Source: Gordonia jinghuaiqii
GTDB lineage: Bacteria; Actinomycetota; Actinomycetes; Mycobacteriales; Mycobacteriaceae
DNA length: 64,000 bases
Assembly: GCF_014041935.1 (NCBI RefSeq)
Contig: NZ_CP059491.1
Location: 3,224,001 to 3,288,000, forward strand
Reading direction: 5' to 3'
The position numbers and the translations under genes were made by a program. Within the stretch, counting starts at the first letter, position 1. Each line of letters begins with the position of its first letter. Below, one piece after another: positions 1-64,000 of this stretch. The notes under the pieces are model-generated. The model saw only the letters and a list, made by a program, of their open reading frames with translations, was not told the DNA's origin and ran no database searches.

Positions 1-211
1 GCGCGAATGCTCCGATCCCGTCGAAGTCGACGGGGATGTCACCTCGGGCCCCCTCGATCACCACGCCGGTGCTCGGCGGCGTCAGTGACGCCCAGATCAT
101 CCCGGCGACCGCACCGAGGAGGATCACCACCGCTGTGATCGCCAGCAGCACCGACGTCGGGCGCTCCGGCCGGGCCGATCCGCGGCGCGTGTGCGGAACC
201 GGCGTTCTCAC
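1..211 (-). CDS. DUF2567-family membrane protein, N-terminal part (Rv1591-like)
   Basis: Only the first ~70 codons lie in the window; the gene runs off the left edge. The GTG start overlaps the bsaP stop in a GTGA, so it is translationally coupled to the biotin operon. The product starts with a basic stretch ([12 protein letters not shown]), then one hydrophobic segment (about residues 19-43, [19 protein letters not shown]), then a segment that looks extracytoplasmic. In mycobacteria the gene after bioB-bsaP is a DUF2567 membrane protein (Rv1591), and position plus membrane segment fit. Its function is not known to me and a direct role in biotin metabolism is not shown. The family call rests mainly on gene order. 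Confidence 0.6.
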
Positions 212-447
212 CGGCGGCCCAGTTCGGTGGAATCGACGGTGCCGTGACGCGAGCACCGCGCATCCCAGCCGTCGGGGCGCACCTGAACCACCATCCGGCG
301 CCCGCACTGGCCGCAGAACCGCGGGGGTTCGAGACCGAGCCGGGCGGCCGGCGGGACGGCGTCGGGCGCCTGCAGTTCCAGTTCGAGTCCGGTGTGGACC
401 CCGAACCGGCACGGCTCGGCGAGTGGACCCGGAACGGTGTCGATCAT
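208..447 (-). CDS. bsaP: Biotin synthase auxiliary protein BsaP
   Basis: A 79-residue protein directly downstream of bioB (34-bp gap). It has a C-x2-C pair (Cys45, Cys48) in FCGQCGRR and a further Cys65 in WDARCSRHG, plus Cys13. Length, cysteine pattern and position match the mycobacterial protein (Rv1590) known to be needed for BioB activity, where it is thought to help supply or repair the iron-sulfur cluster used as sulfur donor. It overlaps the next gene by 4 bp. The identification rests on synteny plus the cysteine motif; metal or cluster binding is inference here. Confidence 0.82.
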
Positions 448-481
448 GAGAACACGCTACCCATCACGTCCGACCTGATCG

Positions 482-1516
482 TCAGATCGTGTCGTTCAGC
501 GACTTGATGGGCATCGACAGATCGCTGAGGAGATCGAGGTCGTCCTCGGCGGGACGTCCGAGTGTCGTCAGGTAGTTGCCCACGATGACGGCGTTGATCC
601 CGCCGAGGATGCCCTGCTTGGCGCCGAGGTCACCGAGAGTGATCTCGCGGCCACCGGCGAACCGCAGGATCGTGCGCGGCAGGGCCAGGCGGAAGGCCGC
701 GACCGACTTGAGCGCCTCGGCGGCGGGCAGGACGTCGAGGTCACCGAAGGGAGTGCCGGGCCGCGGGTTGAGGAAGTTCAGGGGCACCTCGTCCGGCTCG
801 AGATCGGCGAGCTCGGCGGCGAACTCGGCCCGCTGCTCGAGGGTTTCGCCCATGCCGAGGATGCCGCCGCAGCACACCTCCATGCCCGCTTCACGGACCA
901 TGCGTAAGGTGTCCCAGCGTTCCTCCCAGCTGTGGGTGGTGACCACGTTCGGGAAGTGGCTGCGGGCGGTCTCGAGATTGTGGTTGTAGCGGTGTACACC
1001 CATGTCACGGAGCTGGTCGACCTGCTCCTGGGTGAGCATGCCCAGGCTGCAGGCGATCTGGATGTCGACCTCGTTGCGGATGGCCTCGATACCGGCGGCG
1101 ACCTGGCTGAGCAGGCGCTTGTCCGGACCGCGGACCGCAGCGACGATGCAGAACTCGGTGGCACCGGTCTTGGCGGTCTGTTTGGCGGCTTCGACCAGCG
1201 AGGGGATGTCGATCCAGGCACTGCGCACCGGGGAGGCGAACAGACCCGACTGCGAGCAGAAGTGGCAGTCCTCCGGGCAGCCGCCGGTCTTCAGCGAGAT
1301 GATGCCCTCGACCTCGACCTCCGGTCCACACCAGCGCATGCGCACGTCGTGGGCGAGCTGCAGCAGCTCGGTGAGACGGTCGTCGGACAGGCGCAGGACA
1401 GCCAGGACCTGCTCCCGGTCCAACGGCTCACCGCGCTCGAGCACCTGGGCTCGGGCGATGGCGAGGATGTCCTCCGACATCTGGGCGGGCGTGGCGTCGA
1501 CGGTTGCCTGGGTCAC
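482..1516 (-). CDS. bioB: Biotin synthase (radical SAM)
   Basis: Catalyses insertion of sulfur into dethiobiotin, the last step of biotin synthesis, in the cytoplasm. The 344-residue protein carries the radical-SAM C-x3-C-x2-C motif (Cys80, Cys84, Cys87 in [14 protein letters not shown]), the TIM-barrel motif YNHNLETA and [10 protein letters not shown] near residue 250. Length is normal. The GTG start is supported by an AAGGAG seven bases upstream. It lies 127 bp downstream of bioD across a tandem repeat array, so it may be read from the bioA promoter or have its own. BsaP follows directly. Confidence 0.97.
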
Positions 1517-1540
1517 GGGTGAACTCCTTGTGTATCGGGC

Positions 1541-1630
1541 TGTGGTGTTGCGCTCAGGTTGTGGTGTTGCGCTCAGGTTGTGGTGTTGCGCTCAGGTTGT
1601 GGTGTTGCGCTCAGGTTGTGGTGTTGCGCT
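1541..1630. repeat. 19-bp tandem repeat between bioD and bioB
   Basis: The unit TGTGGTGTTGCGCTCAGGT begins at 1541, 1560, 1579, 1598 and 1617, giving four perfect copies and one partial copy. It fills most of the bioB-bioD spacer and ends 14 bp from the bioD stop codon. Being intergenic, it can change copy number without a frame change; it would lie in the mRNA leader of bioB. No CRISPR-like spacers separate the units. Confidence 0.93.
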
Positions 1631-1643
1631 GGGCGGGAGGGCT

Positions 1644-2423
1644 TTACGAGGTCCGGACGAGTTGTTCCGGGCGGTTGGGCAGTGTGCCGGCGAGCCAGTC
1701 GTGGTCGAACCAGGTCGGTGCGAGGCGGCGGAATTCCGCGGGGTCGAGGGCGGCTGCGCCGGCCGGCAGGACACCGACGACGGGCACACCGGTCACCCGC
1801 GGGAGGTCGGTCCGATTGCAGCGCATCGCGAGGTCGGGGTTCTCCGGCCACGAGCCGATGACGAGTCCGGCGGGCCGGAGCCCGCGTGCGCGCACCGCGT
1901 TCACGGTCAGCTCGGCGTGATTGAGTGCGCCGAGTCCCGGCGCCACGACGACGATCACGCCGTCGGCTGTGTCGCGACGCAGTGTCGCGACGGCGACGTC
2001 GAGGATCGTGGCCGTCTCCCCCAGTCGCACGAGTACACCGCCTGCGCCTTCGACGAGAGTGAGATCGTGTGTGGCGGCAAGGCGCTCGACCTCACGCACG
2101 ATCACGTCCGGATCGGCGGGCGGCATCCCGGCGCGGCGTGCCGCCGTGTCGGGTGCCAGTGGTTCGGGATACCGGAAGGATTCGACGGTGGTGACGTCGC
2201 CGGCCAGCCGGACGATCTCGGCGAGGTCGCCGGGCGCGTCGGGTCCGACACCGGTTTGCACGGGTTTGCAGACTGCGACGGTGGTCGGCCGCGGATCGGG
2301 AACCGCATCCGCAGGCGCCGTCGTCCCACCCGCAGCGGCGAGAGCCGCGGTCACGACCGTCTTGCCGACGTCGGTCGAGGTGCCGGTGACCGCCAGAACG
2401 GTGCCGCGGGCTCGTGCGCTCAC
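1644..2423 (-). CDS. bioD: Dethiobiotin synthetase
   Basis: ATP-dependent closure of the ureido ring: converts 7,8-diaminopelargonate plus CO2 to dethiobiotin. The 259-residue protein has the P-loop GTSTDVGKT near residues 14-22, KPVQTG around residue 57 and the signature [10 protein letters not shown]. The GTG start overlaps the bioF stop by 4 bp (GTGA), so the two genes are translationally coupled. The 127-bp gap to bioB holds a tandem repeat array. Confidence 0.95.
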
Positions 2424-3634
2424 CGGGCACCCACCTCGCGCAACGCGGCGTCGACGACCCCGGCGACATGGTCGAGGGTCGCATCATCGAGATCGGCACG
2501 CACCGTGAGACGTAGCCGCGACGTGCCCGAGGGCACCGACGGCGGTCGGAAACAGCCGACCAGCACACCACGGTCGCGGCACGCTGCCGCGGCGGCGACG
2601 GCACGCTGCGGATCCCCGATGATGATCGAGATCACCGCCGCCGCCGGCTCCTCTGCTCCACAGGACCGGGCCAGGCGCCGGGCGTTGTCGCGCAGCCGGT
2701 CCGGGAGTCCGGGATCGGAACGCAGGATTCCCAGGGCCGCGCGCGCGGCACCGACGGCCGCCGGGTTGAGCCCGGTGTCGAAGATGAACGTGCGTGCGCA
2801 ATCGATCAGGTGCGAACGCAACGGCTCGGTACCGAGCACCACACCACCCTGCGCGCCCAGTGATTTCGACAGCACCGTCGTGACGACCAGGTCCGGAGCA
2901 CCCGAGAGTCCTTGTTCGGCAACCAGTCCCCGGCCCCCTGGACCGCGCACACCGAATGCATGTGCCTCGTCCACGAGCAGCACCGCACCGTGTGCGCGCG
3001 ACGCGGCATAGAGGTCGGCAACGGGTGCGGGTTCACCGTCGATGCTGTAGACGGAATCGGTGACGACGAGTGCGCGGCGCTCGGTGCGCTGCGCCAGCGC
3101 GGCGCGGACGGCCTCGTGGTCGCCGCGCTCGACAACCACGACGCGAGCCCGCGACAACCGGCAGCCGTCGATCAGAGATGCGTGCGTACCGGTGTCACTC
3201 ACGATGAGATCGCCCCGGGTTGCCAGCGCCGTGACCGCCCCGACGTTCGCGAGGTAGCCCGACGAGAAGGTCAGTGCGGCCGGGAATCCCAGGAAACCGG
3301 CGACTTCGTCCTCGAGGTCGATGTGCTCCTGCGTGGTGCCGACCACGAGTCGCGACGCCGTCGAACCACCGCCCCAGCGCTCGGCAGCGGCCTGCGCACC
3401 GGCAACGACCAGCGGGTGGGTCGACAGACCCAGGTAGTCGTTGGAGCCGAGGTTGATCTCCCCCGCATGCGCTCGTCGGACGTGGGGATCGCGATGGAGA
3501 CCGGCCTGGATCCGGTCGTGCGCGGCCTGAGCCAGCCAGGCCAGTCCCACCTCGGTGCCGTCCACCGCCTGTGTCCCCGTCGCCTGTGTCCCAGTCGCCT
3601 GTGTCCCCGCTGCCGAGGTCTGCGTCGACGTCAT
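2420..3634 (-). CDS. bioF: 8-amino-7-oxononanoate synthase
   Basis: PLP enzyme that condenses a pimeloyl thioester with L-alanine. The 404-residue protein has the AONS signature [10 protein letters not shown] (61-70), [15 protein letters not shown] (222-235) and the PLP lysine in [13 protein letters not shown] (Lys257). The ATG start at 3634 overlaps the bioA stop (ATGA); the frame stays open further upstream, but that part has no family similarity. Residues 10-23 are a short repeat ([14 protein letters not shown]), encoded by a repeated GTGTCCC-type DNA unit. This N-terminal tail is not part of the usual fold. Confidence 0.95.
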
Positions 3635-4932
3635 GATCGGGTTCCTGCCAGGACGTGGTCGCCGAGGCTCGCGTGCACGGCCGCGCCGACACCCCGCACG
3701 ATCACACCGATGTCCGCGGGCGTGCAGATGAACGGCGGCATCGTGTAGACGAGATTGCGGAACGGGCGCAGCCACGCTCCCGCGTCCACCGCTGCGGCCG
3801 TTGCCGCGGACATGTCGACCGGTCGGTCGAGTTCGACGACACCGATCGCGCCGCGGACGCGTACATCGACCACCCCGTCGAGCCCTCCCAGTGGCGAGAG
3901 CCCGTCTTCGAGGCCCTGTTCTATCTCCGAAACCCGTGCCGCCCACGGTGTTTCCAGCAACAGTTCGATCGCCGCGACGGCGACCGCACACGCGAGTGGG
4001 TTGGCCATGAAGGTGGGGCCGTGCGCGAGTCCCCCCGCCTCACCCGCACTGATGACCTCGGCGAGATGCGACGTACACAGAGTTGCGGCAAGCGTCAGGT
4101 AGCCCCCGGTCAGCGCCTTGCCCACACACATGATGTCCGGGGCGACACCTGCCGCGTCGGCGGCGAACAGCGTCCCGGTCCGGCCGAAACCGGTGGCGAT
4201 CTCGTCGAAGATGAGCAGGACGTCGTGCCGGTCGCAGATGTCGCGGAGGGCTCGCAGGTACGCGGCATCGTGGAAACGCATGCCGCCCGCACCCTGGACG
4301 ATGGGCTCGACGATGATCGCGGCCAGCTCGTCCCGGTGCGCGAGGACGGTCGCCTCGAGACGGCTCACGTATTCGGGGCGGAAGTCGGCCGGTGGCGCAT
4401 CGACGAAGATCTGCTCGGTCAGTACCGACGACCACATCGAATGCATGCCGCCGTCGGGATCGCAGACGCTCATCGGGGCGAAGGTGTCGCCGTGGTAGCC
4501 CCCGCGCCAGGTGAGCAGCCGGGTACGACGGGGCTCGCCGCGACCACGCCAGTACTGCACCGCCATCTTCACCGCGACCTCGACCGAGACCGATCCCGAG
4601 TCGCAGAAGAACACCTTCTGCAGCGGCTCCGGGGTGAGCTCGACGAGAAGCTGCGCGAGCCGTGCGGCCGGCTCGTGGGTGAGCCCGCCGAACATGACAT
4701 GCGACATCCGGCCGAGCTGAACCGCGGCTGCTTCGTCCAGACGTGGGTGCCGGTAGCCGTGGATCGCCGCCCACCACGAGCTCATCCCGTCGACCACCGA
4801 GCGACCGTCGGCCAGCTCGAGGCGGACTCCCGACGCGGACTCGACCACCAGGGGCTCGGTACTCGCGGGCATCGCACCGTACGGGTGCCAGATGTGCTCG
4901 GCGTCGATGCGCCTGACGGCGTCGTGGTCCAC
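3631..4932 (-). CDS. bioA: Adenosylmethionine-8-amino-7-oxononanoate aminotransferase
   Basis: Class III PLP aminotransferase that makes 7,8-diaminopelargonate with SAM as amino donor. The 433-residue product starts [19 protein letters not shown], with the BioA hallmark [19 protein letters not shown] near residues 49-60, [13 protein letters not shown] (241-253) and the PLP lysine in [10 protein letters not shown] (Lys272). I chose the GTG at 4932 because GAAAGG lies at good spacing before it; the frame is open to 5010 but would run through the operators. It is the first gene of the biotin operon and divergent from bioQ. Confidence 0.95.
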
Positions 4933-4965
4933 GGTGCACCTTTCTCGCTGCGACCTCCGGCGGAC

Positions 4966-5027
4966 CTGGACACTGTCCAGGCATTCACCCTGTACACCGT
5001 ACAGGCTCATCCTGAACGGTGTACAGG
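4966..5027. promoter_or_regulatory. Three BioQ-type operator dyads in the bioA-bioQ spacer
   Basis: Three dyads follow one another: CTGGAC-N3-GTCCAG (4966-4980), CCTGTAC-N3-GTACAGG (4989-5005, perfect) and CCTGAAC-N3-GTACAGG (5011-5027, one mismatch). Centres are 24 and 22 bp apart, about two helical turns, so bound dimers would lie on one face. The layout resembles the TGAAC-N3-GTTCA type reported for actinobacterial BioQ. On the minus strand a TACGGT -10 candidate for bioA lies inside the middle dyad. Binding by the adjacent TetR protein is inference. Confidence 0.78.
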
Positions 5028-5059
5028 CTCACCCGCCGGGGGCCGCCGCGACCGGTCAC

Positions 5060-5065
5060 TAGGCT
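5060..5065 (+). promoter_or_regulatory. -10 element for leaderless bioQ transcript
   Basis: TAGGCT (TANNNT type) ends six bases before the bioQ GTG, and there is no Shine-Dalgarno sequence. This is the geometry expected when transcription starts at the first base of the start codon, common in actinobacteria. Confidence 0.5.
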
Positions 5066-5071
5066 TACCGG

Positions 5072-5629
5072 GTGAGCAACAGCCGCACCGACGTCCTCCG
5101 CGCAGCCCGCGACATCCTGCGCGAGCACAGCCTGGCCGACCTGTCGATGCGCAGACTCGCCACCGAGCTGGGCGTGCGACCCAACGCCCTGTACTGGCAC
5201 TTCCCCAACAAGCAGACATTGCTCGCCGCGCTCGCCGACGACATCCTCAGTACTGTCGCCATCCCCGGTACGGATCTGTCCTGGGACGAACGGCTGAGCC
5301 TGCTCGCGACCGGGATGCGCGCCGCACTGCTCGAGGTCCCCGACAGCGCCGAGGTCGTGTCGTCGAGCTGGGCCAGCGGACTGTCGACCAAGGCGATCAC
5401 CGCCGACATCATCGCCGCCGGTCACGCCGGCGGGTTGACTCTCCGGGACGCCGAGGCGGTCAGCACCGCACTGTGCCAGCTCGTCATCGGGCTGACCATC
5501 GAGGAGCAGACCCGCGCACAGATGGAACGTCTCGGCGTGACCGGACCCTCGGGACGTGATTTCGGCGGCGAGTTCGGCGACGGGCTGTCGATCATCCTCG
5601 ACGGGGCGCGCACCCGGCGTCGGCCCTGA
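5072..5629 (+). CDS. bioQ: TetR-family biotin regulator BioQ
   Basis: A 185-residue TetR protein, divergent from bioA. The helix-turn-helix is near residues 22-46 (LSMRRLATELGVRPNALYWHF), followed by a ligand-binding helical domain. In corynebacteria and mycobacteria BioQ is the TetR repressor of biotin genes encoded next to bio loci, and three TetR-like dyads lie in this spacer. The effector is not evident from the sequence. The start is GTG with a -10 element at leaderless distance. Another TetR role is possible, but the context makes BioQ the best call. Confidence 0.85.
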   Translation: MSNSRTDVLRAARDILREHSLADLSMRRLATELGVRPNALYWHFPNKQTLLAALADDILSTVAIPGTDLSWDERLSLLATGMRAALLEVPDSAEVVSSSWASGLSTKAITADIIAAGHAGGLTLRDAEAVSTALCQLVIGLTIEEQTRAQMERLGVTGPSGRDFGGEFGDGLSIILDGARTRRRP

Positions 5630-5803
5630 TCGCCGACGCCACCGTCGAGGGTATGTCGCACTCGCCGGAATCGGACTTTCACAGCTTCGGCGGGTACATT
5701 GCTAGCCGGTCAACCCGGGCTCGGCTCCGAGATCGAGGTGGCACGTCGAGCGCCACCACGCACAGGGCCCACCCACCTGCCCTCAACCGGAAAGCGCATC
5801 TCT

Positions 5804-8005
5804 GTGGCATCGACGACTCGAGTAGTGGCGCCGGAGTCGGCCCCCTCGACGCCGGCAACGCCTGCCTACCGCACCGACCTCGACGGCCTGCGCGGCATCG
5901 CCATCGCTCTCGTCGCCTGCTTCCACGTGTGGTTCGGCAAGGTCTCCGGCGGCGTCGACGTGTTCCTCACGCTGTCGGGCTACTTCTTCGTCGGCTCGCT
6001 GCTGCGTCACGCGATCCACAGCCAGACCGCGCACGTGACCTTCCGGGACACGCTCAACCCGTGGCCACGTCTCAAACGCCTCCTCAAACGCCTGCTCCCC
6101 GCACTGTTGACCGTGCTCCTGGCGGTGACGGTGCTGACGCTGGTCATCCTGCCGCAGACCCGCTGGGCGAATGTCGGTCGCGAGGTGATCGCGAGCGCGC
6201 TGTACTACCAGAACTGGTACCTCGCCCAGAACTCCCAGGATTATCTGGCCGCCAGCTCTGCCAACAGCCCGCTGCAGCACATCTGGTCGATGTCGGTCCA
6301 GGGCCAGTTCTTCGTGGTGACGCTGCTCGTCGCGCTCACATTCGCGGCGTTGCTCAAGCTCGGCGCGCGCGTCGCCCGGCCGTTCGCCGACCCGCGGGTC
6401 ATCAAGTTCCTCGTCGGCGGTGCGGTGCTGCTCGTCGCGTTGGCGTCGTTCTACTGGGCGCACCGCGGCCTGGCGATCAATCAGCCGTACAACTACTACG
6501 ACACATTGTCCCGTCTGTGGGAGCCGCTGGCCGGTGGCCTGCTGGCGATCTGGTTGCCCAGCCTGCGCATCCCCAACTGGCTGCGCAACATCGCAACCGT
6601 GTTCGCCCTGTTGCTGATCATCTCCTGCGGGTTCTGGATCGACGGCGTGAACGCGTACCCCGGTCCCATGGCGCTGGTTCCGGTCGGCGCGACCCTGCTC
6701 ATCATCTGGGCGGGCGCGACCGCGCTGCAGAGGCCGCCGCGCGGCGCGCACTCCGCGCGGGTCCAGGAGATGCCTGCCGTCAACCGAGCGCTCGCGGGTC
6801 ACTGGCCGGTCTGGCTCGGCACCATCGCCTACTCGCTGTACCTGTGGCACTGGCCGCTGCTGATCTTCTACCTCACCTGGCGGGGCAAGAACCACGCCAA
6901 TTTCCTCGAGGGCGTGGTGATCCTCGCGGCGTCGGTCGGCCTGGCCTGGCTCACCAAGCGCTACATCGAGGATCCGCTGCGCGGCGGCGACCGGTCGGCC
7001 CTCGCGCGCGGTACCCGCGACGGCCGCTCCCGCTGGGTGTCCTACACCTCGGTCGTCACCTCGATCCTCGTGGTCGGCACACTCGTCACCGGCGTCGGCA
7101 TCAAGCTCTGGGAGAACCACGTCGCCAACATCGTGGTCGACACCAAGAACCTCGACCCACGTTCCTATCCCGGTGCGCGTGCACTTCTCGAGAACTGGCC
7201 GGTGCCCGCTGTCGACCCCCAGCCGTCGGCCCTCGAGGTGATCAAGGACTTCCCGGAGACCTCCACCGACGGCTACATGAGCGACTTCACCGACAACGAG
7301 ATCCATGTCGGTGTCTACGGGGATCCCGACGCCACCCGGACGATCGCACTGGCAGGCGGTTCGCATGCCGAGATGTGGATCTCGGCTCTCGACATTCTCG
7401 GCAAGCGCAACGGCTTCAAGGTCAAGACCTATGTGAAGATGGGCTGCCCGTTGTCGACCAACCGCATACCCAAGCAGCGCGGAGTGCCCTACCCGGAGTG
7501 CTACGACTGGGGCCAGCGGGTCATCGACCGGGTCATCGCCGACAAACCCGATGCGGTGTTCACCAACTCCACACGGCCCCGGGACTACCAGCCCGGGGAC
7601 TGGGTCCCGCCGGACTACGTCCCGATCATCGATCGCTTCCTGGATGCCGGCGTTCCGGTGTTCGGCATGCGCGACACCCCGTGGCCGAAGAATGCGCAAG
7701 GCACCATCGACACCCCGATCTGCCTCGCCGAGGGCGGCGACGCAGAGAGTTGCGGGTCGCGACGCGCCGCCGTGCTCGCGCCCGAGGACCCTTCTCGAGA
7801 ACTCGCCGCCACGCGCCCGGACTTCCACCCGCTGGACATGTCCGACGGCATCTGCACGCCCGATCGGTGCCCCGCCATCGTCGGCAACATCACCGTCTAC
7901 AAGGACCCGCATCATCTCAGTGCGACCTACGTCCGCAGCCTCGCCGACGAGTTGGGCCGCCAGATGGCCGCCCAGCTGCCGTGGACCGGCCCCGACGTGC
8001 CGTGA
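5804..8005 (+). CDS. Membrane acyltransferase 3 with C-terminal SGNH domain (OafA-like)
   Basis: A 733-residue O-acyltransferase for a cell-envelope glycan or lipid. The first ~360 residues form a multi-pass acyltransferase-3 domain with YRTDLDGLRGIAIALVACFHV at its start, an FLTLSGYFF motif and IAYSLYLWHWPLL. After a hinge and one membrane segment (~residues 420-440) comes an SGNH hydrolase-like domain with GGSHAEMW (Ser near 519) and DPHHLS (~700). The frame is open from 5699, but codons before 5804 have poor GC at third positions and GGAAAG precedes the 5804 GTG. A TACATT -10 candidate lies at 5695. The substrate is unknown; it is next to the bio genes only by position. Confidence 0.85.
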   Translation: MASTTRVVAPESAPSTPATPAYRTDLDGLRGIAIALVACFHVWFGKVSGGVDVFLTLSGYFFVGSLLRHAIHSQTAHVTFRDTLNPWPRLKRLLKRLLPALLTVLLAVTVLTLVILPQTRWANVGREVIASALYYQNWYLAQNSQDYLAASSANSPLQHIWSMSVQGQFFVVTLLVALTFAALLKLGARVARPFADPRVIKFLVGGAVLLVALASFYWAHRGLAINQPYNYYDTLSRLWEPLAGGLLAIWLPSLRIPNWLRNIATVFALLLIISCGFWIDGVNAYPGPMALVPVGATLLIIWAGATALQRPPRGAHSARVQEMPAVNRALAGHWPVWLGTIAYSLYLWHWPLLIFYLTWRGKNHANFLEGVVILAASVGLAWLTKRYIEDPLRGGDRSALARGTRDGRSRWVSYTSVVTSILVVGTLVTGVGIKLWENHVANIVVDTKNLDPRSYPGARALLENWPVPAVDPQPSALEVIKDFPETSTDGYMSDFTDNEIHVGVYGDPDATRTIALAGGSHAEMWISALDILGKRNGFKVKTYVKMGCPLSTNRIPKQRGVPYPECYDWGQRVIDRVIADKPDAVFTNSTRPRDYQPGDWVPPDYVPIIDRFLDAGVPVFGMRDTPWPKNAQGTIDTPICLAEGGDAESCGSRRAAVLAPEDPSRELAATRPDFHPLDMSDGICTPDRCPAIVGNITVYKDPHHLSATYVRSLADELGRQMAAQLPWTGPDVP

Positions 8006-8030
8006 CCTGCTCTCCGGGAGCCACGCCGAG

Positions 8031-8071
8031 GGTCGTCGGGTGGGACTTCCCACTCGGGGCACCCGACGACC
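8031..8071. terminator. Inverted repeat after the acyltransferase gene
   Basis: GGTCGTCGGGTG (8031-8042) and CACCCGACGACC (8060-8071) form a perfect 12-bp stem with a 17-base loop, 25 bp after the stop codon. There is no T-tract, so this is a terminator-like hairpin of the actinobacterial kind rather than a classic intrinsic terminator. Confidence 0.6.
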
Positions 8072-8103
8072 ACTTCCGAGATGACCCGTCGCCCCAACGC
8101 GAC

Positions 8104-8109
8104 TAGGGT
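8104..8109 (+). promoter_or_regulatory. -10 element upstream of the glgX leader ORF
   Basis: TAGGGT followed by exactly six bases and an ATG at 8116. The same geometry is seen at bioQ and at the kinase gene, and suggests a leaderless transcript that begins with the short leader ORF. Confidence 0.45.
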
Positions 8110-8115
8110 CGACCC

Positions 8116-8139
8116 ATGACGTCAGGCAGGTGGGCATGA
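8116..8139 (+). CDS. Seven-codon leader ORF coupled to glgX
   Basis: ATG at 8116 encodes MTSGRWA and stops at TGA 8137-8139. That TGA overlaps the glgX ATG (8136-8138) in an ATGA, and the leader contains the AGG-rich sequence that would act as the glgX ribosome site. It has no homology I can recognise. Whether the peptide matters or only the act of translation is unknown; it could be chance. Confidence 0.4.
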
Positions 8140-10733
8140 CCGTTCCGCCAACCACCGGTGGACAACCGGACCCCGTTTCGGACGATCCCGGTTCGGACGA
8201 TCCCGGTCCGGACAATCCCGAAGCCGGCGACAGCCGGACCAGTCGCGCACCCGACCCCGATGGGGGCGGCGGACCGACGACGGCGGCGCCTCTGAGAAAC
8301 GGCACGGGCGCCTCGGCGACGGTTTCGCTTCCGTCGAATCCGGCCCAGGCCGACGCACTTGTCGAACCGGAGCCCGCGCCGATTCCGGTGTGGCCGGGTA
8401 CGCCGTACCCGCTCGGTGCCACCTATGACGGTGTCGGAACGAACTTCTCGCTGTTCTCCGAGGTCGCCGAGTCCGTCGAGCTGTGCCTCATCGACCGCGA
8501 CGGCAAGGAACGTCGCATCCGCCTCGAAGAGGTCGACGGCTACTGCTGGCACTGCTACCTGCCCAACGTCGTCCCCGGACAGTTCTACGGCTTCCGCGTC
8601 TACGGCCCCTACGATCCTGCCCAGGGCCTGCGGTGCGATCCGAGCAAGCTGTTGCTCGACCCGTACGGCAAGGCCTTCCACGGGGACTTCGACGGCGACG
8701 CCTCCCTCTTCTCCTACCCACTGCCCACACCGCCTGGGCAGGACGAGGATTCCGGCGCCGAGACCGTCGGCCCCTCCGATCCGGCTCCCGAGGGTGCCGA
8801 GGCCCCCGGGGCCGAGACCACTGACGATGCGGACGCGGACGCTCCCGGCGACAACGCCGGCGCCGAGGCCGCACCTGACGAGGCGGACACCTCCGACGTA
8901 GAGGTCGCGGGCTCCGGAGTTGCCGAGCCGGAACCGCTTCCGGAGCCGGCGCCCGAGAATCCGATGCCCGAGAATCCGATGCCTCAGCTCGACTCGCTCG
9001 GTCACACCATGCTGTCGGTGGTGATCAACCCGTACTTCGACTGGCAGAACGACCGTGCACCCAACCGGCCGTACCACCAGACGGTGATCTACGAAGCGCA
9101 CGTCAAGGGCATGACCGCGACGCATCCCGGTGTGCCCGAGCATCTTCGGGGCACCTATGCGGGGCTGTGCCATCCGGTGATCATCGAACACCTGCAGGAG
9201 CTGGGCATCACCGCGATCGAGCTGATGCCGGTGCACCAGTTCATGCAGGACTTCGTACTCCGCGATCAGGGACTCCGGAATTACTGGGGCTACAACACCT
9301 TCGGATTCCTGGCGCCGCACATCGAGTACTCCTCGAATCCCGATCAGCCCGCGAGCGCGGTGACCGAGTTCAAGGCGATGGTGCGCGAGTTCCACAACGC
9401 CGGGATCGAGGTCATCCTGGATGTGGTCTACAACCACACCGCCGAGGGCAACCACCTCGGGCCGACGGTGAGCTTCCGGGGGATCGACAACGCGGCGTAC
9501 TACCGTCTCGTCGAAGACGATCCCGAGATGTACATGGACTACACCGGCACCGGGAACAGCCTCAACGGCCGGCATCCGCACACACTGCAGCTCATCATGG
9601 ATTCCCTGCGGTACTGGATTCTCGAGATGCATGTCGACGGGTTCCGCTTCGACCTCGCCTCCACGCTGGCGCGCGAACTGCACGACGTCGACCGGTTGTC
9701 GGCGTTCTTCGATCTGGTGCAACAGGATCCGGTGGTCAGCCAGGTCAAGCTCATCGCCGAGCCGTGGGACATCGGCGAGGGCGGATATCAGGTCGGCAAC
9801 TTCCCGCCGCTGTGGACCGAGTGGAACGGCAAGTACCGCGACACCGTCCGCGACTACTGGCGCGGCGAACCGTCGACGCTGGGCGAGTTCGCATCCCGGC
9901 TCACCGGGTCGTCGGACCTGTACGAGGCGACCGGACGCCGCCCACTGGCCAGCATCAACTTCGTCATCGCGCATGACGGCTTCACCCTGCGGGACCTGGT
10001 GTCCTACAACGAGAAGCACAACGAGGCCAACGGCGAGGACAACCGCGACGGCGAGAGCCACAACCGGTCCTGGAACTGCGGGGTCGAAGGTCCCACCGAC
10101 GACCCCGAGATCAACGCGCTGCGCGCCCGCCAGCAACGCAACATCCTCGCGACCCTGTTCCTGTCACAGGGCACCCCGATGCTCGCGCACGGCGACGAGA
10201 TCGGCCGCACCCAGCAGGGCAACAACAACGTGTACTGCCAGGACTCCGAGCTGGCCTGGATGGACTGGTCTCTCGCCGAGGAGAACTCCGACCTGTTGGC
10301 GTTCACCCGCAAGGCGATCGCGTTGCGCACCAAACATCCGGTGTTCCGCCGACGCCGGTTCTTCGGCGGAAAGCCGATCCGCTGGGGTGACCAGACCCTG
10401 GACATCGCCTGGCTCACCCCGGCGGGCGAGGAGATGACGGCCGAGGACTGGGACAGCGGATTCGGCAAGAGCCTCGCGGTGTTCCTGAACGGAAACGGTC
10501 TCGGGGAGAAGGACGAACGCGGCGAACTCGTCGTCGACGACTCGTTCATCATCTGCTTCAACGCCCACTACGAGGACATCGACTTCCACCTCCCGCCGAA
10601 CTGGTACGGGCACGAGTGGGTCGGCGAGCTCGACACCACACATCCGTCCGGTGACACCGACGTGCGAGCCGGGTCCGGTGATGCGGTGACCGTCGGGGGC
10701 CGCTCGGTCCTCGTCCTGCGGAAGACCTCCTGA
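8136..10733 (+). CDS. glgX: Glycogen debranching enzyme GlgX/TreX
   Basis: GH13 isoamylase-type enzyme that cleaves alpha-1,6 branches of glycogen, feeding TreY/TreZ. 865 residues: an acidic Pro/Gly-rich tail (1-85, with repeats [13 protein letters not shown]), a CBM48 module from [22 protein letters not shown] (~89), an acidic linker (~197-287), then the catalytic barrel with [22 protein letters not shown] (nucleophile, ~500), [11 protein letters not shown] (acid/base Glu, ~541) and [19 protein letters not shown] (~610). The ATG at 8136 is preferred over the in-frame GTG at 8130 because AGGTGG precedes it. The usual ~20-residue loop in the place of the linker is replaced by ~90 residues of low complexity. 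treY starts 5 bp downstream. Confidence 0.93.
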
Positions 10734-10737
10734 CCCG

Positions 10738-13047
10738 ATGAGCGTCCGCGAGTCCCCGCGTGCGACCTACCGTCTCCAGCTCCACGGCGACTTCGGGTTC
10801 GCCGATGCCGCAGCAGTTCTCGACCACCTCGTCGACCTGGGGATCAGTCACGTCTACCTGTCCCCCATCGGCACGGCGTCGGCGGGTTCGACGCACGGCT
10901 ACGACTGGCTACCACCACCGGCGGTGGCTCCGGCGCTCGGAGGCATCGACGGTCTCCGCGAATTGCGCTCCGCGGCAAAGGAGCGCGGGCTGGGCCTGAT
11001 CATCGACATCGTGCCCAACCACACCGGTGTGGCCGACGTCCTGGCCAACCCGTGGTTTGCCGATCTGCTGCGCCACGGCCCTCGTTCGGCCTACGCCGCC
11101 TACTTCGACGTCGACTTCAGCGACGACAACGGCGTCGACGGGAAGATCGCGTTGCCGGTCGTGGCCGCCGACGGTGATCTGAGCCCGCTGCGGATCGACG
11201 ACGACGGAAATCTGCGCTACTACGACCACGCGTTCCCGATCGCGCCCGGCACCGAGGGCGGCACGGCGGCCGATGTCCATGCGCGCCAGCACTATCGCCT
11301 CGTGCCGTGGGACAGCGGACTCATCGGGTACCGGCGATTCTTCACCGTCAACGAGCTCGCCGGACTCCGCCAGGAAGACCCGCAGGTCTACGACGCGACC
11401 CACGCCTGGCTCCGAGAACTTCTCGCCGCCGAGCTGATCGACGGTGTGCGTGTGGATCATCCGGACGGACTGTGGGATCCGCAGGCCTACCTGCAGCGGC
11501 TCCGCGCCGACGTGGGTGAGGACCGACTGATCTACATCGAGAAGATCCTGGCGCCCGACGAGCCACTCGAACCGACACTCCCGGTGGAGGGAACGACGGG
11601 CTACGACCAGATGCGGGTCATCGACGCGCTGTTCGTCGCGCCCTCAGGGATCGTGCAGCTGACCGAGCTCCATGAGCGGATCACCGGGGAGACCGGCGAC
11701 GCGCGCTGGATCGAGGCCGCCGAGCACCAACGCAAACTGACCACCCTCCGCGACGCCTTCCCCACCGAACTCCGTCGCCTGGTCCGCGCCGTCACCCGCT
11801 CCGACCCGTCCGCCGATGCCGATGCGACTGCCCAGGCGTGCGCCGAACTCATCGCGACGCTGGGCGTGTACCGCGCAGATTATCCGTCACTGCGACCACG
11901 TCTCGTCGCCGTCGCCGAGCGGATCAGCCGCGAACACCCCTCTCTCGCAACGGCTCTCGACACCGTCGTCCGTGCGACGGCCAGTCCCGGCGCGGCCACG
12001 TCCCGTCTCGCCCAGACGTGCGGTGCGGTGACCGCGAAAAGTGTCGAGGACAGTCTCTTCTACCGGACCGCCCGACTCGTCTCCGCGCAGGAGGTCGGCG
12101 GTGACCCGGCCAACCCGACCCTGTCGCTCAACGCCTTCCACGAGCACAACACCGGACGAGCCCGCCTGTGGCCGCTGGCGATGACCGGGACGTCGACCCA
12201 CGACACCAAACGCGGCGAAGATGTCCGCGCCCGCATCGCACTGCTGTCCCAGGTACCCGAGCGGTGGGCGCTACTCGTCGAGCGCGTGTGGCAGGACACC
12301 GACGTCCCCGACGACCTGTCCGGTTACTTCCTGCTGCAGAACATCTTCGGCGTGTGGCCGACCGACGGGACGGTCACCGACGAGTTGCGCACGAGGCTCG
12401 TCGACTACGCCCGCAAGGCGAACCGCGAGGCCGGTCTGCGTACCACCTGGACCGACGTCGACGAGCAGTTCGAGGCGGCGGTCGACACCTGGATCGTGCA
12501 GGTCACCACCGGTCCGGTCGCCGCGGCGATCACCGAACTCGTCGAACGAGTCCGGCCGGCGTGGGAGCAGGAGGCCTTGGCGCGCAAGGCACTCGCCCTC
12601 CTGGGGCCCGGAGTTCCCGACATCTATCAGGGCACCGAATGGTGGGAGGACTCGCTCGTCGATCCCGACAACCGCCGCCCGGTGGATTTCGGGCGGTCCC
12701 TCGACCACCCGAAGACCGAGCTCGTGCGTACCGCACTGGGAGTGCGTGCCGATCGGCCCGAGGCCTTCAGGGCGCCGAGCACCTACACCCGACTGCACTC
12801 CGACGGCCCCGCATCCGATCACGTCGTCGCCTTCACCCGGGGTACCGCGGAAGCGGCCTCGGTGGCGGTGATCACGGCACGGTTCACCCACAGCCTCGAC
12901 CCCTCGGCTGCGGAGGCGACCGTGATCCGGTTGCCTGCAGGTGTCCGGTGGCGAGATGTCCGAAGCGGTGCCGTGTACGACGACACCGTCGACCTCGGTA
13001 CCGCCCGGCGCGACAACCCGGTGGCAGTCCTCGTCCGCGACGAGTGA
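10738..13047 (+). CDS. treY: Maltooligosyl trehalose synthase
   Basis: Converts the reducing-end alpha-1,4 bond of maltodextrins to the alpha,alpha-1,1 bond of trehalose. 769 residues, normal for the family. Seen: ATYRLQLHGDFGFADAAAVLDHLVDLGISHVYLSPI at the start, IDIVPNHTGV, DGVRVDHPDGLWDP (nucleophile Asp near 238), YIEKILAPDEPL (acid/base Glu) and PGVPDIYQGTEWWEDSLVDPDNRRPVDF near the C-terminus. The ATG lies 4 bp after the glgX stop, so the two are one operon. The partner treZ, usually adjacent, is 9.8 kb away across the mce operon. It converges on the Mce-associated gene with a 23-bp gap. Confidence 0.96.
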   Translation: MSVRESPRATYRLQLHGDFGFADAAAVLDHLVDLGISHVYLSPIGTASAGSTHGYDWLPPPAVAPALGGIDGLRELRSAAKERGLGLIIDIVPNHTGVADVLANPWFADLLRHGPRSAYAAYFDVDFSDDNGVDGKIALPVVAADGDLSPLRIDDDGNLRYYDHAFPIAPGTEGGTAADVHARQHYRLVPWDSGLIGYRRFFTVNELAGLRQEDPQVYDATHAWLRELLAAELIDGVRVDHPDGLWDPQAYLQRLRADVGEDRLIYIEKILAPDEPLEPTLPVEGTTGYDQMRVIDALFVAPSGIVQLTELHERITGETGDARWIEAAEHQRKLTTLRDAFPTELRRLVRAVTRSDPSADADATAQACAELIATLGVYRADYPSLRPRLVAVAERISREHPSLATALDTVVRATASPGAATSRLAQTCGAVTAKSVEDSLFYRTARLVSAQEVGGDPANPTLSLNAFHEHNTGRARLWPLAMTGTSTHDTKRGEDVRARIALLSQVPERWALLVERVWQDTDVPDDLSGYFLLQNIFGVWPTDGTVTDELRTRLVDYARKANREAGLRTTWTDVDEQFEAAVDTWIVQVTTGPVAAAITELVERVRPAWEQEALARKALALLGPGVPDIYQGTEWWEDSLVDPDNRRPVDFGRSLDHPKTELVRTALGVRADRPEAFRAPSTYTRLHSDGPASDHVVAFTRGTAEAASVAVITARFTHSLDPSAAEATVIRLPAGVRWRDVRSGAVYDDTVDLGTARRDNPVAVLVRDE

Positions 13048-13070
13048 CCCCCACCGGCCGTCGGCGTTCC

Positions 13071-13931
13071 TCAGCCTGCCGGCGCCGGTGCGGGTGCCTG
13101 GGTCTGGGGTACCGGCGCGCCGCCCGCACCGGGCAACGACTGCGTCGGATCGATCTGACCGCTCGGGCTGCCCGGCGGGCCGTCGACGTTGGACACCAGC
13201 CACTTGCCGTCGACCTTGCTCAGGTCCAGCCGGAACACCATCAGACTGGTGCCGCCGGTCGGCAGTTTGACGCTGCGACCGGTCACCTCGGCCATCACGA
13301 CGGTCTTCGCGGAATCCTTGTCGACCTCTTCGACGGCGACGACGCTGATCTTCGAGGACACCTGGATCTTGAGCGACTCCACGTTCTGCTCGGTGTCGAC
13401 ACGTTCCTGCTCGAGACGCGTGCGCAGTTCACCGGTGGACAACGGACCGAGCAGTTCCTTCGAGCTGCCCGCGTTCTCCTCGTTCAGCGTGGTGACCAGC
13501 TTGGTCACGAACTCCGAGGAGGCCGTCTTGGCGTCGGCGAACGCGGTGGCCTCGCGGTCCAGCGTGTACGTCCGCCACCCGAGGAAGGCGACGAGCGCGA
13601 CGAGCACGACCGCCACCACGCCGACGAGCACCCGCTTGATCCCGCGCCCGGTCACGGTGAGCGAGAACTCCTTACCACCGGCCTTGTCATCGGCGGTACC
13701 GACCGAGGAGCCTGCGGCACCGGACTTCTCGTCGCCCACACCGGCCTTGTCGTCGGCGGCACTCGCCTGGTCGTCGATGTCACTCGTCTTCGACATGCTC
13801 ACCGACGATCCGGAACCGGTGCGGCGGGCCGACTTCCCACGCGGCGCTGCCGGCGTGTCGACGGATGTCTCGGTCACGCCCGGCGCGTCGTTCGTGTCCG
13901 GTGTGGCGTCGGTTTTCTCACGGTCAGTCAT
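13071..13931 (-). CDS. Mce-associated membrane protein (Mam)
   Basis: Last gene of the mce operon. 286 residues: a long low-complexity N-terminus rich in Asp, Ala, Ser and Lys (1-90, repeats of DDKAG type), a single membrane helix near 101-118, then a soluble outer domain with NTF2-like features (helices around EATAFADAKTASSEFVTKLVTTL, then beta-strands), and a Pro/Ala tail. Mam proteins stabilise the Mce complexes at the membrane. It starts 80 bp after mceF across a small tandem duplication. The specific partner is inferred from position. Confidence 0.85.
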   Translation of the reverse strand: MTDREKTDATPDTNDAPGVTETSVDTPAAPRGKSARRTGSGSSVSMSKTSDIDDQASAADDKAGVGDEKSGAAGSSVGTADDKAGGKEFSLTVTGRGIKRVLVGVVAVVLVALVAFLGWRTYTLDREATAFADAKTASSEFVTKLVTTLNEENAGSSKELLGPLSTGELRTRLEQERVDTEQNVESLKIQVSSKISVVAVEEVDKDSAKTVVMAEVTGRSVKLPTGGTSLMVFRLDLSKVDGKWLVSNVDGPPGSPSGQIDPTQSLPGAGGAPVPQTQAPAPAPAG

Positions 13932-13985
13932 CTACAGGTCACGCAACTTGTCTGTCGTTGTTCTTCTGGCGGCCGCGGTCTGTCG

Positions 13986-14026
13986 AGCGGCCGTCATTTG
14001 TCCAGCGGCCGTCATTTGTCCAGCGG
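13986..14026. repeat. 18-bp tandem duplication at the 3' end of mceF
   Basis: AGCGGCCGTCATTTGTCC occurs at 13986 and 14004, with a partial third copy at 14022-14026. The copy at 14004-14021 includes the last codons and stop of mceF; the other copy lies just downstream, so the end of the gene has been duplicated outward. Confidence 0.85.
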
Positions 14027-15184
14027 CACCGTGCGGGCGTTCGGGTCGTAACCCGGTGGCGGCCCGGCGGTGTCGTCGCCCGGCGGTCGTGGGGCATTCG
14101 CCGAACCGCGGATCTGCTGGCGCGGATCCTCGGTCACACAGTACAGATTGGTCGGGATGGTCAGCTCCAGGATCTGGGTGGGCCGACGCGGGGTGACCGG
14201 GTAGTTGCAGCTCGGGCGCGGATAGACCGAACCGAATGCCCACCACGCACCGTCGTGGAACATGGCGAGGCTCTTGACACTCGCGTCGCGGATCGCCGGC
14301 AGAAGCGTCGCCAGTGCCGGGGCGCGCAACGCACCCTGCTGGGCGATGTCGAGGAACTGCTTCATCACGTCGGTCACCGGGTCGGTGAGCTGGTTGATGG
14401 ACCCGGCGAGGCTGGTGAACTGCGCCGGGCCACGATCGAGCAGCGTGCGGAGCTCGGTGTCGGAGGCCGCCGCAGAATTGATCAGCGCACTCAGCGACGA
14501 CACGGTGCCGCCGAAGTCCGGCTGGATCTGTGCGGTGGTCTTGAAGACGGTGCCGGCGTTCTGGATCAGCTTGGTGGTCTCGGGAAGCGCGGTGTACAGA
14601 TCGGCGAAGATCGTGCCGCCGGCGTCGAAGATCACCTCGAGATCGTTGGTGCCGTTCTCGGTGTTGAGCGCGATGTTCAGATTGTCCACGGCCGAGCGGA
14701 GTTTCGCGGGGTCGATCTGATCGATCAGCTCGAGTGAGGACTCGAGCAGCTGGGAGAACGGAACGGTGACCTCGGTCTGACTGGCCTTGATCACGTCGCC
14801 GTTCTCCAGGTACGGACCCTCCGAGGTCGACGGTTGGAAGTCGACGTACTGCTCACCCGCAGCCGAGAGTCCGAGGGCTGCGACCACGGTGTTGCGGTTG
14901 ATCTTGTACCGGTCGTCGACCGTCACCGTCACCTCGACCGAATCCGGTTGCACCCGAACCGTGTCGACATCACCGATGCGGGCACCGCGCAGGGTCACCC
15001 CCGAGGTCTCCTGCAGGCCACCGGAGATCGGGAACTGGATGGTCAGGGAGTACTTGTCCGCGAACGGCTCCCATCGGAGGACGCCCAGGGACAGGTAGCC
15101 GAGTCCGACGACCATGACCAGCACGAGTCCGATGTTGCCGACGAGTACCGAATTCCTGCGCAGTACGCCGAATATGCCGCTCAT
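14012..15184 (-). CDS. mceF: Mce family protein, F position
   Basis: 390-residue substrate-binding component of the Mce lipid importer. An N-terminal membrane helix (LVGNIGLVLVMVVGLGYLSLGVL, ~13-35) is followed by the MCE domain (FPISGGLQETSGVTLRGARIGDVDTV, ~50-130) and a long alpha-helical region, as expected for a shuttle forming a periplasmic tube. ATG at 15184 overlaps the mceE stop (ATGA). The frame is open further upstream, but that is mceE read out of frame. The C-terminus ends PNARTVPLDK. Confidence 0.92.
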   Translation of the reverse strand: MSGIFGVLRRNSVLVGNIGLVLVMVVGLGYLSLGVLRWEPFADKYSLTIQFPISGGLQETSGVTLRGARIGDVDTVRVQPDSVEVTVTVDDRYKINRNTVVAALGLSAAGEQYVDFQPSTSEGPYLENGDVIKASQTEVTVPFSQLLESSLELIDQIDPAKLRSAVDNLNIALNTENGTNDLEVIFDAGGTIFADLYTALPETTKLIQNAGTVFKTTAQIQPDFGGTVSSLSALINSAAASDTELRTLLDRGPAQFTSLAGSINQLTDPVTDVMKQFLDIAQQGALRAPALATLLPAIRDASVKSLAMFHDGAWWAFGSVYPRPSCNYPVTPRRPTQILELTIPTNLYCVTEDPRQQIRGSANAPRPPGDDTAGPPPGYDPNARTVPLDK

Positions 15185-16353
15185 CCGCAACACCCCCTCG
15201 TTCCGGTGAGTCTGGCCAGCAACCGGGCGAGCGTCTGTTGTAGTGCGGCAGAACCCTCGTCGATGTCCTCGACCTCGGGAAGCCTGCTCGCCGAGTCGAA
15301 TCCGACGCCCGGGTTGAGCCAGTACACCTTGGCCGAGACCGCCGCGGCACTGCCCGGCGTCGCCTTGATCCACTTGGGTGTCAGTGTGTGCAGGTTGTCG
15401 GCCAGCGAGCCGAGCGGTCCGGCGGCCTGACGCAGCCCCGCCATCACCGTCGACAGGTGCCCCAGCATTTCCACCAGGTTGTCCTGATCGGTGTCGAGGA
15501 AGTCGTTGGTGGCCGCGGTGACCTGTTGGGTCTTGCTCAGGGTGGTGAGGATCTGCCCGATCTGCCCGTTCAGCGACGCGAGCGCCGGACCGAGTTTGTT
15601 GATCGACGCCATGATCTGCGCCCGCCCGTCGGCGAGCTGACCGGTCAGGACCCGGGTGTTGGCCAGCGACCGGTCGACCTGTGCCGAACTGGAATTGAGC
15701 TTACGGATGCCGGTCGTGAGTCCCCGGATGGCTCCCGCGAGGTCGTCGGGATTGGTGGCGACCGCGCTGCTCAGCTCGGTCAGGATGATCGTCAGCGAGT
15801 TCAGCGAACCGCTGTCGACGACGCCACTCATGCTGATGAGCAGATCTTCGACGGTCGCCGCCGCCGACGTCGGGCCGGTCAGGGTGTCCCCGTCGACCAT
15901 GAAGCTCTCCTGGGCGCCCGGCGGCGGGAGCAATGCGACGAACACGTCGCCGAGTGGAGTCGCCTGGCGCAGTTCGGCTCCCGTACCGACAGGCAGCCGG
16001 ACGGCCTTGCTGACGTCCATCGTGACGATGGCGGCGTAGTCCTTGGCGACGATGTCGGTGACCTGACCGACGTCGGTGCCGTTGAGCTTCACCTTGGCCC
16101 GGGTGGGCAGGTTGAGGGCATTGTCGAAGTCCGCGTTCAGCCGGATCGACTCCCCGAGACCACCGGGTGCGGGCAACGGGATCTGTTCGACGGTGAGCCC
16201 CGGCAGGAGTCCACAGCCGGTGAGTCCCATCAGCGCGGCCAGCAGCACCGCGAGGACACCCCCGCGGCGAAAGCCCCCACCGCGCTGGGTCTCGGCGCCG
16301 ACCGAGCCCGGCCGGCCGGGCCGGCGCAGGGATGCGCTTGTCGCCGCTCTCAT
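15181..16353 (-). CDS. mceE: Mce family lipoprotein, E position (LprK/LprN-like)
   Basis: 390 residues. An N-terminal lipoprotein signal peptide (RRGGVLAVLLAALMGLTGC; lipobox Cys near 47) is followed by the MCE domain (IRLNADFDNALNLPTRAKVKLNGTDVGQVTDI) and a helical C-terminal half. It would be anchored in the outer leaflet by lipidation, as MceE proteins usually are. It overlaps mceD by 4 bp and mceF by 4 bp, so the whole string is translationally coupled. Confidence 0.92.
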   Translation of the reverse strand: MRAATSASLRRPGRPGSVGAETQRGGGFRRGGVLAVLLAALMGLTGCGLLPGLTVEQIPLPAPGGLGESIRLNADFDNALNLPTRAKVKLNGTDVGQVTDIVAKDYAAIVTMDVSKAVRLPVGTGAELRQATPLGDVFVALLPPPGAQESFMVDGDTLTGPTSAAATVEDLLISMSGVVDSGSLNSLTIILTELSSAVATNPDDLAGAIRGLTTGIRKLNSSSAQVDRSLANTRVLTGQLADGRAQIMASINKLGPALASLNGQIGQILTTLSKTQQVTAATNDFLDTDQDNLVEMLGHLSTVMAGLRQAAGPLGSLADNLHTLTPKWIKATPGSAAAVSAKVYWLNPGVGFDSASRLPEVEDIDEGSAALQQTLARLLARLTGTRGCCG

Positions 16354-17465
16354 TTCGTCAGCTCCAACATGCCCGAGTAGATGCCGAGGTCTGGACCCAT
16401 GTCCTTGAGCTTTCCGGTACGGCAGCCGTCCTTCTGCAGGTTGATCGCTTCACAGAACTTGGCGAGCAGCTCGTTGTCGACGAGGGACTTGTCCAACAGC
16501 ACCTGCGCACGCCACGCACCCTGCTCGGCCGAGACGGAGTTGCTCAGGTTCTGGAACAGAAGCGGTGCCACGTCGATGGTCTCCACGACCTGCCGCGAAT
16601 AGTCGCCGAGGTTGGCGGTCAGCGCGGCGAGCCGGTCGAACGAGACCGAGATGGTGTTGGTGTTGTTCCGCAGGAACTCGGTGGTGTTCTGCAGCGTCGC
16701 ATTGAGGTTGCGCAGCGTGGCGACCAGACCGGGCGACTGCGCCCCCAGCAACTCCGAGACCTGGTTCAGCGAGTTCGAGAACTCGGTCATCTTGGGGTAG
16801 TTCCGCACCAGCGTCGTGGTCAGACCCTCGATGGTCTCGATGATGTCGACGAGTGCGTCGCTGTTGCCCGCCACCACATCCGACGCCGAGCCGAGTTCTT
16901 CGAGCGCCGCCCTGATCTCCTCACCGTTGCCGGTGGCGATGCCCGAGGTGATGTCGATCATGTCGGCCAGCGGGCCGGGTCCGGGCCCTTCGCCCTTCAG
17001 CGATACGACGAGCCCGTCGATCGCGTCGAACAGCTCACCGACCGACACCGGACTCTTGGTCTCCTTGATGACCGAGCCGTCCTCGAGTTTCGGACCGCCC
17101 TCGTAGGCGGGCGACAACTCGACGTGCCGGGTGGTGACGATCGAGGTGTTCACGATCGCCGCCGTCGCGTTGGCGGGCACGGGGACTCCGTCGTCGATGG
17201 TCATCGTCACCTTGACCCGCTCGCCCTGCGGCTCGACGGAGGTCACCTGACCGACCGGCATGCCCAGTACTGCGACGTCGTTGCTCACGTAGAGGCCCGC
17301 GACACTATCGAAGTAGGCGGTGACCTCGATGGCCTGGCCGAACGCCGCCTTCCAGCTGCCCGGGATCATCGAGCAGCCGGACAGGCCGACGACGCCGAGC
17401 AGCGCCACACCCGCGAGCAGGACCGAGCGACGCAGCCGGTCAGTGTTCTTCCGCGAGTTCAGCAT
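16350..17465 (-). CDS. mceD: Mce family protein, D position, with lipobox
   Basis: 371 residues. The MCE domain (VTAYFDSVAGLYVSNDVAVLGMPVGQVTSV) and helical tail match MceD. Unusually, the N-terminus is a lipoprotein signal (SVLLAGVALLGVVGLSGCS, lipobox Cys near 30) rather than a plain membrane helix, so this operon encodes two adjacent Mce lipoproteins. The ATG at 17465, 7 bp inside the end of mceC, is preferred over the upstream in-frame start at 17516 because it begins the signal peptide. Confidence 0.9.
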   Translation of the reverse strand: MLNSRKNTDRLRRSVLLAGVALLGVVGLSGCSMIPGSWKAAFGQAIEVTAYFDSVAGLYVSNDVAVLGMPVGQVTSVEPQGERVKVTMTIDDGVPVPANATAAIVNTSIVTTRHVELSPAYEGGPKLEDGSVIKETKSPVSVGELFDAIDGLVVSLKGEGPGPGPLADMIDITSGIATGNGEEIRAALEELGSASDVVAGNSDALVDIIETIEGLTTTLVRNYPKMTEFSNSLNQVSELLGAQSPGLVATLRNLNATLQNTTEFLRNNTNTISVSFDRLAALTANLGDYSRQVVETIDVAPLLFQNLSNSVSAEQGAWRAQVLLDKSLVDNELLAKFCEAINLQKDGCRTGKLKDMGPDLGIYSGMLELTK

Positions 17466-18448
17466 CCGTCCACCACCCGCGCCAGGCACAGCCAGTTGTC
17501 GGGGAAGATGCCCCACGGTAGGTAACCGTTCGCATAGGGACCGTCGCCGAGGATGTTGTTGGTCATGCGCGCTGTCACCGGCAGGATCTCCAGTAGTTTG
17601 CGCAGGTTGTTCCGGTTCTTCTCCAGACCCTGCGTGATCGTGTTCAGGTTGGCCATCAGCGGCGCGAACTGGTCCGCGTTCTCACCGGCGACGGCGCTGG
17701 CCTGCTCGGTGAGCTCGGCGATCCCGTCGAGCATCCGGGTCACCAGATCCTCGCGGGCGGTGATCTTCTGGGTCAGGTCTCGTCCCTGTCCGACGATCAC
17801 CGCGAGCTGCGCCTGGTTGTCGTCGACGATCGAGGTGATCGTCTTGGTGTCGGCGATCAACTGGTTGATCTGGTCCTTGCGGTTGGTGATGACCTCCGAC
17901 ATCTGCGTGAGCGCCTCGAACGTCGGCCGGGTGATCGCGGGAACCCCGGCGAGCTGACGGTTCAGTGTCCGGATGCTCTGCGAGAGGGTCTGATCGTCGA
18001 TCCCCGTCAGGATCGGCGCCCCCTCCTCGATGGTGCGTTGCAGGTCGTAGGGCACCGCGGTGCGTTCGATGTGACCGTCGGGTGCCTCGTCGGGCGAATC
18101 ACCCAGCGACAGATCGATGTAGCGCTGACCGAGCAGCGTCGACATCTTGATCTCGGCCGCACCGTTGGCGGTGACCTTCACCTCCCGGTCGACCTTCATG
18201 GTGATCGCCACATGATTGCCCGCGAGTCGGGTGTCGGTGACCTCACCGACGTCGATACCGGCGACGCGGACCTTGTCCCCCGGCCGGACACCGCCCGCCT
18301 GGGCGAAGTCCCCGGTGAGGGTCTGCTTGCCGAGGTGGGCGCCCGCCAGCGTCGTGACCCCGAGCAGGAGCGCGACGATGACGACGGCACCGATCACACC
18401 GGTCCAGATTCGTCTGTTCTTCCGGAAACTCTTGCGGAACCAGCTCAT
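17459..18448 (-). CDS. mceC: Mce family protein, C position
   Basis: 329 residues: basic start MSWFRKSFRKNRR, one membrane helix (WTGVIGAVVIVALLLGVTTL), the MCE domain (GDFAQAGGVRPGDKVRVAGIDVGEVTDT) and a helical region. The C-terminus ends PDNWLCLARVVDGC, with two cysteines. ATG at 18448 overlaps the mceB stop by 4 bp. The frame remains open to 18538, but that is a shadow of mceB. Confidence 0.92.
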   Translation of the reverse strand: MSWFRKSFRKNRRIWTGVIGAVVIVALLLGVTTLAGAHLGKQTLTGDFAQAGGVRPGDKVRVAGIDVGEVTDTRLAGNHVAITMKVDREVKVTANGAAEIKMSTLLGQRYIDLSLGDSPDEAPDGHIERTAVPYDLQRTIEEGAPILTGIDDQTLSQSIRTLNRQLAGVPAITRPTFEALTQMSEVITNRKDQINQLIADTKTITSIVDDNQAQLAVIVGQGRDLTQKITAREDLVTRMLDGIAELTEQASAVAGENADQFAPLMANLNTITQGLEKNRNNLRKLLEILPVTARMTNNILGDGPYANGYLPWGIFPDNWLCLARVVDGC

Positions 18449-19479
18449 CGACACACCACCGAGTGATTCGTGCCGCCGATCTTGTTGAAGATCCCCGGCG
18501 GGAGCAGGACGTCGCCGATCGCGACGTCGAGATCGCACGCGTAGATGTTCAGGTAGGCACCCTCGCCGAGAACGAGCGGGAAGTGGCCGAGGAAGATCGG
18601 GGCGTCGACGGCCATCCGATCGAGTCTGGTCCCGTTCTGGATGAGCGTGTTGGTCGCGATCCGGCCGTCGGTTGCCGCGTCGGCCAGGCTGTCCCGGCTC
18701 TGGCTCAGCACGTCGGCGAATCCGCTTGCGGTACGCCCGATGTCGGCGACCGCCCCGCCGAACGCGGCGGAGTTGGAATTGAGGTTCGCGATCAGCGCGG
18801 ACATGGACTCGATGACCGTGCCGAGCTGGCCGCCCTGACGGGACAGATCACGCATCACCGTGCTCAGATTGCCGATGATCGCGCCCAGCACGACGTCGCG
18901 GTTGGCGGTGTCCTCGGCGAGACGCCCGACCTCGGCGACGGTGTAGCTCAACGACACCGAATTGCCCTGGAATGCCTCGAGGAGGCCCTCCGAGAGTGCG
19001 TTCACCTGGTCGGGACTGAGGGTCTCGAACACCGGCTGGAATCCGGCGAGGAGTTTGGTGACGTCGAACGAATCCTCCGACGGCAACTCCAGCGTCGATC
19101 CGGGCTTCAGCGGCTTGCTGTCCTTGCCCTCGGCCAGCGTCAGGTTGAGGTATCGCTGGCCGATGAGGTTCTGATAACGGATCGCGGCCTGCGTGTTGGT
19201 GAGGACCTGCTGATCGTTCTGCACCTCGAAAACCACGCGCGCGCGGCCGTTGTCGAGTTCGATCTCCTGAACGCGGCCCACTCGGACACCGGCCATGCGC
19301 ACGTCGTCGCCGGTGTTGAGCCCGGACACGTCGCCGAAGTAGGTCGCGTAGGTGTTCGTCGTACCCGACACCGAACGCTCCAGCGTCGAGAAGATGACAT
19401 AGGTGACCAGCATCGCGGCGATGCCGAAGATGGTGAATCCGATCAGCGGTTTGCGGATCGAGCCTGAGGCCGCGCTCAT
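18445..19479 (-). CDS. mceB: Mce family protein, B position
   Basis: 344 residues: a membrane helix near 12-32 (LIGFTIFGIAAMLVTYVIFST), the MCE domain (YFGDVSGLNTGDDVRMAGVRVGRVQEIEL), and a helical shaft region. Two cysteines lie near the C-terminus (IYACDLD and SVVCR). It starts by ATGA overlap with mceA. The MCE domains of the A-F proteins are expected to form a mixed hexameric ring. Confidence 0.92.
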   Translation of the reverse strand: MSAASGSIRKPLIGFTIFGIAAMLVTYVIFSTLERSVSGTTNTYATYFGDVSGLNTGDDVRMAGVRVGRVQEIELDNGRARVVFEVQNDQQVLTNTQAAIRYQNLIGQRYLNLTLAEGKDSKPLKPGSTLELPSEDSFDVTKLLAGFQPVFETLSPDQVNALSEGLLEAFQGNSVSLSYTVAEVGRLAEDTANRDVVLGAIIGNLSTVMRDLSRQGGQLGTVIESMSALIANLNSNSAAFGGAVADIGRTASGFADVLSQSRDSLADAATDGRIATNTLIQNGTRLDRMAVDAPIFLGHFPLVLGEGAYLNIYACDLDVAIGDVLLPPGIFNKIGGTNHSVVCR

Positions 19480-20801
19480 CGTCCCCCTCCCTGGCCGGCA
19501 GGCGCGCCTGCTTCACGCGCGTCGAGTGATTGGATCAGTGGTCCGAGCATGATCGTGTCGGCCGCGGACGGTGTCCGGCGCAGGACCGCACCGAGGGTCT
19601 TGTTGTCCGCGTCGGTCGTCACCATGCCCACCGGCCGGTTCTTGCGCATGCCGTCGGAGGGATAGATCTGCAGCGGGCCCGACATCGTCGGCCCGGTGCC
19701 GGTTCCCGGTCCGACGCACCCCGGACCGCGGAGGGTGCCGTAGGGCCCACCGTCGTACACCGGGCAGTTCTGCCGGGTGTAGCGGACGAAGGCGCCGAAG
19801 CTGACACCGATGTTGAGCTGCGGGCGGCCGTTGGTGCCGGTGAAGACGGTCAGCACCCGCGCCGCCAGGTTGTTCAGCGCGATCACCGCCTGCGGCAGCG
19901 AATCGGGTTCGAGCACCGTCGCGCCGAGCATCCGGTTGAGGTCGGAGACGAGTCGCTGACCGCCGTTTCCGTTGCGGGCGAACAGCAGCTGGGTCTGATC
20001 GAGCAGCGCCTGTCCACCCGACAGCAGAGCCGACAGGTCACGTTGCTTCTCGGCGATGGTGACCGCCGGGATCACGCTGCGGCCCAGCGCGTCGAGCAGC
20101 TGCGGCGCGGACTGTGACAGACCGGTGATGGCGTTGTCGAAGTTGTCGAACCCGGGCGGGTCACCCGCGGGGAACTGGTTGTTGATCGAGTCGAAGTAGT
20201 TCCGCAGCACACCGACGAACGACCCGAACACCGCGCCGCCGCCCTTGAGTGCGTCGGCGATGGTCGCGAGCACCTCGGCGAGGTCCTCCGGCGGCACCGC
20301 GTCGAGGATCTCGCGCAGCTCGTTCTGCGCGTCCTGCAGCTTGATGGTTGCGAGGGATGTGTCGGCCGGGATCACCGCCCCGGCGGCGAGCCGGTCCGCG
20401 CCCACCTCGGCAGGCTTGACCAGCTCGACGGAGTTGACGCCGAACAGGTTCGACGGCACCGTCCGAGCGGTCACCGACGCCGGGATGCCCTCGGCCTGTG
20501 TGGGCTCGATGTCGATGCCCACCTTCTTGATCAGCTTGGTCGCATCGGCCTGACCCGCGTCGTCGACGGCGATCGACTTCACCGTGCCGACGATGAGCCC
20601 GTTGTAGCGGACATCGGCGCCCGAGGTGAGACCGTCACCGACATCGACCAGGTCGGCGCTGACGGGCACGGTCTTGCTGAACGTGCCCTGGTAGCGCATG
20701 AACAGCAGCACGAAGATGACCAGGAGGACGAGCAGGAAGGCCACACCCCGCAGGACGTATTGCAGCATCGAGGGATTACGTCCGTCGGTCGCGATGTTCA
20801 C
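19476..20801 (-). CDS. mceA: Mce family protein, A position
   Basis: 441 residues, longest of the set. Membrane helix near 17-35 (VAFLLVLLVIFVLLFM), MCE domain (VSADLVDVGDGLTSGADVRYNGLIVGTVKSI), then the family helical region and a Gly/Pro-rich C-terminal stretch with two Cys (QNCPVYDGGPYGTLRGPGC). It starts 10 bp after yrbEB. The lipid carried cannot be read from sequence; nothing in the flanks (no steroid-catabolism genes) suggests cholesterol. Confidence 0.92.
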   Translation of the reverse strand: MNIATDGRNPSMLQYVLRGVAFLLVLLVIFVLLFMRYQGTFSKTVPVSADLVDVGDGLTSGADVRYNGLIVGTVKSIAVDDAGQADATKLIKKVGIDIEPTQAEGIPASVTARTVPSNLFGVNSVELVKPAEVGADRLAAGAVIPADTSLATIKLQDAQNELREILDAVPPEDLAEVLATIADALKGGGAVFGSFVGVLRNYFDSINNQFPAGDPPGFDNFDNAITGLSQSAPQLLDALGRSVIPAVTIAEKQRDLSALLSGGQALLDQTQLLFARNGNGGQRLVSDLNRMLGATVLEPDSLPQAVIALNNLAARVLTVFTGTNGRPQLNIGVSFGAFVRYTRQNCPVYDGGPYGTLRGPGCVGPGTGTGPTMSGPLQIYPSDGMRKNRPVGMVTTDADNKTLGAVLRRTPSAADTIMLGPLIQSLDAREAGAPAGQGGGR

Positions 20802-20811
20802 GGTGTCCCCC

Positions 20812-21678
20812 TCATCCCGAGATCTTGATCCCGGGCGAGGTGCCCCAGAACACGAGGGTCATGACCAGGTTCGCGAACACGATGACGATGATCGCGAGTC
20901 GGATGGCATGTCCGGCAGCAACTCCCACTCCTTCGGGTCCGCCTGAGGCGAAGTAGCCGTAGTAGCACTGGATGAACGTCGTCAGCAGGACGAAGACGAT
21001 CACCTTGATGAACGAGAACACCATGTCCCAGGAGACGAGGAACTGGTTGAAGTAGTACAGGTAGGTGCCCTCGCCCTGCCCGCTCTGCACCATGAACATG
21101 AACTGGCACGCGAGGTAGTTGGCGGCCAGCGACACCGAGTACAGCGGCACGATCGCCAGGACCGCGGCGCTCATGCGGGTGGTGACGAGATACGGCAGTG
21201 GCCGGATCGCGATGGCTTCGAGGGCGTCGATCTCCTCGGCGATCCGCATCGAACCGAGCTGGGCGGTGAACCGGCAGCCGGACTGTGCGGTGAATGCGGT
21301 CGCCGCGAGCAGCGGCGCGATCTCGCGTGTGGTCGCGAAGGCCGACAGGCCACCGGTCACCGGTGACATGCCGAGAAGGTTGAGTGCGGTGTATCCCTCG
21401 ATGCCCACCGTCGCGCCGCCCATGATCCCGAGGATCACCATGACGCCGACAGTCCCGCCGCCCACGACGATGGCGCCATTGCCCCACGCCACGTCGGCCA
21501 GCAGGCGCCAGACCTCTTTGCTGTAGTGCCGGAACGCGAGTGGGACCGCAACGATGGACCGGACCAGGAAGGTGATGAGGTGGCCCATCCCCGCGAGTGC
21601 GTTGCGCGGACCGCGGTACAGCCCCTTGGCCGCCTCGACCGGTTTCAGTGCTGCGGGCACATACCGTGACGCGGTCAT
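20812..21678 (-). CDS. yrbEB: YrbEB (MlaE-type) permease of the Mce transporter
   Basis: 288-residue integral membrane permease with about five helices and the MlaE/YrbE signature FTAQSGCRFTAQLGSMRIAEEIDALEA (~residues 128-155), the loop that contacts the ATPase MceG. It pairs with the product of the preceding gene. No MceG ATPase is encoded in the window, as is normal because MceG is usually unlinked. It is separated by 1 bp from yrbEA. Confidence 0.94.
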   Translation of the reverse strand: MTASRYVPAALKPVEAAKGLYRGPRNALAGMGHLITFLVRSIVAVPLAFRHYSKEVWRLLADVAWGNGAIVVGGGTVGVMVILGIMGGATVGIEGYTALNLLGMSPVTGGLSAFATTREIAPLLAATAFTAQSGCRFTAQLGSMRIAEEIDALEAIAIRPLPYLVTTRMSAAVLAIVPLYSVSLAANYLACQFMFMVQSGQGEGTYLYYFNQFLVSWDMVFSFIKVIVFVLLTTFIQCYYGYFASGGPEGVGVAAGHAIRLAIIVIVFANLVMTLVFWGTSPGIKISG

Positions 21679-21679
21679 C

Positions 21680-22537
21680 TCACACCACCTTCGCCGGGAA
21701 GAGGATCGCGAACAGCTGGGTCAGGATGACGTTCACCGTGAACAGCAGCAGGACCGAGTTGACGACCGCCGCGTTCACGGAATTGGCCACGCCGGAGGGG
21801 CCGCCCTTGGTCGAGAGGCCGCGATCGCAGGCGACAATCGCCACGATCGCGCCGAATATGACGGCTTTGGCCAACGCGAACATCAGGTCCGCGGTGGTCG
21901 CGAAGGACGCAAAGGTGCCGGTGTAACTACCCGGCGTCCCTCCCTGAAAGTAGACGTTGAAGACATAGCCGGTGATGAAACCGACGAAGCAGACGAACCC
22001 GCAGAGCAGAAAACTGACCACCATGGTGGCGAGCAGGCGCGGGGAGATGAGTCGCTCGATGGGGTTGACGCCCATGACCTTCATGGCGTCGATCTCGTCG
22101 CGGATGGTCCGCGATCCGAGGTCCGCGGCGATCGCCGACCCGACCGCTCCGGCGAGGAGGAGCGAGGTGACCAGCGGCGCACCCTGCCTGATCACGCCGA
22201 GGCCGGTGGCCGCACCGGAGAACGAGGTGGCTCCGACCTGACCGGCGATGTTGGACACCTGGATCGAGACGATCACGCCGATCGGGATGGCGACGAGCAG
22301 CGTCGGGAACACCGATGTGCTGGCCATGAAGGCGCACTGCCGGATGAACTCCCCGAACGGGAAGCGTCGCTTGGCGATGTCGACGAACAGCGTGCGGAAC
22401 ACCTCGAGGAACATGCCCAGCTGGCGCCCGAAGGTGTCGAACGAGGCCACGACGTGGCCGTCGAACCACGACCGCACCGCACCCGGCCTCTTGCGACCGG
22501 CCTCCTCGTCATCCGAGGTGACTGCGTTTGTGCTCAA
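21680..22537 (-). CDS. yrbEA: YrbEA (MlaE-type) permease of the Mce transporter
   Basis: 285-residue first gene of the mce operon. The MlaE signature is GAVGSAIAADLGSRTIRDEIDAMKVMGVNPIERLISPRLLA. Several hydrophobic helices follow (VSFLLCGFVCFVGFITGYV and others). The start is TTG (caa at 22535-22537), preceded on the minus strand by AAGGG at good spacing; no ATG or GTG fits better. The promoter should lie in 22538-22700, where a TATATT is seen. Confidence 0.92.
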   Translation of the reverse strand: MSTNAVTSDDEEAGRKRPGAVRSWFDGHVVASFDTFGRQLGMFLEVFRTLFVDIAKRRFPFGEFIRQCAFMASTSVFPTLLVAIPIGVIVSIQVSNIAGQVGATSFSGAATGLGVIRQGAPLVTSLLLAGAVGSAIAADLGSRTIRDEIDAMKVMGVNPIERLISPRLLATMVVSFLLCGFVCFVGFITGYVFNVYFQGGTPGSYTGTFASFATTADLMFALAKAVIFGAIVAIVACDRGLSTKGGPSGVANSVNAAVVNSVLLLFTVNVILTQLFAILFPAKVV

Positions 22538-22852
22538 TCCCTACCCTTGCGTCTCGGCTTACCCGTTCACCGACCGTCAGGTTTCGATGCCCGTGAGCCG
22601 TAGCGACTCACTCTCACCGTCTCCGCGGATCTACTTCGCGTGCCCCCCATGGGCAGGAGTGTCGCCGTAATATACCCCGCTCTCGATTCCGATTGTGTGC
22701 GGCCTCACACTATCGCGCGACTGCAGCTTCCCCGGTGTCGACATACCTTGCTTGATGTGACGAATCGACCGGCCGCTCCGACCGATGCCCAGAGCACCAT
22801 AACTTGGTCAGCAGACCAACGGAGACGAAACCTACCACTTCGTTCCAATGTG
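22538..22852. promoter_or_regulatory. Divergent control region between the mce operon and treZ
   Basis: This 315-bp spacer is clearly lower in GC from ~22660 to 22850. It holds TATATT on the minus strand (22669-22674), a candidate -10 for mce about 130 bp before yrbEA, and TACCTT on the plus strand (22744-22749). A perfect dyad TTGGTC-AGCA-GACCAA lies at 22804-22819, 33 bp before treZ; such TGGTC/GACCA dyads resemble GntR/FadR-type operators. No gene that I can support lies here. Confidence 0.5.
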
Positions 22853-24652
22853 ATGGCGTTTCGTCCGCCACGATCGATCGGCGAGGTACGCGTGTGGGCA
22901 CCCGGCGCCGAGACCGTGGCGCTGGTCGTGCGGCCCGCCGGGACCGATTCGCACACTGACTCCATCGCGATGGATCGCGCGGACGGCGGGTGGTGGCAGG
23001 TCGGTCAAGCGCCCGCCGGCACCGAACGCGCCGGGGCGAGTGCCGATCTGCGTTACGGGTTCTCCATCGACGGCGGGCCTGTCCGTCCGGACCCCCGTTC
23101 CGTACGGCAGCCCGACGGCGTCCACGCGATGTCGGCACTGTTCACCGTCGACGAGACGCTGTGGACCGACGCCGAGTGGGCCGGCCGTGATGTCCACGGT
23201 GCCGTCGTCTACGAGTTGCACCTGGGCACCTTCACCCCCGAAGGGACGCTCGACTCGGCCATCGACCGGCTCGATCATCTCGTCGACCTCGGGATCGACC
23301 TCGTGGAACTGATGCCGGTCAACGCCTTCAACGGCCCGCACAACTGGGGATACGACGGCGTCGCCTGGTATGCGGTGCAGGAGAGTTACGGCGGACCGGC
23401 GGCCCTGGCCCGCTTCGTCGACGCCTGCCACGGCAAGGGACTCGGGGTCGTGCTCGACGTCGTCTACAACCACCTCGGCCCGTCGGGCAACTATCTGCCC
23501 GAATTCGGGCCCTACCTCAGCGAGGGCGCGACGTCGTGGGGAGCGTCGGTCAATCTCTCCGGACCGGACTCCGACGAGGTCCGCGCCTTCATCGCGGGCA
23601 CCGCGCTGCGCTGGTTCACCGAGTTCCACATCGACGCCCTGCGCCTCGACGCGGTGCACGCGCTCGCCGACCATCGGGCCGTTCACATCCTCGAAGAACT
23701 CGCGGCCGCGACCGACGCGCTGTCGGCGGAGCTCGGGCGCCCGTTGTCGCTGATCGCCGAGAGCGACCTCAACGATCCGCGGATGATCCTGCCGCGCAGC
23801 GTCTGCGGGCTGGGGCTGGCCGCCCAGTGGGACGACGACATCCATCACGCCATCCACACCCTGGTCTCCGGTGAACGACAGGGCTACTACAGCGACTTCG
23901 GCAGCTACGACTGCCTCGCGAAGGTCCTGACCGGCGGGTTCTTCCACGACGGCACGTACTCGTCGTTCCGTCGCCGGTGTCACGGCCGCCCGATCCCGAC
24001 CGACACCGTGCCCGCGGCGGCACTACTGGCCTACACCTGCAACCACGACCAGGTGGGCAACCGCGCGATCGGCGACCGGCCGAGCGCCTACCTCGACGGT
24101 GGTCAGCTCGCCATCAAGGCCGCCCTGGTCCTGTTGTCCCCCTTCACCCCGATGCTGTTCATGGGCGAGGAGTGGGCTGCGGCAACACCTTTCCAGTTCT
24201 TCACCTCCCACCCCGAACCGGAGCTCGGCCGCGCCACCGCCGAGGGTCGCAAGTCCGAGTTCGCCGAACACGGCTGGGACAGCGACGATGTGCCCGATCC
24301 GCAGGATCCCGGGACGTTCGAACGATCCAAGCTGGACTGGTCGGAGCTCGACCGGCCCGACCACGCCCGGGTTCTCGAGTTCTATCGGGCGCTGATCACA
24401 TTGCGGAAAGCCGTACCCGCGCTTGTAGATCCGGCGTTCGTGTCGGTACGCGTCGAATTCGACGAGACGGCAGGCTGGTTCGCGATGCATCGCGGTGACT
24501 GGTCGGCGGTGTGCGTGCCCGGCGAGACACCGGTCACCATCCCGTTCGGATTGGACGTCCGATTGTCCTGGGAGCCGGTCGAATCCGCCGGCACGGGCGG
24601 CCTGATCTCACCGGGTCACAACGTGGTCGTCGGGGTGCGCGCGGCGGGGTGA
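22853..24652 (+). CDS. treZ: Malto-oligosyltrehalose trehalohydrolase
   Basis: Releases trehalose from the TreY product. 599 residues: N-terminal module from VRVWAPGAETVALVVRP, barrel with VVYNHLGPSGNYL, ALRLDAVHAL (nucleophile Asp near 265), LIAESDLND (acid/base Glu near 302), CNHDQVGNRAIGDR, and LFMGEEWAAATPFQFFTSH. The frame is open from 22640, and a GTG at 22757 would fit a leaderless start, but codons before ~22853 have low third-position GC and no family similarity. It stands alone, 9.8 kb from treY, and needs its own promoter. Confidence 0.94.
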   Translation: MAFRPPRSIGEVRVWAPGAETVALVVRPAGTDSHTDSIAMDRADGGWWQVGQAPAGTERAGASADLRYGFSIDGGPVRPDPRSVRQPDGVHAMSALFTVDETLWTDAEWAGRDVHGAVVYELHLGTFTPEGTLDSAIDRLDHLVDLGIDLVELMPVNAFNGPHNWGYDGVAWYAVQESYGGPAALARFVDACHGKGLGVVLDVVYNHLGPSGNYLPEFGPYLSEGATSWGASVNLSGPDSDEVRAFIAGTALRWFTEFHIDALRLDAVHALADHRAVHILEELAAATDALSAELGRPLSLIAESDLNDPRMILPRSVCGLGLAAQWDDDIHHAIHTLVSGERQGYYSDFGSYDCLAKVLTGGFFHDGTYSSFRRRCHGRPIPTDTVPAAALLAYTCNHDQVGNRAIGDRPSAYLDGGQLAIKAALVLLSPFTPMLFMGEEWAAATPFQFFTSHPEPELGRATAEGRKSEFAEHGWDSDDVPDPQDPGTFERSKLDWSELDRPDHARVLEFYRALITLRKAVPALVDPAFVSVRVEFDETAGWFAMHRGDWSAVCVPGETPVTIPFGLDVRLSWEPVESAGTGGLISPGHNVVVGVRAAG

Positions 24653-24705
24653 CGGTGCCTCGCCTGGCCTCGATCGCTGCGCTCGGGTACCCCCGGAGAG
24701 CTGAC

Positions 24706-24756
24706 GTCAGGTCAGGTCAGGTCAGGTCGGTCAGGTCAGGTCAGGTCAGGTCAGGT
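24706..24756. repeat. Pentanucleotide repeat (GTCAG)n over the ilvA stop codon
   Basis: About ten near-perfect GTCAG units with one variant unit (24726-24730) fill the 93-bp gap between treZ and ilvA and run into the last codons of ilvA. The ilvA stop (24746-24748) is itself made by a repeat unit, and units further out are non-coding. Confidence 0.9.
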
Positions 24757-26194
24757 AGGCGTACGCCGGCGAACCCGGCTCGAGGCGTTCGCAATCCAGA
24801 CGTGAGCGCGACATGCGTTCCATCAGGCCGCCGAGTCCGTCGCGATGACCCAGTTCGACACCCACGAGTGCGGCACCGGTCTCGCGGTTGTTGCGTTTGA
24901 CGTACTCGAAGAGGGTGATGTCGTCGTCGGGGCCCAGAACCTCGTCGAGGAACCGGCGCAGCGCGCCCGGTTCCTGGGGGAAGTCGACGAGGAAGTAGTG
25001 CTTGAGCCCCCGGTGAACCAGCGATCGTTCGATGATCTCGCCGTACCGAGAGACGTCATTGTTGCCGCCGGACACCAGGCACACCACGGTCGAACCGGCC
25101 GGCAGACGGAGTTTGTCCAGGGCGGCCACCGCCAGGGCACCGGCGGGTTCGGCGATGATTCCCTCGTTCTGGTACAGCTCCAGCATCGCCGAGCAGATGG
25201 CACCTTCGTCGACGTGTGTGACGAGCGCGGATCCCGGTACCGGTGCGGTCGGCTCATCGGGCAGCACCCGGACCGCCGGGTTCCGGCTGATCTCGGCGAA
25301 GACCGGATGGTCGGTCACCGACGCGCCGATCTCCGACATCACCTGGTGGCCGATGCTCCCGATCCGCTTGACCGCCGCACCGTCGACGAACGGGTCGATC
25401 TCGGCCAGGGTCACCGGCCCCCCGTTGACGAGAGCAGCACCCAGCGACACCGCTCCGGTCGGCTCGACGCCGATGATGGTGGTCTCCGCGGACAGTCCAC
25501 GGAAGTACGTCGCCATGCCGGCCAGGCACCCGCCGCCGCCCACCGGAGCGATGATGACGTCCGGCACGCCGCCGAGCTGTTCGACGATCTCGCGCGCGAT
25601 GGTTCCCTGCCCGGCGGCGGTCCGCGGGTCGTCGAAGGCATGAATCCACGCCGAGCCGGTGCGCATCACGTCTTCCTGGGCCGCGGCAGCAGCCGCGTCG
25701 TAGGTCTCCCCGACCGCTTTCAGTTCGACGTAATCGCCGCCGTGCCAGGCGATCCGGTCCCGCTTCTGTTTGGGCGTGGTGGTCGGGACGTAGATCCGCC
25801 CGGGCACCTTCATGCTCTTGCACGCGAACGCGACGCCCTGGGCGTGATTGCCGGCGCTCGCCGCCACCACACCGCGTGCCAGCTCCTGCTCCGACAGCTG
25901 CGCCATCACGTTGTACGCGCCGCGCAGCTTGTACGAGCGCACGGCCTGCAGATCCTCGCGCTTGAGGTAGATCTCGGCGCCGGCCACGGCCGACAGTCGC
26001 GGACAGGCTTCGAGTGGGGTGCGCGCCACAGCCTCGGCGATACGGATGGACGCGGCGTCGATCGCCTCGACGGACAGGGCCGTCTCCTGGGCGGGATCGT
26101 GCTGGTCAACCGAAGCGTGGTGCGTGTTCACGCCTGCCATGGTCTCACTGCGGACGCCGGTTGCGTCGGCCCGGGTTGCGTTGCCCGCCGTCAT
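24746..26194 (-). CDS. ilvA: Threonine ammonia-lyase (biosynthetic, IlvA)
   Basis: PLP enzyme that deaminates L-threonine to 2-oxobutyrate, first step of isoleucine synthesis. 482 residues: PLP lysine in YLKREDLQAVRSYKLRGAYN (Lys89), SAGNHAQG, the phosphate-binding PVGGGGCLAG, and a C-terminal ACT-like regulatory domain (~395-482, HYFLVDFPQEPGALRRFLDEVLGPDDDI), the expected site of isoleucine feedback. A second ATG at 26140 (MAGVNTHH) is a possible start; residues 1-40 are outside the fold. The last codons lie in a GTCAG repeat. Confidence 0.93.
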   Translation of the reverse strand: MTAGNATRADATGVRSETMAGVNTHHASVDQHDPAQETALSVEAIDAASIRIAEAVARTPLEACPRLSAVAGAEIYLKREDLQAVRSYKLRGAYNVMAQLSEQELARGVVAASAGNHAQGVAFACKSMKVPGRIYVPTTTPKQKRDRIAWHGGDYVELKAVGETYDAAAAAAQEDVMRTGSAWIHAFDDPRTAAGQGTIAREIVEQLGGVPDVIIAPVGGGGCLAGMATYFRGLSAETTIIGVEPTGAVSLGAALVNGGPVTLAEIDPFVDGAAVKRIGSIGHQVMSEIGASVTDHPVFAEISRNPAVRVLPDEPTAPVPGSALVTHVDEGAICSAMLELYQNEGIIAEPAGALAVAALDKLRLPAGSTVVCLVSGGNNDVSRYGEIIERSLVHRGLKHYFLVDFPQEPGALRRFLDEVLGPDDDITLFEYVKRNNRETGAALVGVELGHRDGLGGLMERMSRSRLDCERLEPGSPAYAYLT

Positions 26195-26345
26195 CGCGAT
26201 ACGGCGAAGCCGCCCGTCGGCGCGGGCGAAGGCGTATCACTGGAAGGGCGTGAGACCGAAAAGCCTCGGAATCGGGTAGAACACCCGCGCCGCCGCCCCA
26301 GACGAACTTGCGGCAGCACCACAGCCACCTCACTCGGGAGCAGCC

Positions 26346-27347
26346 ATGACATCTCGCCGCATTTCCCACCCTGGTCCTTCTTCTCGGCGCGGTCGGCGGA
26401 TTTCCCGGCTCGCGGCCGTCGCCGCGGCCGCGGCCCTGGCAGTCGGCCTCGCGGCTGCCGTCGAGCCCGCACCCGCGAATGCGGCGCCGACATGTCCGGG
26501 GGCCGGACAACCGGCGCGCCTCGTCGGCGTCGTGCCCGGTGCGGCACTGGAAGGGCTGACGGTCGACGCCGCGGGACGTCTGTACACCACCGACCTGATC
26601 TCGGGCCGGGTGTATCGGCTGACCAGGCCGGGCGCTCCGGCCGTGCCGATCGCCACCGTGCCCGGCGGAAACGGCGCCGGTGGGCTCGCGTGGACCCCCG
26701 GCGGCACCCTGCTGGTGGGTTACGGCGCCGATCCGCGGGTGTTCGTCGGTGACGCCTTGCGCCACGCATCGATCGCGCGCCTCGACGTGAACACCCGTGC
26801 CCTGCGGCCCTGGGTCACCGGGTTGTCCGCAGCCAACGGCATGGATGTCTCGGCCCGCGGAAATGTGTACGCCACCAACGACTTCGGAAACCTCATCGGG
26901 CGCGTGTCCCCGAACGGCGCGGTGCAGGCGGCCTGGGGCTCGTTGCCGAGCGCCAACGGCGCGGTCCTCGGTCGGGGCGACGGCTGGCTCTACGTGTCGC
27001 GAACGTTCGTGAACCCGGGCGTCAGCCGCATCTCGACGACCAACCCACGGGTGGTCCAGAGCCTGCTCAGCGTGGGTGCGCCGTCGACTCCGGACGGGCT
27101 GACACTGGACTCCCGCGACCGGCCGGTCGTGCCGTTCAACGCGACCGGCGAGATCGTGCGTATCACCTCACCGGGAAGCTACTGCGTGCTCGGCTCCGGG
27201 CTCCCGACGTCGAGCGTGCTGTCCTACGGCCGAGGCGATCGTGGCTTCTCCACCGGGCGACTGTTCCGGGCCGGATTCGACGGCCGGATCTATGAGATCC
27301 CGGGTGGGTTCGACGCAGGCGCGGTCGCGGCCTTCCCGGGCAGGTAG
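26346..27347 (+). CDS. Secreted SMP-30/gluconolactonase-like beta-propeller protein
   Basis: 333 residues with a signal peptide (RRISRLAAVAAAAALAVGLAAAV, predicted cut after ANA near 46) and a propeller built of repeats such as LEGLTVDAAGRLYTTDLISGRVYRL, GLAWTPGGTLLVGYG, NGMDVSARGNVYATNDFGNLIGRVSP and PDGLTLDSRDRPVV. The fold suggests an SMP-30-type lactonase or a binding protein; the substrate cannot be told. RBS GGGAG lies five bases before the ATG. Two Cys (50 and near 279) could form a disulfide. Its 3' end overlaps the convergent small membrane gene by 58 bp. Confidence 0.8.
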   Translation: MTSRRISHPGPSSRRGRRISRLAAVAAAAALAVGLAAAVEPAPANAAPTCPGAGQPARLVGVVPGAALEGLTVDAAGRLYTTDLISGRVYRLTRPGAPAVPIATVPGGNGAGGLAWTPGGTLLVGYGADPRVFVGDALRHASIARLDVNTRALRPWVTGLSAANGMDVSARGNVYATNDFGNLIGRVSPNGAVQAAWGSLPSANGAVLGRGDGWLYVSRTFVNPGVSRISTTNPRVVQSLLSVGAPSTPDGLTLDSRDRPVVPFNATGEIVRITSPGSYCVLGSGLPTSSVLSYGRGDRGFSTGRLFRAGFDGRIYEIPGGFDAGAVAAFPGR

Positions 27348-27559
27348 CGCTCGCCCCACCAGACGGCGAGCACGGTCACGGCCGTCACCCAGGCGGTGAA
27401 CTGCGGCGATCCGAAAGCCAGCAGGCTCAGGAGTGCGACCGCCAGCCCGGCGACCACCGCGTGAGCCTTGCGTGCGGGCCAGCGAACTCCGAAGACGTCG
27501 ACCGTGCGTGCGGGCCGGTGCGCGGGGCGATACGGGTCGACATCGAACACTGTCGTCAT
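27290..27559 (-). CDS. Small two-helix membrane protein, unknown function
   Basis: 89 residues starting MTTVFDVDPYRPAHRPARTVDVFGVRWPARKAHA, then two hydrophobic helices (VVAGLAVALLSLLAFG and FTAWVTAVTVLAVWWG) and a short polar tail. AAGGAG lies nine bases before the ATG, and a TATACT -10 candidate lies ~45 bp upstream (complement of 27604-27609). Good ribosome site, promoter and membrane pattern support a real gene, although 58 bp overlap the convergent propeller gene. I do not recognise a family. Confidence 0.65.
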   Translation of the reverse strand: MTTVFDVDPYRPAHRPARTVDVFGVRWPARKAHAVVAGLAVALLSLLAFGSPQFTAWVTAVTVLAVWWGERYLPGKAATAPASNPPGIS

Positions 27560-27628
27560 CTCGAACACTCCTTCGCCGGTCGCATGTACTGGACGTGTCG
27601 TCGAGTATAGCGGCCGGCGAAGGAAAAT

Positions 27629-27644
27629 GTTCGGTGCGCCGAAC
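27629..27644. promoter_or_regulatory. Dyad upstream of the small membrane gene
   Basis: GTTCGG-TGCG-CCGAAC is a perfect 6+4+6 dyad. It sits just upstream of the TATACT -10 candidate, where the -35 would be, and 26 bp after the dnaE1 stop. It could be an operator or the stem of a short dnaE1 terminator. Confidence 0.4.
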
Positions 27645-27669
27645 TTGTGGTGACGGCGAACTGAACAGC

Positions 27670-30600
27670 TCAGCTCAGGCAGCTGGGGCCCAGCAGCGCC
27701 TTGAGGTCGCCCATCAGCGCCGAGCTCGGTGCGACGCGTAGCGACTCGGTCAGCTTGAGCTGCGTCTGCCGCTTGTCGCTGACGAGGGTGACGTGCACGT
27801 CGGCCATACCCGGGTGGCGGGTCAGCACCTGCTTGAGCGCCTGGACGCGATCGGGTGTGCACAACCTCGCCGACAAGGTCAGCGCGACCGGCTTGGTGGC
27901 TCCGGCCGTTTCCAGATCGGGCACGGCGAGGTCGTTCGCGCTGATCATCATGCTGTCCTCGCGCAGGTTCACCCGCGCCTTGATGAGGACGATGTTGTCG
28001 GCGACGATGTCCATCCCGTACGCGGTGTAGGCGCGCGGGAAGAAATAGACCTCGACACCGCCGACCATGTCCTCGAGCGTGACCGCGGCCCAGGGCTCGC
28101 CCTTCTTGTTCACGCGGCGGGTCACCGAGGAGATGATGCCGCCGATGGTGATCTGTGCACCGTCGGCGACATTGCCCTCGAGCAGGGTGGTGATCGAGGT
28201 GTCGGTGTGGGCGGCGATCGCGTGCTCGACGCCGCTGAGTGGATGCCCGGAGACGTAGAGGCCCAACATCTCTCGCTCGATGGCGAGCTTGTGTTTGGTG
28301 TCCCATTCCTCCTCGGGAACCCTGACCGCGAAGACCTCGGCCATCGACTCGTCGGCGCCTCCGGCGTCGCCGAAGAGGTCGAACTGGCCGATTGCTTCGG
28401 CCTTCTTGGTGCCGATCACCGATTCGACGGCCTCGGCATGGACGAGGAACAGTCCCTTGCGCGGGTGGCCGAGCGAGTCGAACGCCCCCGCCTTGATCAG
28501 CGATTCGGTGACCTTCTTGTTGCAGGCGGTGACGTCGATCTTGCCGAGGTAGTCGGAGAAGTTGGTGAACTTCCCCTTCTCCTCGCGCGCGGCGATGATC
28601 GAGCCGACGACGCCGGACCCGACGTTACGGATGGCCGCGAGGCCGAAACGGATGTCTTTGCCGACGGCGGCGAAGTTGCGCTGCGACTCGTTGACGTCGG
28701 GTGGGAGCACCGTGATGCCGAGCTTGCGACAGTCGGCGAGGTAGATCGCCGCCTTGTCCTTGTCGTCACCGACCGAGGTGAGCAGGCCTGCCATGTACTC
28801 GGCCGGGTAGTTCGCCTTGAGGTAGGCGGTCCAGAAGGAGACGAGGCCGTAGCCTGCGGCGTGCGACTTGTTGAACGCGTACCCGGCGAAGGGCAGGACC
28901 GTGTCCCACAGCGCGGTGATGGCCGCCTGGGAGAAGCCGTTGTCGCGCATGCCCTGCGCGAAGCCCTCGTACGCGTCGTCGAGGATCTCTTTCTTCTTCT
29001 TGCCCATCGCGCGACGCAGCAGGTCGGCCTGTCCGAGGGAGTAGCCGGCGACCTTCTGCGCGATCTGCATGATCTGCTCTTGGTAGACGATCAGGCCGTA
29101 GGTCTCGGACAGGATCTCCTTGAGCGGTTCCTCGAGCTCCGGGTGGATCGGCCGGATGTCCTGCAGACCGTTCTTGCGCTTGGCGTAGTCGGTGTGCGCG
29201 TTCACACCCATGGGACCCGGCCGGTACAGCGCGAGGACGGCGACGATGTCCTCGAATCCGGTGGGCTGCATCATCTTCAGGAGTTCACGCATGGCCGCGC
29301 CGTCGAGCTGGAACACGCCGAGCGTGTCGCCGCGGGCGAGCAGTTCGTAGGTCTTCTCGTCCTCTAGCGGCAACGCGTCGAGATCGAGGTCGATGCCCCG
29401 GTTGAGCTTGATGTTCTCCAGCGCGTCACCGATGACGGTGAGGTTGCGCAGACCCAGGAAGTCCATCTTGAGCAGCCCGATGGCCTCACACGACGGGTAG
29501 TCCCAGCCGGTGATGATGGCGCCGTCCTGCGCGCGCTTCCACACCGGGATCGCGTCGGTCAGCGGCTCCGAGGACATGATCACCGCACAGGCGTGCACGC
29601 CCGCGTTGCGGATCAGACCCTCGAGTCCGAGGGCGGTGTCGTAGATCTTCTTGACGTCGGGATCGGTCTCGATGAGCGTGCGGACCTCGGTGGCCTCGCC
29701 GTAGCGCTCGTGCTCGGGGTTGGTGATACCCCAGACCGGGATGTCCTTGGCCATGATGGGCGGCGGCAGGGCCTTGGTGATGCGGTCGGCGATCGCGAAG
29801 CCTGGCTGACCGAACTGGACACGTGCCGAGTCCTTGATCGCGGCCTTGGTCTTGATGGTGCCGAAGGTGATGACCTGGGCGACCTTGTCGCTGCCCCACC
29901 GCTCGGTCGCGTAACGCACCATCTCGCCGCGACGACGATCGTCGAAGTCGATGTCGATATCGGGCATCGACACACGCTCGGGGTTGAGGAATCGCTCGAA
30001 GAGCAGTCCGTGCGGGATCGGGTCGATGTTGGTGATGCCCAGCGCCCAGGCGACCAGCGAACCGGCAGCCGAACCACGGCCCGGACCCACGCGGATGCCG
30101 ACCTCGAGGGCATGGCGGATCAGGTCGCCGACGACGAGGAAGTAGGCCGGGAAACCCATCTGGATGATGACGTCGAGCTCGTAGTTGGCCCGGTCCAGGT
30201 ACTCCTGCGGCACCTCGGCGCCCGGGAACCGGCGCTCCTTGAGGCCTTTCGCGACCTCCTTGCGCAAGAACGTCTGCTGGGTGTCGCCCTCGGGCACCGG
30301 GAAGACCGGCATGCGATCGCGGTGGGTGAAGACGTCCTCGTACGACTGGACCCGCTCCCCGATCTCCAGGGTGTTGTCGCACGCACCGGGGACCAGCGAA
30401 TCCCACTGCTCGCGCATCTCGGCGGCGGACTTGAGGTAGTAACCGTCACCGTCGAACTTGAAGCGTGTCGGGTCCGAGAGGGTCTTGCCGGTCTGCACGC
30501 ACAGCAGCGCCTCGTGGGCGGCCGCATGTTCCTTGGTGACGTAGTGGCAGTCGTTGGTGACGATCGGCTTGATGCCGAGCTTGCGGCCGATGTCGAGCAG

Positions 30601-31212
30601 GCCGTCGCGCACCCGGCGCTCGATCTCGAGGCCGTGCTCCATCAGCTCGAGGTAGAAGTTCTCCGGACCGAAGATCTCCTGCCACTTCGCGGCCGCCTCG
30701 AGCGCTTCACGGTCGTGACCGAGACGCAGGCGGGTCTGCACCTCACCCGACGGGCAGCCGGTGGTGGCGATGATGCCCTCGGCGTGTTCGGCGATCAGGT
30801 CGACGTCCATCCGCGACCACTTGCCGAGCTGCCCCTCGATCGACGCCAGCGACGACAGCTTGAAGAGATTGCGCAGACCGGTCGCGTTCTCGGCGACCAT
30901 CGTCATATGGGTGTACGCACCCGAGCCGGAGACGTCGTCGCTCTTCTGGTCGCGGGTGCCCCACTGGATCCGTTTGGTGTCGAATCGCGAACCGGGCGCG
31001 ATGTAGGCCTCGATCCCGATGATCGGCTTGATGTCGTTCTTGATCGCGGTGTTGTAGAACTCGCTGGCGCCGAACATGTTTCCGTGGTCGGTCATGCCGA
31101 TCGCGGTCATCCCCAGGCGCTTGGCCTCGGCGAACAACGGTGACACCTTGGCCGCACCGTCGAGCATGGAGTACTCGGTGTGGTTGTGCAGGTGTACAAA
31201 CGAGTCCGTCAC
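27670..31212 (-). CDS. dnaE1: DNA polymerase III alpha subunit, replicative
   Basis: 1180-residue replicative polymerase. PHP domain at the start ([23 protein letters not shown], then [10 protein letters not shown]), which acts as the proofreading exonuclease in mycobacterial DnaE1. Catalytic Asp motif [16 protein letters not shown] (~415), [14 protein letters not shown] and [29 protein letters not shown] further on, an OB-fold (~1000-1080, [28 protein letters not shown]) and a C-terminal domain. The GTG at 31212 is chosen because AGAGG precedes it and homologues start here; the open frame continues to 31323 through a repeat region. Confidence 0.96.
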
Positions 31213-31487
31213 TGTGCCTCTTCTGTGGATGTCGGGTGGCCGGTTCGGGTGCGAAGATGTCTGGTTCGGGGTGTCTGGATCGGGTGTCTGGATCGGGTGC
31301 GCCGGCCCGCCGGAGGCGGCCATCCGGCGGACGAGTCGGGGTCCACTCTAGGCGCGCGCACCGACACGTCAGGCGAGCCACTCCGGGCCGTGACGAATGG
31401 GACAGCTGTGACAGGATGCCCCCTCGCTCACGGTGCCCTCCGGCGCCGGTGTTCGATGCCGTGCCGGTGTTCGATGCCGTGCCGGTG
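31213..31487. repeat. Spacer between the kinase gene and dnaE1, with two tandem repeats
   Basis: The 275-bp spacer holds the dnaE1 leader and two short arrays: TGTCTGGATCGGG (13 bp) at 31272 and 31285 with a variant copy at 31258, and CCGGTGTTCGATGCCGTG (18 bp) at 31446 and 31464 with a partial copy at 31482-31489 that merges with the kinase stop codon. I see no gene and no clear -35/-10 pair for dnaE1. Confidence 0.8.
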
Positions 31488-33080
31488 TTACAGCGCCACC
31501 GCGAACACGATGCCGATCAGGATCAGCAGCGCCACCGCGACGATCGCCAGCACCACCGGCAACCGATTCGACCCGCCGGCCGGTCGGCCGCCCCGCCCCG
31601 CGGGATTCGGACCGGCGGGAGGAAACCCGAAGCGATCGGCACCGGGCACCCCCGGGCCGGGCGGCCTTGCACCGCCGGCGGCCCGCTCTGGGGAGACCTG
31701 CCCGGCGGCCCGCAGGTGGTCGTTGGTCTGTCGGCGCGTATTCGGCGGCGGGTGCTGCCACACCATGGGGTCGGCACCCGTGGCGGGCCGTGAACTCGGA
31801 CGCTTCGGTGTCGCCTGCTGCGTGACGTCGTGTGCCGGACCGGCCGGTCGGGGTCGCGCGGGTCTGGGTGGCGCGGACTTGGATGGCGCGGGTCTGGATG
31901 GCGCGGACTTGGATGGCGCGGACTCGGGTGGCGCGGGCAGGGGCGGCGCCGCGCGGGATGCCGCCGGCCTGGGCGTGGCCCGATGGGTCGGGGCATGAGG
32001 GTCGGCCCGCAGGGGTTCGGCACGGGAAGGTTCGGCCCGAAAAGGTTCAGCGCCGGGTGGCTGGGCACGGGAAGGTTGCCGTCGCCCGCCCGTCGGGGGC
32101 GTGAGACCGCGGACCGTCTCGGCGTCGGGGCCGAAAGTCGACTCGGTGCCTGGATCGAAGGTCGACTCGGCGCCTGGGTCGACGGCCGACCGGGGCCGGA
32201 CGCGTCGCAGGCTCGTCGCGAGCGCGTCGGCGAACGCCCGGCAGTTGGCGAACCGTTCCTCGGGCGACTTGGCCATCGCCTGCGCGATCACCTCGTCGAC
32301 GCCCGGCGGCAGACCGGGCACGAGGCCCGATGCGCGCGGCACCGGCTCCTTGAGGTGCGCACCGATCACCGCGCCGTTGTCCCGGTCGTCGAAGGGCACG
32401 CGTCCGGTGAGCAGGTGAAAGGTGGACGCCGCCAGCGAGTACTGGTCGGTCCTGCCGTCCAGGCGCCTGCCCATGAGCTGTTCGGGTGAGGCGTAGGACA
32501 GGGTCGCCAGGACCGTGCCGACCGATGTCAACGCCTCGGTCTCGTCGGAGATCTTCGCGACGCCGAAGTCGGTCAGCAGGACCCGCTGTTCCTCGTCGGA
32601 CGACTCGTCGTCGACCTCGGCGAGGAGGATGTTGGCCGGTTTGATGTCCCGGTGGAGCAGTCCGCGCCGGTTGGCGTGGTCGATTCCGCGGGCCACCCCG
32701 GAGACGATATGGGCCACGCGGTGCGGCGCGAGCGGGCCCTGAGCGGCCAGTTCACGTGCACAATCGGTACCCGGCACATACTGCATCGCGATCCACAGCA
32801 TGTCCGCCTCCCCGCCCCCCGAAGCGGTCGGGACGCTCGCGCGGCCGCGGTTGAAGACGGTGACGATGTTCGGATGGTCGAGCGTCGCGGCGACCTCGGC
32901 CTCGCGCAGGAACCGGCGCCGGAAGTTGCTGTCGGTCAGGCCCGCCGAGGCCTTGAGGACCTTGAGGGCGTCGTAGCGCGGTAGCTCCGGGTGGCGGGCG
33001 AGGAACACCGCGCCCATACCGCCACTGCCGAGTACCCGTTCGACGCGGTACCCGGCGACGAGAGTTCCCGGCTCGAGCAC
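31488..33080 (-). CDS. Membrane-anchored Ser/Thr protein kinase without a sensor domain
   Basis: 530 residues. Kinase domain 1-270 with glycine loop GSGGMGAVF, Lys40 (DALKVLK), catalytic HRDIKPAN (Asp145), DFG (171-173) and activation loop ending SYASPEQLMG. A ~230-residue Pro/Ala/Ser/Arg-rich linker follows with degenerate repeats (SAPSKSAPSRPAPSKSAPPRP), then a single helix at the very C-terminus (VVLAIVAVALLILIGIVFAVAL). There is nothing beyond the membrane, unlike PknB or PknD. The start is GTG; TAGATT lies six bases before it, the leaderless geometry. Substrates are unknown. Confidence 0.92.
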   Translation of the reverse strand: MLEPGTLVAGYRVERVLGSGGMGAVFLARHPELPRYDALKVLKASAGLTDSNFRRRFLREAEVAATLDHPNIVTVFNRGRASVPTASGGGEADMLWIAMQYVPGTDCARELAAQGPLAPHRVAHIVSGVARGIDHANRRGLLHRDIKPANILLAEVDDESSDEEQRVLLTDFGVAKISDETEALTSVGTVLATLSYASPEQLMGRRLDGRTDQYSLAASTFHLLTGRVPFDDRDNGAVIGAHLKEPVPRASGLVPGLPPGVDEVIAQAMAKSPEERFANCRAFADALATSLRRVRPRSAVDPGAESTFDPGTESTFGPDAETVRGLTPPTGGRRQPSRAQPPGAEPFRAEPSRAEPLRADPHAPTHRATPRPAASRAAPPLPAPPESAPSKSAPSRPAPSKSAPPRPARPRPAGPAHDVTQQATPKRPSSRPATGADPMVWQHPPPNTRRQTNDHLRAAGQVSPERAAGGARPPGPGVPGADRFGFPPAGPNPAGRGGRPAGGSNRLPVVLAIVAVALLILIGIVFAVAL

Positions 33081-33157
33081 CCCCTCAATCTAGGCGAGTT
33101 CGGCGAGTATGTCGCCCACAAGGGGCCGAACGAATGCCCTGGTCCGGCGGTGTCGGC

Positions 33158-34084
33158 TCAGGTCTCGCGCAGAAGGTCGAGGGCGTGCTGGAGATCCGCG
33201 GGGTACTCGGTGGTGAACTCCACCTGGCGGCCGTCGGCCGGGTGGGCGAAGCCCAGCGACCGCGCGTGCAGCCACTGCCGCTCGAGACCCAGTTTCTTCG
33301 CGAGGACCGGGTCGGCGCCGTAGGTCGGGTCACCGCAGCACGGGTGGTGCAGCGCCGAGAAGTGCACGCGGATCTGATGTGTGCGACCGGTTTCGAGGTG
33401 GACGTCGAGCAGCGACGCCGCCGCGAACATCTCGAGGGTGTCGTAATGGGTGATGCTCGGCTTGCCGTTCGAGGTGACCGCGAACTTCCAGTCGTTGCTG
33501 CGCGAGCGACCGATCGGGGCGTCGATCGTTCCCGACGACGGATCGAGGTGGCCCTGGACGAGTGCGTGATAGCCCTTGTCGACGGTCCGCTGCTTGAACG
33601 CGCGTTTGAGCAGGGTGTAGGCGCGCTCGGAGACCGCCACGACCATGACGCCCGAGGTCCCGACGTCGAGCCGGTGAACGATGCCCTGCCGCTCGTGGGC
33701 GCCGGAGGTCGAGATCCGGAAACCGGCGGCGGCGAGCGCGCCGATGACGGTCGGGCCGCTCCAGCCCACCGACGGGTGGGCGGCGACGCCGACGGGTTTG
33801 TCGACCACGACGATGTCGGAGTCGTGGTAGATCACCTCGAGGTCTTCGACCGGTGTCGGCTCGACGCGCAGCGGCTGGTCCGGCTCGGGCAGGGTGACGT
33901 GCAGGAAGGTGCCGGCGGCCAGTTTGTGCGACTTGCCGACCACGACCCCGTCGACCATCACGTCGCCGTCCTCGGCGAGGGTGGCGACGACAGTGCGGGA
34001 CAGACCGAGCATGCGCGACACCCCGGCGTCCACGCGCATCCCGTCGAGCCCGTCGGGCACTGGGAGGGAACGTGATTCACGCAT
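33158..34084 (-). CDS. rluD: RluA-family 23S rRNA pseudouridine synthase (RluD-like)
   Basis: 308 residues: N-terminal S4 RNA-binding domain ([31 protein letters not shown]), then the catalytic domain with the family motif [11 protein letters not shown] (Asp140), [22 protein letters not shown] and [11 protein letters not shown]. It converts uridines in large-subunit rRNA; which positions is inferred from the family. It overlaps the end of lspA by 8 bp, a pairing conserved across actinobacteria. Confidence 0.93.
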
Positions 34085-34781
34085 GCGCGCCGCCTTCGGT
34101 GGTGTCTACGCCGTTCGTGCGGCGATCCTGGTCAGGGTGTGGGTTGTCGGGGTCTCGACGGGCTGCCCAGCCGGTGCGAGTGCCGTCGTAGTCGTAGCCG
34201 AGCGCCGACAACACGACCAGCAGGACCGCACCGCACACCACGGCCGAGTCGGCCACGTTGAACACCGGCCACCACCCCACCGAGACGAAGTCGACGACGT
34301 GGCCCTGCAGCGGCTGGGGAGCACGGAAGATCCGGTCGACCAGGTTGCCGACGGCACCGCCGAGGACCAGCGCCAGACCGACGGCCCACCACCACGACTT
34401 GAGGCGGCTGCTGTACCGGATGATGACGCCCACGACCACCAGCGCGATGATCGAGAGCACCCAGGTGTAGCCGGAGGCCATCGAGAAGGCGGCACCGCTG
34501 TTGCGGACGAGGCGAAGCGTGACCACGTCGCCGATGATCTCGACCGGACGTCCGGGGACGAGCGTGGCCACCGCGATCGTCTTGGTCAGCAGATCGAGCG
34601 CGAGCACCACCAGCGCGATGCCCAGTACCGCCACGGTCACCTGCGAGATCCGGCGACGGGTCGTCGGGACGCGGGACTCCTGGGAGTCGGCGGTGCTGTC
34701 TGAGTCGGCAGGCCGGGAGGCGGTGCCGCGCGGATCCTCGTGCTCCGGATCCGGCTGGGGTTGGTCGTCCACACCGGTCAT
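34077..34781 (-). CDS. lspA: Lipoprotein signal peptidase II
   Basis: 234-residue membrane aspartyl protease that removes signal peptides from prolipoproteins, including those encoded nearby. Four membrane helices, with NSGAAFS, the catalytic Asp in GNLVDRIF and the second in [12 protein letters not shown]. Unusual features are an N-terminal acidic tail of ~45 residues and a polar C-terminal tail. ATG at 34781; longer readings of this frame pass through the divergent lipoprotein gene and are not supported. Confidence 0.95.
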
Positions 34782-34813
34782 TGTCCACGACCCGTGGAAT
34801 ACCCTGGCTACCC

Positions 34814-35758
34814 GTGTCCCCGCGTGCCCGTGTGATCCGGTCCCTTGTCTCCTCGTTCGCGGTGGCCGCCGCGGTGTCCGCGCTGGTCGCGGGCTGCTCG
34901 TCGGAATCCGACGACGCCGGTGCGCCGAATACGGCGTCCGCCGGCGGGTGTGCCGCCGAGTCGCCGTCCCGTGCCGCCGGGGCGACGCCGGTACCGATCG
35001 CACCGGCGACGGTGACGGTCCTCGGGGCCGGCGACGGCGAGCGCCGCGTGGCCACCGCGGCGCCTGATGTCGCATCCGCGCAGTCGGTGACCCTCGTGAC
35101 GACATCGCAGGTGGCGTCGCCGGGAAGTTCGGATGCGCAGACGGTCGAGACACCGCTGACGGCGCGGTTCGGGTGCACCGAGAAGTCCGATCTCGAACTC
35201 GACCTCGGCACCGTGACCTCACCGGACACGGGTTTGACCGAGCAGCTCGCGGCGATGGGCGGCACCAAGGCCGGCATCACGCTGGGACCGGGACTGGCGC
35301 CGGTGTCGCTGCGGCTCGCGCCGGCGGCGGACGCGGGCGAGGAGGCGCGACTGGCGCTCGAGCAGTCTCTGGTGGCCGCGCTGAACACCGCGATCGTGCT
35401 GCCCACCGAACCGATCGCGGTGGGTGCCTCCTGGCGCAGCGAGCGTGTGATCGCCGCCGCGGCCACGGTCACGCAGTCCATCGAGGCGCGACTCACCGCG
35501 TGGGAGGGCGACCGGCTCACGATCGAGTTCACCGCGGAGGAATCACCGGTCAACTCGGTGTTCGCGATCCCCGGGAGCGCCGACACCCTCACGATCAGCC
35601 GGTACAGCAATACCGGCGAGGGCCGGGTCACGGTGGATCTGAGACGCGGGCTCCCGGTGGCCGGCGAGGCGACCTACCGGGGAGCCCGCGAATTGGTCGG
35701 CGCGGACCCGGCCCGCCCGCTGTTGCAGCGGACCGGGTTGTCCGTCACCTGGCGTTGA
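34814..35758 (+). CDS. Lipoprotein, DUF6263-like, unknown function
   Basis: 314 residues with a lipoprotein signal ([25 protein letters not shown]; lipobox Cys near 28), a Ser/Ala/Gly-rich linker, and a beta-rich domain. The stretch [13 protein letters not shown] with a following [22 protein letters not shown] looks like the DUF6263 type. The GTG at 34814 is only 32 bp from the divergent lspA start; TACCCT lies eight bases before it, so it is probably leaderless. Family assignment is tentative; the lipoprotein call is firm. Confidence 0.72.
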
Positions 35759-35784
35759 GCTGTCGCTTCACCCGACGTGGAGGC

Positions 35785-36312
35785 TCAGCTCGCGGGGGCG
35801 CACATCTTGCTGTCGACCTGGTACAGCCCGAGCAGGTTGCACACGGTCTCGTTGGACAGCTTCCAGCGGCCCTTGTCGTAGACGATCGTCGACTCGGCGT
35901 TGGTCGGCGGGTTACCGGCGGTCTCGATCCGGACCTTGACGCGGGCCTTGTTGGGGCCGGCGCTGATCACCGGGTTGACCAGGACCCAGTCGACATCGGC
36001 GTTCTCCGCGCGCGCCTTGACGAGCTCGTCGAAGATGGCCGGATCCTTCTCCGAACCCTGCACGAACTGGATCTTCTCCGCGCGCGGGATGTCCGGGTCG
36101 ACGGCCTGGTCGACCATGTCGTTGAGCACCTTGATCGACGGCGGCTTGCTGCCGTTGGTGATCTCGGTGCCGTCGCCGCCACCGGCTGCGGTGTCGGCGC
36201 TGGTCAGGGTGGGCGCAGGCGGCGCGTCGCTGTCGTCACCGCCGCAGGCGGCAACCGTGGTCATCAATGCCGCCGCGATCATGGTCGCGCCTAGAAACTT
36301 CCGATACTTCAA
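35785..36312 (-). CDS. Lipoprotein of the MTB12 low-molecular-weight antigen family
   Basis: 175 residues: lipoprotein signal MKYRKFLGATMIAAALMTTVAAC (Cys 23), an Asp/Gly/Ala linker, then an alpha+beta NTF2-like domain (PPSIKVLNDMVDQAVDPDIPRAEKIQFVQGSEKDPAIFDELVKARAEN ... STIVYDKGRWKLSNETVCNLLGL) with Cys in ETVCNLL and KMCAPAS likely to form a disulfide. The domain matches mycobacterial MTB12 (Rv2376c) type secreted antigens; function unknown. It converges on the preceding gene with a 26-bp gap. Confidence 0.75.
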   Translation of the reverse strand: MKYRKFLGATMIAAALMTTVAACGGDDSDAPPAPTLTSADTAAGGGDGTEITNGSKPPSIKVLNDMVDQAVDPDIPRAEKIQFVQGSEKDPAIFDELVKARAENADVDWVLVNPVISAGPNKARVKVRIETAGNPPTNAESTIVYDKGRWKLSNETVCNLLGLYQVDSKMCAPAS

Positions 36313-36491
36313 CGATCTCCCTCACTGTGTTCATGGGCGGTGGGGCGCGCGGTCAGCGCTCTCCCACCTCGATGACGAACCTGGCCGCCGGTAAACCGGC
36401 GACAGCCTCCACCACTATGCCAAACGACGGGGGCTCCGGCCCTGGCACCGATCGGCACGCTCCCGGCCGTGGCACCGCGCGCCTCCCCACA

Positions 36492-36540
36492 CGCTTGACC
36501 AGTCCCCCACCGCTGGACCAATCCCCCAACGCTTGACGAG
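36492..36540. repeat. 19-bp tandem repeat upstream of ansA
   Basis: Two 19-bp units, CGCTTGACCAGTCCCCCAC (36492) and CGCTGGACCAATCCCCCAA (36511), are followed by the partial copy CGCTTGACGAG (36530). They lie 31-79 bp before ansA in a 258-bp spacer in which I see no gene. Confidence 0.75.
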
Positions 36541-36570
36541 GCCCGCCGGTTCCGGTGAGTCTTGGACATC

Positions 36571-37536
36571 ATGGCCGACACCCCTATCGGCGGGCCGCCG
36601 ACCACCGTCCTGATCAGCACCGGTGGCACGATCGCCGCGCAGACGACCGATGACGGCGCCGTACCCGCACTCGGAGCCGCGCAACTGTTGTCGACCACAC
36701 CGCGGTCGGACGCGGTGATCCGCAGCGTCGACCTGATGTCGGTGGACTCCTCGGCGATGACGGTGGCCGATCAGTTCGCCGTCGTGCGGGCGATCGCCGA
36801 CGCGCTCACCGATCCGACCGTCGCCGGAGTGGTGGTCACCCATGGCACCGACACGATGGAGGAGACCTCGTTCCTGGCCGACCTCTACGCCGTCGACGAC
36901 CGGCCGGTGGTGTTCACCGGCGCCCAACGACCCGCCGACGCACCCGACAGCGACGGCCCGGCAAACCTCGCGGCGGCACTCGCGACGATCGCCGATCCCG
37001 CGTCGCGCGGGCGCGGGGTGCTCGTGGTGGCGGGCGGGCGGGTGTTGTCCGCGCGTGGGTTGTTCAAGGTCTCGACGACCGATCCGGCGGCATTCGACTG
37101 TGTCTCGCCCGATCTGCCACGACGCGTCCTGGCCGAACCGATCCCGGTGGGCCGCACCGCCCGGGTCGACACCTTCGCCCTGTATCCGGGTGTGTCGCCG
37201 GGGCTGATCGCCGCGGCTGTCGCGCAGAACGCGGCCGGTCTGGTGCTGGCCGCGACCGGTTCGGGCAACACCCACCCGGACATCACCGCCGAGGTCGCCC
37301 TCGCCGTACAGCACGGTGTCACAGTGGTGGTCACGAGTCGCGTGCCCTACGGCGAGGTGTCGACCACTTACGGTGGCGGCGGTGGCGCCGTCGATCTGCA
37401 TCGTGCGGGTGCGATCGTGTCGCCGTGGCTGCGCGCACCTCAGGCCCGGATGGCGTTGATCGCCCTGCTGACGGCCGGATGCGACTGCGCCGAGATCGCC
37501 GGCTTCTTCGCACAGCCCGGCACACGAACGGACTGA
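36571..37536 (+). CDS. ansA: L-asparaginase (type I/II-like)
   Basis: 321 residues; hydrolyses L-asparagine to aspartate and ammonia. Both active-site threonine motifs are present: ISTGGTIAAQ near the start and VVTHGTDTMEETSFLA (~88). VVFTGAQRPADAPDSDGPANL follows. No signal peptide, so cytoplasmic. ATG at 36571 fits the family start better than the TTG at 36562. RBS is weak. Confidence 0.9.
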   Translation: MADTPIGGPPTTVLISTGGTIAAQTTDDGAVPALGAAQLLSTTPRSDAVIRSVDLMSVDSSAMTVADQFAVVRAIADALTDPTVAGVVVTHGTDTMEETSFLADLYAVDDRPVVFTGAQRPADAPDSDGPANLAAALATIADPASRGRGVLVVAGGRVLSARGLFKVSTTDPAAFDCVSPDLPRRVLAEPIPVGRTARVDTFALYPGVSPGLIAAAVAQNAAGLVLAATGSGNTHPDITAEVALAVQHGVTVVVTSRVPYGEVSTTYGGGGGAVDLHRAGAIVSPWLRAPQARMALIALLTAGCDCAEIAGFFAQPGTRTD

Positions 37537-37569
37537 GCGTCTTTCGACCGTTCGACGTTCGGCAGACAG

Positions 37570-39138
37570 TCAGTCGTCGGCGGCGAGGTCCCAGTCCAGG
37601 CTGTCGAGCGGGTCGGCCGGCCGCAGGGCGGGATCGTCGACGGCGAAGGTGCGGGTGCGGCCCGGTCCGGTGGTGCGGGTCTCGAACCGGACGGTCACCA
37701 CACCGTGCCCGCTGCCCTGGACCCAGCCGTGACCGTGCTCGGGATGGGTGACGTCCGCGCCGGGCCCGAAACGGCCCGCGGGCAGCGCGCTCCCCCCGGG
37801 AGAGAAGCGCGGGGGTTCACCGGTCGCGGCGTCGGCGGCGGAGTCCTCGACCGTCTCGGACACCTCGACGACGTCCGTGCCGGTCGTGATGGTCCCGGTC
37901 GAGGCGGTCCCTGTCGCGGTGTCCCCGGCCGCGGTGTCCCCGGCCGCGGTGTCCCTGGCCGCGGTGTCGTGGTGTGTGGTCTGCTCCCCCGGATCGCGGC
38001 CTGCCGCGTCGAGGTCGTCGAACAGGGCGTACTGCTGCACGGCGGTGAGTCCCGAATAACCCACGCCCACAAGACGAATGGCTCCGACCGTGCGTGGATC
38101 GAGCGCAAGTCTCTGAGCGGCGCGTTCGAGGTCGTCGAAGTCGGTCGTCGCGGCGGCGGTGGTCGCCGACCGCGTCAGGATCGACATGTCGGATCGTTTG
38201 AGTTTCAGCACGACGGTCCGCGCGCCGCGGCCGTCGGAGAGAAGGCGACGATGCGCATCCGTCGCGGCCTTCCGGATGGCGCGGCGCAGTTCGTCGAGCT
38301 CGACGATGTCCTCGGCGAAGGTCGACTCGGCGCTGATCTGCTTGGCCGAGGCCCGTTCGGCGACCGGCCGGTCGTCGATGCCGTGTGCGAGCCGGTGCAG
38401 GGCCGGTCCGACCGTGGCACCGAGGACCGAGGCCACCTCGATCGGTGACATCGCGGCGAGGTCGCCGATCGTCACGATTCCCAGGCGCGCCAACCGATCT
38501 CCCGACACCGGGCCGATACCCCACAGCTTCCGGACCGGCAGCGCATGGAGGAACTCGAGTTCACCCGACGGCGGGATCACCATTACGCCATCGGGTTTGG
38601 CCATGCCCGAGGCGATCTTGGCGAGCTGTTTGCCGCTGCCCAGCCCCACGGAGGCGGCGAGGCCCACCTCGGACCGGATTCGCGCGCGCAACGTCTCGGC
38701 GAACTCACGGGCCTGCGCCACGGTCGCGCCGGCCAGTTCGGCCGGTTCGGCGAAGGCCTCGTCGAAGGACAACGTCTCGATGACCGGGACCGCTTCTCGC
38801 ACAAGGGTGAACACCCTCTTGCTTACTTTGCTGTAGACCGATCCGCGCGGCGGGACGACGACGCCGCTGGGGCCGATCAACCGGCGGGCCTGATGCATGG
38901 GCATCGCCGACCCGGCGCCGAACACCCGCGCCTCATAGCTCGCACCGGCCACCACGCCGCGGCCACCCGAACCGCCGACGAGAACAGGCCGCCCACGCAA
39001 CGTGGGTCGCGTGAGTTGTTCGACGGAGGCGAAGAAGGCGTCCATGTCCAGGTGCATCACCCAGCGCGATCCGCGCTCGGCCTCCCCCGGTGCCGACGAA
39101 CCGTTTACGGGTGTCGGTTCGGACTCGGGGCGCAGCAC
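37570..39138 (-). CDS. dinB: DNA polymerase IV (Y family, DinB/DinX type)
   Basis: 522 residues. Palm/finger motifs [13 protein letters not shown] (~29) and [14 protein letters not shown] (~103, the catalytic Asp-Glu pair), [15 protein letters not shown] in the thumb, and a little-finger domain. After ~residue 375 comes a low-complexity linker of Asp-Thr-Ala repeats ([20 protein letters not shown]) and then a C-terminal module ([26 protein letters not shown]) also found at the end of mycobacterial DinX (Rv1537). No clear beta-clamp motif is visible to me. GTG start. Error-prone lesion bypass is the family role. Confidence 0.92.
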
Positions 39139-39165
39139 CCGTCCGAGTCTAGTGAGCGGCCGATC

Positions 39166-39618
39166 CTACCGAGCCGGGGTGACGGCGAAGACCGGGATCT
39201 GACTCGCATGGGCGGCGATCTCGGCGTCCGAGGCCGCGGTGCCCATCCCCTCGGGCAGGAACCGGCCGACCTCCCAGCCCCATGAGCGCAGGTACTGCCG
39301 GATGATCGGCGGCCGCAGAGCGGGATCGACCTCGGTCAGGGCGACGACACTGCGGCGTCGGCCGCGCCGGAGTTCGACCGTGTCGGCCACCCGTGCATTG
39401 CGGACCCACTGCGTGTTGCCGCGCGGCGAGACCAGATACTCCCCGCTGTCGGTTCGCAGCACGTTCACCGGCACACGCTGCGGCTCGCCGGTGCGTCGCC
39501 CGGCGACGGTGAGGGTCTGGGCCCCCGCCAGGTTCACCCCGGAATCTGCGAGCCGGCGGACGGCGCGGTTGAAGACGTTGTCGATGCCCCGTGGGGCCCG
39601 ATAGTGGGTGGTGGCCAT
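39166..39618 (-). CDS. Ddn-like deazaflavin (F420)-dependent nitroreductase-family protein
   Basis: 150 residues with the split-barrel pattern: TLTVAGRRTGEPQRVPVNVLRTDSGEYLVSPRGNTQWVRNARVADTVELRRGRR. The GR-(R/K)-(S/T)-G-x2-(R/L)-x2-P motif and the Gly-x-x-x-W-x2-N motif (GNTQWVRN) are those of the Ddn/F420H2-dependent reductase family. Substrate unknown. Divergent from a TetR gene with a strong palindrome between them, so it is probably that regulator's target. Confidence 0.82.
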   Translation of the reverse strand: MATTHYRAPRGIDNVFNRAVRRLADSGVNLAGAQTLTVAGRRTGEPQRVPVNVLRTDSGEYLVSPRGNTQWVRNARVADTVELRRGRRRSVVALTEVDPALRPPIIRQYLRSWGWEVGRFLPEGMGTAASDAEIAAHASQIPVFAVTPAR

Positions 39619-39647
39619 GATTCGCTGCGCTCTCTCGAGTCGGATTT

Positions 39648-39717
39648 TTCGAGAGCGGCGCTCTCGAAACCCAGTGTGCGCCGCTTGCCCGACTAAATCA
39701 AGAGCACCGCTCTCGAA
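39648..39717. promoter_or_regulatory. TetR operator pair between the Ddn-like gene and tetR
   Basis: Site 1 is a perfect dyad TTCGAGAGC-GGC-GCTCTCGAA (39648-39668). Site 2 is ATCAAGAGC-ACC-GCTCTCGAA (39697-39717, two mismatches). Centres are 49 bp apart. A half-site-like CTCTCGAG occurs at 39632-39639. Site 1 is 29 bp before the Ddn-like start and site 2 is 17 bp before tetR, so both genes are likely repressed. Confidence 0.78.
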
Positions 39718-39734
39718 TGTGAGAGGATCGGCGC

Positions 39735-40427
39735 ATGGCCCCTCCGCGAAGTCGCGCCGAGAACCGCGCGATGATGACCGACGAGATCCGGCGACTCGGC
39801 CGCGAACACCTCACGACCTACGGCGCGGCCGGGCTCTCACTGCGTGCCATCGCCCGCGACCTGGGCGTCGTCTCCTCGGCCGTCTATCGGTACGTGCCCA
39901 GCCGGGACGACCTGCTGACCCTGCTCGTGGTCGAGGCCTACACCGACATCTCCGACGCGATCGACGCGGCCGTCGACACGATCGAACCCTCGCGCCGGCG
40001 GGAGCGCCTCCGCGCCGCAGCCGCAGCCGCGAGGTCCTGGGCACTGGCCGATCGCGCGAGGTGGGCGCTCCTGTTCGGCAGCCCCGTCCCCGGGTACACC
40101 GCACCCGGCGACCAGACCATCGAACCCGGAACCCGCATTCCCGCGCTGCTCCTGCGCGAGTGCGGCGCCGCGTACGACGACGGCCTCCTCCGCACCGATC
40201 TCCCCACGCCCACAACCGAAGTCAGTGCCGACATGGCCGCGATCCGCGACGAGTTCGGCCTCGACACACCGGCCGCCGTACTGGCCGCGGCCACCACCCT
40301 GTGGGCGGTACTGATCGGCGCGATCAGCCTGGAGACCTTCGGCCAGTACGGAGTGGACACCTTCGAGCACACCGACGCCCTGTTCGACTTCCAGATCAAC
40401 CTGACGCTCGGCACCCTGTTCGCCTGA
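39735..40427 (+). CDS. TetR-family repressor with WHG-type C-terminal domain
   Basis: 230 residues. HTH near 35-55 (LSLRAIARDLGVVSSAVYRYVPSRDDLLTLL), then a C-terminal ligand domain with VLAAATTLWAVLIGAISLETFGQYG, typical of the WHG subgroup. RBS GAGAGG is eight bases before the ATG. The two GCTCTCGAA dyads in front suggest autorepression plus control of the divergent Ddn-like gene. Effector unknown. Confidence 0.85.
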   Translation: MAPPRSRAENRAMMTDEIRRLGREHLTTYGAAGLSLRAIARDLGVVSSAVYRYVPSRDDLLTLLVVEAYTDISDAIDAAVDTIEPSRRRERLRAAAAAARSWALADRARWALLFGSPVPGYTAPGDQTIEPGTRIPALLLRECGAAYDDGLLRTDLPTPTTEVSADMAAIRDEFGLDTPAAVLAAATTLWAVLIGAISLETFGQYGVDTFEHTDALFDFQINLTLGTLFA

Positions 40428-40494
40428 ACACGTACCCGGGTCCGATCCCCACGGGTCGACTCACCGCGGCGATCAGCGCGCGATCCGATCGCAC

Positions 40495-41400
40495 TCAGCG
40501 TGTGATGGACCGCGACCGTTCCACGGCGGTCAGCTTGTCGGGATTGCGCATCGCGTAGATGTGCCCGATGGTGCCGTCGACGATGTGGAAGGTGAAGGCG
40601 CCCTGCAGCCGCCCGTCGAAGTAGACCGCCAGTCCGGGTTCGTTGTTGAACACGGCGATCTCCGCGCGGTAATCCTCGAGCGTGCCCCCGAGGCGTCCGA
40701 AACCCATCAGCAGCCGGGCCACCTTGAGCGCACCGCTGACCGGTCGGCGCACGGCAGTCGCCTTGCCGCCGCTGTCCGCGGTGAACACGACATCGGGCGA
40801 CAGCATCGCCATCAGCGGCTCCACCTCGCCAGATCGCGCAGCGGCGAGAAACGCGTCGGCCACCGCGGTGGCGCGTGCGTGGTCCGCCGGCTCGAAACGA
40901 CAGCGGCGCGACTCGACGTGGGACCGCGCGCGGTGGGCGATCTGCCGCACCGTCGCCGCCGGTTTCGACACCATGTCGCCGATCTCGTCGTGGGAGAACC
41001 CGAACACCTCACGCAGGACGAACACGGCTCGCTCATCGGGGCCGAGTGATTCCAGCACGATCAGCATCGCCATCGAGACCGATTCGGCCAGAACCAGATC
41101 GTCGACGGGCTCGCGCACGTCGAGGAGGATCGGTTCGGGCAGCCACGGGCCCACATAGTCCTCCCGCCGCCGCGACCTGGACCGCAGCGCATTGAGCGCC
41201 TGCCGGGTGACCACTTTGGCGAGGTAGGACTTGGTGTCGGCGACGTCGTCGGCCGCCACCTCGGCCCATCGCAGGTAGCTGTCCTGGAGGACGTCGTCGG
41301 CGTCTGCCGCCGAGCCGAGGATCTCGTAGGCGACGGTGAACAGCAGCGGCCGGAGCTCGGCAAAGCGTGCGGCTTGCCGGTCGGGCTCGGCGCCGGTCAT
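40495..41400 (-). CDS. sigJ: ECF41-type sigma factor with SnoaL-like C-terminal domain (SigJ-like)
   Basis: 301 residues. Sigma-2 (LRPLLFTVAYEILGSAADADDVLQDSYLRW) and sigma-4 (LGPDERAVFVLREVFGFSHDEIGDMVSKPAATVRQIAHRAR) are joined by a linker with the ECF41 signature WLPEP. A ~110-residue SnoaL-like domain follows with the other two ECF41 marks, a DGGGR-like stretch (DSGGK) and NPDKL near the end. ECF41 factors have no anti-sigma factor; the C-terminal domain controls them. It lies 14 bp downstream of an oxidoreductase gene, the expected COE partner type. ATG at 41400 is preceded by GAGAGG. Confidence 0.9.
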   Translation of the reverse strand: MTGAEPDRQAARFAELRPLLFTVAYEILGSAADADDVLQDSYLRWAEVAADDVADTKSYLAKVVTRQALNALRSRSRRREDYVGPWLPEPILLDVREPVDDLVLAESVSMAMLIVLESLGPDERAVFVLREVFGFSHDEIGDMVSKPAATVRQIAHRARSHVESRRCRFEPADHARATAVADAFLAAARSGEVEPLMAMLSPDVVFTADSGGKATAVRRPVSGALKVARLLMGFGRLGGTLEDYRAEIAVFNNEPGLAVYFDGRLQGAFTFHIVDGTIGHIYAMRNPDKLTAVERSRSITR

Positions 41401-41414
41401 CGCTGTGCGGCCTC

Positions 41415-42722
41415 TCATCGGCGGGTCAGGTCCCGGTCGGCACTTGCGGGAGGGGAGGTCGCCACATCTGGCGCAGAACCCTGCGCCGCGGCTGGCCCGC
41501 CACCCCGCATCCACCGGAAGGCACCGGGCTTCTTCGACTCGCGGCGGATGTTCCACACCGTACCGCGGCACACCACCTCCTTGGCCAGAGCCGCGAGACG
41601 GCCGGTCACCACGACGGGGGCAGGCGAATCGTCGCGGCGGGTGAACTGCAGCGTCGCCGCCCGGCGACCGATCGACGTGCACTGGGCGACGAATGCCTGG
41701 TCGGCCTGCGCCACCGGTTCCCCGGCGACACGTGCGAGGACCACGTCGGCAGCCTGCGCGCCCAGCGGTTGCGCCGCTTGGCAACTCATCCGCACGGGCA
41801 GACCGTCGACCGCGATTGCATCACCCGCACCGACGATCCGGTCGTCGTCGACGCTGGTCAGCATGCGGTCGGTGCGCAACCTGCCGATGGCGTCGGTGGT
41901 CAGGCCGCTGTCGGCCGCGAGCGCGGGCGCCTCGAACCCGGTGGCGAGGATGGTGATCGCGCTGGGCAGCACCCGGGACTCCCCGGCGTCGGCCACGGTC
42001 ACCGTCGCCGAGGTGATGTCGACGACCCGGCCGTGTTCGAACACCTCGACCCCGACCCGGCCGAGCTGGGCCAGGGTGGCGCGTCGTGCGCGGTTCCCGA
42101 CCGACCCGGCGATGGTGCCGCCGCAGACCAGGCGGACCGGGCGGCCCCGTTCGGCCAGCTCGGCGGCGAGTTCGACGCCGGTGAGCCCGCCGCCGACCAC
42201 CGTGACCGACTCACCGGCCGGTGTTCTCCCGAGGTGTCGGCGCAGACGTTGCGCCGCATCCCAGTCCGCGACCGGAAAGCCGTGGTCCGCAGCGCCGGGG
42301 ATCACCGACACCGCATGCCTGGTTCCGACCGCGACGATCAGATGGTCGTAGTCGAGAGAGGTCCCCGCCGCCAGGTGCACGCGACGGGCCGGCGCGTCGA
42401 TCCGGGTCGCGGAGTCGACGACGATGCGGATCCCGTCGGCGAGCAGATGATCGAATCCCACCTGCGGCTGCCCGGTCCGCGCCGCCCACTGGTGCAGCCG
42501 GATGCGTTGGACGAAGAACGGCTGCGGGTTGACCACGGTCACGTGGATGTGCGGGTTGCTCCGGAGCCGGTTGGCTGCCATCGCACCGGCATATCCGGCG
42601 CCGAGGACGATCACGTGGACGCTCCGCGGGTCGCGGTGTGTCGTGTTCTGAGAAGTCGTGTGTCGGGGGGTGGTGTCTGGTGTTGTGGTGTCTGGGGTTG
42701 TGGTGTCTCGGGTGGTCATCAC
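41415..42722 (-). CDS. FAD-dependent pyridine nucleotide-disulfide/NDH-2-like oxidoreductase (ECF41 partner)
   Basis: 435 residues. FAD-binding motif VIVLGAGYAGAMAANRL (~37), second Rossmann motif VTVVGGGLTGVELAAEL (~170) and the FAD-closing ILATGFEAPALA and GAGDAIAV stretches. It resembles type II NADH dehydrogenases and related carotenoid/ferredoxin-type reductases; no redox-active CxxC pair is seen. The N-terminus has a Thr/Asp/Pro repeat (TTTPDTTTPDTTP) outside the fold. First gene of a two-gene operon with the ECF41 sigma factor. GTG at 42722 or ATG at 42719 could start, both after AAGGA. Confidence 0.85.
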   Translation of the reverse strand: MMTTRDTTTPDTTTPDTTPRHTTSQNTTHRDPRSVHVIVLGAGYAGAMAANRLRSNPHIHVTVVNPQPFFVQRIRLHQWAARTGQPQVGFDHLLADGIRIVVDSATRIDAPARRVHLAAGTSLDYDHLIVAVGTRHAVSVIPGAADHGFPVADWDAAQRLRRHLGRTPAGESVTVVGGGLTGVELAAELAERGRPVRLVCGGTIAGSVGNRARRATLAQLGRVGVEVFEHGRVVDITSATVTVADAGESRVLPSAITILATGFEAPALAADSGLTTDAIGRLRTDRMLTSVDDDRIVGAGDAIAVDGLPVRMSCQAAQPLGAQAADVVLARVAGEPVAQADQAFVAQCTSIGRRAATLQFTRRDDSPAPVVVTGRLAALAKEVVCRGTVWNIRRESKKPGAFRWMRGGGPAAAQGSAPDVATSPPASADRDLTRR

Positions 42723-42730
42723 TGGTCCTT

Positions 42731-42785
42731 CCGCCGGTGTCTCGAGGGTCTACCTCAAGACACCGGCGGACGCGCAGGTGTGACA
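42731..42785 (-). promoter_or_regulatory. Candidate ECF41 promoter overlapping a 12-bp inverted repeat
   Basis: On the minus strand TGTCACA (42779-42785) matches the reported ECF41 -35, and TGTC (42759-42762), 16 bases further on, is one base from the -10 CGTC. The -10 falls in a perfect inverted repeat: CCGCCGGTGTCT (42731-42742) and its complement (42758-42769), 15-base loop. The repeat may serve as the ileS terminator or as a hairpin at the start of the oxidoreductase mRNA. Confidence 0.6.
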
Positions 42786-42803
42786 ACGCCCCCGATTCCG
42801 GTG

Positions 42804-45800
42804 CTAGCCCGCCTTCGCGACGTCGGCGGTCACGCCGTCACCGAGCTCGATGGCGGCCGGGCCCCCGTCGGCGGTGACGTCGAACTGCACCGCGAGCACC
42901 TCACCGGCGATCAACCCGGCGTGTGTCTGCGCCCAGTCGAGGCGTTCGGCGGGAACCACCAGGCGCACCGTGATCCGGTCGGACACGTCGAGCCCCAGGT
43001 TGCGTCGCGCATCCTGCAGCTCACGCACGCGGTCCTTCGCCCAGCCCTCCGCCTCGAGCTCGGGAGTGACGGTGGTGTCGAGCACCACGAGTCCGGCGCC
43101 GCCGGGCAGCTCGGCGGTGGAATCCGGCTCGACGGCGACCAGGCGGCGGGTGAACTCGCCGTCGTGCAGCTCGATGCCGTCGGCCACGACGACCTCGGTG
43201 CCGTCGGCGCCGGTCTGCACCGACCAGTTGCCCGACTTCACTGCCTTGATCGCCCGCTGCACGTCCTTGCCGAGGCGCGGCCCGGCCGCACGCGCGTTGA
43301 CGACGATCTCGTAGCGCCCGTACTGGCTGGCGTCGGTCGCCAGGGTGACCGACTTGACGTTCATCTCGTCTTTCACCAGGTCGACGAACGGCTCGAGGTC
43401 CGCGGCCGTCGCCGACGCGACGGTGAGGCCCTGCAATGGCAGACGGACGCGCAGCTTGTTGGCCTTGCGGACGCTCGACGCCGTCGAGCACACCGCCTGG
43501 ACCTGATCCATCGCGCTCACCAGGTCGGCGTCGGCGGGCAGCTCGTCCGCGGTCGGCCAGTCCGTCAGATGCACCGAACGCTCGCCGGTGAGACCGCGCC
43601 AGATGGCCTCGGTCGCCAGCGGCAGCAGCGGGGACGCCAGACGGCACGCGACCTCGAGGACCGTGTACAGGGTGTCGAAGGCGTCGGAGTCATCGTCCTG
43701 CCCCGCCCAGAACCGTGCTCGCGAACGCCGCACGTACCAGTTGGTCAGCGATTCGACGAACTCACGGAACGCATCACAGGCGCCGGCGATGTCGTAGACG
43801 TCGAGCGACTCGGTCATCGAGTCGCGGGTGGTCGCCAGCTTGGCCAGGATGTAGCGGTCCAGCACGTTGGTGGAATCGGTCCGCCAGGTCGCCGGACGCT
43901 CGGCGTAGAGCTGCAGGAAGCTGTATGCGTTCCACAGCGGCAGCAGCGCCTGCCGGACACCTTCGCGGATGCCGCGTTCGGTGACCACGAGGTTTCCGCC
44001 ACGCAGGATCGGCGACGCCATCAGGAACCATCGCATGGCGTCGGACCCGTCGCGGTCGAAGACCTCGTTGACATCGGGGTAGTTGCGCTTGGACTTCGAC
44101 ATCTTCTGACCATCGTCGCCCAGAACGATGCCGTGCGCGGCAACGGTTTTGAACGCCGGACGATCGAAGAGGGCCGTGGCCAGCACATGCATGGTGTAGA
44201 ACCAGCCGCGCGTCTGACCGTTGTACTCGACGATGAAGTCACCCGGATTGTGCGCCGGTTCGCCCGCCGAGTCGCCGCCGGCCGGGTCACTGCCGTCGAA
44301 CCAGTCCTGGTTCTCGAACGGGTAATGCACCTGCGCGTAGGGCATCGATCCCGACTCGAACCAGCAGTCGAGCACCTCGGGAACCCGGCGCATTGTCGAA
44401 TTCCCGCTCGGGTCATCGGGATTGGGGCGGGTGAGTTCGTCGATGTACGGGCGGTGCAGATTGTCCGGGCGTACCCCGAAGTCACGCTCGAGCTCGTCGA
44501 GCGAACCGTAGACGTCGATGCGCGGATGTTCCGGATCGTCGGAGATCCAGACCGGAAGCGGCGCACCCCAATAGCGGTTACGGCTGATGTTCCAGTCGCG
44601 GGCACCCTCCAGCCACTTGCCGAACTGTCCGTCGCGGATGTGTTCGGGCACCCAGGTGATCTGCTTGTTGAGCTCCACCATGCGGTCACGGAACTGGGTC
44701 ACGGCGACGAACCACGACGGCACGGCCATGTAGATCAGCGGCTGTCCCGATCGCCACGAGTGCGGGTAGGAGTGCTCGATGGTCTCGTGACGCAGGATCC
44801 GGCCGGTTGCCTTGAGGTCCTTGATGATCACCGGGTTGGCGTCGAAGACCATCTGCCCCTCGTACGGCGGCACCTGCGAGGTGAAACGGCCGCCGGGGTC
44901 GAGCGGCTGGACCACCTCGATGCCGTTGGCCGTCGCGAGATCCATGTCCTCTTCGCCGAAAGCCGGTGCGAGGTGGACGATTCCGGTGCCGCTGTCGGTG
45001 GTCACGTAGTCGCCCAACAGTACCCGATGCGAATTCGGATGTCCGGCGAAGAAGTCGAACGGCGGTGAGTAGGACAGATCGGCCAGGTCCGCACCGCGGT
45101 ACGTGCCGACAACCTCTGGGTCGGCGATCTCCTTGGAGTAGGCGCCGAGGAGAGCCTCGGCGAGGAGGTACTCCTGGCCGTCGGCGGCCTTGACGTGAAC
45201 GTAGGTGACGTCGGGGTTCACCGCGATCGCGAGGTTCGACGGCAGCGTCCACGGCGTCGTCGTCCAGATCAGGGCGTTGACACCGTCGAGCGAGGCGAGC
45301 GGGCCGTCGGGCACCTTCAGCGGCATCGTGACGGTGACCGCCGGGTCCTGCCGCATGCGGTAGGCGTCGTCGAGCTTGGACTCCTGGTTCGACAACGGCG
45401 TCTGCTCGTACCAGCTGTAGGGCAGCACGCGGTAGCCCTGGTAGATCAGGCCTTTGTCGTAGAGCGCCTTGAACGCCCACATCACCGACTCCATGAAGTC
45501 GAGGTCGAGCGTCTTGTAGTCGTTGTCGAAGTCGACCCAGCGCGCCTGGCGGGTCACGTACTCGCGCCACTCACCGGTGTAGCGGAGCACCGAGTCGCGG
45601 CAGTACTCGTTGAACTTCTCCATGCCCATCTTCTCGATCTCCGACTTGTCGGTGATCCCGAGCTGGCGTTCGGCCTCGAGTTCGGCGGGCAGACCGTGTG
45701 TGTCCCAGCCGAATCGACGATCGACCTTCTTGCCCAGCATGGTCTGGTACCGCGGTACCACATCCTTGACGTACCCGGTCAGCAGATGGCCGTAGTGCGG

Positions 45801-46007
45801 GAGGCCGTTGGCGAAGGGAGGACCGTCGTAGAAGACGAACTCCTCGGCGTCGGCGCGATTGGCGATCGACGCGGCGAAAGTCGAATCGGACTCCCAGTAC
45901 TGCAGGACATGTTGCTCGACAGACGGGAAGTCAGGGGCGCTACGCCCGGTGCCCCCGGTCATGTCGACCTTCGGATACACCCGTCCGGTGTCGGTCGCGT
46001 CGCTCAC
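42804..46007 (-). CDS. ileS: Isoleucyl-tRNA synthetase, eukaryotic-like type
   Basis: 1067 residues, class Ia synthetase. HIGH-type motif [13 protein letters not shown] (~69), [12 protein letters not shown] (~635), an editing domain between them, and a C-terminal half without the zinc-finger cysteines of bacterial-type IleRS. The overall pattern ([35 protein letters not shown]) is that of the eukaryotic-like IleRS often linked to mupirocin tolerance. GTG start with GAGGAG seven bases upstream; a T-box leader precedes it. Confidence 0.96.
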
Positions 46008-46272
46008 GGCTCGTCTCCTCGTGCCTGGTGATGTCTCTCCTCGGCACGGGGACGCACACCGGAGGTCTGCGCGGTACCACCCCGCTTGCGCCGGAAGAAT
46101 CCGACGCCACTCATCGAATCGCGACGGCCTGCGCCGTTCGATCCTGCGGCTGTGACGGGCCGCGCCCGCCCGGTTCTACTGAGAGCACCGGCGGGTGTCG
46201 GCTCTGAGAGGAGCGGACGTGGCGGGTGCTCTGTTCTTCCGGGTGCTCCCCGGTGATGGCCGGATCTACGCG
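46008..46272 (-). promoter_or_regulatory. T-box riboswitch leader of ileS (translational type)
   Basis: On the minus strand the leader contains GGGGTGGTACCGCG (core T-box TGGTACC in 46071-46080), the element whose bulge pairs with the CCA end of uncharged tRNA. Near the 5' end CCGG-CCATCA-CCGG forms a short hairpin with the Ile codon ATC in its loop (46257-46255), followed by GGGGAGC and GGAAGAACAG, as in the ultrashort stem I ileS leaders of mycobacteria and nocardiae. The Shine-Dalgarno GAGGAG lies ~50 bases after the T-box and could be masked by ACCTCC, so control is probably of translation. Uncharged tRNA-Ile would raise IleRS synthesis. Confidence 0.87.
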
Positions 46273-46278
46273 AGGACC

Positions 46279-46284
46279 AGTGTA
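46279..46284 (-). promoter_or_regulatory. -10 element for the ileS T-box transcript
   Basis: TACACT on the minus strand, placing the start of transcription near 46272, just before the T-box stem I. No good -35 is seen; it would fall in the hairpin at 46291-46327. Confidence 0.5.
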
Positions 46285-46290
46285 GCGAGC

Positions 46291-46327
46291 GCACTCCCGG
46301 ACAAGCCAACGGGTTGTCCCGGAGTGC
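46291..46327. terminator. Hairpin after the Pro/Gln-rich membrane protein gene
   Basis: GCACTCCCGGACAA (46291-46304) pairs with TTGTCCCGGAGTGC (46314-46327) over 14 bp with one mismatch and a nine-base loop. It lies 26 bp after the stop of the gene that ends at 46353 and directly before the ileS promoter, so it probably insulates ileS. No T-tract. Confidence 0.65.
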
Positions 46328-46352
46328 CCCCGATCGCAGGTCGGTCAGTCGG

Positions 46353-47309
46353 TCAGTCGGCCGGCGGATGCCAGTTCGGGTCGAGAGGATCGAACTTCGC
46401 CGCGCGACGCCTGCCGGACGAGGGGTTCTCCGGTCGGCCGGCAGCGTCGGTGTCGGCGGGTGTGCCCTCCGGGTCGCGAGGCGCCGACGGCGGATCGCCG
46501 GGCCGGGAGTTCCGCGGCCGTTCGGTGAGCGGCGGTTGTCCCCAGTCCTGGCCCGATTGCTGGGGGGACGGCAGTTGCGGTGCGGACTGCTGCGGCCCGG
46601 ACTGCTGCGGCCCGGACTGCGGGGGGGACCACTGCTGCGGGCGTGGCTGCACCGGTCGCGGCGGTTGCGGACCGCCATGCCGGGCGCCTGATTGTCGGGG
46701 ATCTTGCGGCTGCGTACCGAACTGCTGGGTTCCGAACTGCTGGGCCCCGAATTGCTGTGCGCCGGGCGGTTGGGGGCCAGGCGCACCATAGGGTGCGCGG
46801 GGCCCTGGCGTGGAAGGGCGCGGCACGTCGTCGGCGCCGACGGAGCGCAGATAGTCCTCGAGGTTGCCCTCGCGCCGCTCGGGCGCGGGACGACTCGGGG
46901 TGTCCGAACCGGTCGGCGCGGCCATCCCGGGCTCGAACGACGGGGGCTCGTAGGTCGCCTCGGCGTCGCGTGACCCATCCCGCCGGGGTTCGACGGCCGG
47001 TTCACCCGCCACGGAGTGCCGACGGGTCTCGTCGGCCTCCTGCTGCGACCGGTCACCGCGGACGGAGTCGGCGGCGTGGTCGTCGGGCTCGGCACCGGAC
47101 TCGTCGTCCCGCCCGGCGCCGGGGACCATGTCCTCGAGCGATCGGCCCGCGTCGTTGCGACGTCCGGAGAACACGTCCACCAGGAGAAAGGCGAGGCCGA
47201 TCAGACAGATGACGATACAGGCGACGGCCAGCCAGACGGTCCCGGTGATCAGACCGAGGATGAGCAGCACGAACCCGATGAGGGTCGCGGCCAGGGCCAA
47301 GGTCAGCAC
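46353..47309 (-). CDS. Two-helix membrane protein with Pro/Gln-rich cytoplasmic tail, unknown
   Basis: 318 residues. Two N-terminal helices (LTLALAATLIGFVLLILGLITG and VWLAVACIVICLIGLAFLLVDVF), then ~270 polar residues: an acidic segment and a Pro/Gln/Gly region with repeats such as AQQFGAQQFGTQQFGTQ and SGPQQSGPQQSAPQ, ending FDPLDPNWHPPAD. It is 33 bp downstream of wag31 and precedes the ileS terminator. Position beside wag31 hints at a polar-growth or septum role, but this is inference; I do not recognise a named family. Confidence 0.8.
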   Translation of the reverse strand: MLTLALAATLIGFVLLILGLITGTVWLAVACIVICLIGLAFLLVDVFSGRRNDAGRSLEDMVPGAGRDDESGAEPDDHAADSVRGDRSQQEADETRRHSVAGEPAVEPRRDGSRDAEATYEPPSFEPGMAAPTGSDTPSRPAPERREGNLEDYLRSVGADDVPRPSTPGPRAPYGAPGPQPPGAQQFGAQQFGTQQFGTQPQDPRQSGARHGGPQPPRPVQPRPQQWSPPQSGPQQSGPQQSAPQLPSPQQSGQDWGQPPLTERPRNSRPGDPPSAPRDPEGTPADTDAAGRPENPSSGRRRAAKFDPLDPNWHPPAD

Positions 47310-47342
47310 ATCACCAGCCTAGTGTGCAAGGATCTGCCCGGG

Positions 47343-48158
47343 TCAGCTCGGCGAGTAGCTGCTGAACCCGCCACTGCCCGGATCGGTCGAGAACGACTGG
47401 TCGGGCCGGCCGCCTTCGACAGGTGCCGCGCTACCACGCTGCTGGAGCTCTTCGAGCTGAGATTCCAGGTAGGTCTTCAGGCGGGTGCGGTACTCACGTT
47501 CGAACGTCTTGAGCTGTTCGATCCGGCCTTCGAGGACACCGCGCTGCTGGTTGATCGTGCCCATGATCTCGCTGTGCTTGCGCTCGGCATCGCTCTGGAG
47601 CGCATCCGCACGCTCCTGCGCCTGGCGGAGCTGGGCTTCCGACCGGGTCTGCGCGTCGGCCAGGATGGCTTCCGAACGCTGACGGGCGTCGGCGAGCATG
47701 GCGTCGGACTTGGTCTGGGCATCCGAGACGAGGCTGTCGGCACGGTGCTGCGCGTCGGACAGCATCGCGTCGGCGTCGGCGCGGGCGCTGCCGGTGAGGC
47801 GGTCGGCGGTGTCCTGTGCGAGCGCGAGGACGCGTGCGGCACGAACGTTCGAATCGTCGTTGCCGGCCTGCGGGGCGGGCGCAGGAGTGGGTGCGACGTG
47901 CTCCTGGGCTGCGGGCTTGGCGAACATCTGGGTGCGCTCGTCGGGCGCGGCAGAGCCTGCGCCGGAGCGGGCGTCGGCGAGCTCGGATTCGAGCTCCTCG
48001 ACGCGCTGCTTGAGGTCGGAGTTTTCTTCGATCAAACGCGCGAGCTCAGCCTCGACGAAGTCGAGGAACTGATCGACCTCATCCTCGTTGTAACCGCGCT
48101 TACCGATAGGCGGTTTGCTGAACGCGACGTTGTGCACATCAGCTGGAGTCAGCCGCAT
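47343..48158 (-). CDS. wag31: Cell-division/polar growth protein DivIVA (Wag31)
   Basis: 271 residues. The DivIVA N-terminal domain ([49 protein letters not shown]) is followed by a Pro/Ala linker and a long coiled coil ([14 protein letters not shown] ... [26 protein letters not shown]) to ~245. Wag31 marks the growing pole and organises peptidoglycan and mycolate synthesis; it is phosphorylated by PknA/B in mycobacteria, near the linker. The RBS is AGGGG before the ATG. Its AT-rich promoter region lies just upstream. Confidence 0.97.
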
Positions 48159-48512
48159 GTCGGTTCCCCTCGTGTCTGTGGTGAGCTTTGTGTTCAGTTG
48201 GCGGGTGTTCAGTTGGCGGGCCGTCCAACCCGCATCTCCCGACGGTGAGTCGTTCGACCGATCCAGGTTGTCACTAACTATTCATACCAGTCAAAAATTG
48301 TAACTGGCGTCCAATCCTGTCACACGCGAACCGTTGGTCGCATCTCGCCGATGCGCTGTTGCAATGGAACGGTCATCCGAAGATGACATCCAACGGTAGA
48401 CCATCGCGGTACCGCAAGGTACCCGCACACGCAGAAGGCCTCGCGACCCACAGACGTGGTCGCGAGGCCGGGGGCCGCCGGATACCCGGGGCCGGGTGTC
48501 GAGGAGTCGGGA
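48159..48512. promoter_or_regulatory. wag31 leader and promoter region, with yggT terminator
   Basis: This 354-bp spacer holds no gene I can support. On the minus strand an AT-rich block near 48270-48305 offers TTACAA-N17-TAGTTA and TTGACT as promoter elements for wag31. The leader has a 15-bp direct repeat, TGTTCAGTTGGCGGG, at 48191-48205 and 48206-48220. The left-reading yggT ends on the far side with a strong hairpin at 48437-48469. Confidence 0.55.
48437..48469 (-). terminator. Strong hairpin terminator after yggT
   Basis: GGCCTCGCGACC (48437-48448) and GGTCGCGAGGCC (48458-48469) form a perfect 12-bp GC-rich stem with a nine-base loop, 44 bp beyond the yggT stop. No T-tract follows, as is common in this group. 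Confidence 0.75.
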
Positions 48513-48848
48513 TCAGAGGGCCAGCCGGGCGACGGCCACCGAATCGGCCAGCGCATCGGCGCGGAGTCCGCCGACCACGTTCATGCCGATGATGACGACG
48601 AGCATCACGATCATCAGGGACAGATCGAGCCGGACCGGGCCGAGCGGGATCGGCGGGAGGATGCGCCGCAGCAACTTGATCGGCGGATCGGTCACCGTGA
48701 ACACGGTCTCGATCACGACCACCGCGACCCCGGTGGGCCGCCACTCACGGGCGAAGGTCCGCACCAGTTCGACGACGAGCCGCCCGAGGAGAAGCAACCA
48801 GAAAATCAACAAGACGTAATACAAGACGCCCAACAGAATCGCAGCCAC
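48513..48848 (-). CDS. yggT: YggT-family membrane protein
   Basis: 111 residues with two hydrophobic regions (ILLGVLYYVLLIFWLLLLGRLVVELV and LDLSLMIVMLVVIIGMNVVGGL) separated by the YggT signature VTDPPIKLLRRILPPI. It lies between sepF and wag31, the usual actinobacterial order, and is thought to act at the division site or in osmotic adaptation. 57-bp gap to sepF, likely one operon. Confidence 0.92.
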   Translation of the reverse strand: MAAILLGVLYYVLLIFWLLLLGRLVVELVRTFAREWRPTGVAVVVIETVFTVTDPPIKLLRRILPPIPLGPVRLDLSLMIVMLVVIIGMNVVGGLRADALADSVAVARLAL

Positions 48849-48905
48849 GAGTCAAGAGTGCCTGAACATCGCAGCCGAGGGCGAACCGAGGTATCCCACC
48901 GCGTG

Positions 48906-49601
48906 TCAGGCGTGGTTGTAGAAGCCGGTCTCGGCGATCTTGCGACGATCCTCCGGCGACACGTCGACGTCGGCGGGCGACAGCAGGAACACCTTGGTGG
49001 CGACCTTGTCGAAGGAACCGCGCAGCGCGAAGGCGAGCCCCGCGGCGAAGTCGACGAGACGCTTGGCGTCGTCGTTGCTCATGTCGACGAGGTCCATGAT
49101 GACCGGGTTGCCGTCACGGAAGCGCTCACCGATCGTGCGCGCCTCGCCGTAATCCGACGGGCGCAGTGTGGTGATCTTCTGCAGCGGGCTGTCGGCGAAG
49201 ACGCGCTCGAGTTCGACGCGGGGGTCGGCACCCATCGGGCGGGGCGCGGACGCTGCCCGCAGGCCCGCCGAGGACGCACGCTGCAGCGGCTCGAGACGTG
49301 CGGCGGCGCGCATCGGCGCCTCCTGCGACGGACGGGGACCCGCGTAGGCGTACTCGGGGGCCAGTTCGTATCCACCGTCGAAATGACGGTCGTCGTAGGC
49401 CATCTCGTCGCGGTACCCGGTGTCGCGGAACGAGGGCTCGTAGCCGGGATCGTAGGAGGCGTCGCCGTAGTAGTCGTCGCGGTAGGCCCGCTCACGCGAC
49501 TGCGCACGCAGCGGCGGGACCGACTCCTCGAGGTAGTCGTCCTCGTACTCGCTGGGCGGCACCATGCCGAAGTAAGCCTTGAACTTCTGCATCGTGGTCA
49601 T
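48906..49601 (-). CDS. sepF: Cell division protein SepF
   Basis: 231 residues. An N-terminal amphipathic membrane-binding helix ([15 protein letters not shown]), a long acidic, Tyr/Asp-rich linker (30-140), and the C-terminal SepF domain ([68 protein letters not shown]). SepF ties FtsZ filaments to the membrane and is essential in mycobacteria, which lack FtsA. ATG at 49601 with GAGAGG upstream; longer readings of the frame are not supported. Confidence 0.96.
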
Positions 49602-49714
49602 GAGCGGCCTCTCTGTCGTGCGACGCCGGTGTGCAGCCGTGCCGGATGGTGCATCTGATGTCACTGAGCTATTTGCGTTTGTTGGGTCACTTGGTTCTGG
49701 TGTTACCCATGTGA

Positions 49715-50470
49715 CTACTGCGAGACTAGCGGCCGATCTCCCATGATCGCGGTTCCGACACGCACGCATGTCGACCCGGCCGCGACGGCGACCTCCATGT
49801 CGCCGGACATGCCCGCGGACAGTTCGACGGCGTCGGCGAACCGTTCGACGAACGCGCGGTGGATACGGGCGGCCTCGGCCATCCAGTGCTCCCGCTCGCC
49901 TTCCAGCGGTGCGATCACCATCAGTCCGCGAAGACGCAGTGCGTCGGCTGCCGACACCCGCTCGGCGAGAGCGAGGAGGTCCTCCTCCACGACGCCGCCC
50001 CGTAGCGGGTCGCCGTCGAGGCTCACCTGCAGCAGCACCCCCAGCGGGTCGGTGCGGTGGCCCTCGTCGAGCGCTGATGCAGCGGCGCGGCCGAGGGCGT
50101 CGACGACCTTGGGGCGGTCCACCGAGTGCACGGCCCGCGCCCAGCGGGCGACCGAACCGGCCTTCTTGGACTGCACGCTGCCGATCATGTCGAAGACCGG
50201 GGCGTCGGCGGGATCGGCCGGGGTCCATTCCGCGCGCACCTCGGCGACCTTGCGGCCCGCCTCGGGCTCGCGCGACTCCCCGAACGCCCGCTCCCCCAAC
50301 CCCAGTAACCGGCACACGTCGTCGGCGGGAAAGAACTTGGTCACCACCAGCAGCTCACACGACCCCGCGGGCCGGTTCGCGGCCGCGACCGCCGCGTCGA
50401 GCCGACGACGCACCGCCTCGAGCCGTTCGGCCAGTTCGGCGGTGCGTGGGTCACCAGAGAACTCGGTCAT
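49715..50470 (-). CDS. yggS: YggS-family PLP homeostasis protein
   Basis: 251 residues, alanine-racemase-like TIM barrel. PLP lysine in [13 protein letters not shown] (~42); [25 protein letters not shown]; and the phosphate-binding C-terminal [27 protein letters not shown]. These proteins keep free PLP and related vitamers in balance and have no known catalysis. ATG at 50470 with GAAGGA upstream is better than the upstream frame start. It lies between pgeF and sepF, the conserved order. Confidence 0.93.
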
Positions 50471-50495
50471 GCCCCCATCCTTCACCGTGCGGAGG

Positions 50496-51245
50496 TCACT
50501 TCCCGTGCGGAGGGTCGTCGGCCCGATCCGCATCGTCGTCGATGGGTTCCATCCAGATGACCGACGCCAGGCGTCCCGTGGGCGCGCCCCGGCGGTGGCT
50601 GAAGAGACTCAGATCCGAGATCGTGCAGCGCGGGTCCACCGCGACGCCTGCAACGCCCGCGTCGAGCAGCTGACGCCGCAGACCGGCGCGCAGATCCAGG
50701 CCTGCGGTGCCCTTCTTGGTGCGGACGGCACTGCCCGGCAGATGCTTCTCGACGTCGGCCTGCATCGCCAGCGGCACCTCGTAGCGGTCGCCGCTCGCGG
50801 CCGGCCCCAGGAAGGCGCCGATCGACTCGATCCGCGCCCCGAGTTCCACCATCACGCGCAGCGTCGCGGGCACGATACCGATGCGCGCACCCACTCGGCC
50901 GGCGTGGACACCGGCGATGACCCCGGCCTCGTCGTCGCTCAGGAGGACCGGCACACAGTCGGCGGACAGCACGGCCAGCGCGAGCCCCGGCGTGGTCGTC
51001 ACCAGGGCGTCGGTGGCCTGCACCAGCTCGGTGACCGGGCCGTCGACGACGGTGACCGTACGGCCGTGGATCTGTTCCATCCACACCACCGCGCCCGCAT
51101 CGAGGCCGATCTGCTCGGCCAGCCGAATTCTGTTCGCGGCCACCGCGTCCGGGTCGTCGCCGACATGGTCGCCGAGATTGAACGAGTCATACGGCGGCAC
51201 GGAGACCCCGCCGGCACGGGTGGTGATCACACGACGCACCCGCAT
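50496..51245 (-). CDS. pgeF: Peptidoglycan editing factor PgeF (YfiH/laccase-like)
   Basis: 249 residues. Purine nucleoside phosphorylase/laccase-like fold with the metal ligands in QIHGRTV, SADCVPVLL and GVHAGRVGA, and VDPRCTISDLSLFSHRRG. In E. coli PgeF removes wrong amino acids from UDP-MurNAc peptides; related proteins have purine nucleoside activity. It is 8 bp downstream of ftsZ, so co-transcription is likely. The canonical Trp after HAG is Arg here. Confidence 0.9.
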   Translation of the reverse strand: MRVRRVITTRAGGVSVPPYDSFNLGDHVGDDPDAVAANRIRLAEQIGLDAGAVVWMEQIHGRTVTVVDGPVTELVQATDALVTTTPGLALAVLSADCVPVLLSDDEAGVIAGVHAGRVGARIGIVPATLRVMVELGARIESIGAFLGPAASGDRYEVPLAMQADVEKHLPGSAVRTKKGTAGLDLRAGLRRQLLDAGVAGVAVDPRCTISDLSLFSHRRGAPTGRLASVIWMEPIDDDADRADDPPHGK

Positions 51246-51253
51246 GTGCGGGC

Positions 51254-52432
<1,179 letters not shown>

Positions 52433-52729
52433 GCGCTCGCCTTCCTTGTGTGGGTCGATCTGGTGATGGTCGTTCCGATGTGTCGGGTGCCAAAACCCTA
52501 AACCTGAACCATAGATTTAGAGTTATGTCAAGTAGTTGGTTGTGGACATGACGCTAGGCATCGAGGGCCCAGGTATCCAGATCCGCCCTCGGCGTGTCGG
52601 CAAGTCGCCTCGAATTCGGGTGGATTTCTCAGCTTTTCAAGGGTTCTGGACGCCGATCGGGGTTCCGATACGGTCCGCTCGTCACCGGTGGGCCGCGTCA
52701 GCGGTAGGCCCCGGCACCGGTAGGCCGCG
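52433..52729 (-). promoter_or_regulatory. ftsZ promoter region and 3' repeat of ftsQ
   Basis: The block 52490-52540 is AT-rich for this genome and on the minus strand carries a consensus -35 TTGACA (52526-52531); several A/T-rich -10 choices follow, none consensus at 17 bp. The 19-bp sequence GGCCGCGTCAGCGGTAGGC occurs at 52691-52709 and again at 52723-52741, the latter containing the ftsQ stop. I see no gene. Confidence 0.55.
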
Positions 52730-53431
52730 TCAGCGGTAGGCGGGGAACTCGGGGCTCGAGACGTTGTACATCGTGGCCTTGCGGGTGAGCAGGTGCGTCA
52801 ACGTCCGGGCCTTCTCCGCGCCGTGGTCACTGTCGCCCCAGACCACCGTGCGCTTTCCCGACAGGGTGAACTCGATGTCGACCGGCGAGGTCGCCGTCAC
52901 CCGGATGACCTGTCGCGCCAGCGATTCGGGCAGACCCGCGACCGCGGTGATGGTCTCCTTGGTGGTGGGGTCGGCCGGACCGGGATTGGGGGTGTCGAGC
53001 ACGGGCAGCTCGAGCACCTCCGGCGGGACGCCCTGGGCGCGGTCGTAGTCGAGGAATGCGACGCCGGAACGGTCGAGGACGTGGACCTTGTCGCCGCTGT
53101 TGACGATCACCACCGGCACCCGCTCGACGACGGTGATGGTGAGCGAGGACGGATAGGACCGCTGGACCCGAGCCGACTCGATCGACGGGATGCCCGCCAC
53201 CCGCTGCGCCACCGCGCGGGTGTCCACCTGGAGCAGCGGCGTACCCGAGGCCACGCCGGCGACCCGCCGGATCTCGTCGGCCGCGACCGCCCCGTTGTCG
53301 CGAACATCGGTGCTGCGCACCGACATCAGCGGCGTCAGATAGGCGATGAGGACCAGACCCACACCGGCGGCGACGACCATCACGGTGCCGAGGACCAGCC
53401 GGGACCGGCGCCGTGCCGGCCACCGGATCAC
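52730..53431 (-). CDS. ftsQ: Cell division protein FtsQ
   Basis: 233 residues: a short basic cytoplasmic start ([11 protein letters not shown]), one membrane helix ([24 protein letters not shown]), then a POTRA domain ([73 protein letters not shown]) and the FtsQ beta domain. It links early and late divisome proteins. It overlaps murC by 4 bp and is short at the N-terminus compared with mycobacterial FtsQ. Confidence 0.94.
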
Positions 53432-55017
53432 GACACCCGCCCCGTCACGTCACCCGGCTCACCGGACGCCGCGGCGTCCCGGCCGTCGGGTTCGTCGGTC
53501 GACCGTCCGTCGGCGAGCGCCTCGAGGATCTCGGGTCCCTGCATCGTGATGTCACCCGCGCCGAGGGTCAGCACGATGTCGCCGGACCGGGCGAGTCCGG
53601 CGACCTGGCCTGCCAGGCGGGACAGGTCCGGGGCGAACAGCGACGGCACGGTCAGCTTGTCGGCGATGGTCCGTCCGCTCACCCCGGGGATCGGCGCCTC
53701 CCTGGCGCCGTAGACATCGGCGACGACGACGGCGTCGGCGAGGTCGAGGGCCGCGGCGAACTCGTCGGCGAACTCCGCGGTGCGCGAATACAGGTGGGGC
53801 TGGAACACGGCGATGACGCGACCGCGCCGGGGGCCACGTGCCGACATCATCTCCTGGGCCGCGGACAGGACCGCGCGCACCTCGGTCGGGTGATGGGCGT
53901 AGTCGTCGATGACCTCCACCCCGCCTCGATGCCCGCGGAACTCGAAGCGCCGGTGCACTCCCCCGAACGCGCCGATGCCTGCGAGGACACCGTCGAACTC
54001 GGCGGCGCTCGGTTCGGTGGGCCCGCTGACCCGGACGGCGCCGATCACCGCGGCGATGGCGTTGAGCGCCATGTGTTCTCCCGGCAACGGCAGGACGAGT
54101 TGACGATCGGCGGGGCCGGGACGGATGGGCGCGTCGAAACGGACGGCGGCGACTCCCCCGGCTCCGCGTGGCTCCCAGGACGACAGTGTCGCGACATTGG
54201 GCACGGTCGGTGCGAGGCCGGCGTGTGTCCCCCGGCCGTAGCCGAGGACGGTGACCCCGCGCTCGGCGAGCGGACCGGCGACGCGCCCGGCCAGGGCTGC
54301 CGAGCCGGGGTCGTCGAGGCACACGATCAGTGACCCGCCGGCGGTGATGCGGGCGGTGAACCTGTCGAAGACCTCGACGTAGGCCTCGATGGACCCGAAG
54401 AAATCGAGATGGTCGGCGTCGATGTTGGTCACCACGACCACATCGGGGGTGTATTCGAGCAGCGAGCCGTCGCTCTCGTCGGCCTCGGCGACGAAGAGCG
54501 GATCACCGCCGTGATGGGCGTTGGTTCCCGACTCGTTCAGTTCCCCGCCGATCGCGAACGACGGATCGGAGCCTGCGTGTTGCAGGGCGACGACGGCCAT
54601 CGACGTCGTCGAGGTCTTGCCGTGCGTGCCGGCGATGAGCAGACTGCGCTGGCCGACCATCAGCTGCGCGAGGACCCGCGGGCGCAGCAGCACCGGAATC
54701 CCTCGCGAGCGGGCGGCGACGAGTTCGGGGTTGGTCTTCGGGATCGCGGCGTGGGTGGTCACGACCACCGACGGTCCGCCGGGGATCTGGTCGAGCGCCG
54801 ACGGGTCGTGACCGACCTGGACCCGCGCGCCCCGCGTGCGGAGTTCGAGGATGGCGCGACTGTTCTTGGCGTCCGAACCCGACACCTGGCCACCGCGGGC
54901 CAGCAGGATCCGAGCGAGGCCCGACATCCCGGCACCGCCGATGCCGACCATGTGGACGCGGCGCAGTTCCGGGGGCAGCCCGTCGACGACTGGTTGGGAT
55001 GCGGTGTCCTCACTCAT
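53428..55017 (-). CDS. murC: UDP-N-acetylmuramate--L-alanine ligase
   Basis: 529 residues. Adds L-Ala to UDP-MurNAc in the cytoplasm. N-terminal Rossmann domain ([31 protein letters not shown]), ATP-binding [20 protein letters not shown] (~125), [29 protein letters not shown], and C-terminal ligase domain with [16 protein letters not shown]. Length slightly above the usual 490 owing to the tail. It ends in a 4-bp overlap with ftsQ. Confidence 0.97.
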
Positions 55018-55062
55018 GCCGTCACCTCCCGCAACGATGTCGAATTCCGGACATGTCCATGC

Positions 55063-56295
55063 TCATTGTTCCTGATCCGGGGCCGCGGTCGCCGCATGCT
55101 GCGCCTTGCGCCCCCGACGGCGCCGACGCCCGGCCCGGAAGTCCCGCGCGAGGTCGAGGGCCGCGGTCGCCACGGCCGCGGCCGCGTCACGGTGACCGGT
55201 TCCCGCGGCGGCCGCGGACATCTGGTTCAACCGCTCCGCGTCTCCCAGGAGCGCGGGGACCTCACGTGCCACCCACTCGGCGCTGACAGTCGCATCGTCG
55301 ACGAGCAGTCCCCCGCCGGCCTCGACGACGGGCAGTGCGTTGAGGCGCTGCTCACCGTTGCCGTGCGGTAACGGCACGTAGATCGCGGGCAGTCCCGTCG
55401 CCGACACCTCGGCGACGGTCATCGCACCCGAGCGGCACATCACCAGATCGGCGGCCGCGTAGGCCAGGTCCATCCGCTTGAGGTAGCCGACGGCACGGTA
55501 GGGCGGAGCACCGTCGACGACGGCGGGGTCGATCGAGTTCTTGGGTCCGTACGCATGCAGGACACCGATCCCGGCCTTGCCCAATGCCTCCGCCGCACCC
55601 GAGACGGCATCGTTGAGCCGTTGGGCGCCTTGCGATCCCCCGAAGACGAGCAGGGTCGGGGCGTCGTCGTCGAGGCCGAAGTAGTGTCGCGCCTTGGCCC
55701 GCAGCGCCGGGCGGTCGAGTTCGGCGAGCACGCCGCGGACGGGGATGCCCACGACCGTCGCGTCGAGTCCGGAACCCTCGACGGCGGCCAGCACGCGATT
55801 GGCGAAACGGGCACCGACCTTGTTGGCGATACCGGCGGAGGCATTGGCCTCGTGGATCACGATGGGCACCCGCCTGCGTCCGCGCAGATGCATCTGGGAG
55901 GCCAGGTACGCGGGCACGGAGACGTAACCGCCGAACCCGATCACCACGTCGGCGCCGACCTCGTCGAGCACCTTGCGGGTCGCGAGCACCGAGCCGATCA
56001 GCCGGCCCGGTGTCTTGGCCAGGTCGGCTCCTGGTTTGCGTGGGAGCGGGACCGGAGGAATCAGGCGGAGGTCGTAGCCACGTTCGGGGACGAGGGTGAC
56101 CTCGAGTCCGCGTGTGGTGCCGAGCGCGGTGATGCGGGCGGTCGGGTCGATGCGGCTGACGGCGTCGGCCACGGCGAGCGCGGGTTCGATGTGCCCGGCC
56201 GTACCGCCCCCGGCCACGACCACCGACAACGGGCGCCCGTTCGGGCGCCCGGTCGTATCAGATTGTGCTGCAGCCGAACTCACCGGTGTCGTCAC
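55063..56295 (-). CDS. murG: UDP-GlcNAc--lipid I N-acetylglucosaminyltransferase
   Basis: 410 residues. Converts lipid I to lipid II at the inner face of the membrane. [22 protein letters not shown] (the G-loop), [31 protein letters not shown], and the UDP-GlcNAc site [49 protein letters not shown] at 56295 is 32 bp after the ftsW stop; the longer frame overlaps ftsW and is not supported. A basic/Ala-rich tail ([10 protein letters not shown]) may bind membrane. Confidence 0.96.
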
Positions 56296-56327
56296 TCCAT
56301 TTCCAACCCGTGTCCACGTCTGTCGCC

Positions 56328-58262
56328 TCACCGGCGTCCCGAACGGCGCGGCGCCGGCCGCCCGCGCGCGGGGTCGGTACGCGGCGCGTTCCGCGGTTGA
56401 TGTGTGCCCGCCCGCCATCCCGGCGACGCCGAACGCCGGGCACCGGCCTGCCCTGGATACCCGCCACGGTAGTCGACGCCGGAACGCGCCGACGGCGCAG
56501 GTCGGGCACGACCGCGGTCGGTGGTGCGTCGTTCGTCACGAACCGGTTCGGGACCGCGCTTCGCGCGCTTCCACGGCATCGAGAAACGTCCTCGGCTGCG
56601 ACCGGCGGCGGCCGACGGTGCCGGCCCACTCGGCTGGCGTCGTCCGGTGGCGGGCCGGCGGCCGCCCGGCCCCGGCCGGCCGACAGCACGGCCCGCGCCG
56701 CGAACACCCGATGAGCGCTTCTGGTGGAGACGGTCGCGCAACGACTCCGCACGTGACTGCCGGTAGCCGACCGGCGTCGGGAGGCGCAGCCACCGCGCGA
56801 CCCGGGTCGGTGAGCCGGCCGTGAGCGCGGCGACGGCCTCCGGTTCGTGTCTGGCGGCGTTGGCCAGCAGGCCCAGCATCGCCAGGACGGTCAGCGTCGA
56901 TGTGCCGCCCGCGGAGATCAGCGGCAGCTGGATACCGGTAACGGGCAGCAGGCCGATCACATAGCCGATATTGATGAAGGCCTGCGCGGTGATGAGGACG
57001 GTGATGGTGGCGGACATGAGGCGCAGGAACGGGTCGCTGGACCGGTGCGCGATCCTGAAGCCGATGTAGGCCAGGATGACGAACAGGAACACCACCATCA
57101 GCCCGCCGAGCAGGCCGAGTTCCTCGCCGATGATCGCGAAGATGAAGTCGTTGTGGGCGTTGGGCAGGTAGTTCCATTTGGCGCTCGACTGCCCGAGTCC
57201 CACACCGAACACCCCGCCGTTGGCCAGCGCGAAGGTTGCCTGCCGCGCCTGATAACCCGCTCCCTGCGGGTCGTCGACGTTGCCGAGGAAGCTCATCACG
57301 CGCTGTGAGCGGTAGCCCTCCGCGAGCGCGAGGATGACCGCGAGGACGATACCCGACACCGCGAAGGCCAGGAAGACCTTGATCGGCAGCCCCGCGAACC
57401 ACAGCACCGCGCCGACGATGATCGCGATCGTGATCGTGGTCGACAGGTTCGGTTCGAGGATGATGAGCAGGCACACCAGCATCGCGACCGGGACGAGCGG
57501 GACCAGTAGTTCGCGCAGGGAGGCGTGGTCACGGCGTCGCGACGCCAGCAGATGCGCACCCCAGATACACAACGCCACCTTCACCAGCTCCGACGGCTGC
57601 ACCGACAGTCCGTAGATGACGAACCAGCGGCGCGCACCCTGGCTGAGCGTGCCGACGCCGGGGATCAGGACCAGTGCCAGCAGGATCACCGCGACGACCA
57701 TCGACGGTGCGGCGAACCGCCTCAGCAGCCGCACCGGCACGCGCAGCATCAGATAGAAGACCACCAGGCCGAGCAGCGCGAAGATCACCTGCGTCGCGAA
57801 GAGACCGTAGGCCGACCCCTCCTTGGAATATCCCTCCACCGACGACGCCGACAGCACCATCACCAGGCCGAACGCGGTGAGCAGGAACGACATCGTGAGG
57901 ATCAGCTGGTAGGACGCCAGGGGTCGGGCGAGCAGTCCCCGGACCGCGTCGATGACCATGGCCGGGATCGATGCGGTCGCCGTGGCGCTCGCAGACCGGC
58001 CGCCCGTGGCTGCCCTGCCCTTCCCCGCTGTACCCGATCCCGCCTGCTTCGACCCGGTGTTCTTCGACCCGGCGTTCTTCGATCCGGACCGGGCCCCGGT
58101 GCCACGTTCACCGCGGGACCGTGCCCGGTCGGCGTCGGGGACCGCCCCGGCGGCCTCGTCCTGCGCCGCGGCCTCGTCCTGCGCCGCGGTGTCGTCCTGC
58201 ACTGCGGTGCCGTCCTGCACCGCGGTCTCGCCGGCCGCGCTGTCGCTGCCCACGCGGCTCAA
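56328..58262 (-). CDS. ftsW: Septal peptidoglycan glycosyltransferase FtsW (SEDS)
   Basis: 644 residues. A polar N-terminal tail (~1-110) with repeats ([24 protein letters not shown], then [13 protein letters not shown]); the SEDS core with ~10 helices ([24 protein letters not shown] ... [57 protein letters not shown], the catalytic-Asp loop); and a basic Pro/Arg/Gly tail of ~150 residues. Polymerises lipid II with FtsI at the septum. It overlaps murD by 4 bp. Both tails are longer than the E. coli form. Confidence 0.95.
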
Positions 58263-59950
58263 CGTCCGGCGGTGGTCGAACCGGCGATCCGGTGCGCGGC
58301 GTCGGCGAAGGCGTCGCCTCGCCTGCCGTATCCGGCGAACATGTCCAGCGACGCCGCGGCGGGCGCGAGGAGTACCGCGTCGGGCGTCGGGTCTGAGGTC
58401 GTGGCGAGCGCCCAGGCCTCCTCGACGGCCCGGTCCATGACCGCGACGGCAGTCGCCCGTTCCGTTTCCGCGACGCCGGCCTGCTTGTCCGGGACGGCGG
58501 TCGGCGACTCCGAGGTGTCGGAGGTGCGGTAGGTGTCGGGGAGCCGGTCAGGGCTTGCGAGCGGGGAGTCGGGAGCGGGCAGTCCCGGGCGATGCGCGTT
58601 CACCGTGCCATCGTCCCCTGTGAATACTGTGACTGTTGGGACTTCTGGGGCGTGTCGCGCGATCGCCTCGACAACCAGCGATCGATCTCGGCCGATGGCG
58701 ACCACGCCGGCGAGCCGGTCGCCCACCGCCACGAGCATGTCGTCGAGCGAGGCGCCCTTGAGCAGGCCTCCCGCGATGAGCACCACCCGGCCGAACGCCG
58801 AGATCGCGGCCTGCGCGGCGTGCGGATTGGTGGCCTTGGAGTCGTCGACGAAGGCGATTCCCTCGCGGGTGGCCACCACCTCTCCCCGATGTCGCGCCGG
58901 GCGGAACGCACTGAGCCCGGCGCGCACGGCGTTCCCGTCGACGCCGATGGCCAACGCGAGCGCGGCGGCTGCGAGCGCGTCGGACACGCCGGACGGACCG
59001 GCCGGGCTGACCTCGTCGGCGGCGTACAGCGGCCCGGCGCCGAAGGCGCGGTCCACCAGCTGCCCGTCGACGACGCCGAGCTGGCCCGGCCCGGGCGGGC
59101 CGAGGGTGAATCCGACACGACGTCCCGACGCCGGGAGCCCGGAGGCGACCGCGTCGTCGAGTCCGACGACCGAGATCGCACCGCGCAGGGCGCCGGCCTT
59201 GGCCGCTGCGTAGGCCTCGAAGGTGCCGTGCCAGTCCAGGTGGTCGTCGGCGACGTTGAGCACGACGCCGGCGTCGGGCCGGATCGACGGCGCCCAGTGC
59301 AGCTGGAACGACGACAGTTCGGCACACAGGACGTCGACGCGTGGGGTGGCGCGCATCGCGTCGAGAACGGGCAGCCCGATGTTGCCGCAGGCCGCGCCCG
59401 CACGTCCCGAGGCGTCGATGATCCCGGCCAGCATCGAGGTGGTCGTCGTCTTGCCGTTGGTGCCGGTGACCACCAGCCAGGTGCGCGGCTCACCGAGCAG
59501 GCCTGCCGCGTCGACCCGCCAGGCCAGCTCGACCTCGCCCCAGACGGGGATGCCGGCGTCGGCGGCGGCCGTGACGAGCGCGTTGGTGGGCGCGAAGCCC
59601 GGTGACACGACCACGACCGCGGTGTGGGCGGTCCATGCGGGGTCGGCGAGGAGGTCGGCCGTCGCGACGGGTTCGACGCCCTGCGACGTCAGTTCGGCCA
59701 CTCCGGTGACCGCGTCGATCGCCGACCGCCTGGCGTCGGGGTCGGCCGCACGGGTGGCGAAGCGGTCGTCGGCGAGCAGGACGTGGACGCCCAGGGTGAC
59801 CAGGTAGCGGGTGGCGGACATCCCGGCGGTCCCCGCGCCGCCGACGACGACCGTGCGTCCGGCCAACCCGAGTGCGGCCGCACCCTCGGGCCCGGTCACG
59901 GGGGCTACCGGCGAGGACAGATCAGCTGAGGAGGGATCCGGCTCAACCAT
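58259..59950 (-). CDS. murD: UDP-MurNAc-L-Ala--D-glutamate ligase
   Basis: 563 residues. Rossmann-like start ([24 protein letters not shown]), ATP site [21 protein letters not shown] (~163), [33 protein letters not shown], and C-terminal [17 protein letters not shown] with [14 protein letters not shown] ~54-residue low-complexity insertion near residues 445-498 ([20 protein letters not shown] region) sits in the C-terminal domain and makes the protein longer than usual. Overlaps mraY by 8 bp and ftsW by 4 bp. Confidence 0.95.
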
Positions 59951-61040
59951 TGGCGGTCAGGAACTCGCCGTAGAACAGCGACAGGCCGAGTGCGCAGGCG
60001 ATGGCGGTGAGCAGCCAGAACCTGATGATCACCGTCGTCTCGGCCCAGCCCCCGAGTTCGAAGTGGTGATGGAACGGGGCCATCCGGAACACTCGTCGTC
60101 CGGTGGTCCGGAAGAAGGCGATCTGGATCACCACCGACATGATCTCGGCGACGAACAGCGCGCCGATGACGACGGCGAGGAGTTCGGTTCGGGTGGTGAT
60201 CGACAGGCCGGCGAGCATGCCGCCGAGCGCCAGCGACCCGGTGTCGCCCATGAAGATCTTGGCCGGTGCGGCGTTCCACCACAGGAAGCCGAGGCAGGCG
60301 CCGCCGCCGGCCACCGCGATGAGGGCGAGGTCGAGCGGGTCGCGGACCTGGTAGCAACCGGTGGGGATGTCGCTGGGCGGTTTGGCACCGCCCGCGCAGG
60401 CGTTGACGAACTGGAAGAAGGTGACCAGGACGTAGGAGCCCAGGACCATGGCCATCGAACCGGCCGCCAGACCGTCGAGTCCGTCGGTGAAGTTCACCGC
60501 GTTGGACCAGGCGGCGACGACGAGCCAGCAGAACACCACGAAGACGACGGCGCCGAGCGAGATGGCGTCGATGTCGCGGACGTAGGACAGGTTGGTGCTG
60601 GCCGGGGTGTAGCCGTAGTCGTTGCGGAACTGCAGGACCAGGATGCCGAACAGGATCGCGGCGATGAACTGCCCGATCGACTTGGCGGTCTTGTTCAGCC
60701 CCAGGTTCCGGTGTTTGCGGATCTTGATCATGTCGTCGAGGAAGCCGACCATGCCCAGCGCGGTCGCCAGGCCCAGGACCAGCAGGCCCGACGCGGTGGG
60801 TCCGTTACCCCCGTCGGTGAACACCCCGATGAGGTGCGAGCCGAAGTAGCCCGCCCAGAGCGCCGCGAGGATCGCCACCCCGCCCATCGACGGTGTGCCG
60901 CGCTTGGTCTGGTGACTCTTCGGGCCCTCGACCCGGATCTCCTGGCCGAATCCCTGCCGGGAGAACACCTTGACCAGGACGGGGGTCAGCAGGATCGACA
61001 CCGCGATCGCGATCGCACCCGCCAAGAGGATCTGTGTCAC
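59943..61040 (-). CDS. mraY: Phospho-MurNAc-pentapeptide transferase (MraY)
   Basis: 365 residues, about ten helices. Makes lipid I by moving phospho-MurNAc-pentapeptide to decaprenyl phosphate. Motifs [31 protein letters not shown] (Asp pair), [28 protein letters not shown] and [10 protein letters not shown] are all present. GTG start preceded by GAGGG. Upstream is a 126-bp spacer with imperfect repeats (CTGTCCCCGCTCACGCTT type), then the MurF-like gene. Confidence 0.97.
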
Positions 61041-61166
61041 CGTGCTGCCCTCGTGTTCACTCTGTCCCCGCTCACGCTTCTGTCCCCACTCACGCTTGTC
61101 TCTTCCGAACCCGGCCGGTGTCCTGCACCAGGTGTGTGTCCTGCGCCTTCTGCCGCCTCGGCCGGG

Positions 61167-61694
61167 TCACGTCGGGTCCCCTCCCGGCGTCGAGGCGTCG
61201 ACGGGCTGCCATCCGCAGCGCGCACCCCAGGCGTCGACGACCGAGTCGAGGTCGGCGCCCGCGGCGGCGACGAGGATGACGTCACCGGCGGCCGGCCGCC
61301 AGTCCGGATCGACGTCGACGAGTTCGGCCGCGTCGGAAACGGTGGCGACGATGCGCGCCTCGTCGCCCCAGGACCCTTCCATGACCGCCCCCTGGTGCAG
61401 CGCGTGCACCGAACGCGAATCCCCCACGCAGAGAGTCTTGTCGACTGCCAGCCGGACCGCCAGACGACCCAGCAGATCGTGTTCGACGACGCGCTGGTTC
61501 TCCGGGACGCCCTCGGGTGAGGCGAGTTCGGCGATGATCGCCCAGGTACGGGGCCGTCCCGTGCCGCGGGAGCCCGCAGGTTCTACACCGCGGGCGGAGC
61601 CCGCAAATTCTACGAGGCGTCGTACCAGGAGGCGTGCGTCGTCGACCGTCACCGGTGTCTCCCCGCGGATCACCGTGACGTGGGGTGCGGTCAT
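61167..61694 (-). CDS. Stand-alone MurF C-terminal-domain protein (truncated MurF, likely non-catalytic)
   Basis: 175 residues in the normal murF slot between murE and mraY; ATG overlaps the murE stop (ATGA). The body resembles domain 3 of MurF: TWAIIAELASPEG (MurF: SWAVLGEM-ELG), EHDLLGRLAVRLAVDKTLCVGD (EHDRIGRLAVRL-VSRLVVVG), HALHQGAVMEGSWGD (AMHHGAVLEGAWG) and GDVILVAAAGADL (GDVVLVKAS-AAGL). The first ~45 residues match the start of that domain (VTVDDA), but the conserved YNANP after DDA is missing. There is no N-terminal domain and no GKT ATP site, so it cannot be a complete ligase. Third-position GC is high and the frame is intact, so it looks kept rather than decayed. A complete MurF must be encoded elsewhere or replaced. 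Confidence 0.8.
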   Translation of the reverse strand: MTAPHVTVIRGETPVTVDDARLLVRRLVEFAGSARGVEPAGSRGTGRPRTWAIIAELASPEGVPENQRVVEHDLLGRLAVRLAVDKTLCVGDSRSVHALHQGAVMEGSWGDEARIVATVSDAAELVDVDPDWRPAAGDVILVAAAGADLDSVVDAWGARCGWQPVDASTPGGDPT

Positions 61695-63355
61695 CGATCA
61701 CCCTCGGTCGTCGCGCCCGGGGCCGGGGCGTCAGGCGCCGGGGGTCCGGTCACCGATGCCAGCGCTTCGGCGACGACCTCCCGGTCGTCGAACGGATGCT
61801 TCACGCCGTCGATCTCCTGCCCTGCTTCGTGTCCTTTGCCCGCGACCAGGACGATGTCGCCCGGCCGGGCCCAGCCGATGGCCTCGATGATCGCCGCGGC
61901 ACGGTCGCCGACCTCGCGCACCGGTTCGGCGCCCGCGGGCCGGTCGGAGTCCGCGACCGAGCGCGCTCCGGCGAGCACTTCTGAACGGATCGCGGCGGGA
62001 TCTTCGGTGCGCGGGTTGTCGTCGGTGACGATGACGAGTTCGGCGCCGCGCGCGGCGGCGTCGCCCATGAGCGGACGCTTGCTGGTGTCGCGATCTCCGC
62101 CTGCACCGAGGACGACGGCCACCCGGCCCGTCGTCTGTTCCCGCAGCGTCGCCAGGACTGCCTGCACGGCACCGGGTTTGTGGGCGTAGTCCACCAGCGC
62201 GAGGAAGGGTTGTCCCAGGTCGATGCGCTGCAGCCGGCCCGGCACACTCACCGATGCGACGGCGTCGAGGGCCGTGGAGATCGACACCCCGGCCGCGTGG
62301 GCGACGGCCACCGCGAGCAACCCGTTGGCCACGTTGTAGCGGCCGGGCAGCGGGATGAGGAGTTCGTGGTCGCCGTCGGGTTCGGTGAACGGTGTCTTGG
62401 AGGTGCCATCCGCGGCGAGGTGGGACTCACCGGCGTGCCAGTGCGCGGGCGTCGGCCCGGTCGAGACCGTGATCGGCTGCAGGTGGGCCGCCTCACCGGG
62501 GCGGCGCGCGAGTTCGGCCATACGTCTGCCCCATTCGTCGTCGACGCAGACGACGGCGCGGACCGCGTGGGTCGGAGACGAGGGGACGAACAGCTGCGCT
62601 TTGGCGTCGAAGTAGGCGCGCATCGTCGAATGGAAGTCGAGATGATCCTGCGAGAGGTTGGTGAACGCGCCGATGGCGAAGTGTGCGCCGTCGACCCGTC
62701 CGAGCGCGAGTGCGTGGCTCGACACCTCCATGACGACGACGTCCACGCCGTCCTCGAGCATCGCCGCGAGCAGTGCCTGGAGGGTGGGAGCCTCCGGTGT
62801 CGTCAGCGTGCTCGGCTGGGCGACCCCGTTCACGCGCGTCTCCACCGTCCCGATCAGACCCACCGAATGGCCCGCGGCCAGCAGTGCGGCCTCGACGAGG
62901 TAGGACGTGGTGGTCTTGCCCGATGTCCCGGTGATCCCGATCAGCTTGAGTCGCTGCGACGGGTTGCCGTACACCCGGGCGCTCACGTTGCCGAGGATGG
63001 TGCGCGGTGCGGGGTGGACGAGGACCGCGACGGCCGTCTCCGGCGGGAGCACGCGGGCGAGTTCGGCCCGGCCGGCCGGGTCGGTGAGGATGACTGTCGC
63101 ACCCGCGGCCACGGCCTGATCGGCGAACCGCGCACCGTGTGTGGCCGCACCGGGCAATGCGGCGAACAGGTCGCCCGGCGCCACCTCCTGGGCGCGCAGG
63201 GTCACCCCGGTCACGCTCGTCTCCCGGTCGGCGCCGCCGACGAGATCGAGTCGGGCACCGGTCGCCGTGGACAGCACGGCGACGGGTGTCGGTGTGACCT
63301 CGCGTGGCCGAATGGGTCCGCCGGCACGGCCAGATGATCGTCGACGAGACGCCAT
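61691..63355 (-). CDS. murE: UDP-MurNAc-tripeptide synthetase (meso-DAP adding)
   Basis: 554 residues. N-terminal UDP-MurNAc domain (VTGVTLRAQEVAPGDLFAALPGAATHGARF), ATP site LIGITGTSGKTTTSYLVEAALL (~145), TNLSQDHLDFHSTMRAYFDAKAQLF, and VDYAHKPGAVQAVLATLRE. The DNPR motif in VTDDNPRTEDPAAIRSEVLAG selects meso-diaminopimelate, matching the expected wall type. Tail extended by Pro/Ala. It is translationally coupled to the MurF-like gene. Confidence 0.96.
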   Translation of the reverse strand: MASRRRSSGRAGGPIRPREVTPTPVAVLSTATGARLDLVGGADRETSVTGVTLRAQEVAPGDLFAALPGAATHGARFADQAVAAGATVILTDPAGRAELARVLPPETAVAVLVHPAPRTILGNVSARVYGNPSQRLKLIGITGTSGKTTTSYLVEAALLAAGHSVGLIGTVETRVNGVAQPSTLTTPEAPTLQALLAAMLEDGVDVVVMEVSSHALALGRVDGAHFAIGAFTNLSQDHLDFHSTMRAYFDAKAQLFVPSSPTHAVRAVVCVDDEWGRRMAELARRPGEAAHLQPITVSTGPTPAHWHAGESHLAADGTSKTPFTEPDGDHELLIPLPGRYNVANGLLAVAVAHAAGVSISTALDAVASVSVPGRLQRIDLGQPFLALVDYAHKPGAVQAVLATLREQTTGRVAVVLGAGGDRDTSKRPLMGDAAARGAELVIVTDDNPRTEDPAAIRSEVLAGARSVADSDRPAGAEPVREVGDRAAAIIEAIGWARPGDIVLVAGKGHEAGQEIDGVKHPFDDREVVAEALASVTGPPAPDAPAPGATTEGDR

Positions 63356-63562
63356 GGGTGCTCCTCGCCTCCTCGTGTGTGGTCGGGCCTGGTTCAGGCT
63401 GTGGTGTCAGTGGGATGGGCGGTTACAGGTCGGGATCCCGGCGGGCCGGCCCGGCGCAGAATTGCACTTACGATACCGACCCGCGGATGGGCCCCCGCGG
63501 ACGCGTGTACGCCGGGCGGTGTCCGTGGGCGATATGCCCGGACAGCGCGGAGTGTGGTGTCC
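63356..63562. other. ftsI-murE spacer
   Basis: This 207-bp spacer has no gene I can support. Near 63461-63480 lies GAATTGCACTTACGATACC; on the plus strand it has a TTGCAC and on the minus strand GTATCGT, but no clean promoter for murE. murE may be read through from ftsI. Confidence 0.4.
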
Positions 63563-64000
63563 TCAGCGGGCGACGAGCGTCATTCGGGGCGCCGGCGGCG
63601 AGAGGGGCACCTGCGACCGCTGCAACATCCACGACGCGATGGTCGAGAACAGCGGGCCGGCCGACTGGCCGCCGGAACCATCGGAGCTGCGGCGCGGATT
63701 GTCCAGCATGATCCCGATGACGTAGCGCGGATCGTCCGCGGGCGCGATCCCCGCGAAGGTGATGTTGTAGTTCGAGTTCGAGTAGCAGCCACAGGACGGG
63801 TCGACCTGCTGGGCGGTGCCGGTCTTGCCCGAGATCTGGTATCCGTCGACAGCGGCCTTGGTGCCGGTGCCCATCTGCACGCCCATCGGATCGTCCTGCA
63901 CCACCGAGCGGAACATGTCGCGCACGGTTCGCGCAGTCGCCGGACTGACGACGCGTACGGGGTCCGGGCGGGCGCGGTCCTCGGTTCCGGCGCCGTCGCG
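63563..64000 (-). CDS. ftsI: Peptidoglycan D,D-transpeptidase FtsI/PBP3 (PbpB), C-terminal part
   Basis: The last ~145 residues of the septal class B penicillin-binding protein; the gene runs off the right edge. The KTG box is seen in GYQISGKTGTAQQVDPSCGCYS, followed by FAGIAPADDPRYVIGIMLDNPRR. The serine motifs lie outside the window. FtsI crosslinks the strands made by FtsW. Position before murE matches the dcw order. Two Cys follow the KTG box (SCGC). Confidence 0.92.
   Translation of the reverse strand, partial: RDGAGTEDRARPDPVRVVSPATARTVRDMFRSVVQDDPMGVQMGTGTKAAVDGYQISGKTGTAQQVDPSCGCYSNSNYNITFAGIAPADDPRYVIGIMLDNPRRSSDGSGGQSAGPLFSTIASWMLQRSQVPLSPPAPRMTLVAR

Follow-up and report, generated by a model that had tools for sequence, protein, structure and literature searches.

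An orphan MurF domain between murE and mraY

The window analysed here is a stretch of 64,000 nucleotides from the Gordonia jinghuaiqii genome that includes ligase genes of the dcw cluster. On its minus strand a complete murE (61691..63355, 554 aa) ends at 61691 and mraY (59943..61040), the downstream neighbour in all 79 loci described below, starts at 61040, leaving a gap of 650 bp. The only gene at the murF position is an intact ORF at 61167..61694 on the same strand, with an ATG start and a TGA stop, which encodes 175 aa corresponding to a stand-alone MurF C-terminal domain (domain 3), hereafter the orphan. Its start codon overlaps the murE stop in the sequence ATGA (61691..61694, minus strand). 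The remaining dcw ligases are full-size ORFs of 554 aa (MurE), 563 aa (MurD) and 529 aa (MurC). A first-pass annotation made from the DNA letters had described this murF slot as holding a single ATGA-coupled MurF domain 3 of 175 codons among otherwise complete ligases, and the sequence, the alignment and the predicted fold all agree with that description.

Profile searches place the window orphan at the far end of MurF. TIGR01143 (murF) matches it over model positions 344–417 of 418 with an E value of 0.0015 and 17.6 bits, below the cut-off of 288.6, and Pfam Mur_ligase_C (PF02875) gives an E value of 0.1 and 13.9 bits for a cut-off of 28.4. At E≤0.01 TIGR01143 matches 24 of 37 orphans and PF02875 matches 17 of 37. 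The orphan also aligns with the C-terminal part of the full-length MurFs found at the same locus in sister genera, and as a query it finds matches in 264 of 301 family genomes, orphans and full-length MurFs being counted together. Its predicted fold is that of MurF domain 3 (pLDDT 92.9, pTM 0.88), with MurF ranked first in VIA. Foldseek with this model returned two matches at E≤0.001, both with modest scores, one being Mpl and the other what we take to be MurF. The sole match of the orphan profile to sequences of solved structures, a copper-transporting ATPase, was weak (E 0.065) and was taken as chance.

The absence of the other parts of the enzyme, claimed in the first-pass annotation for the UMN-binding domain, the GKT ATP site and YNANP, is confirmed. 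The orphan has no Pfam Mur_ligase match and the alignment covers domain 3 alone, which leaves no UMN-binding domain; it has no Mur_ligase_M match and its predicted model is one alpha/beta domain, which leaves no central ATP-binding (GKT) domain; and NANP occurs in 0 of 79 orphans. Named database entries among the best 120 relatives are mostly called 'UDP-N-acetylmuramoyl-tripeptide--D-alanyl-D-alanine ligase', with some 'hypothetical protein' or 'glutamate ligase domain-containing protein'. Judged by its sequence, the orphan very likely lacks the ligase activity that its usual database name claims for it.

The orphan is intact at 79 loci in six genera

We classified 79 orphan loci from the Gordonia/Williamsia clade: 59 from g1 (Gordonia), nine from g10 and eight from g18 (Williamsia), and one each from g7 (Gordonia jinhuaensis), g12 and g16. 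Comparison of the murE-mraY interval in relatives, which had been proposed as a check, revealed an intact reading frame at every one of them, with 61 orphans as separate genes and 18 continuous with murE, and all 59 g1 genomes have the orphan. When the first in-frame start is taken, 58 of the 61 separate copies overlap the murE stop by the four nucleotides NTGA, the exceptions being L080, L091 and L116. The named set, which comprises the best 80 of 470 confirmed stretches, contains 34 separate orphans, 11 MurE fusions, 34 full murF genes (in Nocardia, Rhodococcus, Rhodococcoides and Tsukamurella) and one locus cut by a contig end. The locus was also fetched in 20 of 25 other genera, 18 of which have a full-murF interval between murE and mraY. 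The other two, L202 and L204, gave no match to the orphan query and have a full MurF in the fetched stretch together with murE and mraY.

The interval from murE to mraY measures 458–688 bp where the orphan is a separate gene (61 loci), compared with 1,475–1,762 bp in 52 full-murF loci, a class set by script as intervals of at least 800 bp. The short interval recurs in independent assemblies of many species, and this rules out an assembly error with about 1 kb of missing sequence, the circumstance named beforehand as one that would undo the annotation. In a tree of MurE plus MraY built from 24 of the 79 orphan loci and 20 other rows, the orphan carriers form one side of a branch (support 99/94) that adjoins the Tsukamurella (g30) row; the simplest reading of this sequence-based tree would be a single displacement event.

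Two kinds of apparent irregularity were resolved from coordinates and frame lengths. In-match stops in G012 (L117), L078, L091 and L092 are the gene's own C-terminal stop codon, at which the match ends or which it overruns. Open frames of 600–780 aa in part of the genus might have passed for full MurFs; they proved to be fusions with MurE, except in L030, where a long open frame precedes a separate gene.

The orphan is under protein-level constraint

Nei-Gojobori substitution rates were calculated from 24 pairs of closely related separate copies, picked by hand. The orphan has a median dN/dS of 0.20 and a maximum of 0.32 in these pairs, and its conserved core has a median of 0.077. The values for its neighbours are 0.105 (murE) and 0.02 (mraY), so that the orphan evolves faster than either. 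The orphan is thus constrained at the protein level, more loosely than murE or mraY, and the median of 0.20 upholds the earlier suggestion of present selection.

A complete MurF of probable foreign origin lies elsewhere in the genome

The first-pass annotation had called for a whole-genome search for a complete MurF, and such a gene exists. In the G. jinghuaiqii genome (one contig, 5.18 Mb, 100% complete) TIGR01143 exceeds its cut-off at one place, C1:431389-432612, with 376.9 bits. The corresponding gene (C1:431308-432618, 437 aa) has the three Pfam Mur domains, carries both NANP and VK[AG]S, and lies more than 2 Mb from the orphan. Seven other TIGR01143 places fall below the cut-off; these include dcw ligases and a second MurE-like protein and exclude the orphan. 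The annotation had offered as one option that a full murF lies elsewhere and that the orphan is a relic. The first half of that option is correct; the second does not agree with 79 intact copies out of 79 and with purifying selection.

The complete murF forms a divergent pair with ddl (L009:5068-7622, C1 about 430067-432621), which is the only good Ddl match in the genome, a second place matching over part of the protein with an E value of 5e-4. The genes for both D-Ala-D-Ala steps thus stand together at this pair, away from the dcw cluster. This replacement MurF is present in 59 of 59 Gordonia (g1) genomes, and its gene is divergent from ddl in 29 of 30 fetched copies. It accompanies the orphan in all 70 genomes searched for both (59 from g1 and 11 others). 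In a survey of 38 genomes from 31 genera, MurFs 64–100% identical to the replacement were confined to g1, g7, g10, g12, g16 and g18, with MurFs of 45–57% identity in the other genera; three genomes (two from g10, one from g23) had a further weak match of 30–31% identity, and one genome, 66% complete, had no MurF match.

Outside the clade, in 296 genomes of the class, the replacement MurF finds its best matches among the MurFs of other orders (55% identity, E 3e-99), and the native MurFs of its own family score below these (best E 1e-78). A quick, unrooted MurF tree of 14 replacement, 20 native and eight other-order sequences unites the native MurFs in one clade (100*) and the replacement MurFs in another (100*), with the other-order MurFs between them. 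This separation leaves a duplication within the family unsupported and, together with the best matches in other orders, fits a horizontal gain. We infer that the complete MurF probably came from outside the family and took the place of the native enzyme. Regarding the ddl-murF pair itself, a link to glycopeptide resistance was considered and set aside: the available text of PMC8698665 places murF next to van genes in actinobacteria of other orders, mentions one Williamsia with van genes, and contains nothing on a Gordonia/Williamsia locus of this kind.

The edge predicted to lie opposite the former active site is conserved

We asked which residues of domain 3 were kept by aligning the 79 orphans with 54 rows of full MurF (20 family genomes and 34 named loci, at least two genomes being present twice) and 30 replacement MurFs. 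The catalytic motifs have disappeared from the orphans. Codons 11–19 of the window orphan (61638..61664, minus strand) align with the DxYNANPDS of full MurFs and codons 143–145 (61260..61268, minus strand) with their K-A-S, and both motifs are lost. V[KR][AG]S is found in 0 of 79 orphans but in every full MurF row (54 of 54) and every replacement MurF (30 of 30).

Two other segments have been retained. The first is the helix H72-L82 (H-D-x-x-G-R-x-x-V-R-L; codons at 61449..61481, minus strand), marked by conservation among the orphans: D73, G76, R77, V80 and R81 do not vary among the 37 A1 orphans and are 99–100% conserved in the 79. The second is the loop Q101-E112 (Q-G-A-V-M-E-G-S-W-G-D-E; codons at 61359..61394, minus strand), in which EGSWG is invariant in the same 37. 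EGSW occurs in 79 of 79 orphans and in 52 of 54 full MurF rows and is absent from all 30 replacement MurFs. It is also present in five of seven readable full dcw MurFs of other actinobacterial orders, an eighth being unreadable. The two full rows that lack it are L202 and L204, from sister genera, and the other-order dcw MurFs that lack it are L224 and L226.

To quantify retention, columns at least 90% conserved in full MurF were sorted by the predicted alpha/beta order. At the strand-to-helix (catalytic) edge, where YNANP and KAS are situated, two of 30 conserved positions are kept and 28 are lost. This is contrasted by 14 of 17 kept at the opposite, helix-to-strand edge, among them R77, R81, EGSWG.E and D138; positions outside both edges are kept in four of 19 cases. 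The contrast in retention between the two edges has a Fisher P of 2e-7, with edge limits that were set by the author from the DSSP string of the predicted model rather than from coordinates. On the catalytic edge G91 and R94, both retained from full MurF, likewise show no variation among the 37 A1 orphans, and they are the only residues of that edge of which this is true.

The orphan is fused to MurE in 18 Gordonia genomes

In 18 loci, all in g1 (18 of 59 genomes of the genus), the orphan domain is an in-frame C-terminal extension of MurE, and the complete fused proteins of 679–700 aa consist of MurE and one further domain. Among the named loci, drawn from the best 80 of 470 confirmed stretches, the fused species include G. 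asplenii, G. effusa, G. malaquae, G. hydrophobica, G. sihwensis and G. hirsuta. On a quick tree of the 79 rows, with SH-aLRT support only, the fusion state requires five changes, four of which are forced by starred, well-supported branches. Because the NTGA overlap would allow fusion by a small indel, such recurrence is weaker evidence than it would be for distant genes. The separate orphans of L091 and L092 are nested in the fused group on this tree and may be recent fissions of murE and the domain. A predicted model of the fused protein (pTM 0.76) leaves the placement of the orphan on MurE unfixed. The first-pass annotation had suggested a new role for the domain, as a partner of MurE or as a subunit of a split MurF; the 18 fusions and their state changes support the former, and the complete MurF elsewhere speaks against the latter.

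A putative docking module for MurE

On balance we think it probable that the orphan, the original MurF domain 3 without its catalytic motifs and kept at 79 of 79 loci, is a docking module that links MurE to the machinery of wall synthesis by way of the domain edge that, in the predicted model, points away from the former active site. The ancestral MurF would have had two functions: its chemistry, and a contact through the rear of domain 3. The second, non-catalytic surface of the native actinobacterial enzyme would comprise R77, V80, R81, EGSWG.E and D138 and would be missing from the incoming MurF. The incoming enzyme may have taken over the chemistry, and since it did not bring the contact surface, domain 3 alone could not have been discarded. 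Constraint would then have been lifted from the catalytic edge and maintained on the opposite one, in precisely the clade whose complete MurF lacks the motif of that edge. As the fusions and the overlap indicate, MurE would be what is brought to the contact. The full MurFs of some relatives are without EGSW, and the proposed function would therefore be dispensable or absent in them.

Candidates for the partner would include MraY, MurG, FtsW, Wag31 and the replacement MurF. The nature of the partner may be approached from M. tuberculosis, in which all four Mur ligases are reported to contact FtsZ, FtsW, FtsQ, Wag31, a SepF orthologue and PknA/B and, in the available text of that report, have no contacts with one another (PMC3605390). 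A direct contact between MurE and the orphan is thus not predicted from the text of that study, and by analogy its contacts would favour a partner in the growth machinery over direct Mur-Mur contact.

A dedicated MurE subunit, which would bind the enzyme to stabilize or regulate it and do no docking beyond that, would explain the same genomic association, as MurE is the one partner to which the genomes point directly, through the 18 in-frame fusions and the NTGA overlap in 58 of 61 separate copies. However, the kept residues are also conserved in the full MurFs of sister genera, where they are separate from MurE, and no such MurE extension was seen at the 52 loci of relatives with a full murF. 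We therefore regard this explanation as unlikely, if worth keeping in mind. A role in trans, in which the orphan would serve the replacement MurF as an adaptor or split-MurF subunit and supply a surface that the foreign enzyme lacks, agrees with the distribution of EGSW (79 of 79 orphans, 0 of 30 replacement MurFs) and with the joint presence of the two proteins in 70 of 70 genomes. Yet the replacement MurF is complete in its three Pfam Mur domains, NANP and VK[AG]S, the fusion partner is MurE and not MurF, and the two genes are more than 2 Mb apart in G. jinghuaiqii, which makes such an arrangement quite improbable. A new ligand-binding or enzymatic function at a remodelled catalytic edge would account for the invariance of G91 and R94, kept from full MurF, within an alpha/beta fold, but the loss of 28 of 30 conserved positions there, with no further residue invariant in the 37 orphans, leads us to doubt it strongly. 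A decaying relic of the displaced murF, open by chance, would fit the missing catalytic motifs and the faster evolution relative to murE and mraY but is contradicted by the intact frames in six genera with no broken copy among 79, by dN/dS (0.20, core 0.08), by the invariance of EGSWG and by the confidently predicted fold, and we give it hardly any credence.

More tentatively, and with slightly more doubt than confidence, we propose that MurF could be a moonlighting enzyme in actinobacteria, in which the domain-3 edge away from the active site (R..VR, QG, EGSWG.E) would be a docking surface needed independently of catalysis; in Gordonia and Williamsia a foreign MurF would have taken the chemistry, and the docking surface would have survived as a single-domain protein that is now MurE's. 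The way in which the cytoplasmic enzymes of peptidoglycan synthesis are built into the growth machinery is still an open question. Here evolution has apparently divided an essential enzyme into its chemistry and a second conserved property, the latter kept in every genome examined. EGSWG and its neighbours thus represent a specific surface to mutate in the ordinary full-length MurFs of the order, and the orphan offers a small, single-domain bait for finding partners. The MurFs of L202 and L204, being without EGSW, could assist a partner search by phylogenetic profile.

Relation to known systems

Compared with the C-terminal domain of MurF (TIGR01143), the orphan shares the domain-3 fold and differs in having no UMN-binding domain, ATP-binding domain, YNANP or VK[AG]S and in scoring 17.6 bits against the cut-off of 288.6. 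Its relation to MurT of MurT-GatD (lipid II amidation), an enzyme that carries an ATP-binding domain of its own, was not seen to go beyond the Mur fold. PAP11, the MurE-like component of the plastid-encoded RNA polymerase, is a whole MurE-like protein of plastids in another complex, a parallel rather than a functional relative. The bifunctional MurE-MurF of Bordetella, as described in the available text of PMC6420597, is alike in carrying MurF-derived sequence on the C-terminus of MurE, but has 945 residues and contains a whole active MurF, whereas the Gordonia fusions have domain 3 after MurE and a separate complete MurF. Titles and abstract openings of open-licence PMC articles yielded no truncated MurF, no MurF domain fused to MurE and no displaced murF in Gordonia or Williamsia. 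Against that literature the orphan represents a familiar domain in a single-domain, non-catalytic state, and the whole MurE-MurF fusion of Bordetella comes nearest to it.

We also note that G. jinghuaiqii encodes a second MurE-like ligase of 566 aa (L010:5613-7313, minus strand; C1 about 4409612-4411312), which exceeds the TIGR01085 (murE) cut-off, lies far from the dcw cluster and has DESP where the MurE of the window has DNPR.
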